Program-made: the position numbers and the translations under genes
In this document: one piece after another, positions 1-64,000 of the stretch
Layout: every line of letters begins with the position of its first letter
Position numbering within the stretch: position 1 is the first letter of the stretch
Assembly (NCBI RefSeq): GCF_017876675.1
Contig: NZ_JAGIOI010000001.1
Coordinates: 1,984,001 to 2,048,000 of the forward strand
From: Arthrobacter stackebrandtii
Lineage (GTDB): Bacteria > Actinomycetota > Actinomycetes > Actinomycetales > Micrococcaceae
Direction: 5' to 3'
DNA: 64,000 bases
Notes under the pieces: generated by a model
What the model was told of the DNA's origin: nothing
Databases searched by the model: none
Seen by the model: only the letters and a program-made list of their open reading frames with translations

Positions 1-67
1 GTTTGGCGACGTCGCCATCACCGTGTTCCGCAGCCGCAGCGCCGCCGGGGAAGCAGTGCCGGCATGA
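1..67 (+). CDS. folB: Dihydroneopterin aldolase, C-terminal end (partial)
   Basis: Only the last 21 codons are present, read from base 2 to a TGA at 65-67. The tail FGDVAITVFRS matches the PF.DVAVTV C-terminal strand of FolB, the enzyme that splits 7,8-dihydroneopterin into 6-hydroxymethyl-dihydropterin and glycolaldehyde in folate synthesis. Its stop overlaps the folK start as ATGA, the tight folB-folK coupling seen in actinobacterial folate operons. The call rests on a short tail plus context. Confidence 0.8.
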   Translation, partial: FGDVAITVFRSRSAAGEAVPA

Positions 68-588
68 CTGCCCCGCAGCCACACGTCCGGGCCGTCCTGG
101 CGCTGGGCAGCAACCTGGGCGAGCGCGAGGGCACGCTGCAAGGTGCCGTCGCAGACCTGGTGGACCGGCCCGAGGTGCGCCTGCTCAACGTCTCTCCCGT
201 GGTGACCACCAAGCCCGTTGGCGGGCCACCCGGGCAGCCGGACTTCCTGAACATGGTCATCGCGGTCGAGACCACTCTGGAGCCCCTGGACCTGCTGGCC
301 CACTGCCAGGCCGTGGAACTGGCGCACCACCGCACCCGGGAGGTGCGCTGGGGTGCCCGCACCCTGGACGTGGACATCATCAGCTACGGCTCCGTGACAA
401 GCGCGGACCCCGTGCTGACGCTGCCGCACCCGCGGGCGGCCGGGCGGGCCTTTGTGCTTTACCCGTGGTCGCTCATGGACCCGCAGGCAACCCTGGCCGG
501 GGAGTCGGTTGCCGCCCTTGCGGCGGCGGCACCGGACATGGCAGGCATTGCCCACGTGCAGGATGTGCCGCAGGGCCAGGAGCCCTAG
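64..588 (+). CDS. folK: 2-amino-4-hydroxy-6-hydroxymethyldihydropteridine pyrophosphokinase (HPPK)
   Basis: This cytosolic enzyme transfers pyrophosphate from ATP to 6-hydroxymethyl-7,8-dihydropterin, giving the substrate of dihydropteroate synthase. The 174-residue protein is a normal HPPK length. The LGSNLG segment lies at residues 14-19, and the HPPK signature RWGARTLDVDI at about 95-105 supplies the two magnesium-binding aspartates, D102 and D104. The ATG overlaps the folB stop by four bases, so translation is probably coupled. A 118-bp gap separates it from the next gene, which most likely belongs to the same transcript. Confidence 0.95.
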   Translation: MTAPQPHVRAVLALGSNLGEREGTLQGAVADLVDRPEVRLLNVSPVVTTKPVGGPPGQPDFLNMVIAVETTLEPLDLLAHCQAVELAHHRTREVRWGARTLDVDIISYGSVTSADPVLTLPHPRAAGRAFVLYPWSLMDPQATLAGESVAALAAAAPDMAGIAHVQDVPQGQEP

Positions 589-706
589 CGCCCCGAATTC
601 CGGCCGCGGACCGCGCACAGCAACTTTGGCGCGCCGGGGCCAGTGCATTCCTGCAAAAACCCAGTACGGTTAAATATGTAGTTCCCGGCAAAGCGATGAG
701 GCAGCA

Positions 707-1222
707 ATGAGTAACACGATGCGGACCATCAGGCCTGCATGGCTGGTGGCCGTGGCCGTGGTCACGGCGGCGGTCGGATGGCTGGTCACCGAACTGACCT
801 CCAGGGCCAGCATGGCCCTGCCCGTCCTGCCCCTGAGTTCGCTGATCACCATGGGCTTGATCGTTGTTGTGTGCCTGATCCTCGGGTTGAAGGTCCGCCG
901 CTGGCGCGACGGCAACCGGAACAAACACCTCGACCCGCTGCTGGCCGCCCGCACCGTGGTGCTTGCCCAGGCGTGCGCCTATGCAGGGGCAGTGCTGTTT
1001 GGCTGGCATGCCGGCATTATGCTGGACCAGCTCCCCACCGTCGCCATGCGCGCAGACCTTGCCGTCATTTGGCAGATCGTGGCACTTCTGGCCGGCGGGC
1101 TGGTCATGGTGGCAGTAGGCGTCATGGTTGAACGGTTCTGCAAGCTGCCGCCGGAGGACAATGATCCGGCAGCGAAAACCCGGCCCAAGCACGAGGGCCG
1201 CGGGGAGGAAGAATTTGCCTAA
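707..1222 (+). CDS. DUF3180 family membrane protein
   Basis: A 171-residue integral membrane protein of unknown function. Four hydrophobic segments are visible at about residues 10-30, 43-62, 85-105 and 122-143, with a charged C-terminal tail rich in K, R and E. The size, topology and place directly after folK match DUF3180, a family I know mainly from actinobacterial folate clusters. The ATG follows a purine-rich site (GATGAGG) at 696-702. The stop overlaps the start of the next PH-domain gene, pointing to one operon. Confidence 0.8.
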   Translation: MSNTMRTIRPAWLVAVAVVTAAVGWLVTELTSRASMALPVLPLSSLITMGLIVVVCLILGLKVRRWRDGNRNKHLDPLLAARTVVLAQACAYAGAVLFGWHAGIMLDQLPTVAMRADLAVIWQIVALLAGGLVMVAVGVMVERFCKLPPEDNDPAAKTRPKHEGRGEEEFA

Positions 1223-1736
1223 GGCACACCGCAGTCCCATCGACCCCGCCGGCGTGGATTTCCTGCCGGTTTCAGAAAACCTCATCACCGCCCGGTTGAT
1301 CGAGCGCGGCCTGACAGGCCTGGTGATTGCCGCACTCACGGCCATCCCGCTCGTCCTGATGCTGGTGGGCGTGTGGGAAGGCTACCCCGCATGGCTCGCC
1401 TGGCTGCTGCCGGCCGCCGTCGTGGTGGTCACGGTTTGGGAGATGGCCATCGTCCCGCGCCAGGTGCGCGCCATGGGGTACGCCGAACGCGACGAGGACC
1501 TCCTCCTGCGCAGCGGCATCATGTTCCACAAGGTCATGGTGGTCCCCTACGGGCGCATGCAATATGTTGACGTTTCCATGGGCCCGCTGGAGCGCATGCT
1601 GGGGCTGAGCACCATTCACCTGCACACCGCCTCGCCGGGCACCAACGCACTGCTCCGGGGGCTGCCGGCGTCGGAGGCATCACGACTGCGCGAGCAGCTG
1701 TCCTCCCGCGGTGAGGCAAAATTGGCCGGGCTGTGA
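1215..1736 (+). CDS. PH domain-containing membrane protein (YdbS-like)
   Basis: A 173-residue protein with two N-terminal membrane segments (about residues 25-65) followed by a bacterial PH domain (bPH_2): RQVRAMGYAERDEDLLLRSG, then the MQYVDVSMGPLERMLGL strand-turn typical of YdbS. I chose the TTG at 1215 because GGGGAGG at 1202-1208 lies at good spacing and the gene then overlaps the DUF3180 stop by eight bases. An upstream ATG at 1128 would place the gene deep inside its neighbour. The stop overlaps the next start as GTGA. YdbS/YdbT pairs are membrane proteins whose exact role is unclear. Confidence 0.82.
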   Translation: MPKAHRSPIDPAGVDFLPVSENLITARLIERGLTGLVIAALTAIPLVLMLVGVWEGYPAWLAWLLPAAVVVVTVWEMAIVPRQVRAMGYAERDEDLLLRSGIMFHKVMVVPYGRMQYVDVSMGPLERMLGLSTIHLHTASPGTNALLRGLPASEASRLREQLSSRGEAKLAGL

Positions 1737-3280
1737 GCGGGAACCTGGTGGGTGAAGAGCCCGCCCTGACCACCGACCCCGTGGACATCTGGCACCGGGT
1801 CCATCCCATTTCCCCGCTGGTCCGAGGCTGGGTTGCCGTTGCCGCGATCGTGTTTGTCCTTGGCCGAAACTCCCTCGAGGAGCTGTTCTACGCCACTGAC
1901 AACGGCATCGGCGTGAAGGGCCCGGACCTGGCCGAATTGCGGGTCCTGTTCGCGGTGACGGGTGTCGCCGTCCTGGTATTCAGCATCGCCTTCTTCCTGC
2001 AATGGCGCTTCACCCGCTACCAGGTCACAGACGAGCACGTGCACATCAACTCCGGGGTGATTTTCCGCCAGCAGAGGCGGGCCCGGATCGACAGGGTGCA
2101 GGCCATTGACGTGGTGCAGCCGCTGCTGGCGCGCGCGTTTGGCCTGGCTGAGCTGAAGTTTGAGGTGGCCGACGGCGGCAAGTCGGCCCTGAAATTGTCC
2201 TTCCTGAAGCTTCGGGAGGCCAAGCGCCTGCGGGCCGCCATCCTGGCCCGGGCCGCCGGCGTCCACGTTGATCCGGACGCGCCGACGGAAGTGCAGGAAG
2301 CTCCGGAGGTGCACGCCCTGGCGCTGCCGCCCGCGCGAATCTTTGCGGCCGCAATTTTCAGCGGCACCTCCGTGTTTGCGCTGCTGGTCATTGCGGGCGC
2401 GGCAGTGGCATGGATCTGGACGGGGGAATGGGCAGTGATGGTGGCCGCCGTACCCTTCTTCATCGGCATCTTTGCCAGTTACTGGCAGTCCGTCACCACC
2501 GACTTCAACTTCCGGATCGCGGTGTCCCCGGACGGTGTGCGGCTGCACTACGGCATGCTGGAAACCCGCTCCCAGACCATTCCACCCGGCCGCGTGCAGG
2601 CCGTGGACATCAGCCAGGGGCCCATGTGGCGGCCGCTGGGTTGGTACAAGGTGCGGGTCAATGTGGCCGGCTACGGTTCAGACAGTTCGGACAACGGAAC
2701 CCGCACCGTGCTGCTGCCGGTCGGCACCCTCGACGAGGTCATGACCGTTCTGGGCCTGGTCTTCCCCAACCCCGGCGTGGAGAACCCGTTTGAGGTGTTC
2801 ACGGCAGGGCTCAAGGGGCCTGCGGACGCCCACGGCTTTGTGCACTCGCCGCGGCAGGCGCGGTGGATCGACCCGCTGACCTGGCGCCGCAGTGCCTACC
2901 GGGCCACGGACACAGCCCTGCTGTGCCGCCATGGCCTGGTCTTCCGAAGGCTCCAGGTTGTCCCGCACGAGCGGACCCAGTCGCTTGCCCTGCGGCAGGG
3001 CCCCATCATGAAGGCACTGGGCCTGGCCAACTTTGAACTGCACTCCACCGTGGGCCCCATCCACCCCCTGGTGCGGCACATGTCCACGGCCAATGCGCTG
3101 GCCCTGTTTGACCAACAGGCCTTCCGCGCAGCAACGGCCCGGCGCCTCCACCGCAAGGAAAAATGGCTCTCGCAGGACGAGCCCCCGGCGCCCCCTGCAC
3201 CGGACGCCCCGGCGACGCCCAGCCCGGAACCCGCAGCTGCGGCGCACCAACCACTGAAGGAGAACCACCATGGCGATTAA
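1733..3280 (+). CDS. PH domain-containing membrane protein (YdbT-like, repeated PH domains)
   Basis: A 515-residue membrane protein with three bPH_2 repeats, at about residues 80-155, 255-340 and 385-460. Each carries the R.Q.(I/L).(L/V)..G...(R/A).G(L/W) core, for example DRVQAIDVVQPLLARAFGL, QAVDISQGPMWRPLGW and QSLALRQGPIMKALGL. Hydrophobic pairs occur at about 25-85 and 200-245, and an Ala/Pro-rich tail follows residue 480. The GTG overlaps the previous stop by four bases. It is presumably the partner of the smaller PH protein; in Bacillus such pairs have been linked to stress or bacteriocin resistance, which is only a hint here. Confidence 0.82.
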   Translation: MSGNLVGEEPALTTDPVDIWHRVHPISPLVRGWVAVAAIVFVLGRNSLEELFYATDNGIGVKGPDLAELRVLFAVTGVAVLVFSIAFFLQWRFTRYQVTDEHVHINSGVIFRQQRRARIDRVQAIDVVQPLLARAFGLAELKFEVADGGKSALKLSFLKLREAKRLRAAILARAAGVHVDPDAPTEVQEAPEVHALALPPARIFAAAIFSGTSVFALLVIAGAAVAWIWTGEWAVMVAAVPFFIGIFASYWQSVTTDFNFRIAVSPDGVRLHYGMLETRSQTIPPGRVQAVDISQGPMWRPLGWYKVRVNVAGYGSDSSDNGTRTVLLPVGTLDEVMTVLGLVFPNPGVENPFEVFTAGLKGPADAHGFVHSPRQARWIDPLTWRRSAYRATDTALLCRHGLVFRRLQVVPHERTQSLALRQGPIMKALGLANFELHSTVGPIHPLVRHMSTANALALFDQQAFRAATARRLHRKEKWLSQDEPPAPPAPDAPATPSPEPAAAAHQPLKENHHGD

Positions 3281-4193
3281 GCCGGGCCGCCTCGGCATTG
3301 GCATCATTGGCGCCGGGAAGGTGGGCGCCGTCCTGGGCGCGGCTCTGCGCGGTGCCGGGCACGCCGTCGTCGGGGTTTCCGCCGTCTCCGACGCCTCGAA
3401 AGACCGTGCCGAACTCCTGCTTCCCGGCGTCCCCGTCCTTGAGGTGGCCGACATTGTGGAGCGCTCCGAACTGGTGCTTCTCGCCGTCCCTGACGACGCC
3501 CTTCCCGGCCTTGTCACGGGCCTGGCCGCCATGAACGCCTGGCAGGTGGGCCAGTTGGTGGCGCACACCTCCGGGCGCTTCGGCATAGGCGTGCTGGCCC
3601 CGGTCAAGGCCGCCGGCGGCATCCCGCTCGCCCTGCACCCGGCCATGACGTTCACCGGCATGAGCCTGGACCTGTCCCGGCTCACGGACGCCAGCTTCGG
3701 TGTCACTGCCGAGCCCGCCATGCTGCCCATCGCCCAGGCCCTCGTCGTGGAGATGGGCGCCGAGCCCGTGGTCATCGCCGAGGCCGACCGCGTCCTCTAC
3801 CATGCAGCCCTGGCACATTCTGCGAACCACATGGTCACGCTTGTGGCGCAGGCGGCGCAGATCCTGGGCGACATCGGCGTCGAGGCCCCCAACCAGCTGC
3901 TGGGACCGCTGCTGCGCGCATCGCTGGAGAACGCGCTCACCGCGGGCGAGTCCGCGCTCACCGGCCCGGTCGCCCGGGGCGATGCCGGCACCGTCGCGGC
4001 GCATGCGGAAGCCCTGCGCGAGCACGCCCTGGACACCGGAGCCGGCGACATCATCGACGCCTACCTGGCCATGTCCGGGGCCACCGCCACGCGCGCGGCC
4101 CGCCGCCGGCTGCTGTCCGCGGAGGCGTACCTGGCCGTCCAGGCGGCCCTGATGCCCGACGGCGAACCCGGCACCGGGGCTGGCGGCAGCTAG
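3270..4193 (+). CDS. Rossmann-fold oxidoreductase-like protein with DUF2520 domain
   Basis: A 307-residue protein with an N-terminal NAD(P)-binding motif GIIGAGKVGAVLG (about residues 12-24). A middle region contains HPAMTF, and the all-helical DUF2520 domain fills the second half (about 160-285). This Rossmann-like/DUF2520 family commonly lies just before panC in Actinobacteria and resembles ketopantoate- or pyrroline-type reductases. The exact substrate is not established; a pantothenate role is only suggested by position. The ATG overlaps the PH gene by 11 bases and follows AAGGAG at 3257-3262. Confidence 0.83.
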   Translation: MAIKPGRLGIGIIGAGKVGAVLGAALRGAGHAVVGVSAVSDASKDRAELLLPGVPVLEVADIVERSELVLLAVPDDALPGLVTGLAAMNAWQVGQLVAHTSGRFGIGVLAPVKAAGGIPLALHPAMTFTGMSLDLSRLTDASFGVTAEPAMLPIAQALVVEMGAEPVVIAEADRVLYHAALAHSANHMVTLVAQAAQILGDIGVEAPNQLLGPLLRASLENALTAGESALTGPVARGDAGTVAAHAEALREHALDTGAGDIIDAYLAMSGATATRAARRRLLSAEAYLAVQAALMPDGEPGTGAGGS

Positions 4194-4200
4194 GATGGTG

Positions 4201-4221
4201 GCCCGCCGGGAGACGGCGGGC
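4201..4221 (+). terminator. Short GC hairpin after the DUF2520 gene
   Basis: GCCCGCC at 4201-4207 pairs with GGCGGGC at 4215-4221. There is no T-run, so termination is uncertain; it may only mark the end of the folate-side operon before panC. Confidence 0.35.
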
Positions 4222-4272
4222 GGCGTGCGGGCGGGCACTTGCCGGGCGCAGGCGTCGTGACGTATTAAAGAT

Positions 4273-4372
4273 GTGCAGGAGTGGAATGCACGGCATTGGG
4301 CCAAGGTTCGATGCGTGCAGATGTGGACGCGCACAGCATTGGGCCAAGGCCCGGTGCGTGCAGGAGTGAAAG
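4273..4372 (+). repeat. Imperfect 42-43 bp tandem repeat upstream of panC
   Basis: Unit 1 (4273-4314) and unit 2 (4315-4357) both begin GTGCAG and share the exact core GCATTGGGCCAAGG (starting at 4293 and 4336). A third unit begins GTGCAGGAGTGAAAG at 4358. The core contains the near-palindrome TTGGGCCAA. The repeats fill the space just before panC, where a promoter or operator would sit. Confidence 0.85.
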
Positions 4373-4384
4373 TGGGTAGAGACC

Positions 4385-5338
4385 ATGGGCATTGAACTTG
4401 TCGGCACCATTGCGGAATTGCAGGCGAAGGCGTCTATGCTGCTGCAGGCGCGGGCGGGGCAGGCGCACCTGGTGGGCCGCGCGGGCACGGACGTGCTGCC
4501 CGGAACCCTCGGCCTGGTCCCCACCATGGGCGCCCTGCACCACGGGCATGCCACTCTGGCGCGGGCCGCCGTGGCCGAGAACTCCGTGGTGGTGGCCACC
4601 GTGTTCGTCAACCCGCTGCAGTTTGGCGACCCTGCCGACCTCGACCGGTACCCGCGCACCACGGAAGCGGACCTGGCACTCCTGGAGGAGGCCGGCGTCG
4701 ACTTCATGTTTGCGCCCTCGGTGGCGGAGATGTATCCGAACGGCGAGCCCGCCGTGCGCATCACGGCAGGAAAACTGGGGGAGCTGTACGAGGGCGCCTC
4801 GCGGCCCGGCCACTTTGACGGCGCCCTGACCGTGGTGTCCAAGCTGCTGCACGTGGGGTTGCCGAGTGTTGGCCTGGCCGCCCCGGATGCCGCCGGACGC
4901 CCGGCCTACCGCGCCTATTTCGGGCAGAAGGACGCCCAGCAGCTGGCCCTGGTGCGCACCATGGCCGCGGACCTGAACTTCCCCGTGGACATCGTGGCCG
5001 TTCCCACCGTGCGGGACGAGGACGGCCTGGCCTCGTCGAGCCGCAACCGCTTCCTCTCGGAGGAGGAACGCGACTCGGCGCTGGTCCTCTCGCGGGCGCT
5101 GCGCCTGCTCAAGCGCCGGGCCGACGCCCACGAACCCCTCGACATTGCATCCGCCGAGGAGCTTGTGCGCAGCGCCCCGGGCGTGGAGCTGGACTACCTC
5201 GAAGTGGTGGACCCGCAGACCCTCGCCGTGCGCGCCGAGAACTGCCAGGACACCCCCTTCACGGGCGAGGCGCTGGCGCTCATTGCCGCCAAAGTGGGCC
5301 CCGTCCGGCTGATCGACAACATGCCGCTGGGCTCCTGA
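4385..5338 (+). CDS. panC: Pantoate--beta-alanine ligase (pantothenate synthetase)
   Basis: PanC joins pantoate and beta-alanine using ATP via a pantoyl-adenylate, the last step of pantothenate synthesis. The 317-residue protein shows [13 protein letters not shown] (HxGH class signature, about residues 39-51), TVFVNPLQF, the [12 protein letters not shown] substrate-site segment and [12 protein letters not shown]. It is slightly longer than usual because of an insert [12 protein letters not shown] before the YFGQKD segment. The ATG matches the usual N-terminus ([10 protein letters not shown]) but has only a weak SD. No panD is seen next to it. Part of its 3' end is repeated about 290 bp downstream (see 5589-5645). 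Confidence 0.95.
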
Positions 5339-5382
5339 GATCAGGGCGCAGTGGGTGCACAATTTTGAGCGCACCGGGAATC

Positions 5383-5527
5383 TAAGCAGCAGCACCTGCG
5401 ATTCGCCGCGTTGAAGCAGCAGATAATGCGATGGATTGACTGATTTCATCGCATGACCTGCTGCTTCGACGGGGAATTTCGCAACTTCTGCTGCTTCGAC
5501 GGGGAGTTGCGCATTATCGGCTGCTTC
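5383..5527. repeat. Symmetric array of 10-bp repeats with exact 30-bp period
   Basis: TAAGCAGCAG at 5383 and GAAGCAGCAG at 5413 are mirrored by CTGCTGCTTC at 5458 and 5488 and CGGCTGCTTC at 5518. All neighbours on the same side are spaced 30 bp, and the whole is symmetric about base 5440. The centre is a strong palindrome: ATGCGATG (5425-5432) pairs with CATCGCAT (5448-5455) inside the GAAGCAGCAG arms. It lies in a gene-free stretch between panC and rbsK. Confidence 0.9.
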
Positions 5528-5588
5528 AATGACCGAGATGGACCTACGGCTGGGCTGCCACAGCACCCGTGACGGCACCGCCTGCCGG

Positions 5589-5645
5589 GTCCGGCTGATC
5601 AACAACATACCCCTCGGATAAATCTGCAACATCGGGCTCCTGAGA
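5589..5645 (+). pseudogene. Degenerate second copy of the panC 3' end
   Basis: Bases 5589-5617 match panC 5303-5331 at 25 of 29 positions and read VRLINNIPLG-stop, against [11 protein letters not shown]-stop in panC. The 12-mer GGGCTCCTGAGA spanning the panC stop (5329-5340) recurs exactly at 5634-5645, after a 16-bp interruption. No functional gene remains here. It looks like a duplicated or displaced gene end. Confidence 0.75.
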
Positions 5646-5651
5646 GCAAAA

Positions 5652-5713
5652 ATGACGCCGATCCCGCCTTGTGCCACCGGGATTCCGGGATCAGAAAGCC
5701 GGATCGGCGTCAT
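5652..5713. terminator. Bidirectional terminator between panC side and rbsK
   Basis: ATGACGCCGATCC (5652-5664) pairs perfectly with GGATCGGCGTCAT (5701-5713) over 13 bp. An A-run (AAAAA, 5648-5652) precedes it and TTCTTT follows. It sits between convergent genes, so it can stop transcription from both sides; the loop holds a smaller GGGATTCCGGGATC element. Confidence 0.75.
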
Positions 5714-5720
5714 TCTTTGC

Positions 5721-5760
5721 CGAGTGGGTCGCGCTGGGTCGCGCTGGGTCGCGAGCGGGT
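5721..5760. repeat. 10-bp tandem repeat GCGCTGGGTC
   Basis: About four copies of GCGCTGGGTC or close variants run end to end, just after the rbsK stop in the rbsK direction. This is a simple GC-rich microsatellite with no visible coding role. Confidence 0.7.
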
Positions 5761-5793
5761 CGAGCCGGGGCCGTGTGGGACCGCGGCAGGGTG

Positions 5794-6720
5794 CTACAGG
5801 CGCGCGGCCACCTCGCCGGAGGACGGGTATGCCGCCTGGGTGCCCTTCTTCGTTGCCGCAAGTGCTGCCGCGACGGACGCGTAGCGGGCGGCGTCAACCA
5901 GGGAGTCACCGGCGGCCAGCCGGGCGGCCACCGCACCGGTGAAGGCGTCGCCGGCGCCTGTGGTGTCCACGGCCTGGACAACGGTCGGGGCAATCCGCAC
6001 CACGGGCGCGGCGGAGTTCGTGGCGTCGAGCACCACGGAGCCGTCGGCGCCCAGGGTCAGCAGCACCTTGTTCAGTCCGTGCCGCACAAACTCCTCCAGC
6101 GCCCCGTGCCAGGCGTTGGCGGGGGCGTCGGCGGCCGGCATGTCATAGCCGCCCAGGAACTGCGAACCCTCATGTGCATTGACCAGCAGGACATCTGTCA
6201 GCCGCGCCAGCTCCTGCGCAACCGGCGCAAAGGGCGAGAGGTTCAGCAGAACTGTTGCTCCGGCGTCGTGCCCGGCCTGTGCGGCGGCCTGGACCGTGTC
6301 GAGGGAGACCTCAAGGCACAGGCTGACCACGGAGGCGCCGGCAAACAGCGCCGGGTCCATGTGTTCCGGGGCGAGGGTGGCATTGGCGCCGGCGGAGATG
6401 ATGATGCTGTTTTCGCCCGCGGTGTCCACGGAAATCACGGCGACGCCGGTGGGCCGGGACACGCGCGCCACGTGGCTGACGTCCACGCCGGCACCCGCGG
6501 TTGAGGCCACGAGCATGTCGCCGTTGGGGTCCGCGCCCACGGCGCCGAGCAGGGTCACCTGGCCGCCGAGGCGGGCCGCCGCAACGGCCTGGTTGGCGCT
6601 CTTGCCGCCGGGGTTGACGGCGAAGTCGTTCCCGTGGACGGTCTCACCGGGGCTTGGCAGGCGTTCACAGTAGATGGTCAGGTCCGCGTTGAGCGAGCCG
6701 GCAACAACAATCCTGCTCAT
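5794..6720 (-). CDS. rbsK: Ribokinase (PfkB family)
   Basis: Phosphorylates D-ribose to ribose 5-phosphate. The 308-residue protein has both PfkB signatures: NPGGKSANQAVAAARLG near residue 40 and DTTGAGDAFTGAVAARLA near residue 250, with the catalytic Asp in GAGD. The ATG at 6718-6720 overlaps the MFS gene stop by four bases. It is the last gene of an operon with a nucleoside hydrolase and a transporter, so its ribose should come from nucleosides split inside the cell. Regulation by the adjacent LacI protein is very likely. Confidence 0.93.
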   Translation of the reverse strand: MSRIVVAGSLNADLTIYCERLPSPGETVHGNDFAVNPGGKSANQAVAAARLGGQVTLLGAVGADPNGDMLVASTAGAGVDVSHVARVSRPTGVAVISVDTAGENSIIISAGANATLAPEHMDPALFAGASVVSLCLEVSLDTVQAAAQAGHDAGATVLLNLSPFAPVAQELARLTDVLLVNAHEGSQFLGGYDMPAADAPANAWHGALEEFVRHGLNKVLLTLGADGSVVLDATNSAAPVVRIAPTVVQAVDTTGAGDAFTGAVAARLAAGDSLVDAARYASVAAALAATKKGTQAAYPSSGEVAARL

Positions 6721-8138
6721 GGGGCAACCTCCGCGTTGACGGGTTTGGGGACAAGCAGGGACGCGGCGAATGCGGCGCCCGTGACGGCCAGGGCCACGAT
6801 GACAACGGTCAGGTAGGAGGCGTGCGCCCCGAGCGGAGCGGTCGCAACCAGGATGGCCGGAAGCACCAGGAAGCTCAGCCCGGCGCCCAGGTTGAAGGCG
6901 CCCGCGTTCATGCCGGGCAGGAAACCGGGGTTGCCCTCGGGGGAGAGGACCACGCCAAGGCCGTTGAGCATGATGTTCACTGTACCTGCGTACATGATGC
7001 CCAGCAGCACCGTGCCCGTGATCATCCAGCCCAGGCTGTTCAGGCCCAGGAAGCCGATGATGGCCAGTGCCGCAATGCTCCCGAGGAGGCCGATCCGCAG
7101 CATCTTCGTGTAGCCGAAGACCGGGGCCAGGCGCCCCGTGATGGGGCCGAACAGCCAGCCGAGCAGTGCGTACGGGGTCAGGATGAGCAGGCTCATCTGG
7201 GTGGCGCCGATGCCGAAGCCGGGGTCGGCCGCCTGCACAAACGCCGGGACGATGCCGTTGATGACGGCGAAGATGCCCGTCATGGTCAGCGTGGTGGTCA
7301 GCAGCGGGGCCCATGTGGAGCGGTTGCGCAGGTGCACAATTTCCACCATGGGTTGTGCGGAGCGCTTCTCCACGGCCCAGAATGCCATGAAGGCGACGAC
7401 GGCGAGCACCGCCAGTCCCAGCGAGGTCACCAGCGGGGCGGTCGTGATGCCGCCCACCAGCTTGGTTGCCTCGTTCAGGGCGGTCAGCAGGGCGCCGACC
7501 GCGATGACGATGAAGAATACGCCCAGCCAGTCCATCCGGGTGCCTTCGCCGGGCTTGCTTTCCCCGGCGAGCAGCACGATCAGCAGCACTGCAATGGCGG
7601 CGATGACAACCATGAGCCAGAAGATGCTGCGGAAGCCGAAGTGCTCGGCGAAGTAGCCGCCCACGAAGGAGTCAATGCCGGCGATGCCGCCGTTGACGGC
7701 GGTGATCAGGCCCATGAGGGCGCCGTAGCGCTTGGGGTCCTTCACGGCCGAGCGGAGCATGATCAGGGCCAGCGGCACGGTGGGCCCGCTGACGCCCTGG
7801 ATGATGCGGCCGATGAAGAGCCAGGTGATGTCCGGAGCCATGGCGGAGATGACCGAGCCGACGCCCATCAGGATCATCATGCCCAGCAGCACCTTCTTGC
7901 GCCCGATGATGTCGCTCAGGCGCGGCAGGAACAGGGAGAAGACTGCTGCAGCGGTGAAGAACCAGGTCTGCGAGAGGCCGATTGCGGCCTGGCTGGCGTT
8001 GAGTTCCTCGCCCATCGTGACCAGGGCGGGGCTGAGCATTGAGGCGTTGAGCTGGAAGGCGACACAGGCGGCCAGCAGGGCCACCATGAGGGCGGTGATG
8101 TTGCCGCCCCTGACGGTTTTTACTGCGGAAAAGCTCAC
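6717..8138 (-). CDS. MFS transporter (14-TM DHA2-like), probable nucleoside importer
   Basis: A 473-residue major facilitator protein. Its first half shows QLNASMLSPAL in helix 1, the cytoplasmic loop DIIGRKKVLLG (motif A) and the antiporter-like GRIIQGVSGPTVPLALI. The length and extra central helices fit the 14-helix DHA2 subgroup, usually drug/proton antiporters. Its place between nucleoside hydrolase and ribokinase, overlapping both neighbours by four bases, suggests that it moves nucleosides or ribose instead. That substrate is inferred from context only. Confidence 0.82.
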   Translation of the reverse strand: MSFSAVKTVRGGNITALMVALLAACVAFQLNASMLSPALVTMGEELNASQAAIGLSQTWFFTAAAVFSLFLPRLSDIIGRKKVLLGMMILMGVGSVISAMAPDITWLFIGRIIQGVSGPTVPLALIMLRSAVKDPKRYGALMGLITAVNGGIAGIDSFVGGYFAEHFGFRSIFWLMVVIAAIAVLLIVLLAGESKPGEGTRMDWLGVFFIVIAVGALLTALNEATKLVGGITTAPLVTSLGLAVLAVVAFMAFWAVEKRSAQPMVEIVHLRNRSTWAPLLTTTLTMTGIFAVINGIVPAFVQAADPGFGIGATQMSLLILTPYALLGWLFGPITGRLAPVFGYTKMLRIGLLGSIAALAIIGFLGLNSLGWMITGTVLLGIMYAGTVNIMLNGLGVVLSPEGNPGFLPGMNAGAFNLGAGLSFLVLPAILVATAPLGAHASYLTVVIVALAVTGAAFAASLLVPKPVNAEVAP

Positions 8139-9136
8139 GCCTCGACCTCGCCAATGTTCACGAGGGCATCGGTGACCATGTTCCAGAACTTCTTGTGGTC
8201 CAGGGTGACGGCAACGCTGGTCTTGCAGTCGGCGGGGGCGGGGGCGCGGAAGTCGGCCACAGTCATGCCCAGGGTCAATGTGCCGGTGAGCTCGATGTCA
8301 ACGGGGACCTTCTGCGTGGTCATGACGGTGGGGTCAATGACGTAGGCGACGGCGCACGGGTCATGGACGGGCGGGTAGTCGAAGCCTTGGGCGTCCTTGT
8401 AGGTCTGGGTGAAGAACTCCATGAGTTCCATGACGAACTTGGCCGGCTTGGTGCCCACTGCCTCGATTGCGGCAACCACCTCGGGGGTGGCCAGCGCCTG
8501 GTGGGTCAAGTCAAGGCCCACCATGACAACTTCCCAGCCGGCGTTGAACACTATGTGCGCCGCTTCCGGGTCGATCTTGATGTTGAATTCGGCCACGGCG
8601 CTCCAGTTGCCCACGTGGTAGCCGCCGCCCATCAGGACAACTTCCTTCACGCGCTCCACGATCCGCGGTTCCTTGCGGGCCGCCATGGCGATGTTGGTCA
8701 GGCCTGCCGTGGGCACCAGGGTGATGGTGCCGGGCTCGTGGGACATGATGAGTTCAATGATGAGATCGACGGCGTGGCGCGGGTCGAGCTCGATCGCCGA
8801 CTCGGGCTGTTCCGGGCCGTCCATGCCGGAATCGCCGTGGATGTCGGGAGCAGTTTCGATGTTGCGCACCAGCGGGCGGTCGCAGCCGGCGGCAAAGGGG
8901 ACGCCGGTGATGCCGGCAATGGTGCCCACGCTCAGGGCGTTGCGGGTGACCTTCTCCAGCGTCTGGTTGCCCACCACCGTGGTCACGGCCAGAAGCTCGA
9001 TGTTGGGGTTGCCGTGTGCCAGCAGCATGGCCACGGCATCGTCATGGCCGGGGTCGCAGTCAAGGATGATCTTGCGGGGCCCGCCGGCATCAACCGGGGC
9101 GGCGTTGGCGGGGGCGGAAAGCTGTTCCATGTTCAC
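8135..9136 (-). CDS. Nucleoside hydrolase (inosine-uridine preferring type)
   Basis: Cleaves the N-glycosidic bond of ribonucleosides to ribose and free base. The 333-residue protein carries the calcium-binding aspartate cluster DCDPGHDD at about residues 26-33, the family's defining motif. It also has GDSGMDGP, VLMGGGYHVGN with AEFNIKIDPEAA, and a late HDPCAVAYVIDP carrying the last metal ligand. I chose the GTG at 9134-9136, which has GGAG upstream; an ATG two codons later is possible. It leads the cassette and overlaps the transporter gene by four bases. Confidence 0.92.
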   Translation of the reverse strand: MNMEQLSAPANAAPVDAGGPRKIILDCDPGHDDAVAMLLAHGNPNIELLAVTTVVGNQTLEKVTRNALSVGTIAGITGVPFAAGCDRPLVRNIETAPDIHGDSGMDGPEQPESAIELDPRHAVDLIIELIMSHEPGTITLVPTAGLTNIAMAARKEPRIVERVKEVVLMGGGYHVGNWSAVAEFNIKIDPEAAHIVFNAGWEVVMVGLDLTHQALATPEVVAAIEAVGTKPAKFVMELMEFFTQTYKDAQGFDYPPVHDPCAVAYVIDPTVMTTQKVPVDIELTGTLTLGMTVADFRAPAPADCKTSVAVTLDHKKFWNMVTDALVNIGEVEA

Positions 9137-9216
9137 GTTTTCTCCACGTCGTTGGGGCGTCTCCGGGAATTCCGGTGGTGCACGGTAACTTATTCTGGCA
9201 CCGCACCGCGGAGGAC

Positions 9217-9253
9217 GTCAAGCGCTTAACGTGAATTGCGTCAAGCGCTTGAC
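9217..9253. promoter_or_regulatory. Twin LacI-family operators
   Basis: GTCAAGCGCTTGAC at 9240-9253 is a perfect 14-bp palindrome and GTCAAGCGCTTAAC at 9217-9230 is a near-identical copy 23 bp away. AAGCGCTT is the classic LacI/PurR-type core. On the minus strand the 9217 site includes TTGACG, a plausible -35 of the nucleoside operon, so binding would block it. Confidence 0.88.
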
Positions 9254-9287
9254 CCATTGGGGTTGCGGGGTCCGCCCCCTGCGCCGG

Positions 9288-9293
9288 TACGAT
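9288..9293 (+). promoter_or_regulatory. -10 box TACGAT of the lacI-type gene
   Basis: TACGAT lies exactly six bases before the ATG at 9300, with TTGCGG at 9263-9268 as a possible -35. There is no Shine-Dalgarno, so a leaderless mRNA is expected. Confidence 0.6.
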
Positions 9294-9299
9294 CGATCC

Positions 9300-10331
9300 A
9301 TGCAACAGCCACCAGCACCCCCGGCCCGCAGCGCCGGCCCTGCCCGCGTCACGGCTGCCATGGTTGCAGCCCGGGCGGGGGTATCGGCGGCCACGGTGTC
9401 CCTCGTGACCAACGGCAAGACGGCCGGGCGCGTGTCCGCCGAGAACATCGCCAAGGTGGAGCAGGCGGTGGCCGAGCTGGGCTATGTGGTGGACGGTCTC
9501 GGCAGTTCCCTGGCCAAGGGCCGCAGCAACATCGTGATCATGGTGGCCCCGGACGTCTCCAACCCGTTCTTCGCCAACGTGATCGCGGGCGTGCGCCGGG
9601 AAATCGGCCAGGACTTTGCACTGCTGCTGTCCGTGACCGACGCCGGCCGGACCCCCGAACCCGCCGACGTCCGCCGCCTCCTGGCCCTGCGCCCCGCCGG
9701 GCTTCTGATCGACGCCCCCAGTGCCCGGTTCCTGGCGGAACTGCGTGCCACCGAACCCACCGTGCTGCTCGACGCGGCCGGCATCGCCAGTGAAACCCCG
9801 TCGGTTAACTTTGACATTGCCGGCGGTGGGCGGCTGCTGGCCGCCCACCTGGCCGAACAGGGCCACCGGAGAGTCGCCTACCTCGACAGCACCACCGGAA
9901 CCGAGACGTTCCGCGTGCGCCGCGAGGCCTTTGCCGCCGAGGCCGGGCGCCTGGGCCTGGACGTTGTGGACATGCAGGCCACCACCATCGACGTCGGCAC
10001 GGCTGCCATGGAATTTGCCCGGGCCTGGCCGGGCCTGTCCGCCCGCGGGGCCACCGCCGTCGTGTGCGCCACCGACACCCAGGCGTACGGAGTGCTGCAG
10101 GAGGCGCGGGTGGCCGGCGTCGAAATTCCCCGGGCCCTTGCCGTGACCGGCTTTGACGACCTGCCCTATTCCGAGACGTCCAATCCGGGCCTCACCACCG
10201 TCCACCTGCCCGCACTGGAGATGGGGCGGCTGGCCGGCCGCCGCCTGCTGGAACTCATGGACGGCGGCGCCGGAGGGGGAGCGCTCACACTGGATTCGAG
10301 CCTCGTGGTGCGCGGCTCAACCCTCGCATAG
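9300..10331 (+). CDS. LacI-family transcriptional regulator of the nucleoside cassette
   Basis: A 343-residue repressor. The N-terminal helix-turn-helix VTAAMVAARAGVSAATVSLV spans about residues 17-36, followed by the hinge helix region and a periplasmic-binding-like sensor domain (NPFFANVIAGV, FDDLPYSE, VHLPALEMGRLA). I reject the longer frame from 9231 because both operators would then lie inside the gene; the ATG at 9300 sits six bases behind a -10 box. It is divergent from the nucleoside hydrolase operon and probably represses it and itself. The inducer is likely a nucleoside or ribose, but this is unproven. Confidence 0.9.
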   Translation: MQQPPAPPARSAGPARVTAAMVAARAGVSAATVSLVTNGKTAGRVSAENIAKVEQAVAELGYVVDGLGSSLAKGRSNIVIMVAPDVSNPFFANVIAGVRREIGQDFALLLSVTDAGRTPEPADVRRLLALRPAGLLIDAPSARFLAELRATEPTVLLDAAGIASETPSVNFDIAGGGRLLAAHLAEQGHRRVAYLDSTTGTETFRVRREAFAAEAGRLGLDVVDMQATTIDVGTAAMEFARAWPGLSARGATAVVCATDTQAYGVLQEARVAGVEIPRALAVTGFDDLPYSETSNPGLTTVHLPALEMGRLAGRRLLELMDGGAGGGALTLDSSLVVRGSTLA

Positions 10332-10489
10332 ATCAATATCGGGTGCGCAGTTGTGGTGCACCGCGGGTGTTTGCTTCTGCCGAATCGCCCCAATATCCGT
10401 GCGACCCAAATAAGGGCGGAAGGTGCCGGGGAGAGCCTCACGGCCGGCACGTAGGGTATACACAGATTCACCATCTAAACTATTAACTC
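10332..10489. other. Spacer between the nucleoside cassette and lysS
   Basis: No gene is seen. GCGCAGTTGTGGTGCAC at 10354-10370 resembles GCGCAGTGGGTGCAC just after the panC stop (5346-5360). An AT-rich block holds TAAACT at 10476-10481, eight bases before the lysS GTG, a plausible -10 of a leaderless lysS mRNA. Confidence 0.5.
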
Positions 10490-11995
10490 GTGAGCGCAGA
10501 AAATAACTTTACCCCTGAACCCAGTGACGTCTCCGAGCAGATGCTGGTCCGCATGGACAAGCGCGCCAAATTGCTTGAACGGGGCGAACAGGCCTATCCG
10601 GTGGGGGTGGAGCGCACCCACACCATCGAGGAAATCCGCGCCAAGTACCCCGATTTGGAAGCCGACTCCACCACCGGGCAGATTGTCGGCATCAGTGCCC
10701 GCGTCGTGTACGTGCGCAACAAGGGCAAGCTGTGCTTCGCCACCCTTCAGTCGGGTGAGGGCGCCCGCCTGCAGATCATGTTGTCACTTGCCAATGTTGG
10801 CGAAGAGGCGCTTGCGGACTGGAAGTCCCTTGTCGACCTGGGCGACCACGTGTTCATCAAGGGCGAGGTCATCAGCTCCCGCACCGGTGAGCTGTCCGTC
10901 ATGGCCACCGAATGGGCCATGGCGTCCAAGGCACTGCGGCCGCTGCCGGTCCTGCATGCCGAACTCTCAGAGGAAATGCGCGTCCGCCAGCGCTATGTGG
11001 ACCTGATCGTCCGCGACAAGGCCCGCGAGCAGGTCCGCACCCGCTCCGCCATCATCAAGGCCATCCGGGACACCCTGCACGGCGAAGACTACATCGAGCT
11101 CGAAACGCCCATCCTGCAGCTCATCCACGGCGGCGCCTCCGCCCGCCCCTTCCACACACACCTGAATGCCTTTGACCAGCCCATGACGCTGCGCATTGCC
11201 ATTGAGCTGTACCTCAAGCGCGCCGTGGTTGGCGGCATGGACAAGGTCTTTGAAGTCGGCCGCATTTTCCGCAACGAAGGCGTCGATTCCACGCACAGCC
11301 CGGAATTCACCATGCTTGAGGCATATGAGGCCTACGGCGACCAGTTCACCATGGCCCAAACAATGCAGCGCATTATTCTTGCAGCAGCCGATGCAACCGG
11401 GTCTCGGACTATTACCACCGACCGCGGGGAAATCAACCTCGACGGCGAATGGCCGTGGCTTCCCGTATACGAGGGACTCTCCAATGCAGTGGGCAGCGAA
11501 ATCACCCCGGACACGTCTGCCGATGAATTGCGGACCATTGCGCAAAAGCATGACGTCGGCGTTGACCCGGCATGGGATGCAGAGAAGCTCGTCGTCGAAT
11601 TGTTTGGCGAAATTGTTGAACCCACACTTATCCAGCCCACCTTTGTGTGCGACTATCCGCCGTCGGCCCAGCCGCTGGCGCGCCCGCACCGCGACAAGGA
11701 CAACCTCATTGAGGCGTGGGACCTGATTATCGACGGCCGGGAAACCGGAACCGCCTTCTCCGAGCTCATTGACCCCGTCATTCAGCGCGAACGGCTTACC
11801 CAGCAGTCCCTCGCAGCAGCCGCGGGCGATCCCGAGGCAATGCAGCTTGATGAAGACTTCCTGCGCGCCCTGGAATACGGTGCCCCGCCCATGGGCGGGC
11901 TGGGCCTTGGCATTGACCGGCTCGTCATGCTGTTTACGGGTGTGGGCATTCGTGAAGCCATTCTCTTCCCCCTGATGAAGCCAGAGCAGGAGTAG
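10490..11995 (+). CDS. lysS: Lysyl-tRNA synthetase, class II
   Basis: Charges tRNA-Lys with lysine. The 501-residue protein has the N-terminal OB-fold anticodon-binding domain (about residues 55-170) and the class II catalytic core: motif 2 FEVGRIFRNEGVDSTHSPEF near residues 254-273 and motif 3 GLGLGIDRLVMLF near 469-481. The start is a GTG; TAAACT eight bases upstream and the lack of an SD suggest a leaderless message. It lacks the extra N-terminal membrane domain of LysX. A tRNA-Lys gene lies at 38.4 kb in this window. Confidence 0.96.
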   Translation: MSAENNFTPEPSDVSEQMLVRMDKRAKLLERGEQAYPVGVERTHTIEEIRAKYPDLEADSTTGQIVGISARVVYVRNKGKLCFATLQSGEGARLQIMLSLANVGEEALADWKSLVDLGDHVFIKGEVISSRTGELSVMATEWAMASKALRPLPVLHAELSEEMRVRQRYVDLIVRDKAREQVRTRSAIIKAIRDTLHGEDYIELETPILQLIHGGASARPFHTHLNAFDQPMTLRIAIELYLKRAVVGGMDKVFEVGRIFRNEGVDSTHSPEFTMLEAYEAYGDQFTMAQTMQRIILAAADATGSRTITTDRGEINLDGEWPWLPVYEGLSNAVGSEITPDTSADELRTIAQKHDVGVDPAWDAEKLVVELFGEIVEPTLIQPTFVCDYPPSAQPLARPHRDKDNLIEAWDLIIDGRETGTAFSELIDPVIQRERLTQQSLAAAAGDPEAMQLDEDFLRALEYGAPPMGGLGLGIDRLVMLFTGVGIREAILFPLMKPEQE

Positions 11996-12002
11996 TACAG
12001 AT

Positions 12003-12155
12003 ATGGAATATGTTGCAGTTATCCTGCCGTCGCTTGGTGTGGGCGTGCTTTTCTACTTCGCCATGAAAGCTATATTCAACGCGGATAAGTCAGAGCGCGA
12101 TGCATATTCCCAGGCAGAGCATGAAGCTGATGCAGGTGGAGAAGTTAAAAACTGA
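12003..12155 (+). CDS. Small single-pass membrane peptide, 50 residues
   Basis: An ATG seven bases after the lysS stop opens a 50-codon frame: a hydrophobic helix (VAVILPSLGVGVLFYFAMKAIF, about residues 4-25), then a charged soluble tail with many E, D and K. It probably sits in the membrane with an acidic cytoplasmic tail. The tight spacing suggests co-transcription with lysS. I do not recognise a family. Its codons are less GC-biased than its neighbours', yet helix and tail form a coherent protein. Confidence 0.6.
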   Translation: MEYVAVILPSLGVGVLFYFAMKAIFNADKSERDAYSQAEHEADAGGEVKN

Positions 12156-12204
12156 GACCCATTAGCAGGCAACCTTTGACGCGGCTGGCTTTTACCTACA
12201 TAAT

Positions 12205-12233
12205 TTGACATGAAGTATTCATCAAATCTATGT
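12205..12233 (+). promoter_or_regulatory. Promoter of lsr2
   Basis: TTGACA (12205-12210) is followed after 17 bp by CTATGT (12228-12233). The surroundings are unusually AT-rich for this genome. As Lsr2 binds AT-rich DNA, autoregulation is possible but not shown. Confidence 0.6.
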
Positions 12234-12249
12234 GAGGCGATTATCAATC

Positions 12250-12591
12250 ATGGCACAGAAAATCCACATCACTCTCGTTGACGATCTCGACCAGAGCCCG
12301 GCGGACGAAAACGTCAACTTCGGACTCGATGGTATCAATTACGAGATTGATCTTTCCGCCGACAACGCACAGGCCCTGCGGGACGCTTTGAGCAAGTACG
12401 TTGGCGCCGGCCGCCGTGTTGGCGGACGTGCAGTCCGCGGCCGCGGCCCCGTCGCAGCGCCCAAGGGCAACAGTGATGTTGCGCAAATCCGTGCATGGGC
12501 CCGTGACAACGGCTACACCGTCCACGAGCGCGGCCGAATCCAGGCTGAAATCCGCGAAGCTTACTACGCGGCACAGGGCGGCAACGCCTAG
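12250..12591 (+). CDS. lsr2: Lsr2 nucleoid-associated protein / xenogeneic silencer
   Basis: A 113-residue DNA-bridging protein of Actinobacteria that coats AT-rich, often foreign DNA and silences it, functionally like H-NS. The N-terminal dimerisation strands read KIHITLVDDLD and GINYEIDLS. A basic RR.GGR linker follows, and the C-terminal DNA-binding domain has AQIRAWARDNGYTVHERGRI, whose RGR loop enters the minor groove. The MAQKI start is the family norm; a longer frame from 12232 is unlikely. A single Lsr2 protein is seen in this window. Confidence 0.95.
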   Translation: MAQKIHITLVDDLDQSPADENVNFGLDGINYEIDLSADNAQALRDALSKYVGAGRRVGGRAVRGRGPVAAPKGNSDVAQIRAWARDNGYTVHERGRIQAEIREAYYAAQGGNA

Positions 12592-12617
12592 CAGCCCCGG
12601 CCCCGGCTGGCACCTTT

Positions 12618-12654
12618 GACGGCGGGACTCCCCACACGGGGCTGTCCCGCCGTC
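12618..12654 (+). terminator. Hairpin after lsr2
   Basis: GACGGCGGGAC (12618-12628) pairs with GTCCCGCCGTC (12644-12654), with an inner CCCC/GGGG stem. Only a weak T-stretch (GCTTTAA) follows, so efficiency is uncertain, but the position between lsr2 and clpC fits. Confidence 0.7.
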
Positions 12655-12737
12655 GTGCTTTAACCACCTGCGGAAATGGCGCCGGCGGCGATTTGCTATT
12701 TCCCCTGTGGCGAACAAGCCCCCACGGCACCCCGGCA

Positions 12738-12760
12738 CTGCGTAGCATCAAAGTACGCAG
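12738..12760. promoter_or_regulatory. Inverted repeat before clpC
   Basis: CTGCGTA (12738-12744) and TACGCAG (12754-12760) form a 7-bp inverted repeat with a 9-bp centre, 18 bases before the clpC ATG. It could be an operator; it does not resemble the CtsR heptamer direct repeat. Confidence 0.45.
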
Positions 12761-12777
12761 TAAAAGGAGTGTGCGAA

Positions 12778-15267
<2,490 letters not shown>

Positions 15268-15293
15268 CCGTTCGACGCCGGCTGGCCGGCTCT

Positions 15294-15335
15294 GCGGGGC
15301 GCGCAACCTTTACAGGTTGTGCGCCCCGCTTTTTT
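15294..15335 (+). terminator. Rho-independent terminator of clpC
   Basis: GCGGGGCGC-CAACCT pairs with AGGTTG-GCGCCCCGC across 15294-15329, followed directly by TTTTTT (15330-15335). This is the clearest canonical terminator in the first third of the window. Confidence 0.93.
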
Positions 15336-15369
15336 GTGCGCGGTTCTGGCGCGCCGACTCCTCCGGCCT

Positions 15370-15375
15370 TAGTGT
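15370..15375 (+). promoter_or_regulatory. -10 box TAGTGT, leaderless start
   Basis: TAGTGT stands exactly six bases before the ATG at 15382; the intervening GGGGAC is too close to act as an SD. Confidence 0.55.
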
Positions 15376-15381
15376 GGGGAC

Positions 15382-16101
15382 ATGTTTCCCTTCCGGAACC
15401 GCACCGCCGATCCCCTTCTGGTCCGGGCCCGCCGGCTGCAATCCGGCACGGCGACGGACCGGACAATGTTCTTCAGCGACGCCGTGTTTGCGATCGCCAT
15501 GACGCTGCTTGTCCTTGACCTGAAGCTCCCGGCCGTGCCGCCGGACACCACGGCGGAGGAGCTGGCAACGCTGCTTGCGGGCCAGTTGGGGCCCCTGGCC
15601 GCCTTTATCCTGAGCTTCGTCCTGATAGGCAGGCTGTGGATGAACCACCACCGCAGGTTCACCGCCGTCGAGCGCTATGACAGCGGACTGCAGGGCCTGA
15701 ACCTGGTGTGCCTGTTCTTTGTCGTCTTCCTTCCCGTGCCCACCTCACTGCTGTTCCAGGCGAACGGACAAAGCCCCTGGCCGCCGGTGCTGTATGCACT
15801 CACCGTCGCCGGCGCGTTCCAGAGCCTTGGTTGGCTGTGGACCCACGCGAACAAGGCCGGGCTCATGGCCGACTGGCTGGACCCCGCCCTGTACGGGCTG
15901 GTCCTGCACGGCACGGATCCGGTGTGGGTCGTGTTCCTGCTGTCGATCCCGGTGGCCTTCGTCAGCCCCGTGTGGGCCATGTATTCCTGGGTCCTGATCC
16001 TGCCGGCGTCCCTGCTGCACGGCCGGTGGCAGCTGGCCCGGCTTGCCCGTGGCGGCCGGCCGCCCGCACCCGCTGCCAAGAATGCGGCCGGGGAGCCATA
16101 G
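15382..16101 (+). CDS. TMEM175 / DUF1211 family membrane protein (putative potassium channel)
   Basis: A 239-residue membrane protein with about six hydrophobic segments. The family hallmark FSDAVFAIAMTLLVLDL lies in helix 1 (about residues 31-47); its FSD motif contributes to the selectivity filter in TMEM175 potassium channels. LWMNHHRRF follows helix 3, also typical. Bacterial members form tetrameric, potassium-permeable channels, but this protein's role is inferred. It is probably translated from a leaderless mRNA. The next gene follows after nine bases. Confidence 0.85.
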   Translation: MFPFRNRTADPLLVRARRLQSGTATDRTMFFSDAVFAIAMTLLVLDLKLPAVPPDTTAEELATLLAGQLGPLAAFILSFVLIGRLWMNHHRRFTAVERYDSGLQGLNLVCLFFVVFLPVPTSLLFQANGQSPWPPVLYALTVAGAFQSLGWLWTHANKAGLMADWLDPALYGLVLHGTDPVWVVFLLSIPVAFVSPVWAMYSWVLILPASLLHGRWQLARLARGGRPPAPAAKNAAGEP

Positions 16102-16104
16102 ACT
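16099..16104 (+). promoter_or_regulatory. -10 box TAGACT, leaderless start
   Basis: TAGACT overlaps the TMEM175 stop codon and ends six bases before the GTG at 16111, giving the acetyltransferase its own likely leaderless promoter. Confidence 0.5.
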
Positions 16105-16110
16105 GAAAAG

Positions 16111-16632
16111 GTGACTTCAGCACCCGCCACCTCCGCCATTGTCCTTCGGCCCGCCCGCACCTCGGACGTGCATGCCATCAAGGAACTGGTGGCGCCCCTG
16201 GCCGAGCGGCGCATCCTGATCTCCAAGGAGTCGGTCACATATTTTGAGTCCATCCAGGAATTCCTCATTGCGGAGGTGGACGGGCAGGTTGTTGGCTGCG
16301 GAGCGCTGCACGTGATGTGGGAGGACCTCGCCGAGATCCGCACGCTTGCCACGGCCGATTCCTGGCGCGGCCACGGCGTGGGCCGGGCGCTCGTGGCCCG
16401 GCTGCTGGAGAATGCAGAGGTGCTGGGCGTCAGCCGCGTGTTCTGCCTGACCTTTGAGGTGGACTTCTTCGTCCGCAACGGCTTCACGGTGATGGCTGAC
16501 CAAAGCGCCGTGGACCCCGCCGTCTACTCCGAGCTGCTGCGCTCCGCCGATGAGGGCATCGCCGAATTCCTGGACCTGGCCCGCGTCAAGCCCAACACCC
16601 TCGGCAACACGAGGATGATCCGCCAGCTCTAA
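16111..16632 (+). CDS. Amino-acid N-acetyltransferase (short NAGS/ArgA type)
   Basis: A 173-residue GNAT-fold enzyme. The acetyl-CoA loop is seen as DSWRGHGVGRALVARLLENA (about residues 87-106), and CLTFEVDFFVRNGF follows, as in the short actinobacterial glutamate N-acetyltransferase that starts arginine synthesis. I infer glutamate as substrate from that resemblance (IKELVAPLAERRIL near the N-terminus is also typical). The GTG start lies six bases after a -10 box. No other arginine genes are nearby. Confidence 0.82.
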   Translation: MTSAPATSAIVLRPARTSDVHAIKELVAPLAERRILISKESVTYFESIQEFLIAEVDGQVVGCGALHVMWEDLAEIRTLATADSWRGHGVGRALVARLLENAEVLGVSRVFCLTFEVDFFVRNGFTVMADQSAVDPAVYSELLRSADEGIAEFLDLARVKPNTLGNTRMIRQL

Positions 16633-16650
16633 AGAGGCGCCGAGTCAGCT

Positions 16651-16687
16651 GCAGAACAGGTCTGGACATGTTCCAGACCTGTTCTGC
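16651..16687. terminator. Perfect 16-bp stem-loop between convergent genes
   Basis: GCAGAACAGGTCTGGA (16651-16666) pairs perfectly with 16672-16687 around a 5-base loop, flanked by GGCGCC on both sides (16637-16642 and 16690-16695). There is no T-run. It may terminate both convergent genes; its GCAGAACAG arm recurs in the 51-kb palindrome. Confidence 0.7.
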
Positions 16688-16756
16688 ATGGCGCCAGCCT
16701 GTTCTTTGCCGTCTGATGGCGGTTTGCCCGGCGGGCGGGCCTGCCTGGCCCGGCAC

Positions 16757-17623
16757 TCAACCCTTGCTTTGCGAGCGGTAGCGCAGCGGGGTGGTGCCGT
16801 GGACGGTGCGAAACTGCCGGGAGAAGTAGAAGGCGTCCGCATAGCCAACGGCGGCCGCGATTTTCGCCACCGGCAGGTCAGTGGTGTCCAGCAGTTCCCT
16901 GGCACGGGACATCCGCAGCTGAGTTTGGTACTGCAGGACCGGCAGGCCCACTTCCTGGCGGAACAGCGTGGCGAAATGGGAAGGGCTCAGCCGCGCCATG
17001 GCCGCCAAGTCGGCAACGCTGGCCCGTTCGGCAAGGTGGCCCTGCAGGTAGTCCCTGGTCCGTTCCACCACGCCGCTGCGCTGGCTGCCGCCGCCCGCTC
17101 CTGAGGCAAGCATCGCCAGGAAATGCCACGCAGCGGCTGAGGCGGCGAACAGGATCGCGGGGCTGGTGTCGCGCTCCATGTGCTTGACGACCTCCTCCAG
17201 CAGCGCGACCGCCCGGAAAAGGTTGGCCACGGTGCGCACAGGCGCCGGCCCAACGGCGCCCGCCGCGTCCAGCAGTTCCGGCAGCTCGCTGCCGTCAAGG
17301 TGCATCCACCACAGCGTCCATGGATCGTCCTGTTCGCTGCCATAGGAGTGCGGCACCCCCGGCGGGATGACAACCACCTGCCCGGCAGCCACCGGATGCC
17401 CGATGCCGTCCACCGTGCACCAGCCGCGACCTGCCGTGCACACCAACACCACGGCCTGCCGGATGGGCGCGTCCCGCTCGAGCCCGTGGGCCTGGGCCTG
17501 TGGGAAGTATCCGCAATCCGTGACCAGCAGCGCGCGGGTCCCTGCCCGCACCAGCGCCTTCTCGGCCATGGGTCGGGGGAGCACATGCAGGCGCTGGCCG
17601 GGGAATCCTTCTGCAACTGACAT
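16757..17623 (-). CDS. AraC-family transcriptional regulator
   Basis: A 288-residue regulator: an N-terminal cupin-like sugar-binding domain (HPVAAGQVVVIPPGVPHSYG, about residues 77-96) and a C-terminal double helix-turn-helix (about 185-285). The latter shows VADLAAMARLSPSHFATLF and IAAAVGYADAFYFSRQFRTVHGTTP, an exact AraC signature pattern. It is divergent from the DUF5107 gene and probably activates it in response to a sugar. The 21-bp spaced CAGTTG pair in the shared spacer is a candidate binding site. The ligand is unknown. Confidence 0.92.
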   Translation of the reverse strand: MSVAEGFPGQRLHVLPRPMAEKALVRAGTRALLVTDCGYFPQAQAHGLERDAPIRQAVVLVCTAGRGWCTVDGIGHPVAAGQVVVIPPGVPHSYGSEQDDPWTLWWMHLDGSELPELLDAAGAVGPAPVRTVANLFRAVALLEEVVKHMERDTSPAILFAASAAAWHFLAMLASGAGGGSQRSGVVERTRDYLQGHLAERASVADLAAMARLSPSHFATLFRQEVGLPVLQYQTQLRMSRARELLDTTDLPVAKIAAAVGYADAFYFSRQFRTVHGTTPLRYRSQSKG

Positions 17624-17643
17624 GCCACAAGATTTGCCGGTAA

Positions 17644-17670
17644 CAGTTGTTTTGTCCAGTTTTTCAGTTG
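17644..17670. promoter_or_regulatory. Candidate AraC half-sites, 21 bp apart
   Basis: CAGTTG occurs at 17644-17649 and again at 17665-17670, exactly two helical turns apart on the same face, with CCAGTT in between. AraC/XylS proteins bind direct repeats with this spacing. The pair lies between the divergent AraC and DUF5107 genes. Confidence 0.55.
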
Positions 17671-17702
17671 AAACCGCTATTCCTGCGGATCTTGTGAGTG
17701 CC

Positions 17703-17708
17703 TAGGCT
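17703..17708 (+). promoter_or_regulatory. -10 box TAGGCT of the DUF5107 gene
   Basis: TAGGCT ends six bases before the ATG at 17715; TTCCTG (17680-17685) is a weak -35 at 17 bp. A weak -35 fits an activator-dependent promoter. Confidence 0.6.
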
Positions 17709-17714
17709 TTGACT

Positions 17715-20700
17715 ATGAGCCACGAATCATCCATTCCTTCGCGTATTAACCTTCCGCCGGTGCCCGCCGACCAGGCCGCAAAAGCCGTCGCCGCATGGGC
17801 CGAGCCGCTTGTCATTGACACCTACATGCCGCTGGCCCCGGACAGCAAGCCTTCCTTCTTTGAGCAGCGTGTCTACCAGGGCTCCACGGGCAAGGTTTTC
17901 CCGCTGCCGTTCCATGAGCGGGTCAGCCAGGAGAAGAAGCCGCACGCCTGGCAGGCAGTGCACATTGAGAACGAATGGGTGCGCGTGGTGATCCTGCCCG
18001 AGCTGGGCGGGCGCGTCCACATCGGCTACGACAAGGTGGCCGACTACGATTTCTTCTACCGCAACAACGTCATCAAGCCGGCCCTGGTCTCCCTGACCGG
18101 CCCCTGGATCTCCGGCGGCATCGAGTTCAACTGGCCACAGCACCACCGCCCCGGCACCTTCTTGCCCACAGACTTTGAGATTGAGCACGAGGACGATGGC
18201 GCCGTCACTGTCTGGTGCTCAGACCACGACCCCTTCACCCGCATGAAGGGCATGCACGGCATCCGCCTGCGCCCGGACAGCGCCGCCATTGAGGCCCGCG
18301 TTCGCCTGTACAACCGCACGGATGAAACCCAGACGTTCCTGTGGTGGGCAAACGTTGCCGCCGCCGTCGATGACAACTACCAGGCCTTCTTCCCGACGGA
18401 CGTAGACCAGGTTGCCGACCACGCAAAGCGGGCCACGGCCAGCTACCCCGCACCTCTGCCCGGCCAGACCTACTACGGCGTTGACTATTCCGCCCAACGT
18501 ACGGAAGAGGTGCCCGACGGCGACGGCCTCGACTGGTACCGCAACATCCCCGTGCCCACCTCCTACATGGTCACCGCCACCGAGGATGACTTCTTCGGCG
18601 GCTATGACCACGCCCGCCGTGCAGGCTTTGTGCATTGGGCCGACAAGCACTACGCCCCCGGCAAGAAGCTGTGGACCTGGGGTGACGCACCCTTCGGCCA
18701 TGCCTGGGATGCGGCGCTGACCGACAGCGACGGCCCCTACATCGAACTCATGGCAGGGGTCTTCACCGACAACCAGCCCGACTTCACCTTCCTCACCCCC
18801 GGTGAAACAAAGACCTTCAGCCAGTTCTGGTACCCCATCCACCAGATCGGCCCGGCCCACCAGGCCACCACCCAGGTCGCCGTCCGACTGGACGTCAACG
18901 GCACCCAAGCAGTCCTCGGGGCCTCCGCGGCTGAGCAGTTGCCGGGCAGCGCCGTCGAACTCCACACGGCAGCAGGGGAGGCGCTGTTCTCCCAGCAGGT
19001 GGAACTGCTCCCGGGCGAGCCCTTCATTCACACAGTTGAGCTGGGACGCAGCATCGACGCCACCGAACTGGTCCTGACCGTTCGCCAGGGCGAGACCGAG
19101 TTGATCCGCTGGCAGCCGCGCCCGCAGACCGTCGCCACGGGCGAGATCGCGGACCCGGCCACCGAACCTCCGGTGCCGGAGGACGTGGGCAGCGTTGACG
19201 AGCTGTTCTTCATTGGCCAGTACCTGCGCCAGTACCGCCACGCCACCCGCCTGCCCGAGCCGTACTGGCGCGAGGCGCTGCGCCGCGACCCGGGTGAGGT
19301 GCGCTCCAACATCGCACTCGCCGAGCGCTGCATGTGGGCCGGTGACTTCGTTGCAGCAGAGGCATTGCTGCGCACCGCCATATCCCGCATGGTGGCGCAC
19401 GTTTCCAACCCGGCCGACGGCGAGGCGCACTACCGCCTGGGCATCGTCCTGACCAAGACCGGCCGCGACGCCGAGGCAGAGCGCTTCCTGAGCAAGGCAG
19501 CATGGAACTCCGCTTGGCGTGTTCCGGCCCGCTTCGCCATGGGCCGCCTGAAGGCACGCGCCGGCCAGTACGTCGCCGCCATCGCCGAACTGCGAGAGGT
19601 CCTCTCCCTTGACGCCGCACACCTGCAGGCCTCTGATCTGATGGTCCGCGTGCTCCGTGAAAAGGGCCGTACCGCTGAGGCAAAATCGCTGCTGGGCGGC
19701 ACGCTGCAGCGAGACCCGCTGGACATGTGGGCACGCGACCTGGCGGGGCTGCCGCTGACCGCAGACGCGCCCACCCTGCTCGATGTCGCCGTAGAGTACT
19801 CCACCGCCGGCTTTGTTGATGATGCGCTGCGCATCCTTGACCTCGCCGCAGTTGCGGCCCGGGGCAACGCGCTGGGCCAGGTCCAGGTCGCGCCGCTCGT
19901 GGAATACCACCGGGCGCTGCTGCTGGACGCCAAGGGCCTCACGGATGAGGCACAGGCTGCGCTGGCCCAGGCCCGGAAGGTTGACCGCACGCTGTGCCAG
20001 GCCTCCCGGAGCACCGACATTGCGGCCCTCGAAAATGCCTTGAAGCACGACGGCAGTGACGCCCTCGCCGCCATGCTGCTGGGCAACTGGCACTACGACA
20101 AGCGCCGCTACGCTTCCGCCATCGAGCTGTGGGAGTCCGCTGAAGCGTCCCTGCAGGCCCTTGGCGCCGAAGCGTTGGGTGAGCAGGAGCGCGACTCACT
20201 CGTGATTGTGCTGCGAAACCTGGGCATCGCCGCGTACAACGTGTTGGGTCAGGGCGCCCGTGCCCTTGACGCCTACAAGCGGGCACGCGTCCTGGCCCCG
20301 GACGACTCCAAGCTGTTCTTCGAGTACGACCAGCTGGCCATGCGCCTCGGTGCCACCACGGGCGAGCGTCTGGAACTGTTTGAGAAGCTGGGCGGGCTGG
20401 TGGAGGTCCGCGATGACCTCAGCGTTGTGTTCGCCAACCTCTTGATTGAGGCCGGCCGTGCACTCGAGGCCCGCAACTGGCTCATCTCCCGCGTCTTCCA
20501 GCCGTGGGAAGGCGGCGAGGGCCAGTCACTCGCGGCCTGGGATGCGGCCAACATTGTCCTGGCCGAGGAGGCCCTTGGCGCCGGAGATCCTGCTGCGGCC
20601 CTCACGTGGCTGGACTCTGCCATGGACAGCCCCGCAAGTCTGAGCGAAGCCCGCCACCCGCTGGCCAACTCAGCCCGCCTCCAGCTGCTTCGTGGAGACG

Positions 20701-21044
20701 CGCTCGCAGCCCTGGGCCGGGACGATGAAGCCACGGAGGCATGGGAACACGCCGCCTCGTTCCGCGGCGACTTCCAGGCCATGAACGTGCAGAGCTACAG
20801 CGAGCAGAGCTACTACTCGGCCATGGCGTTGCGCCACCTGGGCCGCGCGTCGGAGGCTGAGCAGATTGCAGACGGCGTGGCCGGCTACATCGCAGAACTT
20901 GAGGCGAGCCGGGCCACGATCGACTACTTTGCCACCTCGCTGCCCACCATGCTGCTGTTCAACGAGGACCCGCAAAATGGGCGGGAGCGCACCATTGCCC
21001 GGTTGCGCAGCCAGCTGGAGACACTTCGCGGCTTGCCCGTATGA
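17715..21044 (+). CDS. DUF5107 domain protein with C-terminal TPR repeats
   Basis: A large cytosolic protein (1109 residues from the ATG at 17715; a TTG two codons earlier is possible). The N-terminal part, to about residue 380, is the DUF5107 module, a mutarotase-like beta-sandwich rich in W, H and D: PELGGRVHIGYDKVADYDFFY, ISGGIEFNWPQHHRPGTF. From about 490 on it is all-helical with TPR-like units (SNIALAERCMWAGDF, EAHYRLGIVLTKTGRDAEAE). The family is tied to carbohydrate loci, but its reaction is unknown to me. It is coupled by ATGA to a mutarotase-like gene and faces an AraC regulator. Confidence 0.82.
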   Translation: MSHESSIPSRINLPPVPADQAAKAVAAWAEPLVIDTYMPLAPDSKPSFFEQRVYQGSTGKVFPLPFHERVSQEKKPHAWQAVHIENEWVRVVILPELGGRVHIGYDKVADYDFFYRNNVIKPALVSLTGPWISGGIEFNWPQHHRPGTFLPTDFEIEHEDDGAVTVWCSDHDPFTRMKGMHGIRLRPDSAAIEARVRLYNRTDETQTFLWWANVAAAVDDNYQAFFPTDVDQVADHAKRATASYPAPLPGQTYYGVDYSAQRTEEVPDGDGLDWYRNIPVPTSYMVTATEDDFFGGYDHARRAGFVHWADKHYAPGKKLWTWGDAPFGHAWDAALTDSDGPYIELMAGVFTDNQPDFTFLTPGETKTFSQFWYPIHQIGPAHQATTQVAVRLDVNGTQAVLGASAAEQLPGSAVELHTAAGEALFSQQVELLPGEPFIHTVELGRSIDATELVLTVRQGETELIRWQPRPQTVATGEIADPATEPPVPEDVGSVDELFFIGQYLRQYRHATRLPEPYWREALRRDPGEVRSNIALAERCMWAGDFVAAEALLRTAISRMVAHVSNPADGEAHYRLGIVLTKTGRDAEAERFLSKAAWNSAWRVPARFAMGRLKARAGQYVAAIAELREVLSLDAAHLQASDLMVRVLREKGRTAEAKSLLGGTLQRDPLDMWARDLAGLPLTADAPTLLDVAVEYSTAGFVDDALRILDLAAVAARGNALGQVQVAPLVEYHRALLLDAKGLTDEAQAALAQARKVDRTLCQASRSTDIAALENALKHDGSDALAAMLLGNWHYDKRRYASAIELWESAEASLQALGAEALGEQERDSLVIVLRNLGIAAYNVLGQGARALDAYKRARVLAPDDSKLFFEYDQLAMRLGATTGERLELFEKLGGLVEVRDDLSVVFANLLIEAGRALEARNWLISRVFQPWEGGEGQSLAAWDAANIVLAEEALGAGDPAAALTWLDSAMDSPASLSEARHPLANSARLQLLRGDALAALGRDDEATEAWEHAASFRGDFQAMNVQSYSEQSYYSAMALRHLGRASEAEQIADGVAGYIAELEASRATIDYFATSLPTMLLFNEDPQNGRERTIARLRSQLETLRGLPV

Positions 21045-21919
21045 AGCATGTTGTGAGGGGCCCCGGCCTGCGTGCGGAAGTGCACGCAGGCCGGGGCGCC
21101 CGCATTTCCAGCCTGCGCAGCGACGACGGTTTTGAATGGCTGCTGGCAAGCCGGCCCACCGTTTCGGCAGGCCCCGGGCAGCCATTTGTCCGGGAAGGCA
21201 TGGGCGGCTGGGATGAGGTCGCCCCCACGGTGCAGGCCGATGCGGGCCTGCTGGACGAACAGGGGAAGCCGGTGCCGGCACTGCCCGACCACGGTGACAT
21301 CTGGAACGTTCCGTGGACCGTGGGGCGGGCGGCTCCGGATGAGCTCGAGATGTCCGTTGACCTGGGCAGCCTGCCCATCAGGCTCGAGCGGAGGATATCC
21401 GCCACGGGCACGGGGCTGCGACTGGACTACCGGGCCAGCACGGAATCCCCGCTGCCTGTTCCGCTTCTGTGGTGTGCCCACCCGCAGTTCGCCGCTGGGC
21501 CGGACACCACGGTGGCATTGGAACTGTCCGGGAAGCCCGTCACGCCGCTGCTTGTGGAGATGTATCCTGGCCAAGGCGCCGTCCGCAGCTTCCCAGTGGA
21601 ACCGGTCCACGGCACGCTTGGCCCCGGCACGTCCTTGAAGGTTTTAGCAGCCGCGAGGACAACGGTGGACGCGGCGGTCCTGTGCCACGGAGGCGGCCGC
21701 AGCCTGAGGATCGGCTGGGACCCGGCCGCCCTGCCCTATCTGGGACTGTTTTGGGACAATGGTGAGTTTGCCCGGGAACCCGTGCTCGCCGTCGAGCCAT
21801 CAACTTCCTGGGGGGACCGGCTCTCCGCTGCAGTGCGGCAGGGCATGGCCCTGACCGTTGCTGCCGGCGCACCACTTGAATGGGCCCTGGACGTGTCCAG
21901 CACAACCGTATTGAAGTGA
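21041..21919 (+). CDS. Aldose 1-epimerase (galactose mutarotase)-like protein
   Basis: A 292-residue beta-sandwich protein: [17 protein letters not shown] near the N-terminus, [12 protein letters not shown] (about residues 53-64) and [10 protein letters not shown] with the family's late histidine. GWDE in place of the usual catalytic histidine region resembles mutarotase-like proteins rather than canonical GalM. It presumably interconverts sugar anomers or binds a sugar. The ATG overlaps the DUF5107 stop, so the two proteins should be made together and act on related substrates. Confidence 0.78.
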
Positions 21920-22100
21920 TGCTGAACCGGCACCGCGGCGGGGGCGGGCGGCAGCCAAGCGCCAGAGCCTGCAGCCCGCCCACAAAATCATGCCACCGGC
22001 CGCGCGTCCCTACCTTCTCCCAGCCCCCGCGGGTAGGGTTCTAAAGGGGGCGCAAAGAGGCAGCCTCCGCCAAGTGCAGTGTGATTTCGAAGGGTTTGCC

Positions 22101-23102
22101 ATGAAAAAGCTCATCAACGATCCCAAGACTGTTGTCAACGAGTCCGTGGAAGGATTTGGCCGGGCCCATGCGGGCCACGTCAAGGTGAATCCCGAACCGT
22201 TGTACGTCACCCGCAAGGAGGCCCCGAGCGAGGGCAAGGTGGGCCTGGTCTCCGGCGGCGGCAGCGGGCACGAGCCCCTGCATGCCGGGTTCGTGGGCTT
22301 CGGCATGCTTGACGCCGCGGTGCCCGGCGCCGTGTTCACGTCCCCGACACCCGACGCCATCATCCCGGCGACGATTGCCGCAAACTCAGGCGCCGGCGTC
22401 GTGCACATTGTCAAGAACTACACCGGCGACGTCCTCAACTTTGAGACGGCCGCGGAGATGGCAGAGGCCGAGGGCGTGAATGTGCGCACCGTCCTGGTGA
22501 ACGATGATGTGGCGGTGGAGGATTCGCTGTACACGGCGGGGCGGCGCGGCGTGGCCGGAACCGTCCTGGTGGAGAAGATTGCCGGGGCAGCCGCCGAGCG
22601 CGGGGACGACCTCGACGCCGTCGCCGCCATTGGCAACCGGGTCAACGAGAACGTCCGCAGCATGGGCGTGGCGCTGTCCGCCTGCACCGTCCCGCACGCG
22701 GGCGTGCCGAGTTTTGAGCTGGCCGAGGATGAAATTGAGATCGGCATCGGCATCCACGGCGAACCGGGCCGGCACCGCATCCCCATGGAAAATGCGGACG
22801 GCATCACCGACCGGCTGCTGGAACCGATCCTCGCCGACCTGGCGCCCGCCGCCGGCGACAAGGTGCTCCTGTTCGTCAACGGCATGGGCGGCACCCCGCA
22901 GAGCGAGCTGTACATTGTGTACCGGCACGCCGTGGCGGTGCTTGAGGCAGCCGGGCTCGTGGTGGAGCGCTCACTCGTGGGCAACTACATCACGGCGCTG
23001 GAAATGCAGGGCGCGTCCATTTCGGTGCTGCGCCTGGACGATGAAATGACCGAACTGTGGGATGCTCCGGTCAATACGCCGGCACTGCGATGGGGGATGT
23101 AA
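22101..23102 (+). CDS. dhaK: Dihydroxyacetone kinase subunit DhaK (PTS-dependent)
   Basis: Binds dihydroxyacetone covalently for phosphorylation by DhaL. The 333-residue protein has the [15 protein letters not shown] nucleotide-like loop (about residues 51-65) and [12 protein letters not shown] carrying H219, the residue that forms the hemiaminal bond with the substrate (His218 in E. coli). The MKKLINDP start is the family norm. It heads a compact dhaK-dhaL-dhaM operon: dhaL starts at the next base. A longer upstream frame from 21990 is rejected. Confidence 0.96.
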
Positions 23103-23747
23103 ATGGGACAAACACTTGACACTGCCTGGGCCGTTCGCTGGCTGCGCGCCTCTGCCGCCGTGATCGCGGAGAACCGCGTGGCCCTGATTGAGCTGGACCG
23201 GGCCATCGGCGACGGCGACCACGGCGAGAACATGGACCGCGGCTTCACCGCCATTCTTGAGAAGCTCGACGGCGAACAGCCCGCCACCCCGGGTGCCGCC
23301 TTCAAGCTGGCCGCCATGACCCTGATGTCCAAGGTCGGCGGGGCCGCGGGGCCCCTTTACGGGACCGCGTTCCTGCGCGCCGGCACGGCCGTGGGCGACG
23401 CCGCCGAACTGGATTCCGCCACGCTGGTTGCCGCTCTGACGGCCGCCCGCGACGGCGTGGTGGCCCGCGGCAAGGCCGAGGTGGGCGACAAAACCATGAT
23501 CGACGCCTGGACCCCCGCCGTTGATGCCGCCGCCGCTGCGGCAGCATCGGGCGAGGATCCCGCGGCAGTCCTGGCCGCCGCCGCGTCGGCTGCCGAGGCC
23601 GGTGCCGAGTCCACTGATCCGCTCATCGCCCACAAGGGCCGGGCCAGCTACCTGGCGGAGCGGGCCATCGGGCACCGCGACCCCGGTGCCGTTTCCTCGG
23701 CGCTGCTGCTTCGCGCCGGCGCCCAAGCCGCGGAGGTGGCGGCATGA
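23103..23747 (+). CDS. dhaL: Dihydroxyacetone kinase subunit DhaL (ADP-binding)
   Basis: Carries tightly bound ADP that DhaM re-phosphorylates, and passes the phosphate to dihydroxyacetone on DhaK. The 214-residue all-helical protein shows LDRAIGDGDHGENMDRGF (about residues 33-50), whose aspartates bind two magnesium ions, GGAAGPLYGTAFLRAG, and GDKTMIDAWTPAVDA. It begins directly after the dhaK stop and ends in an ATGA overlap with dhaM, so the three subunits are translationally coupled. Confidence 0.96.
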   Translation: MGQTLDTAWAVRWLRASAAVIAENRVALIELDRAIGDGDHGENMDRGFTAILEKLDGEQPATPGAAFKLAAMTLMSKVGGAAGPLYGTAFLRAGTAVGDAAELDSATLVAALTAARDGVVARGKAEVGDKTMIDAWTPAVDAAAAAAASGEDPAAVLAAAASAAEAGAESTDPLIAHKGRASYLAERAIGHRDPGAVSSALLLRAGAQAAEVAA

Positions 23748-24463
23748 GCGTGGGACTCGTGATTGTCTCGCACAGCGCCCAGCTGGCCGCCGGTGTGGTG
23801 GAACTGGCCGCCCAGATGGCCCCGGACGTAGTGCTTGTGCCCGCCGGCGGCATGGACGACGGCGGCATCGGCACCTCCCTGGAAAAGGTCATGACGGCCC
23901 TGGGGCTGGCCGACACCGGCGACGGCGCCGTAGTCCTGGCCGACCTCGGCTCCGCCGTCATGACGGCCGAATCCGCCCTGGAGTTCCTGGGCGGTCCTGA
24001 ACTGGTTCGGCTGGCCGACGCACCCCTTGTTGAAGGTGCTGTGGCTGCCGCTGTGGCCGCCCAATCCGGTGCATCCGTGGACGTGGTGTGCAAGGCCGCC
24101 GAGTCGGCGCTCAATCCGGGCGGCGTTCCTGCTGCCGGCGGGGCACCCGCTCAGGACGGGGCAGCGGCGGCGGGTGCGCCATCTGCCGTCGAACCCCAGG
24201 GCATGGAAGCGGTGGAGGCAGTGCTGACCCTCATCAACCCGATGGGCCTGCACGCCCGGCCGGCCGCGGCGCTGGCCGGCGAACTGGGCGCCATGGACGT
24301 GGAGATTGAGATCAACGGCGTGGACGGGCAGTCGGTCATGATGCTCATGACGCTCGGCGCGGCGCAGGGCACGGAACTGGCCGTCTCCGCCACCGGCCCG
24401 GATGCGAAGCGCGCCGTCGACCTCGTTCGGCGCGAGGTGGAGGCCGGCTTCGGCGAGATCTGA
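23744..24463 (+). CDS. dhaM: Phosphocarrier DhaM, EIIA-HPr two-domain form
   Basis: Relays phosphate from PTS enzyme I to the ADP of DhaL. The 239-residue protein has an N-terminal mannose-type EIIA domain with active His10 (VIVSHS), GGMDDGGIGTS and a GDGAVVLADLGSA loop. An Ala/Pro-rich linker (about 125-155) leads to an HPr domain with active H170 in PMGLHARPAA. It lacks the truncated EI domain of E. coli DhaM. Phosphate must come from a separate EI, such as the one at 44-45.7 kb in this window. Confidence 0.94.
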   Translation: MSVGLVIVSHSAQLAAGVVELAAQMAPDVVLVPAGGMDDGGIGTSLEKVMTALGLADTGDGAVVLADLGSAVMTAESALEFLGGPELVRLADAPLVEGAVAAAVAAQSGASVDVVCKAAESALNPGGVPAAGGAPAQDGAAAAGAPSAVEPQGMEAVEAVLTLINPMGLHARPAAALAGELGAMDVEIEINGVDGQSVMMLMTLGAAQGTELAVSATGPDAKRAVDLVRREVEAGFGEI

Positions 24464-24468
24464 CGGCG

Positions 24469-24555
24469 GCGAGGGGGCCGGCGGCTGCCGGCTCCCTCGC
24501 GGGCAGTAGGATTTTTCGCCCGTTCCTCCTTCGTCGGACCGTGCGGTGAAAATCC
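24469..24555. terminator. Two stem-loops between dhaM and mutY
   Basis: GCGAGGG-GCCGGC pairs with GCCGGC-TCCCTCGC (24469-24500). A second inverted repeat, GGATTTTTC (24509-24517) with GTGAAAATCC (24546-24555), follows. They separate two convergent genes and could terminate both. Confidence 0.65.
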
Positions 24556-24592
24556 AACCACGCTCCCGGAGCCGGACGCCGCCGGACAGGGC

Positions 24593-25501
24593 TCAGGCGG
24601 GCAGCTGGTAGCCGGCGTCGGAAAGCTGGGCCAGGCCATCGGCCACGAGCCCGGCCAGTGCACGCTCCAGCTGGGGTGCGTGCGTGTTGAGCTCGTGCAG
24701 CTTGCCCAGCTCCTTCGCGACTTCAGGGTGTCCCTGCGCCTCGGCCGCGTTCCAGAGCAGGTCCGCGTGGACGGGCGAGCTGGCCGCGCGCAGCACGGCC
24801 ATGACGGCCCCGCGCACCTGCCGGTCGGTGCCGGCCCACGGTTGGCCCTTGGGGATGTAGGTGGGTTCGGGCTGGCCCGCGGCAATCCAGGCGCACTGCT
24901 CCAGCACGGGGCATTCGCCGCACTTGGGGCTGCGGGCCGTGCAGATGAGCGCCCCCAGTTCCATGACACCGGCATTCCACTGGACGGATTCGGCCGTGTC
25001 CTCCGGCAGCAGGTCTGCCGCCAGCGCCATCTCGGCTGCCGTCAGCGCGGGTGCGGGCAGCGCCTGGCCGATGACAAGCCGGGCGTGGACCCGGCGGATG
25101 TTCGTGTCCACCACGGTGGTGCGCCGGCCAAAGGCAAAAGCGGCGACGGCGGCCGCGGTGTAGGTGCCGACGCCCGGCAGCGACAGCAGTTCCTCGTAAT
25201 TGTCGGGGACGGCGCCGCCGTGCCTTTCAACGATCTCCCCGGCGGCGGCGTGAAGGCGCAGTGCGCGGCGCGGATAGCCGAGCCGGCCCCAGGCGCGCAG
25301 CACCTCGGCGGCGGGTGCTGCGGCGAAGTCGGCCGGGGCGGGCCAGCGTTCCAGCCATTCCTCCCAGACCGGCTGCACCCGGACAACAGGGGTTTGCTGC
25401 AGCATGATTTCGCTGACGAGGATGCCCCAGGCGGAACAGTCCCGGCGCCACGGCAGGTCCCTGGCTTCCGCTGAAAACCATTCCTGAATTTCGCTGTACA
25501 C
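24593..25501 (-). CDS. mutY: A/G-specific adenine glycosylase MutY
   Basis: Removes adenine mispaired with 8-oxoguanine. The 302-residue protein has catalytic E31 in SEIMLQQTPV, the helix-hairpin-helix LPGVGTYTAAAVAAFA (about 108-123), catalytic D132 in VVDTNIRR, and the 4Fe-4S cluster ligands C187, C194, C197 and C203 (C-x6-C-x2-C-x5-C). The C-terminal part is shorter than in E. coli MutY, as is common in Actinobacteria. GTG start with AAGGGG upstream. It shares a genome-maintenance neighbourhood with disA and radA. Confidence 0.94.
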   Translation of the reverse strand: MYSEIQEWFSAEARDLPWRRDCSAWGILVSEIMLQQTPVVRVQPVWEEWLERWPAPADFAAAPAAEVLRAWGRLGYPRRALRLHAAAGEIVERHGGAVPDNYEELLSLPGVGTYTAAAVAAFAFGRRTTVVDTNIRRVHARLVIGQALPAPALTAAEMALAADLLPEDTAESVQWNAGVMELGALICTARSPKCGECPVLEQCAWIAAGQPEPTYIPKGQPWAGTDRQVRGAVMAVLRAASSPVHADLLWNAAEAQGHPEVAKELGKLHELNTHAPQLERALAGLVADGLAQLSDAGYQLPA

Positions 25502-25625
25502 GCATTCCCCTTGTCCACCGCACCTTGCGGCCCTTCAACTCTAGAACAACACCCGCCCCGCCCTGCGCCCCGCCACCCAGCGACTTCACAGGCGTCATTC
25601 GCACTATTGCGCCCAGGGAATTAGA

Positions 25626-25631
25626 TAGGCT
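25626..25631 (+). promoter_or_regulatory. -10 box TAGGCT, leaderless start
   Basis: TAGGCT ends exactly six bases before the GTG at 25638; no SD is present. Confidence 0.55.
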
Positions 25632-25637
25632 TGGCAC

Positions 25638-26333
25638 GTGGGAACAACAGGGAAACAGGGAGGCGGCAAGGCGAAGAGCCCTGCCCCGAAGCGAAACCCC
25701 ACATCCAAGGCAAAGTCAGCCCCCAACTCCAAGGTCCGGGCTTCAGCCAAGGTGTACAGGCGACGCCGCCTGGTTGCCCTGGTTCTTGTGCTGTTGTTCG
25801 TCGCCGGCATCGCCTTCAGTGGGGTCTATGTTGCCGGGCTGTTCGGCATGGGCCCGGCCGCCAAGACGGAGACCCAGCAGGACGGCAACGGCGCCGCGGC
25901 CAAACCCAAGGCGGCAGACAACGCCGGAACCAAGCCGTCCGCCGTGTGCGACGAAGCCGGCATCCAGGTTACGGCCGCCACGGACAAGCCCTCCTACACC
26001 GTCGATGAGAATCCCGTCCTGTCGCTGCGGGTCACAAACACAGGCGCCGCCCCGTGCGACATCAACGTCGGCACCAGCCAGATGGAATACGTCATCACCA
26101 GCGGCGACGACATCATCTACAACTCCAAAAACTGCCAGCTCGACCCCAACGACCTCGTCAAAAACCTGGCCCCCGGTGCCTCGGAAACAGCCAACTTCGT
26201 CTGGAAAGTGAAGCGCAACGCCCCCGACTGCGCCCCGGTCGTCAGCGAACCGGGCCGCGGCGGAGCCACCTACGTTCTCGTGGCCACGCTGGGCAAATGG
26301 TCCAGCGAACGCGTCCCCTTCACCCTGCAATAG
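25638..26333 (+). CDS. Membrane-anchored extracytoplasmic protein of unknown function
   Basis: A 231-residue protein: a very basic N-terminus (about residues 1-45, K/R/P/S-rich), one membrane helix (LVALVLVLLFVAGIAFSGVYVAGLF, about 46-70), a low-complexity Ala/Lys linker, and an outside domain from about 100 with four cysteines. The outside domain resembles a beta-sandwich of the DUF4232/intracellular-inhibitor type (LSLRVTNTGAAPCDINVG), though I cannot assign a family. Probably type II topology. GTG start directly behind a -10 box. Confidence 0.7.
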   Translation: MGTTGKQGGGKAKSPAPKRNPTSKAKSAPNSKVRASAKVYRRRRLVALVLVLLFVAGIAFSGVYVAGLFGMGPAAKTETQQDGNGAAAKPKAADNAGTKPSAVCDEAGIQVTAATDKPSYTVDENPVLSLRVTNTGAAPCDINVGTSQMEYVITSGDDIIYNSKNCQLDPNDLVKNLAPGASETANFVWKVKRNAPDCAPVVSEPGRGGATYVLVATLGKWSSERVPFTLQ

Positions 26334-26338
26334 GCGAT

Positions 26339-26364
26339 TGCCGCGGCTCGACAGAACTGCGGCA
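26339..26364. terminator. Weak hairpin between convergent genes
   Basis: TGCCGC (26339-26344) pairs with GCGGCA (26359-26364). Short stem and no T-run; the assignment rests mainly on its position before the convergent disA end. Confidence 0.35.
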
Positions 26365-26395
26365 CAGGTACGACAGCGGAGCCCGGGTTGGGTGC

Positions 26396-27466
26396 CTAGA
26401 GGAACCTGTCCAGCAGGCTGGCCTCGGCGATGCGGGAAAGTCCTTCGCGGACATTGCGGGCGCGGAGCTCGCCAATGCCGTCAACCATCATGAGCTCGTC
26501 GATGGTGGCCGCCATCAAGTTCTGCAGGCCGCCGAAGTGGTCCACGAGGCGGCCGGCGACCGCGCGGGGGACAGCCTTCAGGCCGGAGACCAGGCGGTAG
26601 CCGCGCGGCTGGATGATGGCGTCCAGTGAGTCGTTGCCGCGGGGCAGCCCAACGATCTCGGCAATCAAGTTCAAATCGATCAGGTCTGCCTGGTCGATAT
26701 CCTTCAACGCGGCCACCGCAGCGTCCACGTCGGTGGTTTCCGGGTCCGTATAGTCGCGAATGACGGTGTCGGCCCCTGAGCCGCGCGTGGCGGAGAGCTC
26801 TTCCAGCTGAAGCGACAGCAGCCGTCCGTCAACGCCGAGTTCCAGGACGTACTGGGCGATTTCCTCGGAAATGCGCCGGACCATTTCGTGGCGCTGCAAG
26901 GTGACGGCGACGTCACGGACGGTGACCATGGCTTCAATCTCAAGTGCGGAGAGCGAGCTGGTCACCTGGTCGAGCCGGGCGCGGTAGCGCTCCAGCGTTG
27001 CCAGGGCCTGGTTGGCGCGGGCCAGCACCTTCTCGGAACCTTCCAGCACATAGCGCAGGCCGTCCACGTACAGGGCGATGATTTGCATGGACTGGCTGAC
27101 CGACACCACGGGCACGCCCGTCTGGATGGCAACGCGTTCGGCCGTGCGGTGGCGGGTGCCCGACTCCTGGGTTTCAATGCTGGGGTCCGGGACCAGCTGG
27201 ACGGCCGCGCGCAGGATCTTTGTGACATCCTTGTCGCACACGATGGCACCGTCCATCTTGGCGAGTTCGCGGAGCCGGGTCGGTGCAAAGTCGATGTCAA
27301 TCTCGAAGCCGCCGGAACACAGGCTCTCAATGGTCTTGTCGGAGCCCAGCACAATCAGTGCACCGGTGCGTCCGCGAAGAATGCGTTCCAAGCCGTCTCG
27401 CAGTGCCGTCCCGGGCGCGACACGGGCAAGAGTGGCCTTGAGGGCCTCTTCGGGGCTGCGCAGCAT
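26396..27466 (-). CDS. disA: DNA integrity scanning protein DisA, diadenylate cyclase
   Basis: Makes cyclic di-AMP from two ATP while scanning DNA; branched DNA inhibits it. The 356-residue protein has the N-terminal DAC domain with the DGA motif (residues 72-74) and GTRHRTAER (103-111), a helical linker, and a C-terminal helix-hairpin-helix domain (MMVDGIGELRARNVREGL, near 325-342). ATG with AAGGAA upstream. It lies 78 bp behind radA, a widely conserved radA-disA pairing; RadA is known to influence DisA activity. Confidence 0.96.
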   Translation of the reverse strand: MLRSPEEALKATLARVAPGTALRDGLERILRGRTGALIVLGSDKTIESLCSGGFEIDIDFAPTRLRELAKMDGAIVCDKDVTKILRAAVQLVPDPSIETQESGTRHRTAERVAIQTGVPVVSVSQSMQIIALYVDGLRYVLEGSEKVLARANQALATLERYRARLDQVTSSLSALEIEAMVTVRDVAVTLQRHEMVRRISEEIAQYVLELGVDGRLLSLQLEELSATRGSGADTVIRDYTDPETTDVDAAVAALKDIDQADLIDLNLIAEIVGLPRGNDSLDAIIQPRGYRLVSGLKAVPRAVAGRLVDHFGGLQNLMAATIDELMMVDGIGELRARNVREGLSRIAEASLLDRFL

Positions 27467-27544
27467 TTGCGGTTCCTTCTTTTCAAGCGCGGGAATCCGG
27501 GCAAGTCACAAGCCCATAATAGTGTCAAAACAACGTGGTGCGGG

Positions 27545-28957
27545 TTATTTGGTGTACGGGCCGTCCGAACCGTGCAGGATGAGCTCGGTGGCCTCGGCAA
27601 TGTGTTCAATCTGCTTCACGGTGAAATCCGGCGGGATTGTTCCCGGGCCCGTGGAACTGCGCGGCACCAGGGCGTGCGTGTACCCCAGCCGGCTGGCCTC
27701 CTGGATGCGCTGGTTGATGCCCGGAACGGGCCTCACTTCACCGGCCAGGCCCACCTCGCCAAAGGCCACCATTTTGGGGTGCACCACCTTGTTGGTCTTG
27801 GCCGACACAATGGACAGGGCCACGGCCAGGTCCAGTGCTGGTTCGCTGAGCCGGGCACCGCCCACGGTTGCCACATAGCTGTCGTCGGCATCCAGGCGCA
27901 GCCCGGCGCGCTGTTGCAGCACCGCCAGTAGCATGCCGATCCGGGTTGAATCGAGCCCGCTGACGGTGCGTCTCGGCGAAGAGCCCATGGCCGGGGTCAG
28001 CAGGGCCTGGACCTCCGCCAGCAGCGGCCGCCGCCCCTCCATGGTGACCGTGATGCACGTGCCGGATACCGGTGCGCTGGTGCGCGAGGTGAAGAGGCCG
28101 CTGGGGTCAGCCAGCCCCTCGATGCCGTCGTCCGTGAGGTCGAAGCAGCCCACCTCATCCGTCTGCCCGTACCTGTTCTTTATGGCCCGCAGCAGGCGCA
28201 GGCGCGAGTGCCGCTCGCCGTCGAACTGGCAAACAACGTCCACCAGGTGCTCCAGAAGGCGCGGTCCGGCAATGGAGCCGTCCTTGGTCACGTGCCCCAC
28301 CAGCAGTGTGGTCATGTTCAGCCGCTTGGCGGCGGCAATGAGCGAGGCCGCCACCTCCCGCACCTGCGACACCCCGCCCGCGCTGCCGTCCACCATGGCG
28401 CTGCTGAAGGTCTGCACGGAGTCCACGATCAGCAGGGTGGGCTTGATGGCCTCCACCTGGCCCAGCGCGGTGCCAAGGTCCGTTTCGGCGCCAAGATACA
28501 AGGTGTCGGCGACGGCGCCAATGCGCTCTGCGCGCAGCTTCACCTGTGCGGCGGATTCCTCGCCCGTCAGGTACAGGACCTTTTGCGGCTCGCGGCCGTG
28601 CTTGTTGCGGGCAAATTTTGCGGCAACGTCAAGGAGCAGCGTGGATTTTCCGACGCCGGGTTCCCCCGCCAGCAGGATCACGGCGCCCGGGACCATGCCG
28701 CCGCCCAGGACGCGGTCCAGCTCCGGCACGCCCGTGAGGTTGTGGGCGGCCTTGGAGGCGTCCACCTCTGAAATCAGCTGGGCCGGGGTTACGACGGTGG
28801 TGGCGGCGGTGGTCCGCACCACCACGGTTCCGACCTCCTCCAGCGTCCCCCACGCTTGGCATTCGCCGCAGCGGCCCACCCACTTCACGGCCGTCCAGCC
28901 GCATTCGGTGCAGCGGAAGTTCTGCCCGGCGTTGTTCTTTGTGCTCTTTGCTGCCAT
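27545..28957 (-). CDS. radA: DNA repair protein RadA (Sms)
   Basis: A RecA-related DnaB-type helicase that processes recombination intermediates. The 470-residue protein has an N-terminal four-cysteine zinc finger (C16, C19, C30, C33), Walker A GEPGVGKST at 98-106, the RadA-specific KNRYG motif near 259 and a C-terminal Lon-protease-like domain. The ATG lies six bases after TAGGGT (28964-28969, minus strand), so the message is probably leaderless. disA follows downstream. Confidence 0.96.
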   Translation of the reverse strand: MAAKSTKNNAGQNFRCTECGWTAVKWVGRCGECQAWGTLEEVGTVVVRTTAATTVVTPAQLISEVDASKAAHNLTGVPELDRVLGGGMVPGAVILLAGEPGVGKSTLLLDVAAKFARNKHGREPQKVLYLTGEESAAQVKLRAERIGAVADTLYLGAETDLGTALGQVEAIKPTLLIVDSVQTFSSAMVDGSAGGVSQVREVAASLIAAAKRLNMTTLLVGHVTKDGSIAGPRLLEHLVDVVCQFDGERHSRLRLLRAIKNRYGQTDEVGCFDLTDDGIEGLADPSGLFTSRTSAPVSGTCITVTMEGRRPLLAEVQALLTPAMGSSPRRTVSGLDSTRIGMLLAVLQQRAGLRLDADDSYVATVGGARLSEPALDLAVALSIVSAKTNKVVHPKMVAFGEVGLAGEVRPVPGINQRIQEASRLGYTHALVPRSSTGPGTIPPDFTVKQIEHIAEATELILHGSDGPYTK

Positions 28958-28963
28958 GGTTCA

Positions 28964-28969
28964 ACCCTA
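28964..28969 (-). promoter_or_regulatory. -10 box TAGGGT of radA
   Basis: On the minus strand TAGGGT is followed by TGAACC and then the radA ATG: a six-base gap and no SD. Confidence 0.55.
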
Positions 28970-29075
28970 GCCGCGGGCACGGACACGCTGCGACGCCGCA
29001 GGCGGGAACCCCGCGGTGCCGCACCGGAGGACCCAAGGCGGGCCGGGCGCCGTCGTGCATATGGGGGAGAGGCGC

Positions 29076-30209
29076 TCAGAGGTCAGGCAGGAGCGAGCGG
29101 GCCTCGACCGGGTCCATCTTGGCGGCCTCGAGCAGGTCCACCATGAGCGTGCGGAACAGCAGCACCACGGTCTCGCCCTCCATGCGCGTGATCTCCAGTT
29201 CGCGGGGGTGCAGGCGGGTGGCGATGTCGGCGAGGGCGTCGCGGGCGTGGGAGAGGGTGGCGCGGGAGGTGGTGTCGGAGAGGGCGGCGCCGAGCTCATC
29301 GACGGCGGCGGCGGTCTCGCTCATGACCTCGGCCAGGTGGACGGAGCCGGAATCCGAGAGCGCGGCGTTGTTGATGACGCTGGCGAGGCGGCGGGCCAGG
29401 ACCCGGCTGGAGCGCATGGCGTAATCCACGCGGACCATCAGTTTGGACAGTCCCTCGACCTCCTGCAGGTGGCGGCGGTACAGGGGCGAAAGCCGTGCGA
29501 TTTCCACCGAACCGCGCAGCCCCTGGCGCATTTCGTCGATGCGGGGCTGTTGGCTGCGGGCCCGGACCAGGGCGTGCCAGGCGGTGGTGGAATCGTTGTA
29601 GGACAGTGCGGAGGCGCACTCGCGCAGCACGAGTGAGAGCTCGCCCAGGACTTCCTTGAGGTCGTCCTTGGGCTCGCGGCGGGGGTCGCGGGGGAGCAGC
29701 AGCGTTGCGGCCAGGGCAAAGCAGCCGCCAACGACGGCGTCCAGGCTGCGGGTGAACGGGCCGCCGGCCGGGATGGGAAGCAGCACCACGAGCAGTGACT
29801 GCAGCGCGAGCTGGGTGGTGAAGATGGCGCCGCTGTCTAGGAAGCGGGCCAGCAGGATGGAGATGAACAAGACCAGCACGGCCTGCCAGATCCCTGTGCC
29901 GAGCCAGTGCAGGAGCATGTCGCCCACGGAGATGCCAATGGTGCAGCCCAGGCCAACCTCCAGCACGCGGCGCAGGCGGGGATCCCGTGAGAAGCCGAGG
30001 GCGATGATGGCGCTGGTGGCCGCAAACAAGGGGCCCTGGTGGCCCAGCACCAGTTCGGAGAAGTAGTAGGCGCCCACCGCGCAAAACGCCATGAGCAATG
30101 CAGGCAGGACGGAGCTGGCACTGCGGCGCAGGCCCAGGCGGATCCGGCGCCTCAGGAACAGCACGGTGGCGGCCGGTTGGGCGGACCCTGCCGCATCTGG
30201 TTGGGACAT
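29076..30209 (-). CDS. FUSC / aromatic-acid exporter family membrane protein
   Basis: A 377-residue protein with an N-terminal bundle of about six membrane helices (residues 30-170). A cytoplasmic helical region follows (about 180-370), predicted coiled-coil-like. The segment GHQGPLFAATSAIIALGFS and the positively charged RDPRLRRVLE loop fit the FUSC/ArAE superfamily, which exports aromatic acids or related compounds. The substrate is unknown. The ATG lies six bases behind TAGACT, so it is probably leaderless. Confidence 0.8.
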   Translation of the reverse strand: MSQPDAAGSAQPAATVLFLRRRIRLGLRRSASSVLPALLMAFCAVGAYYFSELVLGHQGPLFAATSAIIALGFSRDPRLRRVLEVGLGCTIGISVGDMLLHWLGTGIWQAVLVLFISILLARFLDSGAIFTTQLALQSLLVVLLPIPAGGPFTRSLDAVVGGCFALAATLLLPRDPRREPKDDLKEVLGELSLVLRECASALSYNDSTTAWHALVRARSQQPRIDEMRQGLRGSVEIARLSPLYRRHLQEVEGLSKLMVRVDYAMRSSRVLARRLASVINNAALSDSGSVHLAEVMSETAAAVDELGAALSDTTSRATLSHARDALADIATRLHPRELEITRMEGETVVLLFRTLMVDLLEAAKMDPVEARSLLPDL

Positions 30210-30215
30210 GCTGCA

Positions 30216-30221
30216 AGTCTA
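30216..30221 (-). promoter_or_regulatory. -10 box TAGACT of the FUSC gene
   Basis: On the minus strand TAGACT is followed by TGCAGC and the ATG at 30209: a six-base gap and no SD. Confidence 0.55.
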
Positions 30222-30360
30222 TGTGCCCGGCGCCCCCATCCCCGGCGGCCTGCGGCGCGAGCCGGCAACAGCGCCAGGCGGGCGCACAACGGTCCCATTG
30301 TGACCGGCGTCGCACATAAAACGGTGGAATAAACGCTGAATTCCCAAGAGTCCGGGCGGC

Positions 30361-30415
30361 GTTAACCTCCCGTTCACCTTGGTGGGGCCTCTGCTTTACC
30401 TCCGGCTCTTACGCT
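30361..30415 (+). promoter_or_regulatory. PHO box and -10 of pstS
   Basis: GTTAACCTCCC (30361-30371) and GTTCACCTTGG (30372-30382) form an 11-bp direct repeat of GTTNACC, the actinobacterial PhoP box. TACGCT at 30410-30415 is a likely -10. Phosphate-starvation control by PhoR-PhoP is expected. Confidence 0.85.
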
Positions 30416-30460
30416 CAAGGAGCAATGAATCGCAAAGCAACCCATCGAAGAGGTAAAAAC

Positions 30461-31579
30461 GTGAAGGCACTTCACATCGGCCGCGTGGCAGCAGTTCTGG
30501 CAGTCGGCGCACTGGCACTTACGGCCTGCGGCACTGACAGCGTTGTTCCCCCGGCAGCCGGCGGATCATCCAGCGCAGCCACCGGCCCCTCCGTCACCGG
30601 CACGCTGACCGGCACGGGCGCCAGCTCCATCTCCGCAGCCATGGACGCCTGGAAGGCCGGCTTCGAGTCCGCCAACTCCGGCGCCAAGATCCAGTACTCA
30701 CCCGAAGGCTCGGGCGCAGGCCGCAAGGCACTCATCGCAGGAGCCGTGCAGTTTGCCGGTTCTGATGCGTACCTGAAGGACGAGGAGCTCGCCTCCGCCC
30801 AGGAAAAGTGCGGCCCCGACGGCGCCATCGACGTCCCCTGGTACATCTCCCCGATCGCAGTTGCGTTCAACGTTGAAGGTGTCAAGGACCTCAAGCTCGA
30901 CGCCGACACGATCGCCAAGATCTTCCGCGGCGACATCAAGAACTGGAACGACCCGGCGATTGCCGCCGCAAACCCCGACGCGAAGCTGCCGGACCTGGCC
31001 ATCACGCCCGTGCACCGCTCAGACAACTCGGGCACCACCGAGAACTTCACCGACTACCTGGCCGCGGCCGCCTCCACCGTCTGGACCGATGCGAAGTCCG
31101 GCGACTGGCCCGCAGCACTGCCCGGCGAGAACGCCAAGGGCACCTCCGGCGTGGTCAAGACCGTCACCGAGACCGCCGGTGCGATCACCTACGCCGACGA
31201 CTCGGCCGTCACCGATGCACTGGGCAAGGTTGAACTGAAGGTGGGCGACTCCTACGTCCCCGTCACCGCCGAGGCCGCCGCCAAGGCCGTTGACGCAGCA
31301 ACCGTGGTTGAAGGCCGCAGCGCCAACGACCTGTCCCTGAAGCTGGACCGCACCACCACCGTGGCCGGCGCCTACCCGGCAGTCCTGGTTTCCTACGGCG
31401 TGTTCTGCGCGTCCTACCCCGACCAGGCCACGGCTGACCTGGTCAAGGCCTTCGGCACCTTCGCCGTGAGCGAGGACGGCCAGCAGCAGGCAGCCGACGC
31501 TGCCAAGAGCGCCCCGCTGTCCTCGGAACTCGCCGCCAAGGCCAAGGCAGCGATCGAATCCATCAGCGTCGCCAAGTAA
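30461..31579 (+). CDS. pstS: Phosphate ABC transporter substrate-binding lipoprotein PstS
   Basis: Captures phosphate outside the membrane and delivers it to PstCA. The 372-residue protein starts with a lipoprotein signal ending in LALTAC, lipidated C23. The phosphate-binding segments are TGTGASSISAAMDAW, SGAGRKALIAGAVQFAGSDA, and HRSDNSGTTENFTDYL. I prefer the GTG at 30461 (AGAGG seven bases upstream) over the ATG at 30425, whose AAGGAG is only two bases away. First gene of pstSCAB, behind a PHO box. Confidence 0.95.
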   Translation: MKALHIGRVAAVLAVGALALTACGTDSVVPPAAGGSSSAATGPSVTGTLTGTGASSISAAMDAWKAGFESANSGAKIQYSPEGSGAGRKALIAGAVQFAGSDAYLKDEELASAQEKCGPDGAIDVPWYISPIAVAFNVEGVKDLKLDADTIAKIFRGDIKNWNDPAIAAANPDAKLPDLAITPVHRSDNSGTTENFTDYLAAAASTVWTDAKSGDWPAALPGENAKGTSGVVKTVTETAGAITYADDSAVTDALGKVELKVGDSYVPVTAEAAAKAVDAATVVEGRSANDLSLKLDRTTTVAGAYPAVLVSYGVFCASYPDQATADLVKAFGTFAVSEDGQQQAADAAKSAPLSSELAAKAKAAIESISVAK

Positions 31580-31609
31580 GCCCGGCACACGCCAAAAGAA
31601 AGTACTGGA

Positions 31610-32557
31610 TTGTCCACCACCAAGCTCGCACCCGCCAAGGGGGCAGGGCCGCAACGTTCAGGCCGCATCGGAGACAAAGTCTTCTCCGGTGCGGCACTGG
31701 GCGCCGGCGCGCTCATTGTCACCGTGCTGTTTGCCGTTGCCCTGTTCCTGGTCGTCCAGGCACTGCCGACGTTCACGGCAAACCCCGCAGACATCACCGG
31801 GGGAGAAGGCTTCTTCGCCTACATCTTCCCCATCGTCATCGGCACGTTGATCGCAGCCACGATCGCCTTGTTGATTGCCACCCCCATCGGTGTGGCCGTG
31901 GCCCTGTTCATCTCGCACTACGCGCCGCGGTCCGTGGCCCGCGGCCTGGGCTACGTGGTGGACCTCCTGGCTGCCATCCCCTCCGTCGTGTACGGCGCCT
32001 GGGGTGCAAGCTTCCTGGCCTCGCAGCTCAAGGGCCCCTACGCCTGGCTGGCCGACAACGCCGGCTGGATCCCCATCTTTGGCGGTCCGGCCTCCGGAAC
32101 CGGCAAAACCATCCTGACGGCCGGCATTGTCCTGGCCGTCATGGTGCTGCCCATCATCGCCTCCCTCACCCGGGAGATTTTCCTGCAGGCCCCCATGCTG
32201 CACCAAGAAGCGGCGTTGGCACTGGGCGCCACCCGGTGGGAAATGATCCGCATGGCAGTGCTGCCCTTCGCCCGCGGCGGCATCATCAGCGCCGTCATGC
32301 TCGGCCTGGGCCGTGCGCTTGGTGAGACCATGGCGGTTGCGCTGGTCCTCTCCTCCGGGCCCTTGATCGCCTCCCTGATCCGCTCCGGCAACCAGACCAT
32401 TGCCGCCGAGATCGCACTTAACTTCCCTGAGGCGTTCGGCCTGCGCATGCATGAACTCATCGCGGCCGGCCTTGTCCTCTTCGTCATCACACTTGCTGTG
32501 AACATGGTGGCCCGTTGGATCATCAACCGCCACAAAGAATTCTCGGGAGCCAACTGA
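31610..32557 (+). CDS. pstC: Phosphate ABC transporter permease PstC
   Basis: A 315-residue permease with six membrane helices and the EAA loop EAALALGATRWEMIRMAVLP (about residues 201-220), which contacts PstB. It forms the channel with PstA. The start is the TTG at 31610; AAAGAAAG upstream is a poor SD, so a later start is possible, though the basic N-terminus is usual for the family. The stop shares one base with the pstA start (TGATG). Confidence 0.95.
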   Translation: MSTTKLAPAKGAGPQRSGRIGDKVFSGAALGAGALIVTVLFAVALFLVVQALPTFTANPADITGGEGFFAYIFPIVIGTLIAATIALLIATPIGVAVALFISHYAPRSVARGLGYVVDLLAAIPSVVYGAWGASFLASQLKGPYAWLADNAGWIPIFGGPASGTGKTILTAGIVLAVMVLPIIASLTREIFLQAPMLHQEAALALGATRWEMIRMAVLPFARGGIISAVMLGLGRALGETMAVALVLSSGPLIASLIRSGNQTIAAEIALNFPEAFGLRMHELIAAGLVLFVITLAVNMVARWIINRHKEFSGAN

Positions 32558-33663
32558 TGGCCACGCTCATGACTGAACGCAAGCGCTCGGCGCTGACCCG
32601 CAACCGCCTCCCGCGCTACACCCCCTGGGCCATCGCCGCCGCTGCCGTCGTTGTGGCGGCCGCACTGATGTCGCTCATCGGCTTCAACGTCTTCGGCTGG
32701 GCAGTGCTCTCTGCCGTTATCTTCGCTGCAGCGAACGTCACGGCCGCCGCCATCGTGGAGGGCCGCCGCAAGGCCGTCGACAAGATGATGACCTCCCTGG
32801 TCTACGGCGCCTTCCTGGTGGCCCTGCTGCCGCTGGTCTCGGTGATCTGGACCGTGCTGGTGCAGGGCATCCCCGGCCTGCTCACCCCCGGCTTCCTCAG
32901 CACCTCAATGAATGGCGTGACGGGCGCTGTCGACAATGCCTCGGTGAAAAACGGCACCCCGGTACTGGGCGGCGTCTACCATGCGCTGGTCGGTTCCGTG
33001 CTGATCACGTTCTGGGCCACCGTCATCTCCGTCCCCGTGGGGCTGCTGACGGCCATCTACCTGGTGGAATACAGTGCCGGAAACCGCTTCTCCAAGGCCA
33101 TCACCTTCCTCGTGGACGTCATGACCGGCATCCCCTCGATCGTGGCCGGCCTGTTCGCAGCCGCCTTCTTCGCCATGATCCTGGGCCCCGGCACCAAGAC
33201 CGGCTTCGTGGCCGCCGTCGCGCTGTCCGTCCTCATGATCCCGGTGGTGGTGCGCTCCAGCGAGGAAATGCTCAAGATCGTCCCGAACGAGCTGCGCGAG
33301 GCCGCCTACGCCCTGGGCGTGCGCAAGTGGCGCACCATCCTGAAGGTGGTCATTCCGACGGCGATCTCCGGCATCGCTTCCGGCGTCACCCTGGCCATCG
33401 CCCGCGTCATCGGCGAGACGGCCCCGCTGCTGGTCACGGCCGGTTTCGCCACCACGATCAACATGAACGTTTTTGCCGGCTGGATGGCCTCGCTGCCCAC
33501 CTTCATCTACACGCAGATCATGACGCCCACCTCGCCGTCGAACGCCGACCCGTCAACCCAGCGCGCCTGGGCTGCGGCGCTGCTGTTGATCCTGCTCGTC
33601 ATGCTCCTGAACCTCGGTGCCCGCCTTGTGGCCCGCCTCTTTGCGCCGAAAACCGGCCGCTAA
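32557..33663 (+). CDS. pstA: Phosphate ABC transporter permease PstA
   Basis: A 368-residue permease and partner of PstC. It is longer than E. coli PstA because of an N-terminal pair of hydrophobic helices (about residues 20-70). The EAA loop reads REAAYALGVRKWRTILKVVIP (about 248-268). The ATG at 32557 overlaps the pstC stop by one base, favouring coupling; a second ATG lies four codons later. The end runs into pstB after 21 bases. Confidence 0.95.
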   Translation: MATLMTERKRSALTRNRLPRYTPWAIAAAAVVVAAALMSLIGFNVFGWAVLSAVIFAAANVTAAAIVEGRRKAVDKMMTSLVYGAFLVALLPLVSVIWTVLVQGIPGLLTPGFLSTSMNGVTGAVDNASVKNGTPVLGGVYHALVGSVLITFWATVISVPVGLLTAIYLVEYSAGNRFSKAITFLVDVMTGIPSIVAGLFAAAFFAMILGPGTKTGFVAAVALSVLMIPVVVRSSEEMLKIVPNELREAAYALGVRKWRTILKVVIPTAISGIASGVTLAIARVIGETAPLLVTAGFATTINMNVFAGWMASLPTFIYTQIMTPTSPSNADPSTQRAWAAALLLILLVMLLNLGARLVARLFAPKTGR

Positions 33664-33684
33664 CTTTTGAACGGAATTCCTGCC

Positions 33685-34464
33685 ATGTCCAAACGTATTG
33701 ATGTCAGTGACTTGAATGTCTACTACGGCGACTTCCGCGCTGTGGAGGACGTGAACATCACGCTCGACCCCAAGTCCGTCACCGCCTTTATCGGCCCTTC
33801 CGGCTGCGGCAAGTCCACGTTCCTGCGCACCCTGAACCGCATGCACGAGGTCATTCCCGGCGCCCGCGTCGAGGGCAAGGTGCTCCTGGACGGCGACAAC
33901 CTGTACGCCGACGGCGTGGACCCGGTGACGGTGCGCAGCCAGATTGGCATGGTCTTCCAGCGCCCCAACCCGTTCCCCACCATGAGCATCCGCGACAACG
34001 TGCTGGCCGGAGTGAAGCTCAACAGCCGCCGCATGCCGCGCTCGGATGCCGACGAGCTCGTGGAGAAGTCCCTCCGCGGCGCCAACCTGTGGAACGAGGT
34101 CAAGGACCGCCTTGAGAAGCCCGGCTCCGGCCTGTCCGGCGGCCAGCAGCAGCGCCTGTGCATCGCCCGCGCCATCGCCGTCTCACCCGACGTGATCCTC
34201 ATGGATGAGCCCTGCTCCGCCCTTGACCCGATCTCCACGCTCGCCATTGAGGACCTCATCAACGAGCTCAAGGACGAATACACGGTCGTGATTGTCACGC
34301 ACAACATGCAGCAGGCCGCCCGCGTCTCCGACAAGACGGCGTTCTTCAACATCGCCGGCACCGGCAAGCCCGGCAAGCTGATCGAGTTCGCCGAGACCGC
34401 CACCATCTTCAACAACCCCGCCGAAAAGTCCACCGAGGACTACGTCTCCGGCCGCTTCGGGTAG
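33685..34464 (+). CDS. pstB: Phosphate ABC transporter ATPase PstB
   Basis: Powers phosphate uptake. The 259-residue protein has Walker [10 protein letters not shown] (37-45), the signature LSGGQQQR (about 150-157), Walker [14 protein letters not shown] and the switch histidine in [10 protein letters not shown]. No phoU follows; instead a MetE-like gene comes next under its own apparent promoter. Confidence 0.97.
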
Positions 34465-34524
34465 TCCCCGCTTGCCGGCCGGGATCACAGTTCGGACGGA
34501 ATCGCAGCGCCGCAGGCGCGTGGC

Positions 34525-34530
34525 TACGCT
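34525..34530 (+). promoter_or_regulatory. -10 box TACGCT, leaderless start
   Basis: TACGCT ends six bases before the ATG at 34537; no SD in between. Confidence 0.55.
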
Positions 34531-34536
34531 GGGAAT

Positions 34537-35634
34537 ATGACTACTCTTCCGGCCGTCCACGGGGCCCATCTCGTCGGCTCCATCAACCAGCCCGCCGCCA
34601 AGGACACCTTCGCGATCGTGGCCGAGAACCTCGGCGTGCACGCCGCCCGCATCCCCGACGGTGAAGTCGGCGAACGCTTCCACTGGATCCTGTTCCAGGG
34701 CACCCGCTTCGCCGAGACGCCGGGCCTGAGCCGCGTGGCCGGGGAGCCGTTCATGATTGCCGGATTCGACCTGCGCAAGATCGTCCTGGACGGCACCGTG
34801 CCCGCCGCCGAGCTGGTGTTCGGCCCGCTGGGCTATGCGGAAGCCGCACTGGCCAGCTACCGGGACTTCACGGCCCTGCGCGACGCTGGTTCCATTGCCC
34901 CCGGCACCCGCTTCCAGGTGGCCATCCCGTCGCCGCTGGCACCGCTGGGCTCCTATGTGGCAGCCTCTGACCAGGCGGCCGTCTACCCGGCCTACGCCGC
35001 CGCCATGGAACGTGAAATCGCGGAGATTGCGGCGGGCATCCCGGCCGAAGACCTGGCCATCCAGATCGACCTGGCCGTGGAGTTCAGCCACATCGAGCAG
35101 GTCCCGGTGGCAGGCAACAAGCCCGACATCTGGTACGTCGACGGCGACAACCCCGCCACGGAGGCGATCATCGACGCCGCCACCACCCTGGCCGCCGACA
35201 TTGCCGCCGCGGTCCCTGCCGACGTCCAGTTCGGCATCCACCTCTGCTACGGAGACGTCGCCGAGAAACACTTTGCCGAGCCTGCCGACGCCGGCCACCT
35301 CACCGAGGTTGCCAACGCCCTGTCCGCGAAGATCACCCGCCCCATCGCCTTCCTGCACCTGCCGGTTCCCATCGAGCGCGACGACGCAGCCTACTTTGCG
35401 CCGCTGGCAGGCCTTGCGCTGCACGCCGAAACTGAACTGTTCCTGGGCCTGGTGCACCACGAGGACGGCGTTGCGGGCGCAGCCAAGCGCATCGCCGCCG
35501 CACGTCCAGCCGTGGCGGAGGCAGGGTTCGGCCAGTTCGGCATCGCCACCGAGTGCGGATTCGGCCGCGGCCCGGCGGAACGCACAGCCCCGCTGCTGCG
35601 CCTGCACGCCGAGATCATCGCAGCCGCCAACTAG
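34537..35634 (+). CDS. Core-MetE-like protein (cobalamin-independent methionine synthase C-terminal fold)
   Basis: A 365-residue single-domain protein, about half the length of full MetE and lacking the N-terminal barrel. It keeps a MetE-like zinc site: H235-L-C237 in GIHLCYGD and C340 in ATECGFGRG, with E280 (PIERDD) as a possible fourth ligand. An early GAHLVGSI also fits a MetE/UROD barrel. So a zinc-dependent methyl transfer to a thiol is plausible, but methyl donor and acceptor are unknown. It has its own leaderless promoter after pstB and no methionine genes nearby. Confidence 0.7.
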   Translation: MTTLPAVHGAHLVGSINQPAAKDTFAIVAENLGVHAARIPDGEVGERFHWILFQGTRFAETPGLSRVAGEPFMIAGFDLRKIVLDGTVPAAELVFGPLGYAEAALASYRDFTALRDAGSIAPGTRFQVAIPSPLAPLGSYVAASDQAAVYPAYAAAMEREIAEIAAGIPAEDLAIQIDLAVEFSHIEQVPVAGNKPDIWYVDGDNPATEAIIDAATTLAADIAAAVPADVQFGIHLCYGDVAEKHFAEPADAGHLTEVANALSAKITRPIAFLHLPVPIERDDAAYFAPLAGLALHAETELFLGLVHHEDGVAGAAKRIAAARPAVAEAGFGQFGIATECGFGRGPAERTAPLLRLHAEIIAAAN

Positions 35635-35657
35635 CCTTCGGGCCACCCAAAAACGGC

Positions 35658-35721
35658 GCGGAGGCAGTTGTTGTGCCAGGATGCCCGTCCACCGGCATCC
35701 GAACATGACAACTGCCTCCGC
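35658..35721. terminator. Nested stem-loop between convergent genes
   Basis: GCGGAGGCAGTTGT (35658-35671) pairs perfectly with 35708-35721 (14 bp). Inside it GGATGCC (35679-35685) pairs with GGCATCC (35694-35700). It lies between the MetE-like gene and pit, which converge, so it is a likely two-way terminator without T-runs. Confidence 0.7.
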
Positions 35722-35736
35722 AGCCTGCTCGGGGTG

Positions 35737-36747
35737 TCAGGCGAGCGGCGAGAGGGCCAGGAAGAACACCATGCCGCCCAGCACACAGGCCACGGGAGTG
35801 GCCAGCCACGCGACGGCCACCCCGGCCAGCGCCCGGCCGTTGGTGGCCGAGAAGCGCTGGTTCTCGCCGGCCCCCACGGTCGCGGCAGTCACTGTATGCG
35901 TGGTGGACAGCGGCATGTGCAGGCCCAGGGCGCCAAAGAACAACAGCCCGGCTGCCACCAGTTGCGCAACGAATCCGCGCATGGGGTCGATCCGCACCAG
36001 CCGGTGCCCCAGCGTGTAGGAGATCCGCCAGCCGCCAAACAGCGTCCCCGCGGCGAGCAGCACCGCCGTGAAGATCGGCACCCACAGCGGCATTTCGCCG
36101 GCCCCGACGACCCCGGCAGCCAACAGCGCAAACAGGACAACCGCCGTCGTGCGCTGGCCGTCCTGCAGGCCGTGGCCAAAGGCGACAGCTGCACCAGCCA
36201 CGGACTGCAGTTGCCGCACCCGCCGGTTGACCTGGTTCGGTGCCGTGTTCCGTGCCGCCCAGGAAGCGGGGTAGACGGCCGCGAACCCCAGCACAAACGC
36301 CACCACGGGCGATACCACCAGCGGCAGCAGCACCAGCGCAAACATGGTGGTGTTGATGCCCTGCAGCGGCGGATGGCCGATCACCGCCGACCCCAGGGAC
36401 GCACCCACCAGTGAACTGATCAGCGCATGCGTGGACGAGGACGGGATGCCGCGCCACCACAGGTAAATGCCCCACAGGCATGCACTGACCAGCGCCGCCA
36501 GGAGCAGGATCAGCCCGTTCCGGCCCGGCGGGACCGTGAACAGCCGCTCGGCAAACGCAGCGGTCAGCACCACGCTCAGCAGTGCGCCCAGGCAGTTGAA
36601 CAGGGCCGCGAGCAGCACCGCGACGGACGGCGTCAGGGCGCGGGTCCGGACGGAAAGTGCGACGGCGGCCGAGGCATCGCGGAAACCGTTCAGGAACGCG
36701 AAAATCGCCGCCGCGACGATCACGGCACCGAGCAGGAACGCGACCAA
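35737..36747 (-). CDS. pit: Inorganic phosphate transporter, PiT family
   Basis: A 336-residue membrane protein with about ten helices, probably a proton- or cation-coupled low-affinity phosphate carrier. The two PiT repeats are visible but divergent: NGFRDASAAVA near residue 20 (family NGxxDxANA) and HGLQDGQRT near 190 (family HGANDAQ). The SSTHA and STTHT segments are well kept. It follows the DUF47 gene with a two-base gap, the common Pit-PhoU-like operon. Divergent signature residues may shift affinity or substrate. Confidence 0.9.
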   Translation of the reverse strand: MVAFLLGAVIVAAAIFAFLNGFRDASAAVALSVRTRALTPSVAVLLAALFNCLGALLSVVLTAAFAERLFTVPPGRNGLILLLAALVSACLWGIYLWWRGIPSSSTHALISSLVGASLGSAVIGHPPLQGINTTMFALVLLPLVVSPVVAFVLGFAAVYPASWAARNTAPNQVNRRVRQLQSVAGAAVAFGHGLQDGQRTTAVVLFALLAAGVVGAGEMPLWVPIFTAVLLAAGTLFGGWRISYTLGHRLVRIDPMRGFVAQLVAAGLLFFGALGLHMPLSTTHTVTAATVGAGENQRFSATNGRALAGVAVAWLATPVACVLGGMVFFLALSPLA

Positions 36748-36749
36748 GC

Positions 36750-37370
36750 CTAGGATTCCTTAACGATGATGCTGCCAACCTGGGTGGCGATGGCGCGCAT
36801 TTGGCGGCTGCCGGCCGCGAACTGGTCGGTCAGGGCCTTGTACTTGGCGAAGGTGGTGGGGCTGTGGGCGTCGAGGAGTTCGGCAACCACCACCCGGTGG
36901 GTGTGGTCGGCGCGCTTGGCCAGGCGCAGCACCTCAAGCCAGTAGTCCTCCAGGCTGTCCAGGTCGTTGAGGGACTTCATGGCCCCGATGGTGAGTTCAC
37001 TTTGGCGGGAGAGGATTTCCAGCTGGTCGCTGACACGGTTGGGGTTGCGGTCCAGGGTGTACAGCTCGATGATTTCGCCGGCGCCGGAGAGGATTTCGCT
37101 GGTTTCGTTGAGCAGCTGCCCCAGGGCGTAGAGGTCTTCACGGGGCAGCGGGTTGACGAAGCTGGTGCGCATGCCGGTCAGCAGTGTGGCGAAGTCGGCG
37201 GTTGAGGCGGCCTCGTGCTGGCGCAGCGACTCGGCCAGTTCGCTAAAGTCATTGCGCCCGGCGCCGAGCATCTCGGCCAGGGTGTGGGTGCCGGCCAGGA
37301 TCTGCTCGGACATGTGGGCCAGCGCCTGCAGTCCGGCGGTCTCCTGGGGGAAAAGTCGCAGCTTCACCAT
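36750..37370 (-). CDS. DUF47 / PhoU-like phosphate transport regulator
   Basis: A 206-residue all-helical cytosolic protein related to PhoU and typically co-transcribed with pit, as here (two-base gap). Helices carry the usual pairs ETAGLQALAHMSEQ near the start and LARQADH-like RLAKRADHTHR near 150. It is thought to control Pit activity. AAGGG lies before the ATG. Upstream lies a structured element ending in a T-run (37419-37510), which could attenuate the operon. Confidence 0.88.
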   Translation of the reverse strand: MVKLRLFPQETAGLQALAHMSEQILAGTHTLAEMLGAGRNDFSELAESLRQHEAASTADFATLLTGMRTSFVNPLPREDLYALGQLLNETSEILSGAGEIIELYTLDRNPNRVSDQLEILSRQSELTIGAMKSLNDLDSLEDYWLEVLRLAKRADHTHRVVVAELLDAHSPTTFAKYKALTDQFAAGSRQMRAIATQVGSIIVKES

Positions 37371-37418
37371 GCAGCCCTTACGTTGGCGGATCCCGTCAGG
37401 TTCCAGGACTTTCCGGGC

Positions 37419-37510
37419 AAAAAAGTGGTGTCGAACCGGGAGCGCCTCTCGGCACTGGGCCGCTCGTAGCGGCTATAAAATGGAGCCCGGGGGTTCCACG
37501 GTTCGACACC
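37419..37510 (-). ncRNA. Candidate cloverleaf RNA: small RNA or pit leader attenuator
   Basis: Read on the minus strand, GGTGTCGAACCG (37499-37510) pairs perfectly with CGGTTCGACACC (37427-37438). The 60 bases between fold into three hairpins: TGGA/TCCA with CCC/GGG, GCCGCT-ACG-AGCGGC, and AGTGCC-GAGA-GGCGCT. TTTTTT follows (37419-37424). A promoter fits just upstream: TTGACA (37540-37545), 17 bp, AAGACT (37517-37522), placing the RNA start at the first base of the stem. It is not a tRNA. The fold is manual and not energy-checked. Confidence 0.55.
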
Positions 37511-37560
37511 GCTTTCAGTCTTGTACGTCTTGCCCCAAGTGTCAACCGGGACCCGGTGGC

Positions 37561-38208
37561 TCAGTCCAGTTCGCCCTTGCGCCACGACTTCGCGGCGCCC
37601 TCCAAATCCTCGGCCGTACGCACCAGCTGGTGGGCTTTTTTGGTCAGCGCCGCCGAGTGCTCGGCGTGGGCAGCCTCACGTTCCGAAGCCAGGGTTGCCT
37701 GTCCCAGGGCAATGACCCGGCAGAAGGCGGCGGAGCGTTCCAGGGCAACGTCGAAGTCGCCGTCGAAGGCGCCGGACAGGATGGCGTTGGCCATGTCGGT
37801 GATCTCCTCTGCGCCCGGGGGCTCGGCCACGCCGGCAACGGCATTGGCCACCTGCGCCGTCTGCTGGCCGGCGCGGAAGAACACGCTGATGCCTTCGGGA
37901 TCCTGCAAGGTTGCCGCCCGCAGCGCATAGAGCCGCCACAGGGCGCCGGGGAGCGAGCGAGCCGGGCTGGCGGCCCACATCTCCGCGATCGCCTCAAGGC
38001 CCTGCTTGTCGGCGAGCTTGACCAGGCGCTTCGTCACCTCGGGGTCGTTGCTTTCACGGCCTCCGCGGACCAGCGCCCGGGCAGCAAGGTGCGCTGCTTC
38101 GGATACGCGCGCCGGATCGGTGCCGCCTGCAAACGGCTCAAAGTCGGCCGGGGCAAAAGGAACCGGCTTGTGCGGTCGGGGTGCGCTGCTGGCTGGTCGA
38201 TCGTTCAT
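37561..38208 (-). CDS. Conserved-looking helical protein of unknown function
   Basis: A 215-residue protein, cytosolic and almost entirely helical (many A, E, L, R), with a Pro-rich first 25 residues and a basic end (KSWRKGELD). No catalytic motif or membrane segment is visible and I do not recognise the family. The ATG lies six bases after TAGTGT on the minus strand, so it is probably leaderless. The DUF47-pit operon follows downstream, separated by the cloverleaf element. Confidence 0.65.
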   Translation of the reverse strand: MNDRPASSAPRPHKPVPFAPADFEPFAGGTDPARVSEAAHLAARALVRGGRESNDPEVTKRLVKLADKQGLEAIAEMWAASPARSLPGALWRLYALRAATLQDPEGISVFFRAGQQTAQVANAVAGVAEPPGAEEITDMANAILSGAFDGDFDVALERSAAFCRVIALGQATLASEREAAHAEHSAALTKKAHQLVRTAEDLEGAAKSWRKGELD

Positions 38209-38214
38209 GACACG

Positions 38215-38220
38215 ACACTA
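38215..38220 (-). promoter_or_regulatory. -10 box TAGTGT, leaderless start
   Basis: On the minus strand TAGTGT is followed by CGTGTC and the ATG at 38208. Confidence 0.5.
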
Positions 38221-38293
38221 CCCCCGCCGCCCGGCGCGGTCGAGGGAGGCCGCGGCTGTGGCGCGGATTCGAGCGCCGGGGGCCGTGGCGAAA

Positions 38294-38324
38294 TTGCATT
38301 CCGGCGCCGCCCGTGCGGTAGTCT
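38294..38324 (+). promoter_or_regulatory. Possible promoter of tRNA-Lys
   Basis: TTGCAT (38294-38299) and TAGTCT (38319-38324) are 19 bp apart, giving a start about 50 bases before the tRNA. Confidence 0.45.
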
Positions 38325-38381
38325 GATATGCGTCAACTTTTGCAGCCGTGGATTCATGGCTGTGCAGGCTGGCAACAGGTC

Positions 38382-38454
38382 GGGCCTTTAGCTCAGTTGG
38401 TAGAGCATCGGACTTTTAATCCGTGGGTCGCGGGTTCGAGCCCCGCAGGGCCCA
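38382..38454 (+). tRNA. tRNA-Lys (anticodon TTT)
   Basis: The cloverleaf is complete: acceptor GGGCCTT with AGGGCCC (one G-U pair), D-arm GCTC/GAGC, anticodon loop CTTTTAA reading AAA/AAG lysine codons, T-arm GCGGG-TTCGAGC-CCCGC and discriminator A at 38454. CCA is not fully encoded (CCGA follows). A strong terminator lies just downstream, so it is a single-gene unit. Confidence 0.97.
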
Positions 38455-38461
38455 CCGACAC

Positions 38462-38511
38462 AACCGCAGGCCGGTGCCGTTTTCAGCGGCACCGGCCTGC
38501 GGTTCTTTTTT
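38462..38511 (+). terminator. Strong terminator of tRNA-Lys
   Basis: An 18-bp perfect stem (38462-38479 with 38487-38504), loop TTTTCAG, then CTTTTTT. It may also serve the convergent cysteine hydrolase gene. Confidence 0.95.
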
Positions 38512-38546
38512 GTCCCTGGGGAGTTTTGGTGGGAGCCGTCCCCGGC

Positions 38547-39182
38547 TCAGTACCCCCGCGAGGAATCGGCCAGTGCGGAGGATGACTCCAGGGCGGCGAT
38601 GAACTCGTCCGAGGTGGTCGGCGTGGAGAACATGGGATAGTCAAACTTCACCGCAGACTCGCCTTCTTCAATGCTCGTGGCCGCCACGGCGTCGGTCAGG
38701 GTCACCACGTTGTAGCCGCGTTCGTAGGCGGTGCGCATGGTCGATTCCACGCAGCAGTTCGTCAGGAAGCCGGCCAGGGCAACGGTCTTGATGCCCTTGG
38801 AACGCAGGATGAAGTCAAGGTTGGTGCTGCCGAAGGCGTCGAGCCCGCGCTTGCCTTCAATGACAATGTCCGACTCCGCCGGCGCAAAGCGGTCCATGAT
38901 CTCCGCGCCCCAGGCACCCTTCACAAAGGCGGTGGCGTCCACGACGCCCTTGAGGATGCCGTAGGGGTGCTTGGAGATTTCGTTGTAGCCGGGTGCAAAG
39001 CTGATGGGGGAGTGGATGACGACCGCCCCGGCACCGCGGGCCGCGTCCAGCACCCTGGCAGCATTGTCCAAGGTGGAGTTGGCCTCCATGGAATCCTTCA
39101 CGGCGGCGTGCAGCACCCCGCCCTCGGAGGTGAAGTCATTTTGGAACTCAATGAAAACCACAGCTGTTGAATCCGTGTCCAA
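38547..39182 (-). CDS. Cysteine hydrolase, isochorismatase-like family
   Basis: A 211-residue enzyme with the isochorismatase-fold triad: D16 in EFQNDF, K111 in EGKRGLDAF and catalytic C144 in TNCCVES. Such proteins hydrolyse amides, ureido groups or vinyl ethers; the substrate here is unknown. I chose the TTG at 39180-39182 because AAAGGAG lies six bases upstream; the frame is open further (to 39308) but that extension is not protein-like and overlaps the divergent gene. It faces a PdxK/ThiD-type kinase. Confidence 0.87.
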   Translation of the reverse strand: MDTDSTAVVFIEFQNDFTSEGGVLHAAVKDSMEANSTLDNAARVLDAARGAGAVVIHSPISFAPGYNEISKHPYGILKGVVDATAFVKGAWGAEIMDRFAPAESDIVIEGKRGLDAFGSTNLDFILRSKGIKTVALAGFLTNCCVESTMRTAYERGYNVVTLTDAVAATSIEEGESAVKFDYPMFSTPTTSDEFIAALESSSALADSSRGY

Positions 39183-39274
39183 GGCTATCTCCTTTGATGT
39201 TGTGGCCCGGCAGTCCGGCACCAGGGCTGAATCTACCGAAGTGGCGCAGAACGGGGAAGGCCTGTCCAAGGTGG

Positions 39275-39280
39275 CAAGAT
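39275..39280 (+). promoter_or_regulatory. -10-like CAAGAT, leaderless start
   Basis: CAAGAT ends six bases before the ATG at 39287, keeping the window's spacing rule though the first T is lost. Confidence 0.4.
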
Positions 39281-39286
39281 AGTTCC

Positions 39287-40120
39287 ATGACACAAAATGC
39301 ACCCGCACTTGCCCTGACCATCGCCGGATCCGAAGCGACAGGCGGTGCCGGCGCCCAGGCCGACCTCAAGACGTTCCAGGAGCTGGGCGTCTTCGGCATC
39401 GTGAACCTGACCTGCATCGTCTCCTTTGACCCGAAGGACAACTGGAACCACCGCTTCGTCCCCGTGGACCAGCAGGTCATCGCCGACCAGCTGGAGGCCA
39501 CCACGGCAGCGTACGGCGCAAACTCCGGAGCCCCCACCACCCTGGACACCGTCAAGCTCGGCATGATGGGCAGCCCGGCCACCATCAGCACCGTGGAAAC
39601 CGCGCTCAGCAACGCAAAGTTCAAAAACGTGGTCCTGGACCCGGTCCTGATCTGCAAGGGCCAGGAGCCCGGCCACGCCCTGGACACCGACCAGGCCCTC
39701 AAGACTCAGCTGCTGCCGCTGGCCACCTTCGTCACCCCCAACCACTTTGAGGCGGAGCAGCTCTCAGGCATGGCCATCAACAACGTGGCGGACCTTGAAG
39801 CGGCCGCCCGGAAGATCCACGAAATCTCCGGCGCAGCAGTCCTGGCCAAGGGCGGGGTGCGGCTGGAAGGTGCGGACGCCGTCGATATTTTCTTTGACGG
39901 CGAGACACTCGAGGTGCTCTCCGCACCGAAGGTTGGCGAGGTGGCGGTGTCGGGTGCCGGCTGCTCCCTGGCCGCCGCCGTGACCGCCGAGCTGGCCAAG
40001 GGCGCCACCCCTCTGGAGGCCGCCCGCACGGCCAAGGCGTTCGTCACGGAGGGCATCGCCAACCGTGTTGCTTCGGGTGCGCCGTTCACCGCGCTGTGGC
40101 AGGGCGGCGCCGGGGCATAA
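39287..40120 (+). CDS. PfkB-related ThiD/PdxK-type kinase (pyridoxine or HMP kinase)
   Basis: A 277-residue kinase of the ThiD fold: LTIAGSEATGGAGAQADLKTFQELG at the N-terminus (positions about 8-32), LDPVLICKG in the middle and VAVSGAGCSLAAAVTAEL near residue 222, where ThiD has the anion-hole GTGC. It phosphorylates either hydroxymethylpyrimidine (thiamine) or pyridoxal/pyridoxine (B6). The absence of thi genes nearby and its resemblance to stand-alone Gram-positive PdxK favour B6 salvage, but I cannot separate these from sequence alone. Confidence 0.85.
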   Translation: MTQNAPALALTIAGSEATGGAGAQADLKTFQELGVFGIVNLTCIVSFDPKDNWNHRFVPVDQQVIADQLEATTAAYGANSGAPTTLDTVKLGMMGSPATISTVETALSNAKFKNVVLDPVLICKGQEPGHALDTDQALKTQLLPLATFVTPNHFEAEQLSGMAINNVADLEAAARKIHEISGAAVLAKGGVRLEGADAVDIFFDGETLEVLSAPKVGEVAVSGAGCSLAAAVTAELAKGATPLEAARTAKAFVTEGIANRVASGAPFTALWQGGAGA

Positions 40121-40159
40121 CACGCGGCGGAGGGTGTTGCCACGGCCAGTGCGGTGTGC

Positions 40160-40165
40160 CAAGCT
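40160..40165 (+). promoter_or_regulatory. -10-like CAAGCT, leaderless start
   Basis: CAAGCT ends six bases before the ATG at 40172; no SD is present. Confidence 0.35.
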
Positions 40166-40171
40166 CACTTC

Positions 40172-40507
40172 ATGAGTGTGAATGAAGCCTTGGAACCGGA
40201 CCCTTTTGATGCCAATGTGCGCATGAGCCGCAACGATGCCCGGCACCGCTACGAGCTGTACGCCGGTGACGACCTGGCCGTGATCATCACCTTCAAGGAC
40301 CTGCCCGGGCACATCGACCTGGAGCACACCATTGGCCAGCCCGGCTTTGAGGGGCGGGGGCTGGCGAAGGTGCTGGTCCGCTATGCGCTCGACGACGTCG
40401 TGGCCTCGGGAAAGCGCATCATCCCCCACTGCCCGTACGTGGCCCGGTTCATCGCCAACCACCCGGAGCCGTACGGACAGTACACGGACCAGCCCGGGGA
40501 CCAGTAG
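40172..40507 (+). CDS. Small YjdJ-type GNAT acetyltransferase
   Basis: A 111-residue minimal GNAT domain: a beta-rich start (ARHRYELYAGDDLAVIITF), LEHTIGQPGFEGRGLAKVLVRYALDDV carrying the acetyl-CoA loop (about residues 53-77) and the C-terminal IPHCPYVARFIANHPEP characteristic of the YjdJ subfamily. The target is unknown. I chose the ATG at 40172; the frame is open to 40154. The SDR gene begins at the base after its stop. Confidence 0.82.
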   Translation: MSVNEALEPDPFDANVRMSRNDARHRYELYAGDDLAVIITFKDLPGHIDLEHTIGQPGFEGRGLAKVLVRYALDDVVASGKRIIPHCPYVARFIANHPEPYGQYTDQPGDQ

Positions 40508-41269
40508 GTGGCCCGGCCGCTCGCGCTGGTCACGGGTGCCACGTCCGGCCTCGGCGCCGAGTTCGCCCAGCAGCTCGGCCGCGCCCGGCACGACCTTGTG
40601 CTGGTTGCCCGCGACGCCGCCCGGCTCGAGGCCAAGGCGGTGCGGCTGCGCAGCGACTTTGGCGTTGAGGTGCAGGTCCTGGCCGCCGACCTGGTGACGG
40701 ACGACGGCGTTGCCGCCGTCGCTGCCCGGCTGGCGGACCCTGCCGTCCCCGTCTCGGTGCTGGTCAACAACGCGGGGTTCTCACTCGTGGGGGCCTTTGA
40801 GCAGAACACGGTGGGGGAAGAGGCCGCACACCTGCGGATCCTGGTCCAAACCCCCATGGAGCTGGCGCACGCCGCGTTGCCGGGCATGCTGGCTCGCGGG
40901 CACGGGCGGATCATCAACGTCTCCAGTGTCTCGGCGTTCATCCCGAGGGGGACGTACGGTGCCGCCAAGGCGTGGGGTGTCAGCTTCAGCCGCTTCGCCA
41001 ACCTTCGCTACGGCCCGCGCGGGGTGAATGTGACGGCGGTGTGCCCGGGCTTTGTGCACACCGAGTTCCACGCGCGCATGGGTGCGGACATGAAGGGCGT
41101 CAAGCCGTGGATGTGGCTCAACGCCGAACAAGTGGTCCGCGAGGGGCTGGCCGACAATGCCGCCGGCAAGGCCGTCTCCATTCCGTCCCGCCGGTACAAG
41201 GTGCTTATGGCGGCCAGCCGGCTCATCCCCGACAAACTTGCCGCCGCGGCAGGCAACCGCGGCCGCTGA
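40508..41269 (+). CDS. Short-chain dehydrogenase/reductase (SDR)
   Basis: A 253-residue NAD(P)-dependent oxidoreductase. The cofactor motif TGATSGLG lies at about residues 9-16, NNAG near 90, and the catalytic Ser and YxxxK in NVSSVSAF and TYGAAK. VCPGFVHTEFHARMG after the active site is common in acyl- or sterol-type SDRs, but the substrate is unknown. GTG start immediately after the previous stop, so it is coupled to the YjdJ-type gene. Confidence 0.9.
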   Translation: MARPLALVTGATSGLGAEFAQQLGRARHDLVLVARDAARLEAKAVRLRSDFGVEVQVLAADLVTDDGVAAVAARLADPAVPVSVLVNNAGFSLVGAFEQNTVGEEAAHLRILVQTPMELAHAALPGMLARGHGRIINVSSVSAFIPRGTYGAAKAWGVSFSRFANLRYGPRGVNVTAVCPGFVHTEFHARMGADMKGVKPWMWLNAEQVVREGLADNAAGKAVSIPSRRYKVLMAASRLIPDKLAAAAGNRGR

Positions 41270-41299
41270 CCGTGGCCCCGCCGTCGAAGGCATAAGAAA

Positions 41300-41334
41300 G
41301 CCCGCACGGCGTGAACCGTGCGGGCGTCCTTTTT
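41300..41334. terminator. Terminator between SDR and SHOCT genes
   Basis: GCCCGCACGG (41300-41309) pairs with CCGTGCGGGC (41316-41325), followed by GTCCTTTTT. AAGAAA on the other side helps the convergent minus-strand gene. Confidence 0.88.
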
Positions 41335-41345
41335 GCCAGCTGTGG

Positions 41346-41732
41346 CTACTGCAGGGCCTTGGCCTTGAGCGCCTGGTACTCCGGCTCCGTGATGGTGCCG
41401 GCATCGAACAGGGCCTTGGCCTTGGCGATCTCATCCGAGGGGCTGGTGCCCGCCACGGTCTGGATGTAGCTGTCGGCGGCCGACCGTGCCGCCGCGGCCT
41501 GCTGCTGGTCGCGTTCGGCCATGCCCGGCCCCCGTGCGATCAAGTAGACCAGGACCGTGAGGAACGGCAGGAAGATCATGAAGATCAACCACACCGCCTT
41601 CCACCAGCCGTTGAGCGAGTGGTCACGGAACAGGTCTGCGATCGTCCGGAACAGGGCGAACAGATAGGCGATGAAGACGAAGCTCCACAAGAAGATCCAA
41701 ATGATGTTCCAAAAGCTGGCCCAAAAATCCAT
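41346..41732 (-). CDS. PLDc_N / SHOCT domain membrane protein
   Basis: A 128-residue protein with two membrane helices (about residues 5-30 and 42-66) of the phospholipase-D N-terminal type (WWKAVWLIFMIFLPFLTVLVYLIARG). A linker follows, then a C-terminal SHOCT motif (EIAKAKALFDAGTITEPEYQALKAKAL, about 100-127). SHOCT domains are short oligomerisation or tethering modules. Function unknown; such proteins often accompany envelope stress genes. Confidence 0.88.
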   Translation of the reverse strand: MDFWASFWNIIWIFLWSFVFIAYLFALFRTIADLFRDHSLNGWWKAVWLIFMIFLPFLTVLVYLIARGPGMAERDQQQAAAARSAADSYIQTVAGTSPSDEIAKAKALFDAGTITEPEYQALKAKALQ

Positions 41733-41859
41733 TGGGGTGTCCCTTCACGCGACGTGGTGTTCGAGGTGGTGTTGCTGCAAGCAACTCTATCGATGCACCA
41801 CAACGGTGGGAATACCCGCATGGGGTGATATTGGCTGATGCTGCCGGCCGCTTGGCGGG

Positions 41860-43467
41860 CTACGCGTCGACAGTTTCCGGGCGGCCCACTGTGACCGGGA
41901 TGCCGGTGCCGGGCGTGGGAGGTTCGTAGCTGTCGTCAAAGGGCAGGTAGTCCATGTCCAGCAGCGGGTTTTTGTCCTGGGTGGCCACCAGCTCCCGGGC
42001 CTCTTCCTCTGTTGCCACGCTCGGCATGGAGCCGGGCAGCGGCTTCTGGGCGGACTCCCGCAGGAAGTAGATGGCCACCGCACCAATGGCCGAGGTCAGC
42101 ATCAGGTAGTAGGCAGGCATCATGTCATTGCCCGTCATGGTGATCAGGCCCTGGATGATGAACGGGGCGGTGCCGCCAAAGATCGCCACGGCAAAGTTGT
42201 AGGAGATGCCCATTCCGCCGTACCTGCTCGACGTCGGAAACAGCGCCGGCAGTGACGAGGCCAGGTTGGAGACGTAGAACGTGACAGGGAAGGCGATCAG
42301 GGCCAGCCCCAACAGGGTGGTCCAGACCGGCCCGGCACCGATGAGCAGGAATGCGGGGACTGCCAGCACCACAGTGCTCAGCGCACCAACCCACAGCACC
42401 GGACGGCGCCCAACCTTGTCGGAAAGCCGGCCGGTCAGCGGGATGCACAGGGCCATGGCAACCAAAATGGGGATGGTCAGCAGGGTTCCGTGCACGGGGT
42501 CGTAACCCTTTGAATCCGTGAGATAGGTCGGCATGTAGGAGGTGAGCGCGTAACCAACCGTGTTGGCCGCAGCCACCAGCACCATGGCCAGCACGATCTG
42601 CCGCCAGTAAACCCTCACCAGGTGGATGGGTCCGCGCGAGGTGTCCTCATCATTGGCGGCAGCGGACTTGGAGTTCTCCTCGTTGGCGTCCAGGGCGGCC
42701 TGGAACTGGGGTGATTCCTCGATCTTCATGCGGAAGTACACGGCAATCAGGCCCAGCGGTCCGGCCACCAGGAACGGCAGGCGCCAGCCCCACGCCTCCA
42801 TGGCTTCCTGGCCAAGGGTCAGCTGCAGCACCGACACCAGCGCGGCGCCAATGGCGAAGCCCATGTAGCTGCCAAGGTCCAGGATGCTGGCAAAGTAGCC
42901 GCGGCGCTTGTCCGGGGCGTATTCGCTGACGAAGGTGGTGGCACCGGCATACTCGCCGCCGGTGGAGAAGCCCTGGACCAGCTTCAGCAAGACGAGAAGC
43001 ACCGCGGCCCAGATGCCGATTTGTGCATATCCGGGCAGGAGCCCGACGGCGAACGTCGAGGCGGCCATGACGATCAACGTGGCGGCGAGCACCTTCTGCC
43101 GCCCCACCTTGTCGCCGAGCCAGCCGAACACAACTCCGCCGAGGGGACGGGCCAGGAACGTGGCGGCAAAGGTTCCCAACAGGAACAGGGTCTGTACGGA
43201 CGGGTCCGATTCGGGGAGGAACACGGGCCCCATGGTGGCGATCAAGTATCCAAAGACACCGACGTCGTACCATTCCATGGTGTTTCCAACGACGGTTCCG
43301 CCGAGGGCTTTTTTGAGCATCGGGGCATCAACGACATTGATGTCGTCGACGCCCAATCTGCGTTTTTTCAGTTTGGGCGTGCGGGGCTTTTTGGGCCGGG
43401 CTTGCGAGCGTTCTGCGGTGTCCTTAACACCTGTTTCCGGGTGAGTCATGCTTCGGTCTGTGGGCAT
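41860..43467 (-). CDS. MFS transporter, metabolite:H+ symporter (MHS, ProP-like)
   Basis: A 535-residue symporter with 12 helices. GNTMEWYDVGVFGYL in helix 1, FGWLGDKVGRQKVL (motif A), and LLKLVQGFSTGGEYAGATTFVSEYAP are MHS/ProP hallmarks. The basic, Lys/Arg-rich 50-residue N-terminal extension (KKPRTPKLKKRR) is longer than in ProP, and the C-terminus lacks ProP's coiled coil. The substrate could be proline, betaine or an organic acid. ATG with AAGGGG upstream. Confidence 0.87.
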   Translation of the reverse strand: MPTDRSMTHPETGVKDTAERSQARPKKPRTPKLKKRRLGVDDINVVDAPMLKKALGGTVVGNTMEWYDVGVFGYLIATMGPVFLPESDPSVQTLFLLGTFAATFLARPLGGVVFGWLGDKVGRQKVLAATLIVMAASTFAVGLLPGYAQIGIWAAVLLVLLKLVQGFSTGGEYAGATTFVSEYAPDKRRGYFASILDLGSYMGFAIGAALVSVLQLTLGQEAMEAWGWRLPFLVAGPLGLIAVYFRMKIEESPQFQAALDANEENSKSAAANDEDTSRGPIHLVRVYWRQIVLAMVLVAAANTVGYALTSYMPTYLTDSKGYDPVHGTLLTIPILVAMALCIPLTGRLSDKVGRRPVLWVGALSTVVLAVPAFLLIGAGPVWTTLLGLALIAFPVTFYVSNLASSLPALFPTSSRYGGMGISYNFAVAIFGGTAPFIIQGLITMTGNDMMPAYYLMLTSAIGAVAIYFLRESAQKPLPGSMPSVATEEEARELVATQDKNPLLDMDYLPFDDSYEPPTPGTGIPVTVGRPETVDA

Positions 43468-43591
43468 TTGTTTATCCCCTTAAGGAGTTCATTTGCTTGC
43501 GACTTTCTGCTGCATCGTTACGGGCAGACGTAAAACTCTAGCAGATGGACTAATTCGGGCCCGGGGGAAAAGGTGCTGCCGGGAACGCAAA

Positions 43592-43633
43592 AACCCCGCC
43601 ATCACGGCCCGGAAAGGGGTGCGACACGGGGTT
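43592..43633 (-). terminator. Terminator of the fru/pts operon
   Basis: On the minus strand AACCCCG (43627-43633) pairs with CGGGGTT (43592-43598), followed by TTT (43589-43591). It lies just past ptsH. Confidence 0.65.
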
Positions 43634-43662
43634 GTTGCGGGTTGGCCTGGAGGGCGTGGGGA

Positions 43663-43938
43663 TCAGGCGTCGTGGTTGGTTTCCAGGATCTTGACCAGGG
43701 CGTCCAGGGCCTCGCCGGCGGAGTCGTCGTCGGTGCGCAGCACGACGGTTTCGCCGTGTTCCACGCCCAGGCTCATGAGGGCGAGCATGCTGTCGGCGTC
43801 CACGGCCTCATCGGCGGGCTCGCCGGTGCGGGCAATGGTCACTTCCGCGTCCAGTTCCCCGGCGGCCTCGGCAAAGATGGAGGCCGGGCGGGCGTGCAGG
43901 CCCACGGTGCTGGCAATGGTGGCGGTGCGTTCAATCAT
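43663..43938 (-). CDS. ptsH: Phosphocarrier protein HPr
   Basis: A 91-residue PTS carrier with the active H15 in GLHARPAS. A serine stands at the Ser46-equivalent site (DSMLALMSLG, S50), although high-GC Actinobacteria are not known to use HPr kinase in the Bacillus way. It takes phosphate from EI and passes it to FruA. It is the last gene of the fru/pts run, 31 bases after ptsI, with GGAG before the ATG. Confidence 0.96.
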   Translation of the reverse strand: MIERTATIASTVGLHARPASIFAEAAGELDAEVTIARTGEPADEAVDADSMLALMSLGVEHGETVVLRTDDDSAGEALDALVKILETNHDA

Positions 43939-43969
43939 GGTGATCTCCTAAAGTTTTGTAAAAAGTGGG

Positions 43970-45682
43970 TCAGAGGCCGAGTTCGGCCAGGGCCGGCAGC
44001 CCGGCACGGACCAGTTCGCGGGCCTCCGCGGCGGAGGCTGCGGCGACGGCCCGGTCGGCCAGTGACCGCGCCTGCGCCGGGGTGACGGTGCGCAGCACGG
44101 CGGCCACGGCCGGCAGTGCGCGCGGCGTCATGGACAGTGAACTGACGCCCAGCCCGGCCAGCACGACGGCGAGGGCCGGGTCCGCGGCAGCCTCACCGCA
44201 CACTCCCACCGGCTTGGGCGAGGTGGTCTCGAGCGACCTCGAGTGCTTCACCTGGGACACGGCGCCCTCAACGGTTGCCTGGACCAGGGCCAGCACGGCC
44301 GGCTGCCAGGGGTCGTTCAGTGCGGCGAGCGGGCCCAGTTGCCGGTCGGCGGCCATGGTGTACTGCGTGAGGTCGTTGGTGCCGATGCTGGCAAACTCCA
44401 CGCGGTCCAGGATGTGGCGCGAACTCAGTGCCGCGGAGGGCACCTCAACCATGACGCCGGGGGTGCGCAGCCCGGCGGCCGTGCACAGGGCGGCAAAGTC
44501 GGCGGCCTCGGCAGGTGTGGAAATCATGGGGGCCATGACCCACACCTCGGCCGACGAGGAAGCGGCCGCGTCGGCGATGGCCGCCAGCTGCCGGGCCAGG
44601 ACTCCCGGGGTGGTCAGGTCGGTGCGGTAGCCGCGGACGCCCAGGGCGGGGTTGGGCTCGGTGGAATCGGTGAGGAACGGCAGCGGCTTGTCCGCCCCCG
44701 CGTCCAGGGTCCGGACAACAACCTTCTTGCCGGGGAATGCATCAAACACGCCCTTGTAGGCAGCCACCTGCTCGTCGTGGCTGGGCTCGCTGTCGTTGCC
44801 GAGGAAACAAAATTCGGTGCGCAGCAGTCCCACGCCCTGGGCGTTGGCGTCTGCCGCCTCTTGTGCGTCTTTCGCCCCGCCAACGTTGGCCAGCAGCGGC
44901 AGCAGTGTGCCGTCGGCCAGTTGGCCGCTGCCGTCAAAGGTGCTCAGCAGGGAGGACTTTTCCTGCCACTGGGCCACAGCGGCGTGTTCGGCCTGGCCGG
45001 GTTCGGTGCGCACCTCGCCGGCCGCGCCGTCGACAAAAATGGTGGAACCTTCGGCGATCCCGGCCACCCCTGCCGCGGCGACCACGGCGGGCAGGCCCAG
45101 GCTGCGGGCGATGATGGCCGTGTGGGACTGCGGCCCGCCGCCGGCGGTGACCAGGGCAATGACCTTGGCCGGGTCCAGGGTTGCTGTGTCGGCCGGCGCA
45201 AGGTCGTCCGCCACCAGGATGAACGGGTCGGCAGCATCAGGAATTTCCGGGGCGGGCACCCCGCGCAGTGCGGCCACGATCCGGGACCGCACGTCCAGGA
45301 CGTCGTGGGAGCGTTCGGCCATCATGCCGCCGAGGCCCTTCAGCATGGCGGCCACGGAGTCCCCGGCCTCCCAGACGGCCCGCTCGGGCGAGGCGCCGGC
45401 GTTGACGAGCTTGATGGCGGCCTTGATGAGCATGGGGTCGGTGGCCATCAGTGCCGTGGCACCAAGGACCTCCTTCCCGGCACCTTCGGCCCGTGCGGCA
45501 CGCTCCAGCAGCAATTCCTTCACTGTTGCCCCCGCGGACTTGATGGCAGCAGCGGCGGCCTCGGGCTCCGTCGAACTGTCCAATTTTTCACCCACCGGGG
45601 GTTCTGCCAGGGCGGGCGGCATGTGCCTGGCGGGGCCAATGACACGGCCGCGGAAGACGCCGACTCCAACAAAGTTCTGCAC
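43970..45682 (-). CDS. ptsI: PEP-protein phosphotransferase, PTS enzyme I
   Basis: Starts the PTS cascade by self-phosphorylation from PEP. From the GTG at 45680-45682 the protein is 570 residues, the usual EI length, with active H187 in GGGPQSHTAIIA (His189 in E. coli). I prefer this start because GAAGGAG lies six bases before it, inside the longer frame opened by an ATG at 45703. The C-terminal PEP-binding barrel shows EFCFLGND and a late GVCGEAAADP with the active cysteine. It also probably phosphorylates DhaM's HPr domain. Confidence 0.94.
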   Translation of the reverse strand: MQNFVGVGVFRGRVIGPARHMPPALAEPPVGEKLDSSTEPEAAAAAIKSAGATVKELLLERAARAEGAGKEVLGATALMATDPMLIKAAIKLVNAGASPERAVWEAGDSVAAMLKGLGGMMAERSHDVLDVRSRIVAALRGVPAPEIPDAADPFILVADDLAPADTATLDPAKVIALVTAGGGPQSHTAIIARSLGLPAVVAAAGVAGIAEGSTIFVDGAAGEVRTEPGQAEHAAVAQWQEKSSLLSTFDGSGQLADGTLLPLLANVGGAKDAQEAADANAQGVGLLRTEFCFLGNDSEPSHDEQVAAYKGVFDAFPGKKVVVRTLDAGADKPLPFLTDSTEPNPALGVRGYRTDLTTPGVLARQLAAIADAAASSSAEVWVMAPMISTPAEAADFAALCTAAGLRTPGVMVEVPSAALSSRHILDRVEFASIGTNDLTQYTMAADRQLGPLAALNDPWQPAVLALVQATVEGAVSQVKHSRSLETTSPKPVGVCGEAAADPALAVVLAGLGVSSLSMTPRALPAVAAVLRTVTPAQARSLADRAVAAASAAEARELVRAGLPALAELGL

Positions 45683-45712
45683 GGGTGCTCCTTCGAGATT
45701 CATGGTGCGGGC

Positions 45713-47788
45713 CTAGGCGGCCTGGCTGGCAAGCTGCGTTGCTGCAAGGGTATCAACGGGCTTGCGCACGGCCCAGCGTTTCAGCGCCACCACGGCGAGT
45801 GCGGCGACCACGGTGCCGACCACGATGGAGATCGCGAACATGGCCAGGTTGCCGATGGCGAAGAAGACGAAGAATCCGCCGTGGGGGGCCTGTGAGGTGA
45901 CATGGAAGGCCATGGTCAGCGCACCGGTGACGGCACCGCCCAGCATGGAGGCGGGGATGACGCGGAGGGGATCGGCCGCCGCGAACGGGATGGCACCTTC
46001 CGAGATGAACGATGCGCCGAGCAGCCAGGCGGCCTTGCCGTTTTCGCGCTCGGCGAGGGAGAAGCGCTTCTTGTCCAGGACCGTGGCCAGGGCCATGGCG
46101 AGCGGCGGAACCATGCCGGCCGCCATGACGGTGGCCATGATTTCCCACGGGGCCTGGTTGGCAATGCTGCCGGCGCCCAGGCCGGCAACGGCGAAGGCGT
46201 ACGCCACCTTGTTGACAGGGCCGCCCAGGTCGAAGCACATCATGAGGCCAAGGATGATTCCCAGCACGACGGCGGACGTGCCGGTCATGCCGGTGAGCCA
46301 GTTGTTCAGGCCGTCGGAAAGCGAGGCGATGGGTGCACCCAGGAAGAGGAGCATGGCACCCGAGGCGATGATGGAGCCCAGCAGCGGGATGATCACCACG
46401 GGCATGAGGCCGCGGAGCCAGCGGGGCACCTTCCAGCTGCCGATCCAGTAGGCAGCGAGGCCGGCAAGGATGCCGCCCACCAGGCCGCCGAGGAAGCCCG
46501 CGCCCATGAACACGGCGATGGATCCGGCCGTGAAGCCTGGGGCGATGCCGGGGCGGTCAGCAATGCCGAAGGCAATGTAGCCTGCCAGCGCCGGGACTAG
46601 GAACGCCATGGACAGGGAGCCGATCTTGAACGCCACGGCGCCAAGGTAGGCGCCGAGCGGGCCCCAGGCCTGCGGCGGGAAGTCCGTGGGCAGGTTGGTC
46701 AGGCTGTTGCCGGTGAGGATCTTGTCCGCGAAATCGGGGATCTGGAAGCCGCCCAGCAGGAAGCCCAGTGCGATCAGCAGACCGCCACCGGCCACAAACG
46801 GGATCATGTAGCTGACGCCTGTCAGCAGCACCTTCTTGACCTTGGCGCCCAGGCTTTCGCTGGAGGATTCGGCATTCTGGTCTGCTGCTTCCTCCGCGCC
46901 AAAGTGCGGCACGCGGTGTGCGTTGGGGTTCTCGGATGCCGCAACGGCCTCCTGGACCATCTTGGTCGGCTCATCGATGCCACGCTTGACGGGGGAGCTG
47001 ACCAGCGGCTTGCCGGCAAAGCGCTCCTTGCCGCGCACATCGACGTCGACGGCGAAGATGACGGCGTCGGCTGCGGCAATCACGGCCGGGTCCAGCGGCG
47101 TCACCGCGCCGGATCCCTGCGTCTCGACCTGCAGGTCCACGCCGGCCTCCGCCGCAGCGGCCACGAGTGAATCGGCGGCCATGTACGTGTGTGCGATTCC
47201 GGTTGGGCACGCCGTCACGGCAACAATGCGCTTGCGGCGGGGTGCGGGTTCCTGCGGGGCCGGGCTGGTTTCGCCAGCTCCGGCGGCCGCAGTCGTCTGC
47301 GCCGCCGCTGCGGTTTTCTCCGTGGCCGGCTTTGGCTTGTCTGCGAGGGCTGCCGCAACCAGTTCAACAATCTCACTGGGGGTTGATGCCGCGCGCAGGG
47401 CCGCCGTGAAGTCCTTCTTGATGAGGGAGCGGGCCAGCTTGGAGAGCAGTTTCAGGTGTTCGTTGTCGGCGCCTGCGGGGGCGGCGATGAAGAAGATGAT
47501 GTCCGCGGGGCCGTCCTTGGCGCCGAAGTCGACTGCCGGGTTGAGCCGGGCCATGGCGAGGGTCGGTTCCAGAACCGCCTCGGACCGGCAGTGGGGGATG
47601 GCGATGCCGCCGGGGACGCCGGTGGCGGTCTTCTGTTCGCGTGCCAGGGCGTCGGCGAACAGGCCCTCCAGGCCTGAGGCGCGGCCGGTGCCGGCGATCA
47701 GCTCGGCAAGTTTGCGAATGACCGAGGTGGTGTCTGAGCCGAGATTGGCGTCAAGGAGCACCAGGTCGTCGTTGATGAGTGTAGTCAT
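45713..47788 (-). CDS. fruA: Fructose PTS transporter FruA (EIIA-EIIB-EIIC)
   Basis: Imports fructose and phosphorylates it to fructose 1-phosphate. The 691-residue protein has the three fused domains in order: EIIA with H66 in GIAIPHCRSE, an Ala/Pro/Thr-rich linker (about 150-185), EIIB with C194 in TACPTGIAHTYMAA, and the membrane EIIC domain (about 330-690) with some nine helices. It starts one base after the fruK stop and leads into ptsI, one operon with fruR-fruK. Confidence 0.95.
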   Translation of the reverse strand: MTTLINDDLVLLDANLGSDTTSVIRKLAELIAGTGRASGLEGLFADALAREQKTATGVPGGIAIPHCRSEAVLEPTLAMARLNPAVDFGAKDGPADIIFFIAAPAGADNEHLKLLSKLARSLIKKDFTAALRAASTPSEIVELVAAALADKPKPATEKTAAAAQTTAAAGAGETSPAPQEPAPRRKRIVAVTACPTGIAHTYMAADSLVAAAAEAGVDLQVETQGSGAVTPLDPAVIAAADAVIFAVDVDVRGKERFAGKPLVSSPVKRGIDEPTKMVQEAVAASENPNAHRVPHFGAEEAADQNAESSSESLGAKVKKVLLTGVSYMIPFVAGGGLLIALGFLLGGFQIPDFADKILTGNSLTNLPTDFPPQAWGPLGAYLGAVAFKIGSLSMAFLVPALAGYIAFGIADRPGIAPGFTAGSIAVFMGAGFLGGLVGGILAGLAAYWIGSWKVPRWLRGLMPVVIIPLLGSIIASGAMLLFLGAPIASLSDGLNNWLTGMTGTSAVVLGIILGLMMCFDLGGPVNKVAYAFAVAGLGAGSIANQAPWEIMATVMAAGMVPPLAMALATVLDKKRFSLAERENGKAAWLLGASFISEGAIPFAAADPLRVIPASMLGGAVTGALTMAFHVTSQAPHGGFFVFFAIGNLAMFAISIVVGTVVAALAVVALKRWAVRKPVDTLAATQLASQAA

Positions 47789-47789
47789 G

Positions 47790-48752
47790 TCAGTTCTCTT
47801 CGGCAGGGGCCAGGACCGTCACGGTGACGGAGGCGGGGTTGGTTTGTTCAAGGGAGGGAACCATGGTTCCCGGGAGGGAAGCGGCGGCCGCCCCATGGGC
47901 CGTTGCTTGCTGAAGGCAGGCTGCGGGGGAGTCCCCGCGGAGCGTTGCCAGCAGATATCCGGCCAGGGCGGAGTCGCCCGCGCCGACAGTGCTTTTTGCC
48001 TTGATGGCCGGGCCTCGGCCGTGCCAGCTGCCGCCGGCCGTGACCAGTGCCGCGCCCTTGGATCCGAGGGTGGCCAGCACTGCGCCAACACCGTTGCGGA
48101 CCAGGTCTCCGGCAGCTGCTGCCGCCGCGGCGGGATCCGCCTCAAGCTCCTGTCCGGTGGCAGTGCCGGTCAGTTCGGCCAGCTCCTCGCCGTTGGGCTT
48201 GATCAGGTCCGGGGCCGCGCGCAGGCACTCACGCAGCGGCGCACCCGAGGAATCAACCGCGATCTGCGGCGCCCGGGAACCGTGGGCGGCCCGGACAGCG
48301 TCGATGACGGAAGCGTAGAAGTCATCCGGTGTCCCCGGCGGAAGCGAGCCGGCCAGCACAAGCCAGGCAGCGCCGTCGGACTTCTCCACCGTGAGCGCCA
48401 GGAGCTCCGCCAGCTGCGAGGGGGCGAGCGCGGGGCCGGGCTCGTTGACCTTGGTGGTGGTGCCGTCGGGCTCCGTGATGGCGACATTGCTGCGCAGGGC
48501 CGCGCCGATCGGCATGGCCAGGTGCGGGATGTCCTCGAGTTCCAGGGCGCGGACGACGGCGTCATCGGCGTCCCCGGGGAGCAGTGCCAGGGCGTCAATC
48601 CCGGATGCGGAGAGGGCGCGGACGATGTTCACGCCCTTGCCGCCGGGATGCTGGGAGGCATGCGTTGCGCGCTGGACTTCGCCGCGTTGCAGGGCGGAGG
48701 CCAGCTCAATGGTGCGGTCCAGGCTGGGATTGGGGGTCAGGGTGATGATCAT
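47790..48752 (-). CDS. fruK: 1-phosphofructokinase FruK
   Basis: Converts fructose 1-phosphate into fructose 1,6-bisphosphate. The 320-residue PfkB-family protein begins IITLTPNPSLDRTIEL, has HPGGKGVNIVRALSASG (about residues 36-52) and the ATP/anion-hole signature VGAGDSALAGYL near residue 252. It overlaps the fruR end by four bases and abuts fruA, so the three genes form one transcript. Confidence 0.95.
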   Translation of the reverse strand: MIITLTPNPSLDRTIELASALQRGEVQRATHASQHPGGKGVNIVRALSASGIDALALLPGDADDAVVRALELEDIPHLAMPIGAALRSNVAITEPDGTTTKVNEPGPALAPSQLAELLALTVEKSDGAAWLVLAGSLPPGTPDDFYASVIDAVRAAHGSRAPQIAVDSSGAPLRECLRAAPDLIKPNGEELAELTGTATGQELEADPAAAAAAAGDLVRNGVGAVLATLGSKGAALVTAGGSWHGRGPAIKAKSTVGAGDSALAGYLLATLRGDSPAACLQQATAHGAAAASLPGTMVPSLEQTNPASVTVTVLAPAEEN

Positions 48753-49537
48753 GCGATCACGACCTCTACGCCGGCCGCGGCCAGGGCGGCGGCGAGCTCC
48801 CGGTCCGGCTCGGCGGTGGTGATGAGGGTGTCGATCTGTTCCAGCGTGGCGAAGCGGACCAGTGTTTCGGTGCCGAGCTTGGAGGCGTCGGCCAGGACCA
48901 CCACCTGGCGGGCGGCCCTGACCATGGCGGTCTTGGTCGCGGCCTCGACGGGGTCGGGGGTGCTCAGGCCGAAATCTGCGTGGATGCCGTTGGTGCCGAT
49001 GAAGGCGATGTCCGGGCGGAGTGCGCCGAGCTGTTCGGTGGCGCGGGCTCCGACGACGGCGCTGGTCAGGCCGCGGACCCGGCCGCCGACGATGTCCAGC
49101 AGAAGGCTCGGGTTGGTGCTCAGCGAGGCTGCCGTGGGGAGGGAATTGGTGATGACGAGCAGTTCGTCGCCGGTGTTGGCGGGGGTCCAGCCGGTGAGGC
49201 GTTCGGCCAGTGCGGCGGTGGTGGTGCCCGAGTCCAGGAGGACAGACGCGGTGGGCGCATGGGGGATGAGGGCCATGGCGGCTGCGGCGATCCGCTGCTT
49301 TTCGTCCAGGCGCTGCGTTTGGCGTTCGCTCAGGCTCAGCTCCGAGCGGGTCAGCCGGTCCGTGCCGACGGCACCGCCGTGGACGCGGCGCAGCTGGCCG
49401 GCCTCCTCGAGCGTGGCGAGGTCGCGGCGCACGGTTTCCTGGGTGATGGAAAACAGCCCCGCCAGCTCATTGACGCCGACCCTGCCCTGGGCGCTGACGA
49501 GATCGGCGATTCTCTGGTGCCGTTCCTCCGCAAACAT
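48749..49537 (-). CDS. fruR: DeoR-family regulator of the fructose operon
   Basis: A 262-residue DeoR-type repressor: N-terminal winged helix (ERHQRIADLV, SITQETVRRDLATLEEAGQLRRVHGG, about residues 5-57) and a C-terminal sugar-phosphate sensor (DSGTTTAAL, FIGTNGI). I chose ATG 49535-49537, preceded by GGAAGGAAAACC; the frame opened at 49600 adds an unlikely extension. Fructose 1-phosphate is the usual inducer in this family. Candidate operators overlap the promoter at 49640-49692. Confidence 0.93.
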   Translation of the reverse strand: MFAEERHQRIADLVSAQGRVGVNELAGLFSITQETVRRDLATLEEAGQLRRVHGGAVGTDRLTRSELSLSERQTQRLDEKQRIAAAAMALIPHAPTASVLLDSGTTTAALAERLTGWTPANTGDELLVITNSLPTAASLSTNPSLLLDIVGGRVRGLTSAVVGARATEQLGALRPDIAFIGTNGIHADFGLSTPDPVEAATKTAMVRAARQVVVLADASKLGTETLVRFATLEQIDTLITTAEPDRELAAALAAAGVEVVIA

Positions 49538-49639
49538 GGTTTTCCTTCCGGTGGCGGCACCCGCCTGGTTGGTGGGGGCCTTTCCCGAGATGCCGGCCAC
49601 GTGCTCGTGACGGGCATCACAGGATGTTGTTTCAGATGA

Positions 49640-49692
49640 CTTTATCTGTGTTTATCTTTGAATGTCAAGATGAAACCCACATAAACGCAGAT
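49640..49692 (-). promoter_or_regulatory. fru promoter with overlapping operator repeats
   Basis: On the minus strand TTGACA (49663-49668) precedes TAAAGT (49639-49644) by 18 bp. The region carries a direct repeat GATAAA (10-bp step; TTTATC at 49641 and 49651) and an inverted repeat ATCTGTGTTTAT (49644-49655) with ATAAACGCAGAT (49681-49692, 11 of 12). DeoR-type binding here would block the promoter. Confidence 0.75.
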
Positions 49693-49765
49693 TGAATGCC
49701 CTGGCCGCCGTGAACCGGGCGGTCGGGCCGGCGGGATGCGCAGCCCCGGCGCCGGGCCCGCCCGG

Positions 49766-49771
49766 TAGTCT
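49766..49771 (+). promoter_or_regulatory. -10 box TAGTCT, leaderless start
   Basis: TAGTCT ends six bases before the ATG at 49778. Confidence 0.55.
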
Positions 49772-49777
49772 GGCCCC

Positions 49778-50419
49778 ATGGAAACTGTTGCGTGGTCGTG
49801 CCCGGAGAACGAACGCGCCGGCAGGCCGCTGCTGCTCATGCTCCACGGCTACGGCTCGGATGAAACCCGGATGAGCGCCCTGTTCAAGGACATGCCGCGG
49901 GGGTTCGTGTGCGCGGCGCCCCGCGCTCCAGTGGACATCTCGGGGGACTTTGGCTGGTTCCTGCTGGATTACTTCCTGGCCAACGACTTCGCCGAAGTGG
50001 TCGCCGCTGCCACGACAGTGCTTGCCTGGCTGGACACCACCATGGCAAAGCACCAGTTCAGCTCCGTCTCCGTCCTTGGTTTCTCGCAAGGCATGGCCAT
50101 GGCCACCACGCTGATCCGCCTGCGCCCGGAGATGTTTGCCGCGGGCGTCGGGCTGTCCGGCTTCGCCCTGCAAAACAATCTCCTCGGGGCCCTGGAACCA
50201 CTGGATCGCAAGATCCCGTTCTACTGGGCCCGCGACACCGCAGACCTGGTCATCAACCCCGACGCCATCGAGTTCACCGCTGACTGGCTGGCCGCCAACA
50301 CAGACCTACAGCAGGGCCGCTACGAGGGCATGGGGCACAACTTCAGCCCCGGCGAAATGACCGACGTGGCATCGTTCCTGACCGCCAACGTGCCGGGCTC
50401 CTTCGTGCCGCGCGGGTAG
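49778..50419 (+). CDS. Alpha/beta hydrolase, carboxylesterase/phospholipase type
   Basis: A 213-residue esterase-like enzyme. LLMLHGYGSDE gives the oxyanion-hole HG motif (about 20-28), GFSQGM holds the nucleophile S103, and D (about residue 164) and H (YEGMGHNFSPGE, near 187) complete a triad. It resembles bacterial carboxylesterase/lysophospholipase-like proteins acting on small esters. Probably leaderless. It is followed after nine bases by a small gene with a very strong SD. Confidence 0.86.
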   Translation: METVAWSCPENERAGRPLLLMLHGYGSDETRMSALFKDMPRGFVCAAPRAPVDISGDFGWFLLDYFLANDFAEVVAAATTVLAWLDTTMAKHQFSSVSVLGFSQGMAMATTLIRLRPEMFAAGVGLSGFALQNNLLGALEPLDRKIPFYWARDTADLVINPDAIEFTADWLAANTDLQQGRYEGMGHNFSPGEMTDVASFLTANVPGSFVPRG

Positions 50420-50428
50420 GAGGAGGAA

Positions 50429-50662
50429 ATGGCGGGCCAGGCCGGCGGCTTCGAATTCACCACGGCGCACAACGGCGAGGTGTCCATCACCCACCACGGG
50501 CACCACGCAGCGACCCTGCGCGGCAGTGCGGCCCGGAAGTTCCTTGCGGACGTCGAGACTGCCGACGCCCAGGCCCTCATGGCCCGAGTGACCGGCAACT
50601 ACCGCCGCGGCAATGAGCGCACGGCCAAAAACCACCCGCGCAATGCGGGCCGGCGCCGCTGA
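50429..50662 (+). CDS. Small basic protein of unknown function, 77 residues
   Basis: The ATG at 50429 follows AGGAGGAGGAA, one of the strongest SD sequences in the window, so the gene is very probably real. The product has a beta-like start (FEFTTAHNGEVSITHHGHHAATLRG), histidine-rich, then a helix and a strongly basic end (RRGNERTAKNHPRNAGRRR), which suggests nucleic-acid binding. No family recognised. It lies nine bases after the hydrolase gene and is probably co-transcribed. Confidence 0.7.
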   Translation: MAGQAGGFEFTTAHNGEVSITHHGHHAATLRGSAARKFLADVETADAQALMARVTGNYRRGNERTAKNHPRNAGRRR

Positions 50663-50800
50663 ACCAGGCCCGAAAGCACCGTCCTGAATGCGCCGTCCCA
50701 AAAGCACCCCAACGGCGCCGGCGATTCAACCAAAAGGTTGATGGCCGCCGTCGTGCGCGTCCTTATGCTGGAGACACAGCCAACTAGCAAAGGACACCCC

Positions 50801-51250
50801 ATGAAGAAGCTCTTTTATTCGTCGTTCGCCTACATGGTCATCGGCGTGCTCTCCGGCCTGTTTTACCGCGAGTACACCAAGGGGAAGGACTTCACCGGCT
50901 TCACGCAGCTCTCGGTGGTCCATACACACCTGCTGACGCTCGGCTTCATTGTGCTGCTGATTGTGTTGATCCTGGAGAAGCTGTTCACGCTGAGCAAGTC
51001 GCGCCTGTTCAACTGGTTCTTCTGGACGTACAACGCCGGCCTCATCCTCACCGCCGCCATGATGGTGGTCCACGGCATGCTGCAGGTCCAGGGCGCCACC
51101 GACGTTTCCGCCGCTATCCCCGGCATCGCGGGCCTCGGCCACATCCTGCTCTCCGTCGCGATGGTGCTGCTGTTCCTGGCCCTGCGCACCCGCCTGTTTG
51201 GTGCCGCCGTGAAGCACGACGCCGAAACCTCCTCAGCGCTCGCAGGCTGA
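50801..51250 (+). CDS. DUF2871 family membrane protein
   Basis: A 149-residue protein with four membrane helices (about residues 5-22, 40-60, 72-95 and 115-135), starting MKKLFYSSFAYMVIGVLSGL and holding FYREYTKGKDFTGF and VVHTHLLTLGF, all typical of DUF2871. The histidines in HTH and VVHGM invite a metal or haem guess, as in related NnrS-like bundles, but this is unproven. AAAGGAC lies before the ATG. A longer frame from 50738 is rejected. Confidence 0.85.
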   Translation: MKKLFYSSFAYMVIGVLSGLFYREYTKGKDFTGFTQLSVVHTHLLTLGFIVLLIVLILEKLFTLSKSRLFNWFFWTYNAGLILTAAMMVVHGMLQVQGATDVSAAIPGIAGLGHILLSVAMVLLFLALRTRLFGAAVKHDAETSSALAG

Positions 51251-51321
51251 GGCCCGCACGGGGCCGGGTTGGGCCGCCAGCCGCCCGACGCTTGAGGGCG
51301 GTGGCGGTTTGCGGAAAGACC

Positions 51322-51408
51322 GTGCTGTTCTGCGCAGAGTTTGGCGCCGGCATGACGCACAACACTGTTCTGCGTCACACCGGCCGCTAACTTTGCGCAG
51401 AACAGCAC
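51322..51408. repeat. 87-bp imperfect palindrome A
   Basis: Arms 51322-51350 and 51380-51408 match at 25 of 29 positions; the outer 15 bp (GTGCTGTTCTGCGCA) are perfect. An inner TGACGCA (51353-51359) pairs with TGCGTCA (51371-51377). CTGTTCTGCG occurs twice in it (51325 and 51365). Confidence 0.88.
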
Positions 51409-51487
51409 GCTGGCCCCGGCGTTTCTGCCGCGAGTGGTTCTGCATGGGCTGTGCAGCCCGGATGTGCCCGCCCCGGAAGGCAGGTTC

Positions 51488-51574
51488 CACCACTCCTGCG
51501 TGCCATTGAACCTGAATGGTGCGCAACGGCGGCGGGTGCGCACCATTCAGAATTAACCACGCGCGGGAGTGGTG
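51488..51574. repeat. 87-bp imperfect palindrome B
   Basis: CACCACTCC (51488-51496) pairs with GGAGTGGTG (51566-51574), and CTGAATGGTGCGCA (51512-51525) pairs perfectly with 51537-51550, with near-matching bases between. The sequence differs from palindrome A, but the total length is the same. Confidence 0.88.
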
Positions 51575-51810
51575 AAACTGGACGGTGCCGGGCCCACCCA
51601 AGACGAGTTGGCCGGCGTCGGGCAAGAAAATCAGGGAACTGCGTCCCAAGCCGCGCAAGGCCAGTGCAAGGTCCGCGGCCAAGGCATGTCACCCCGCGCA
51701 AATTTGGCGGACCACCATGTGCCGGACACTGCCGTCGGGCCTGGCAAGAATATGGGGTGGCGCACAGGAAACGCCGATACGCTTGGGGAAGATCGACGGC
51801 AGGGGAGTCA

Positions 51811-52752
51811 ATGGCAGGCAGTGAATTGAAAAAAGTGGACAAGAAGTCCGGCTTTGCCAAGGGCAAGGTGAATCCGGCGGTGGAAATGGCGGCCGGCGCG
51901 GCGTTTGACGCCAAGGGGAATCCCACGCCCGCGGTCCACGGCATGCTGCTGCGGGCCGTTGAGGTGCAGCGCCCGCTTGTCCTGGCCAACCTGCGCAGGC
52001 TGCGGCGGCGCCACCCCAACGCCACAGCCTTTGAGCTGAGCCAGCGGCTGGAACGCGATTTCCTCAACGCCGTCAGCAGCGGCGGTGCTGCGATTGGCGC
52101 CACGGCCATCGTCCCGGGTGTGGGAACGGTCGCTGCACTGTCCATCTCGGCTGCGGCGACGGTCGTCTTCCTGGAGGCCACGGCGCTGTACGCCCAGTCC
52201 GTCGCGGAGTTGCACGGCTTCCGGCTGGCCGATCCGGAGCTGGCCCAGGTCACTGTCATGGCGATCATTCTTGGCGACGAGGGCCTGTCGCTGCTGGCCG
52301 GCCTCACCGGCCAGGCCCTCGGCAAAGGCAAGACGCCCATGCAGGCCTGGGGGAAAACGGTCAGCAAAAGCGTGCCGCTTTCCGCCATCAAGGGCATCGT
52401 GGCACCCATGCAAAAGAGGTTCCTGCGGAAAATGGCTGTCAAGGGCAGCGCCTCGATTGTTGGCAAGGCGCTGCCGTTCGGCATCGGTGCGGCGGTGGGC
52501 GGCGTGGGCAACTACATGATGGGGCGTGCCGTGGTGAATTCGGCCCTGCACGCCTTTGGCCCGGCGCCACTGGAAATCCCGCGCGGGCTGCTTGCCGAGC
52601 TGGACGCGCCGAAGCCTTTGAAGCCACCAAAGCCGGCCAAGGCGATCAATCCCGGCAAGGCGCCGAAACCCGCGAAGGCCCAGAAGGCGGCCAAGCCGGG
52701 GAAAACACCCAAACAGCCCAAATTCAGGGCCCCGAAACTGCCTGGGAGGTAG
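51811..52752 (+). CDS. Large helical protein with Lys/Pro/Ala-rich tail, unknown function
   Basis: A 313-residue protein: a basic start (ELKKVDKKSG), then helices and a Gly/Ala-rich hydrophobic centre (AAIGATAIVPGVGTVAALSISAAATVVFLEATAL, about residues 91-124) and another near 225-245, possibly membrane-inserting. The last 60 residues are a repetitive K-P-A tail (KPLKPPKPAKA...) likely to be disordered and positively charged. The centre faintly resembles EcsC-type proteins; I cannot assign it. GGGGAG lies four bases before the ATG. Confidence 0.65.
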   Translation: MAGSELKKVDKKSGFAKGKVNPAVEMAAGAAFDAKGNPTPAVHGMLLRAVEVQRPLVLANLRRLRRRHPNATAFELSQRLERDFLNAVSSGGAAIGATAIVPGVGTVAALSISAAATVVFLEATALYAQSVAELHGFRLADPELAQVTVMAIILGDEGLSLLAGLTGQALGKGKTPMQAWGKTVSKSVPLSAIKGIVAPMQKRFLRKMAVKGSASIVGKALPFGIGAAVGGVGNYMMGRAVVNSALHAFGPAPLEIPRGLLAELDAPKPLKPPKPAKAINPGKAPKPAKAQKAAKPGKTPKQPKFRAPKLPGR

Positions 52753-52757
52753 TAGTT

Positions 52758-52791
52758 AAGATTGGACGCCGGTGGGCGGGCCTCCAATCTT
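52758..52791. terminator. Hairpin between convergent genes
   Basis: AAGATTGGA (52758-52766) pairs with TCCAATCTT (52783-52791), between the unknown gene and the convergent DUF445 gene. No clear T-run. Confidence 0.55.
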
Positions 52792-52850
52792 GACAGCGGC
52801 ATCCGGAGGGCGCGGTGCCACCCACCCAGGGCGGGCCGGGCGCCGTCGGG

Positions 52851-54134
52851 CTATCCGAAGATGAGCGTGGCCAGGGCGAAAATGGCCAGGCCGGCCAGCG
52901 ATCCCACCACGGTGCCGTTGATGCGGATGAACTGCAGGTCCTTGCCCACCTGGAGCTCGATCTTCTGGCTCGTCTCCTCGGCATCCCAGCGCTCCACGGT
53001 GTCCGTGATGAGCGAGGTGATCTCGTGCTTGTACGTGCCCACGAGGTAGGCGGCGGCGTTGGAGATCCACGTGTTGACCTTGCCGGCCAGCTCGTCGTCG
53101 GTGGTGAGGCGGACGCCGAATTCCTGCACGGCCGAGGTGAACTTGCGGCGCAGTTCTGAATCGGGATCCTCGACGGCGTCCGTCAGCGCCGACTTGATGG
53201 TCTCCCAGGTGCGGCCCGCCAGCTCGCGGACCTCGGGGTCGCCCAGCACCTGCTCCTTGATGCCCTCCGCCTTGGCAATCATGGCGGGGTCGTGCTGGAG
53301 TTCCTGGGCCAGGTCCTTCAGGTACTTGTCCAGCTGCAGGCGCACCTCGTGGTTCGGGTTGTCCTGGACGGCACGGGCAAACTTGTAGATCTCGGTGTAG
53401 ATTTTGTCGCCCACCAGCCCGTCCACAAAGCCGGGAACCCAGCTGGGGGACCGGTCGGAAACGAGGCCGGAAATGGTGTCGTGGTTGGAACGGATCCACG
53501 TGGTGGAGCGGTCCACCAGCAGGTCAACCAACGCGTGGTGGTGGCCCTCCGCGAAAATCCGCTCGGCCAGCCGTCCCACGGGCGGGCCCCACGGCGGGTC
53601 CAGCAGGTGCTTGCGCACCAGGGACTCGATGACGTCCTGCACGTCGTCGTCCTTCAGCACGGCGATCGCGCCGCGGATGGCGGCGGCGCCCTCCGTGGCC
53701 ACGCGCTGGGCGCTTTCCGGCTTGGCCAGCCAGGCTCCGACCTTCTCGGCAATCTGCGTGTTGGCGAGCTTTTGCGACACCACCTCCTCGGACAGGAAGT
53801 TCGTCTCCACAAACTCCGCGAGCGAGGAACCGATCTCGTCCTTGCGATTGGGGATGATGGCGGTGTGCGGGATCTTGATGCCCATGGGGTGGCGGAACAG
53901 CGCCGTGACCGCGAACCAGTCGGCAAGCGCGCCCACCATGCCGCCCTCCGCGGCCGCCCGGACGTATGCCAGCCACGGGAATTGCGGCTGCAGGGCGAAC
54001 GCGAAGCAGAATACCACGGCCATGAACAGCAGCAGCCCCAGCGCAATGTTCTTCATCCGCCTCAGCGCAGCCGCCTTTGCCACGTCGGGGTGGGGTGGGT
54101 GTGCGGCCGTGCCGAGCTGTTGTGTCTGCGCCAT
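52851..54134 (-). CDS. DUF445 family membrane protein
   Basis: A 427-residue protein with a membrane helix near each end (about residues 30-55 and 408-426) and a long helical domain in between. GGMVGALADWFAVTALFRHPMGIKIPHTAIIPNRK (positions about 63-98) is the DUF445 hallmark. Function unknown. I use ATG 54132-54134, six bases after TACGCT on the minus strand; a frame opened at 54158 would run into the divergent gdpD-type gene. The two divergent starts are only 22 bp apart. Confidence 0.88.
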   Translation of the reverse strand: MAQTQQLGTAAHPPHPDVAKAAALRRMKNIALGLLLFMAVVFCFAFALQPQFPWLAYVRAAAEGGMVGALADWFAVTALFRHPMGIKIPHTAIIPNRKDEIGSSLAEFVETNFLSEEVVSQKLANTQIAEKVGAWLAKPESAQRVATEGAAAIRGAIAVLKDDDVQDVIESLVRKHLLDPPWGPPVGRLAERIFAEGHHHALVDLLVDRSTTWIRSNHDTISGLVSDRSPSWVPGFVDGLVGDKIYTEIYKFARAVQDNPNHEVRLQLDKYLKDLAQELQHDPAMIAKAEGIKEQVLGDPEVRELAGRTWETIKSALTDAVEDPDSELRRKFTSAVQEFGVRLTTDDELAGKVNTWISNAAAYLVGTYKHEITSLITDTVERWDAEETSQKIELQVGKDLQFIRINGTVVGSLAGLAIFALATLIFG

Positions 54135-54140
54135 GAAGTA

Positions 54141-54150
54141 AGCGTAGCGT
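54141..54150. promoter_or_regulatory. Overlapping divergent -10 boxes
   Basis: Minus strand TACGCT (54141-54146) serves DUF445 and plus strand TAGCGT (54145-54150) serves the GDPD gene; they share bases 54145-54146. Each is six bases from its start codon, so both genes appear leaderless from one compact 22-bp spacer. Confidence 0.65.
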
Positions 54151-54156
54151 GGAGCC

Positions 54157-55020
54157 ATGACGGTAAAGATTTTTGCCCACCGCGGATCCAGCGCCGCCTA
54201 TGCCGAGCACACCCGCGCCGCCTATCTGCAGGCCCTGGCCGACGGCGCCGACGGGGTTGAGTGCGACGTCCACCTCTCCGCCGACGGCCACCTGGTGCTG
54301 CTCCACGATGAAACCCTTGACCGCACCTCGAACGCGAGCGGGCCGGTGGCCAAACGGACCCTGGCGCAACTGCGCGAGATCGACTTCAGCTCCTGGCACG
54401 GGGCCGCCATCCCGCCCGAATACGGCACGGCGGCGCAGCAGTTGCTGACCCTGCCCGAACTGCTGGACCTCCTGGCGGCCGCTGGGCGGGACGTTGCGCT
54501 CGCGATCGAGTTCAAGTACGGAGCCGCCTTCGACCAGGACCTGGTCGATGCCGCCCTGGACACGCTGCGCGGCCGCGGCTGGACCCCCAAGCCGTCGCTG
54601 GCCGGGAACATCGAGGTATCCTTCATGTCCTTCCACCCCGCCGCCGTGAAATATCTTGCCGCCCGGGTGGACCCGACCCGGCTCTGCCAGCTCCTGGAGG
54701 ATGTTGACGTGGCGGAAGTCCGCGAGCAGCTGGACCTGGGGCCGCTCGCCGGCAGGGCCGCCGCGGCCGCGCTGAACTGGTCCATGGGTGAAGGGGAACG
54801 TGTGCTGGACGACGGCGTGGCGCACCTTGCCGGGCCCGGCGTCGAGTATGTGGGTGAGCACCCGGGGGACGTGGCTCGCTGGGTCGCGGCCGGGCGGGTC
54901 CTGCGGGTCTGGACGGTCAACACTGCCGAAGAGCTGGACCTTTGCCTGTCCGCCGGCGTCGCCGAGGTGACCACCAATGTTCCGCGCGAAATCAGGGAGA
55001 TGCTCATGGCGCGCCAATAG
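54157..55020 (+). CDS. Glycerophosphodiester phosphodiesterase
   Basis: Hydrolyses glycerophosphodiesters to glycerol 3-phosphate and an alcohol. The 287-residue TIM-barrel protein has the GDPD motif H8-R-G, the metal ligands E35 and D37 in GVECDVHLS and the second catalytic histidine H50 in LLHDETLDRT. The later NTAEELDLCLSAGVAEVTTNVP is also characteristic. No signal peptide, so it acts in the cytosol, likely in phospholipid or teichoic-acid turnover. Confidence 0.93.
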   Translation: MTVKIFAHRGSSAAYAEHTRAAYLQALADGADGVECDVHLSADGHLVLLHDETLDRTSNASGPVAKRTLAQLREIDFSSWHGAAIPPEYGTAAQQLLTLPELLDLLAAAGRDVALAIEFKYGAAFDQDLVDAALDTLRGRGWTPKPSLAGNIEVSFMSFHPAAVKYLAARVDPTRLCQLLEDVDVAEVREQLDLGPLAGRAAAAALNWSMGEGERVLDDGVAHLAGPGVEYVGEHPGDVARWVAAGRVLRVWTVNTAEELDLCLSAGVAEVTTNVPREIREMLMARQ

Positions 55021-55110
55021 CTGGGGTGGTGGGCCGACCAGCCTCGCGGCTCGCCAGTGAACACCGGCTTACCTTGACGGGAAGCAGACACCGTGTGGTT
55101 GCATGGAACC

Positions 55111-56958
55111 ATGGCATCGAGAATTGAAGACTACGCGCTCCTGTCTGACCTGCACACCGGCGCCCTGGTGGGCCGCGACGGCAGCATCGACTGGCTGTGC
55201 TTTCCGCGCTTTGACTCGCCGGCCGTGTTCACGGCCCTGCTGGGGACCCCGGACCATGGGCGCTGGCTCGTGGCGCCGAGCCATCCTGAAGCGGCCGTCA
55301 AGCACCGCCGCTACCAGCCGCGCACCTTCATCCTGGAAACCACCTGGACCACCCCGGAAGGCTCCGCCAGGATCACCGATTTCATGCCGCTGGGCGACCG
55401 CCGCGCCTCGATCGTGCGCCGCATCCAGGGCCTGGCCGGCAGCGTGGATTTCCGCCAAAACATCACCATCCGCCCCGGGTACGGAAAGATCCTGCCTTGG
55501 GTGCGCCGCATTGACGAGGCCGACGGCACCGAGGCGATTGTTGCCGTGGCAGGACCCGACGCGGTGGTGCTCCGCGGCGATGAGCTGCCCCACGCCGTCG
55601 ACCATGAACACGCAGGCACCTTCACGGTGGCTGCCGGGGAATGCGTGGAGCAGGAACTGACCTGGTACCCCTCGCACCGCTTGGTCCCGCCCGCGATCGA
55701 CATTGACGCGGCGCTGGCACAGACCGGCCAGTACTGGCGGGATTGGGCAGCGCGCTACAACCAGGACGGCAAGTACGCGGAGATCGTGGAGCGCTCGCTG
55801 CTGGTGCTGCGGGCCCTGACGCACGAGGACACCGGCGGGATCGTCGCGGCACCCACCACGTCGCTGCCGGAAGACTTTGGCGGTGCCCGGAACTGGGACT
55901 ACCGCTTCTGCTGGCTGCGCGATGCCGCACTGACACTGGAGGCCATGCTGACCCACGGCTACGCGGACGAGGCGCTGAAGTGGCGCGACTGGCTTCTGCG
56001 CGCCGTGGCCGGGGACCCCGAAGACCTGCAGATCATGTACGGGCTCTCGGGCGAGCGGGACCTGGCCGAAGGCGAGCTGGGGCACCTGCCCGGCTACGAG
56101 GGCGCCCTGCCGGTGCGGATCGGCAACGGCGCCGTGGGCCAGTACCAAGCCGACGTGGTGGGCGAGGTGCTCGTGGCCCTCGAGAAGCTGCGCCTGGCCG
56201 GCGGGCACGAGGACCACTTCTCGTGGCCGCTGCAGCAGGCCATGCTGGGGTTCATTGAGAAGCACCTGCAGGCCAAGGACCACGGCATCTGGGAGATGCG
56301 CGGGGACCTGCTGCACTTCACGCACTCGCGCGTCATGATGTGGGCCGCCTTCGACTGCGCCGTGCGCGCCGTGAGCGACCACGGCCTGAGCGGCCCGGTG
56401 GAGCGCTGGGTTGAACGGCGGGAGGAACTGCGTGCGGAGATCATGGAGTTCGGCTTCAACAAGGAACTGAACACCTTCACGCAGACCTACGGCGGCACCG
56501 CCACGGACGCCTCGCTGCTGGTCCTGCCGCAGGTGGGCTTTGTGGGGTACGGATCACCGGAGATGCTGGGAACCGTGGCCGCCATGGAGGCGGAACTGGT
56601 GGACGGCCACGGGTTGATCCTGCGCTACCAGACCACCCACGGGGTGGACGGACTGGAGCCGGGCGAACACCCGTTCCTGGCCTGCTCGTTCTGGCTGGTG
56701 GAGCAGTACGCGCACACGGGCCGCCGCCCGGAGGCGGTGGCGCTCATGGACAAGCTGGTGGGGCTGGCCAACGAGCTGGGCCTGCTCAGCGAGGAGTACG
56801 ACATGGAGCAGGGGAGGATGGCCGGGAACTTCCCGCAGGCATTCTCCCACCTGGCCCTTGTGCGTGCCGCCGACGCCCTGCACGGCACCGAACACCTGAG
56901 CCTCTCGGATGAGCCCATCGACACCCACACCAAGCCCATCGCCATCGTGGCGCAGTGA
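55111..56958 (+). CDS. Glycoside hydrolase family 15 protein (glucoamylase/trehalase-like)
   Basis: A 615-residue cytosolic protein. The N-terminal beta-sandwich begins IEDYALLSDLHTGALVGRDGSIDWLCFPRFDSP, standard for bacterial GH15. The (alpha/alpha)6 barrel holds NWDYRFCWLRDAALTLEAM (about residues 264-282) and GDLLHFTHSRVMMWAAFDCA. Actinobacterial relatives include trehalases and glucan hydrolases; which applies is open. I chose ATG 55111; TTGACG at 55075-55080 may be its -35. The stop overlaps azlC as GTGA. Confidence 0.9.
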   Translation: MASRIEDYALLSDLHTGALVGRDGSIDWLCFPRFDSPAVFTALLGTPDHGRWLVAPSHPEAAVKHRRYQPRTFILETTWTTPEGSARITDFMPLGDRRASIVRRIQGLAGSVDFRQNITIRPGYGKILPWVRRIDEADGTEAIVAVAGPDAVVLRGDELPHAVDHEHAGTFTVAAGECVEQELTWYPSHRLVPPAIDIDAALAQTGQYWRDWAARYNQDGKYAEIVERSLLVLRALTHEDTGGIVAAPTTSLPEDFGGARNWDYRFCWLRDAALTLEAMLTHGYADEALKWRDWLLRAVAGDPEDLQIMYGLSGERDLAEGELGHLPGYEGALPVRIGNGAVGQYQADVVGEVLVALEKLRLAGGHEDHFSWPLQQAMLGFIEKHLQAKDHGIWEMRGDLLHFTHSRVMMWAAFDCAVRAVSDHGLSGPVERWVERREELRAEIMEFGFNKELNTFTQTYGGTATDASLLVLPQVGFVGYGSPEMLGTVAAMEAELVDGHGLILRYQTTHGVDGLEPGEHPFLACSFWLVEQYAHTGRRPEAVALMDKLVGLANELGLLSEEYDMEQGRMAGNFPQAFSHLALVRAADALHGTEHLSLSDEPIDTHTKPIAIVAQ

Positions 56959-57791
56959 GCGCGACGGCACTTTTGGCGAGCCTCAGGGCGTCGCCGGCGG
57001 CGAAGATCGGCGCCTCCATCGCCATCGCCACGGGACTGTACGGGGTCTCCTTCGGGGCCCTTTCCGTGGCATCCGGGCTCAGCTTTTGGCAGACCATGGT
57101 GCTGAGCCTGCTGCTTTTCAGCGGCGGATCGCAGTTTGCGTTCATCGGCGTGGTCGCTGCCGGCGGCACAGGGGTGGCGGCCATGAGCGCCTCCGCCCTG
57201 TTGGGAATCCGCAACGGCGTCTACGGCATGCAGCTCAACGCCCTGATGCGCCCCACCGGGTGGCGCCGCTTCGCCGCCGCCCATGTCACGATCGATGAGT
57301 CCACGGCCACCGCCACGGGCCAGTCCGAACCGCGGGAGCAGAAGATCGGCTTCTGGGTTGCCGGACTCGGCATATTCGTTCTGTGGAATATTATGACGGC
57401 CGTGGGCGCGGTGCTTGGCGACGCCCTGGGCGACCCCAAGCAGTGGGGCCTGGACGGGGCAGCCGTGGCCGCGTTCCTGGGGCTGCTCTGGCCGCGCATC
57501 AAGGCCTTCCAGCCGGCCGCCATTGCCGTGGTGTGTGCCGTGGTGACGCTGCTCGCCGTGCCCTTTGTGCCGCCGGGCGTGCCCATCCTGGTCGCCGCAC
57601 TCGTGGCCGGTCTCATCGGCTGGTTCCGCAGCGGCGGCACCCCGGACCACGCCCCCGGCCACGTTGGCGACGGCATGGAACCTGACATCGACCCCTACCC
57701 TCATGCAGGGAAGCACGACGCCGGCGTTGCCGGCCCGGGTGCCCCGGGGCCGGCAACGCCGGGCACCGGCCAGGAAAGGGAAGAACCATGA
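56955..57791 (+). CDS. azlC: AzlC family branched-chain amino-acid exporter subunit
   Basis: The large subunit of an AzlCD exporter that expels branched-chain amino acids. The 278-residue protein has about eight helices; TGLYGVSFGALSVASGLSFWQTMVLSLLLFSGGSQFAFIGV (positions about 20-60) is the family pattern. The last 60 residues form a hydrophilic, histidine-containing tail unusual for AzlC (TPDHAPGHVGDGMEPDIDP). GTG overlaps the GH15 stop, and it overlaps azlD by four bases. Confidence 0.9.
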   Translation: MSATALLASLRASPAAKIGASIAIATGLYGVSFGALSVASGLSFWQTMVLSLLLFSGGSQFAFIGVVAAGGTGVAAMSASALLGIRNGVYGMQLNALMRPTGWRRFAAAHVTIDESTATATGQSEPREQKIGFWVAGLGIFVLWNIMTAVGAVLGDALGDPKQWGLDGAAVAAFLGLLWPRIKAFQPAAIAVVCAVVTLLAVPFVPPGVPILVAALVAGLIGWFRSGGTPDHAPGHVGDGMEPDIDPYPHAGKHDAGVAGPGAPGPATPGTGQEREEP

Positions 57792-58099
57792 GCATGTGGT
57801 GGTGGCTGCTGATTGCGGCCCTGGTTGGCTATGCCACCAAACTTCTGGGCTACCTTGTCCCGGCGAAGGTCCTGGCGAACCCGCGCATGTCGCGGGTGGC
57901 CGGCACCCTGACCATCGGCCTGCTGGCTTCCCTGACGGTGGTCAACGCTGCCGCATCCGGCACGTCCGTGGTGCTGGACGCACGGATCGGTGCACTCCTG
58001 GCCGCCGCCGTTGCGCTGTGGCTCAAGGCGCCGTTCCTCGTGGTGGTGATTGTGGGCGCCGCAGTCGCGGCGGGGCTGCGCCTGCTCGGCATGCCCTGA
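57788..58099 (+). CDS. azlD: AzlD family branched-chain amino-acid exporter subunit
   Basis: The small partner of AzlC. The 103-residue protein has about four short helices and the typical GYATKLLGYLVPAKVLANPRMSRV near the N-terminus. AAGGGAAGAA precedes the ATG, which overlaps the azlC stop (ATGA). Confidence 0.9.
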   Translation: MSMWWWLLIAALVGYATKLLGYLVPAKVLANPRMSRVAGTLTIGLLASLTVVNAAASGTSVVLDARIGALLAAAVALWLKAPFLVVVIVGAAVAAGLRLLGMP

Positions 58100-58175
58100 T
58101 CTGCGGTCCCCGGCACCGGGGAGATAATGGGAGCAAACGCATCCAGGCGTGAAACAGGCATTAGAGGAGATCACC

Positions 58176-58508
58176 ATGATCGTCGCATTTTCAGTGGCAC
58201 CCAGCGGAACCCCAGCGGGCGAGCCGGCCGGCACGGGCGACGACGCCTCCGTCCACACCGCCGTCGCCGCAGCCGTTCAGGTGGTGCGCGAGTCCGGCCT
58301 GCCGAACCGCACCAGCTCCATGTTCACCGAAATTGAGGGCGAATGGGACGAGGTCATGGACGTGGTCAAGCGCGCAACGGAGGCCGTGGGCCGCTACGGC
58401 TCTCGCGTCTCCCTGGTCCTGAAGGCCGACATCCGCCCCGGCCACACCGGCGAGCTCGACGGCAAGGTGGCCCGGCTGGAAGGCGCCCTCGACACCTTGG
58501 GCGAGTGA
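58176..58508 (+). CDS. Thiamine-binding protein (MTH1187/YkoF type)
   Basis: A 110-residue ferredoxin-like protein. MIVAFSVAPSGT at the N-terminus, SSMFTEIEGEWDEVMDVVKRA in the middle and RVSLVLKADIRPGHTGEL near the C-terminus match the thiamine-binding MTH1187/YkoF family, which binds the pyrimidine part of thiamine. GAGGAGATC before the ATG is a good SD. It is not beside other thiamine genes here. A longer frame from 58149 is rejected. Confidence 0.85.
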   Translation: MIVAFSVAPSGTPAGEPAGTGDDASVHTAVAAAVQVVRESGLPNRTSSMFTEIEGEWDEVMDVVKRATEAVGRYGSRVSLVLKADIRPGHTGELDGKVARLEGALDTLGE

Positions 58509-58528
58509 CCGCCGTCGGGCATCACAAA

Positions 58529-58561
58529 GGGCTGTTGCGAACAGCCCGGCGCGCCTACGCT
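58529..58561 (+). promoter_or_regulatory. Hairpin and -10 box before the O-methyltransferase
   Basis: GGGCTGTT (58529-58536) pairs with AACAGCCC (58540-58547). TACGCT (58556-58561) follows, six bases before the ATG at 58568, so the mRNA is probably leaderless; the hairpin could end the previous transcript. Confidence 0.5.
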
Positions 58562-58567
58562 TAGGCC

Positions 58568-59236
58568 ATGGTTGAGCATGTGAGCAGGCCCGAATGGAAC
58601 GAGGTCGAGGAGTACCTGTCGCGGACGCTGGTGCGCGGCGGGCCCGGTATGGACGCCGTGCTCGAGAGCATCGACGCCGCCGGAATGCCGCGGATTGAGG
58701 TGGCGCCCACGGCCGGGAAGCTGCTCATGCTGCTGGTGCAGATCCGGGGCGCGCGGCGGGTGCTGGAGATCGGCACGCTGGCAGGCTTCAGCACCATTTG
58801 GCTGGCCCGGGGCATGCCCGACGGCGGACGCCTCACCACCTGCGAATTCCTGCCCGAGCATGCGGCCGTGGCGCAGCGGAACATTGACGCTGCCGGGCTG
58901 GGGGACCGGGTTGACATCCGTGTGGGGGCCGCGCTGGACACGCTCGCCACGCTGGACGGCGGGGAACCATACGACTTTGTGTTCATCGACGCCGACAAGT
59001 CCAACAACGTCGAGTACCTGAAACGGGCGCTGGCACTGACGCGGCCGGGTGCGGTCATTGTCATGGACAACGTGATTTGGGAAGGCACCATTTTGGACCC
59101 GGCATCCGATCCCGACGCCGCCGCCATCCGCGCGGCGCTGGAGTTCATGGGCGCCAGCCCGCAGCTCGAGGCCACTGCCATCCAGACCGCAGGATCCAAG
59201 GGCTGGGACGGCTTCGCGATTGCCGTGGTGAAGTAA
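58568..59236 (+). CDS. SAM-dependent O-methyltransferase (family 3, COMT-like)
   Basis: A 222-residue methyltransferase. SAM is bound by VLEIGTLAGFSTIWLARG (about residues 61-78) and LTTCEFLPEH; DFVFIDADKSN (about 137-147) supplies the metal-binding aspartates of catechol-type O-methyltransferases. Small phenolic acceptors are likely, with identity unknown. Probably leaderless. The acetyltransferase gene follows after three bases. Confidence 0.9.
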   Translation: MVEHVSRPEWNEVEEYLSRTLVRGGPGMDAVLESIDAAGMPRIEVAPTAGKLLMLLVQIRGARRVLEIGTLAGFSTIWLARGMPDGGRLTTCEFLPEHAAVAQRNIDAAGLGDRVDIRVGAALDTLATLDGGEPYDFVFIDADKSNNVEYLKRALALTRPGAVIVMDNVIWEGTILDPASDPDAAAIRAALEFMGASPQLEATAIQTAGSKGWDGFAIAVVK

Positions 59237-59239
59237 CCG

Positions 59240-59767
59240 GTGGACTTTTCCCTGCGCCCGGCCACGGCGGCCGACGCCGAGGCGATCATGGTGATGCACC
59301 TGCAATCCCACGAGGAAACATACGGGCGGCAGCTCCCGGAATCGTTCTTTGCCATGCGCCGCCGGACCCTGCCTGCCCGGGTGGAGCGCTTGCGGAACAC
59401 CATGTTCCGGGAACATATTCCCATGTTGGCATACGACGGCGGAGGACTGGTTGGGGTGGCGGGTGCCGGCCCCGCGAGGGATGCCGATGCGCCGGTCCCG
59501 CTGGAGCTCCACTGGATCTACACCCTGGCCCGTGTCCACGGCAGCGGCGCCGGGCAGCTGCTGCTCGACGCCGTGGTCGGGGAAAAGGCTGCGTGCCTGT
59601 GGGTGTTGGAGGACAATCCGCGGGCACAGGCGTTTTATGCCCGAAACGGCTTCGCCCTGGACGGGGAACGAAAGCTCATGCCGCCGGAGTGGAGCAGCCT
59701 GCCCGAGGTGCGGATGGTCCGGCCGGAGGCTTGTGCCGCGCCAGCCTCGGCTACGCTGGCAGGGTGA
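59240..59767 (+). CDS. GNAT family N-acetyltransferase
   Basis: A 175-residue acetyltransferase. LRPATAADAEAIMVMHLQSHEETYGRQLPE is a common GNAT start (about residues 5-34); LARVHGSGAGQLLLDAVVGEKA (about 95-116) holds the acetyl-CoA loop and WVLEDNPRAQAFYARNGFALDGERK the C-terminal half. Substrate unknown. GTG start three bases after the methyltransferase stop. Its stop overlaps a 16-codon mini-ORF (GTGA). Confidence 0.87.
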   Translation: MDFSLRPATAADAEAIMVMHLQSHEETYGRQLPESFFAMRRRTLPARVERLRNTMFREHIPMLAYDGGGLVGVAGAGPARDADAPVPLELHWIYTLARVHGSGAGQLLLDAVVGEKAACLWVLEDNPRAQAFYARNGFALDGERKLMPPEWSSLPEVRMVRPEACAAPASATLAG

Positions 59768-59814
59768 ACAATCTGCCGCGCACCTGTTTCCGCCACACCT
59801 TTGGACGGCCCTGA
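59764..59814 (+). CDS. 16-codon mini-ORF bridging two genes
   Basis: GTG at 59764 opens a 16-codon frame (NNLPRTCFRHTFGRP) ending in TGA at 59812-59814. Its start overlaps the GNAT stop as GTGA and its stop overlaps the next start as TGATG, so ribosomes could be handed from one gene to the next. TACGCT (59752-59757) lies six bases before the GTG, so it could also begin a leaderless mRNA. Translation is not shown. Confidence 0.5.
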   Translation: MNNLPRTCFRHTFGRP

Positions 59815-60689
59815 TGGGCCGCAAGCGCACACCCAAAAGGGGTGCCGTTGAACCCGAGGATGCCGCTGGTGCAACGACAGTGAAGGGACCAGTGGCCGGG
59901 TTCTTCCAGACAGATACCGGAACCGCTGAGCTGATTCCCGACGGCGACAATCCGAACGGCTGGCTGCTCATGCTCAACGGCGTGCAAAGCTCGCACGTGG
60001 ACCTGGCCGACCCGCTGCGCCTGGAGTTCGAGTACATGCGCTGGATTGTGGCGCTCGTGGAGGACCGCTGGCCTTCAACGGAAAAGCTGAGCACGCTGAG
60101 TCTTGGCGGGGCCGCCTGCTCCATGCCCCGATACCTGGTTGCGGCCTACCCGAACTCACGCAACGTGGTGGTGGAGATCGACGGCAAGCTGGCCAACTAT
60201 GTCCGCGACTGGTTCGAGCTGCCCCGCGCGCCGCTGCTGAAGATCCGGGTGGGCGAGGCCCGCGAGGTGACCGAATCGCTGACGGAGGCAAGCCGGGACC
60301 TGGTGATCCGCGACGTCTTCGCCGGGTCCAAGACGCCGTTTGCGCTGACCACTGCCGAATTCACCGCCGCCGCGAAGAAGGTGCTCAGCCCCGGCGGCGT
60401 CTATGTGGTGAACTGCGGCGACTCGCCCGCCCTGGCCACGGCACGGCGTGAGGCGGCAACCATCGCTGCAGCATTTGAGCACACCATCATCATCGCCGAC
60501 CCGCCCATGCTCAAGGGCCGGCGCTCCGGAAATGTCATCATCGCCGGCAGCGACGCGCCACTGGGCAACGGTGCCGGCCTGCCTAGGACCCTGCTCGGCG
60601 GGGCTATGCCCGCCCAACTGTGGGACGACGGCAAGGTCCGCCAGTTTGGCCGCAGCGCCGTGGTGCTGACGGACGCCGAACCCCAGTAA
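59814..60689 (+). CDS. Spermidine synthase-like (aminopropyltransferase-fold) protein
   Basis: A 291-residue protein of the spermidine-synthase fold. LSTLSLGGAACSMPRYLVAAYPNSRNVVVEID (about residues 96-127) is the SAM-type binding region and VIRDVFAGSKTPFALTTAEF follows. It lacks the GGGDG motif of true SpeE (LGGAACS instead), so it is probably a methyltransferase-like relative, not a proven polyamine enzyme. The ATG at 59814 has no SD; the overlapping mini-ORF may supply ribosomes. Confidence 0.8.
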   Translation: MGRKRTPKRGAVEPEDAAGATTVKGPVAGFFQTDTGTAELIPDGDNPNGWLLMLNGVQSSHVDLADPLRLEFEYMRWIVALVEDRWPSTEKLSTLSLGGAACSMPRYLVAAYPNSRNVVVEIDGKLANYVRDWFELPRAPLLKIRVGEAREVTESLTEASRDLVIRDVFAGSKTPFALTTAEFTAAAKKVLSPGGVYVVNCGDSPALATARREAATIAAAFEHTIIIADPPMLKGRRSGNVIIAGSDAPLGNGAGLPRTLLGGAMPAQLWDDGKVRQFGRSAVVLTDAEPQ

Positions 60690-61148
60690 ACCCGGCACGC
60701 ACCCCCACCTTCAGGGGCCTCTCCGACGGCAAGTTGCCCCTCAGCTTCGGGGCGATCCTCAACTGCAGGACCCTCCACCAACATCCGCGGTGGTTTGGGA
60801 ATCGTTCCAACAGCAAGTGGGGTTGGGAGACCCATGATGCGGCCGGTCCTGCCCATACAGGATGCAATTTCGCCCGCGTTGGCGCCATGAACGCAAAACC
60901 GCGGGGCGGTAATATGGTGCAGGTCTCATAAAATGCGCAATCGCGGCTGGCCCACCCAACAGTGAACCGGACATCGGTCAGTGCAGCCACTCCTCGATTT
61001 GGGATGAGCATGCCAGCTTTCGGAACTGCAGCAACAGGGGACGGCCCACAGATCAACCGTGTTGCCCATGACGCGGTGGGCGCCGGTCCCGGGCCCGCCG
61101 GCAGGGCCGCATTACCCGCAAGGAAATTGCGCCGTTCGGTCGTGCCGG
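60690..61148. other. Gene-poor 460-bp stretch
   Basis: Open frames exist on both strands, but none reads like a protein and none has a convincing start. The composition is less GC-biased around 60900-60950 (ATAAAATGCGCAATCG). It may hold decayed sequence or the promoter of the following exporter. Confidence 0.5.
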
Positions 61149-62135
61149 GTGCCTGAGTTCCAGCGGCCGGCAGGCAGGAGGAATGCAACCGTTGACCTGC
61201 TTCTCCTGGCCGTCGCGGTTGCGTGGGGGTCGACCTACTGGGTGACCAAGGAACTGGTTAGCCGGGACAACGTGCTGGCTGTCCTGGCCGTCAGGATGAC
61301 ACTGACAGCCCTGACCCTCATGTTCATCCTTGTCATGCGGCGGAAGCGCATCGCCAAATCGGAATGGGGCATCGGGCTTGTCCTGGGACTGCTGCTGTCC
61401 ACGGTCTTCACCTTCGAGACCTTCGGCATCGCCGCCACGAGCGCCACCAACGCCGGACTCATCATCAGCCTGACCATTGTCATGACCCCGGCACTGGAGA
61501 CAGTGGTGGGAAGGCGCAAGCTCAGCCGGCTCTTCTACCTGGCCGCGGTCATTGCCATTGCGGGCGTGTATTTCCTGGCCACCGGAGGTGCCGCGGCCTC
61601 ATTCAACCTTGGCGACCTCTTGATTCTTCTTGCCGCCACGGCGCGGGCCGTCCACGTGACGGGAATGCACCGGCTCTCCGCTGGACGGCACATCGACTCC
61701 CTTCACCTGACATTCGTCCAGATGGCCACCTGTGGGATTGTATTCCTTGCACTGTCCGCAGTGTCAGGGGTGCGCGTCCAGGACTATGTTCCAACCATGG
61801 ACAATTCGGCAGTCGTGCAGATGATCTACCTTGTGGTCGTGTGCACGGTGTTTCCATTCTTCATCCAAATGTGGGCCGTGCGAAAGACATCCCCGACACG
61901 GGTCAGCCTCTTGCTCGGCACAGAGCCGGTCTGGGCGGCGGCCATCGGCGTGACGCTCGCCGGCGACGTCCTGGGTCCCGTCGGGATTCTCGGCGTGGTG
62001 CTGGTGCTGGTCGGCACCATGTGGGGGCAGCGGCTGGAGCTGGGCAGGGCGCCCAAGGCCCAGGCCGGCGAAGCAACTCCGGGCGAGGCAGGCGCCAGTC
62101 GCGAGGGCGGGGAAATCAAGGATCCGGCGTTGTAG
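61149..62135 (+). CDS. EamA/DMT superfamily transporter
   Basis: A drug/metabolite exporter of about 328 residues with ten helices in two EamA repeats: LLLLAVAVAWGSTYWVTKEL (first repeat start) and VSLLLGTEPVWAAAIGVTLAGD (second repeat). The C-terminal tail is hydrophilic. The substrate is unknown. The start is unsure: GTG 61149 is used, without an SD; AGGAGG at 61176-61181 lies inside the frame and points at no in-frame codon. The frame is open to 61059. Confidence 0.8.
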   Translation: MPEFQRPAGRRNATVDLLLLAVAVAWGSTYWVTKELVSRDNVLAVLAVRMTLTALTLMFILVMRRKRIAKSEWGIGLVLGLLLSTVFTFETFGIAATSATNAGLIISLTIVMTPALETVVGRRKLSRLFYLAAVIAIAGVYFLATGGAAASFNLGDLLILLAATARAVHVTGMHRLSAGRHIDSLHLTFVQMATCGIVFLALSAVSGVRVQDYVPTMDNSAVVQMIYLVVVCTVFPFFIQMWAVRKTSPTRVSLLLGTEPVWAAAIGVTLAGDVLGPVGILGVVLVLVGTMWGQRLELGRAPKAQAGEATPGEAGASREGGEIKDPAL

Positions 62136-62315
62136 GTGCCGAGCCTTGTCCATGCGCGGGGTTCCGCACAAGTCACGCGCATGCGGCCCGGTTTACTTTG
62201 GGCATGCGCCAGCCAGGCCGCCTGCACGGCGCAGCAGTCGTGGTGGCGCAGTGGAGCACCTCAGGCAGGCGCAGGTCCAAAGTCGGTCGGGCAGGCGCCG
62301 GCCCAAGCCGGGCGG
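62136..62315. other. Spacer between convergent exporter and permease genes
   Basis: No gene and no strong terminator are seen in this 180-bp spacer. Confidence 0.5.
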
Positions 62316-63755
62316 CTACGCGCCGGCGGCCGCAACAGGAATCTGCTCAGCCACGGCGGCAGGCGGGGTCTCGTCGATGAGGTCGGGCCGGCGTCGTCCA
62401 TCACCGCGTACCCACAGCTTGAACGCAACAGCCAGCAGCACCAGCCAGGCCGTGCCCACGTACAGGGCTGTTCGGGTGTCGGGGTAGACGCCCAGCAGCA
62501 CGATGATGCCCAGCATGAACACACCCGTCAGGATCGAGGCCAGCGGCCAGAACGGGACCGGGAACGCGGACGGGGCCAGGCGGTTGCGGGCGATCTCGCG
62601 CTTCATGGCCACGTGCGAGGCCAGGATCATGATCCACACCCACACCGTGGCGAACGTGGCGATGGAGGCGATCAGCAGGAACACGTCCTCGGGGATCGTG
62701 GCATTCAGGACCACGCCCACCAGCAGCACGCCGGTCATGAGCATCACGGTCAGCCACGGGACGCCGCGCTTGGAGATCCGGCCAAAGGCGGCCGGCGCAT
62801 GCCCCTGCTGCGAGAGGCCGAAGAGGACGCGGCCGGCGCCGAAGATGTCGGAGTTGATGGCGGAAAGGGCCGCGGTGATGACCACGGCGTTGAGGATGTG
62901 TGCGGCCAGGGGAATGCCCAGGGCGTCGAAAATCTGCACGAACGGGCTGGTTTCGCCGGTGATTTTGTCCCACGGGACCAGGCTCATGAGCACGCCCAGA
63001 GTCAGCACGTAGAACAGCAGGATGCGCAGCGGGACCGTGTTGACCGCTGCCGGGATGGACTTGCCGGGGTTCTGCGCCTCGCCCGCGGTGACCCCGATGG
63101 TTTCTATGCCGCCAAAGGCAAACATCACGACGGCGAACGCGGCCAGGAGCCCGACCCACCCGTTGGGAAGGAACCCGCCGTTGTTGACGAGGTTGCCCAG
63201 GCCCGCGGTGGCTGCGCCGTCGATCTGGAAACCAAGCACGATGATGGCCGCACCGCCGGCGATCATGGCGATGATGGCGGAGACCTTCACCAGGGTGAAC
63301 CAGAACTCCAGCTCGCCAAAGACCTTCACGCTGAGCAGGTTGATGGCCGCCAGGAAGAAGATGATGGCCAGGATCCAGATCCAGCGCGGCACGTCGTGGA
63401 ACCAGAAGCCCATGTAGATGCTGAAGGCCGTTACGTCGGCGATGGCCACGATGGCCATTTCAAAGACATATGTCCAACCGGTTATGAATCCCGCGAGCGG
63501 GCCGAGGTAGCGGCTGGCGTACTGGCCGAAGGAGCCGGAGACGGGGTGGCGCACGGCGAGCTCGCCCAGCGCACGCATGACCATGAACACGGCCGCGCCG
63601 GCAATGATGTAGGCCAGCAGGACCGCCGGTCCGGCCTTCTGGATGGCACTCGAGGAGCCGTAGAACAAGCCGGTGCCGATGGCCGAGCCCAGCGCCATGA
63701 AGCGGATGTGGCGGGCGTTCAACCCGCGGGTGAGGACGGATCCCTTGGTGTTCAT
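62316..63755 (-). CDS. Amino-acid permease (APC superfamily, GABA/proline type)
   Basis: A 479-residue permease with 12 helices. [26 protein letters not shown] (about residues 10-35) is the amino-acid/APC substrate-binding loop, followed by [24 protein letters not shown] later [27 protein letters not shown] is typical of AnsP/GabP/ProY-type members. The exact amino acid is unknown. I use ATG 63753-63755; the frame runs open to 63953 but that part is not membrane-like. It faces the IclR gene. Confidence 0.92.
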
Positions 63756-63946
63756 GCGTGAGCTTTCTAACACAAAGTGCTGGGTGGCCGGCGTCTCAGT
63801 GGGCGCGTGGGGCGTGAGGGGTGTCACGGAATGGGGCGAAAAGGGGCGGAAAATGGCCCGTGTGAGGCCAAAATCTGGGATTTCAGACGCCAGTATTCTA
63901 TATTGGGCAGGAGCCCATGGCGATTTGGGCCAACGATGGGGGGACC
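63756..63946. promoter_or_regulatory. Divergent promoter region, permease and IclR
   Basis: An AT-rich patch at 63893-63905 (AGTATTCTATATTG) offers -10 candidates in both directions. Such a spacer would hold the IclR operator, but no clear palindrome stands out. Confidence 0.5.
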
Positions 63947-64000
63947 ATGACATCCACTGAACGCAAGCCCTCCAAGGTGCCGGCCGCGGAAAACACGCTG
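63947..64000 (+). CDS. IclR-family transcriptional regulator, N-terminus (partial)
   Basis: Eighteen codons only, cut by the window end: [18 protein letters not shown]. The VPAAENTL segment is the characteristic lead-in to the IclR winged helix. GGGGGGACC before the ATG is a good SD. It is divergent from the amino-acid permease and probably controls it. The call rests on few residues. Confidence 0.65.

Follow-up and report, generated by a model that had tools for sequence, protein, structure and literature searches.

A short intergenic region in the Arthrobacter stackebrandtii window, by which we mean the whole 64,000-nucleotide stretch of DNA that was analyzed, raises the question of whether it holds a leader of the adjacent phosphate transporter operon or an RNA gene in its own right. 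On the minus strand, the region is preceded by a 215-aa ORF (37561–38208) with no Pfam or NCBIfam match and is followed by a DUF47 (PhoU_div-like) gene (36750–37370) and by the pit phosphate transporter gene (35737–36747; Pfam PHO4, E 1.3e-61). The DUF47 protein is divergent, with a Pfam PhoU_div match (E 0.01, 15.6 bits) that falls below the curated cut-off of 24.4, and its Arthrobacter homolog is annotated as "DUF47 family protein." Beyond the 215-aa ORF lies a tRNA-Lys(TTT) gene (38382–38456, plus strand); tRNA-Lys was also found in three of the eight relatives' loci scanned (L042, L051, and L053) and tRNA-Met in two (L031 and L036). The analysis described here leads us to conclude that the intergenic region almost certainly contains a structured, stand-alone RNA gene. 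By computation, its closing stem is held by compensatory changes, its loops are near-constant, promoter motifs are placed for a transcript to begin at about that stem, and the RNA is independent of the gene that follows it.

The predicted RNA of ~90–97 nt (37419–37515, minus strand) begins ~50 nt past the stop codon of the 215-aa ORF, with its extent taken from the fold and from a covariance model match and its ends from prediction. A sequence-only reading of this DNA had described a perfect 12-bp stem enclosing three small hairpins, one with a GAGA tetraloop, and all of these elements are present on the minus strand, where the stem can be read directly from the sequence. The 5' arm of the closing stem, P1, is GGTGTCGAACCG (37499–37510), and the 3' arm is CGGTTCGACACC (37427–37438), both supported by the sequence, a repeat finder, and covariation. 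With the repeat finder, P1 extends to 17 positions with one mismatch (94% complementarity). Inside P1, the fold places a C-rich hairpin, H1 (37481–37498), marked by a constant CCCCGGG; a second hairpin, H2 (37459–37473), with a YNNGA pentaloop; and a third, H3 (37441–37456), with a GNRA loop that is GAGA in the window copy. Letter conservation supports the assignment of H1, and loop counts among relatives support those of H2 and H3. The minus-strand fold of 37419–37519 has the shape that had been described and an energy of −51.3 kcal/mol, compared with −29.7 ± 3.1 for shuffled sequences (z −6.91; 0 of 200 shuffles as low), and its MFE and centroid structures agree, with no competing fold. A fold of the plus strand (37440–37545) gave a z score near 0, which is uninformative because it concerns the opposite strand and lacks one arm of P1.

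Both ends of this RNA can be placed tentatively in the window. A TTGACA −35 box of the sigma70 type (37540–37545, minus strand) and an AAGACT −10 box (37517–37522, minus strand), separated by 17 bases, are found ahead of P1 as the earlier reading had stated, and transcription from them would start at the first base of P1 or a few bases earlier. AAGACT is a poor −10 box, with A instead of T as its first base; many relatives have TANNNT nearby. A simple promoter scan of the window region listed no site. At the other end, the sequence confirms a run of six T's (37419–37424, minus strand), two bases 3' of P1 and 48 bases ahead of the DUF47 ATG (37370), both spacings being those first reported. Together P1 and the T-run make a likely intrinsic terminator, at which the transcript may end in Arthrobacter. 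A simple terminator scan of the window region listed no terminator, a result that follows from its loop limit of eight bases. Rows of the genus, and a few besides, have a T-rich stretch directly after P1, which is absent from most rows of other genera; in the Streptomyces copy L089, another strong hairpin follows, ending in a T-rich tail.

Evidence that P1 forms also comes from relatives. Compensatory changes, whose absence had been named beforehand as grounds for giving up the idea of a structured RNA, were found in sets of 50, 95, and 80 rows. Among 50 sequences, standard pairs fill 96.7% of pair cells, compared with 92.2 ± 0.3 in shuffles, and slid partners pair in 31–45% of cells; 11 pairs show double changes, as against 5.6 ± 1.4 in shuffles. 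Double changes occur at 9 of the 12 P1 pairs in this set and at all 12 in the alignment of 95 sequences (A3). The larger alignment contains 343 double-change cells (109 ± 8 in shuffles) and has a covariation score of 0.405 (0.156 ± 0.006 in shuffles); 16 of its pairs have at least one double change, which is no more than shuffles can give (14.2 ± 1.1, with 53 of 500 as high). Eighty of the 95 A3 rows were chosen by a pattern scan that required core letters, so that the constancy of the loops and of H2 and H3 in A3 is partly by construction, and the counts were for this reason repeated on 80 distinct rows that BLASTN or the model had retrieved. In these 80 rows, 2056 of 2158 cells are paired, and P1 exchanges of the same kinds recur.

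The hairpins inside P1 behave differently from one another. H2 and H3 seldom vary among relatives. The second pair of H2 is C-G in 69 and U-A in 11 of the 80 distinct rows (U-A in 37 of the 95 A3 rows), and the four inner pairs of H3 are kept in all 80, with a single change from C-G (63) to U-G (17). The H2 loop reads YNNGA in 78 of 80 rows, and the H3 loop reads GNRA in 70 of 80. In H1, the inner C-G pairs never vary and the outer pairs are often broken, with 23 of 49 informative cells unpaired at one H1 pair among the 50 sequences; the changes support the predicted pairing of H1 weakly. All 80 distinct rows share the CCCC, two G's, and the A that follows the hairpin and, judging from this alignment, the H1 region is one that conserves letters rather than pairs. 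When copies were folded singly, a closing stem of at least nine pairs formed in all 158 distinct copies; most of them (116) have three hairpins, and the rest have two (18), one (21), or four (3).

This RNA reaches much of the class Actinomycetes, far beyond one family, and the covariation search over Micrococcaceae that had been proposed was accordingly too narrow in scope. The window's genome has the stretch only once, and each of 23 genomes of the genus, the window's included, has one model match. Across the order, BLASTN found a match in 56 of 58 genomes (window's genome included), and the portion kept in distant genomes spans roughly stem to stem. The covariance model R1, built from the 50 sequences, scores 103.4 bits on the window at 37422–37514 on the minus strand, compared with 31.9 bits on the plus strand. 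R1 matched 217 of 394 class genomes, and a wider model, R2, matched 239 of 393 class genomes of at least 90% completeness, the window's genome counting in both draws, which overlap, and the stricter filters of these large searches losing weak matches. Under those filters, 154 of the 393 genomes had no R2 match; four match-free genomes (G059, G066, G120, and G136) were empty again when rescanned with looser filters, and thus absences of the RNA occur. In a draw from the phylum, R1 matched 14 of 198 genomes, each of which is labeled as belonging to the window's class or to a closer group. Named genomes were also scanned with a pattern, which yielded at least 120 stretches, 80 of which were analyzed, with L189–L228 left out. 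Carriers among the matches listed include Streptomyces, Kitasatospora, Nocardia, Gordonia, Williamsia, [Mycobacterium] manitobense, Modestobacter, Geodermatophilus, Nakamurella, Bifidobacterium, Actinobaculum, Arcanobacterium, Rothia, Kocuria, Nocardioides, Microbacterium, Brevibacterium, and Cellulomonas. In all tallies, related genomes enter more than once, Streptomyces most.

Streptomyces-like genomes also contain longer, divergent relatives of ~116–131 nt (L243, L244, L252–L257, L260, and L261), which match R2 more weakly, at 31–47 bits. These relatives retain CCCCGGG and GCCGAGAGGCG and differ in between, a pattern that points to H1 and H3 as the likely working parts. Single-sequence folds of the longer relatives do not agree on one inner shape, and an ECF-type promoter motif, considered below, lies upstream in 10 of 10. 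Copies were also seen in less usual settings. In the stretch L099:2886–3162, two copies stand in tandem, 182 bases apart, with an ECF-type motif ahead of each. The Streptomyces copy is matched by 28 Rhodococcus plasmid records, one of them at five places; a "DNA ligase" gene lies beside the RNA in two of the four plasmid stretches viewed (L263–L266), and the match in L263 is short and weak (38.5 bits). The RNA also appears on one IMG/VR contig (L262:12454–12546), which may be bacterial rather than phage DNA, and in an unannotated fecal "Bacteriophage sp." record (MT838127.1:56–138), which may likewise be bacterial DNA.

The regions upstream of P1 suggest that promoters accompany the RNA and that they are of two kinds. 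Of 188 upstream regions, 50 have a full sigma70-type motif by the criteria used here (mean 4.6, maximum 11 in shuffles), and 91 of 157 distinct regions have a TANNNT that starts between −16 and −4 of the model start (mean 12.3, maximum 23 in 200 shuffles). A motif of the ECF type was noticed first in second copies, as GGAAY ~18 bases before GTT, and was counted afterwards. The SigR consensus is given as GGAAT-N18-19-GTT in PMC9205884; in the looser form GGAA[CTG]-N15-19-GTT, 50 of 159 copies have the motif where the promoter would lie, compared with 0.26 expected (5 hits in 3019 neighboring windows), and the other 109 do not. Of the 50 motif-bearing copies, 35 have a spacer of 18. These figures derive from 161 copies in two alignments, of which two without full upstream sequence were set aside, leaving 159 (157 distinct for the TANNNT count); a count of 73 in 188 regions includes some places twice and leaves out L242, which makes 50 of 159 the cleaner number. 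Neither a full sigma70 motif nor an ECF motif was found in 69 of the 188 regions, 20 of which are without even TANNNT.

At least 12 named genera among the matches listed carry the ECF-type motif: Streptomyces, Nocardia, [Mycobacterium] manitobense, Microbacterium, Gordonia, Williamsia, Nakamurella, Geodermatophilus, Georgenia, Agromyces, Microcella, and Cellulomonas. In several carriers, GTT begins GTTANNNT, such that the ECF and housekeeping −10 boxes overlap. Three Rhodococcus plasmid copies have, by eye, GGAAT-N18-GTT. The motif is absent from the window copy and from the 13 other genus rows examined; the window copy has TTGACA-17-AAGACT only, which is of the housekeeping type and not of the SigR/SigH type. 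From these motifs, ECF stress control of the RNA in many lineages appears very probable. A stress-type promoter ahead of many copies makes a stress regulator more likely than a phosphate transporter switch.

The window itself gives some reason to consider such a switch. The RNA lies close ahead of the DUF47 ATG on the same strand, with a T-run after P1 and with no separate promoter established between the T-run and that ATG, and it could therefore be a leader or attenuator of the DUF47-pit operon, with the P1/T-run terminator opened under phosphate starvation. Among 57 locus rows, in which two places occur twice and distances are measured from the end of the BLAST match, DUF47 follows on the same strand within 400 nt in 40, all genus rows included; it is elsewhere in 4 and was not found in 13. 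Across 160 loci, whose neighbors were called with a crude ORF caller and clustered by single linkage, 102 have their nearest downstream ORF on the same strand as the RNA and 48 have it on the opposite strand, and at the other 10 no downstream ORF was found. At 50 of these loci, the first two same-strand ORFs downstream include DUF47 or pit, and at 21 they include a malic enzyme-like gene; other, different genes follow elsewhere. A constant same-strand downstream gene of one pathway, the mark of a phosphate cis-leader, was thus not found, and the variety of downstream neighbors, with DUF47-pit after only part of the loci, argues for a stand-alone sRNA gene. The missing T-run in most rows from other genera and the single, uncontested fold also speak against a switch. 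As a general reading, the attenuator or leader suggested earlier does not hold, and even for DUF47-pit we consider it improbable, whereas the stand-alone RNA of ~90 bases suggested alongside it is supported by the fold, covariation, and independence from neighbors on which this prediction draws. In Arthrobacter, P1 and the T-run may nevertheless act as a local terminator before DUF47-pit. At one other locus, a copy of the actinobacterial sRNA Ms_IGR-5 (RF02471) lies ~250 bases from the RNA (L101:3287–3477, minus strand).

The upstream neighbor offers another reading, in which the element is no more than the 215-aa ORF's intrinsic terminator, or else an inverted repeat that is mobile. The short distance from the stop codon of that ORF would suit a terminator, and in 52 of the 160 loci the closest upstream ORF on the RNA's strand belongs to the cluster of this ORF. 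At several loci, however, it lies on the opposite strand or could not be located, and constant hairpin loops and an intervening promoter are not things that a terminator requires. Copies on Rhodococcus plasmids would suit a mobile repeat, but a repeat is hard to reconcile with one copy per genome in all 23 genus genomes. We consider either version very improbable.

What the stand-alone RNA does can be proposed in outline. We think it probable, with some reserve, that the window contains the local member of a family of clover-leaf sRNAs in Actinomycetes, with its own promoter and a role in trans as a stress-related riboregulator. The RNA would be transcribed by the housekeeping sigma factor in Arthrobacter and by a SigR/SigH-type ECF sigma factor in Streptomyces, mycobacteria-related lineages, and others, often from an ECF promoter that overlaps the housekeeping −10 box, and the window's transcript would end at P1 and the T-run. 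Its most likely working parts would be the constant C-rich hairpin (H1) and the GNRA hairpin (H3), which could bind G-rich ribosome-binding regions of target mRNAs, a conserved RNA-binding protein, or both. That P1 varies freely beside near-constant loops suggests the loops as the working parts. Pairing through C-rich sequence is a mechanism known from other sRNAs, and by analogy action in trans on mRNAs via G-rich sites is possible, if somewhat less than an even prospect. A CUCC follows H1 in Arthrobacter and is not kept in Streptomyces, which argues against a fixed anti-Shine-Dalgarno sequence, and that candidate was dropped.

Near-constant loops on a freely varying stem also resemble a protein or tertiary-contact surface. 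The RNA could accordingly be a scaffold or decoy for a protein (RNA polymerase, a ribosome factor, or an RNA chaperone) instead of an mRNA-pairing sRNA, a reading that we find tentative and rather doubtful. It gains from the presence of RNA polymerase-binding RNAs in Actinobacteria, such as Ms1/scr3559 and the ~85-nt scr0792 (PMC11077062), and loses in that the S. coelicolor section of the same paper names scr3559 and scr0792 and no other abundant RNA polymerase-bound sRNA. The window RNA is, moreover, without a large central bubble of the 6S RNA type. A relationship to bacterial Y RNA (YrlA-like), which is bound by the Ro60/Rsr protein, would account for the outline: Y RNAs are ~90 nt long, with a long closing stem and a tRNA-like clover-leaf outline, and the window RNA shares all three features. 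The TROVE domain (PF05731), however, was found in 0 of 38 genomes, the window's included, with the control detected in Deinobacterium chartae, and no Rfam match links the two, which leaves this relationship hardly credible.

Of these possibilities, the stress-related riboregulator can be taken one step further, to the family as a whole. The clover-leaf RNAs may be the RNA arm of the SigR/SigH thiol-stress response, ECF-driven in many deep lineages, moved under or shared with the housekeeping sigma factor in genera such as Arthrobacter, present as a longer paralog in Streptomyces-like genomes, and carried on Rhodococcus plasmids, a proposition to which we give nearly even chances. If this link is true, the thiol-stress response would have a conserved RNA component. 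Regardless, the finding is real and larger than was first claimed, a family across the class with no matching Rfam family. To our knowledge, the sRNAs common to Actinobacteria are few (6C, Ms1, and housekeeping RNAs). Here, one structured RNA with its own promoter motifs occurs in Streptomyces, Nocardia, Gordonia, mycobacteria-related species, Bifidobacterium, Microbacterium, and Arthrobacter, which makes one and the same RNA open to tests in several laboratory strains.

The earlier remark that no family of this shape was known agrees with Rfam 15, in which no supported match was found. At gathering thresholds, the whole window gave tRNA only; 37300–37650 gave no match at E <= 10; and none fell on the RNA in six relatives (E <= 5) or in 19 relatives (gathering). 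For the Streptomyces copy at E <= 10, one chance match overlapped the RNA (P37, 14.3 bits against a cut-off of 50), and permissive thresholds gave chance matches only, besides tRNAs. For the wider family, no describing paper was found in the literature searched, which had few subscription journals within its scope, and strings of the RNA sequence gave no match in papers.

A known name may nevertheless belong to the Streptomyces member. Streptomyces copies (e.g. L089) have a HelD/HelR-like helicase gene upstream and a malic enzyme-like gene downstream, and we take SCO2952 to be such a helicase. The sRNA scr2952 of Streptomyces coelicolor (Vockenhuber et al. 2011, as related in PMC8388888) has confirmed expression and was conserved in over half of the Streptomyces examined; its name points to SCO2952, and SCO2951 is a malic enzyme according to PMC7494193, matching the downstream neighbor. 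The location of the Streptomyces copy beside genes of these kinds suggests that it may be scr2952. PMC8388888, however, also states scr2952 to be in Rfam, and no Rfam family matches the copy, which counts either against the identity or against that statement. RF02829 (Scr4115), RF02834 (VqmR), and RF02826 (Scr6925) were set aside as scr2952 models, each being a different RNA, and an S. lividans Rfam annotation in PMC8079986 lists no scr2952. SCO2951 and SCO2952 are absent from the main texts of PMC9205884, PMC6767563, PMC10771440, and PMC5775266, as is SCO2952 from those of PMC6344877 and PMC7157823, and passages of PMC4046766, on C. glutamicum sRNAs, gave nothing that ties to the RNA. With the evidence conflicting, the position makes it about even that the Streptomyces member is scr2952; if so, the family would provide context for an sRNA known mostly as a name.

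Among RNAs common to Actinobacteria, 6C RNA (RF01066) is alike in being an sRNA with C-rich hairpin loops but has two hairpins, each with six or more C, whereas the window RNA has one C-rich hairpin. It was rejected as an identity: RF01066 has no match in the window's genome, and in two scanned genomes with a match (above the cut-off in G306 and just below it in G395) it is a separate locus. Ms1/scr3559 is about 300 nt long with a 6S-like bubble, and 6S RNA has a large central bubble. Like the window RNA, Ms1 is a widespread actinobacterial stand-alone RNA (PMC9130861); unlike Ms1 and 6S, the window RNA is ~90 nt, has a four-way junction, and matches no Rfam family. An Ms1/6S reading was set aside after this comparison. 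A parallel to the proposed regulation lies outside the Actinobacteria. MicA, RybB, and MicL are RpoE-dependent sRNAs of E. coli, and the RNA proposed here would be like them in that an ECF sigma factor drives the expression of small RNAs.
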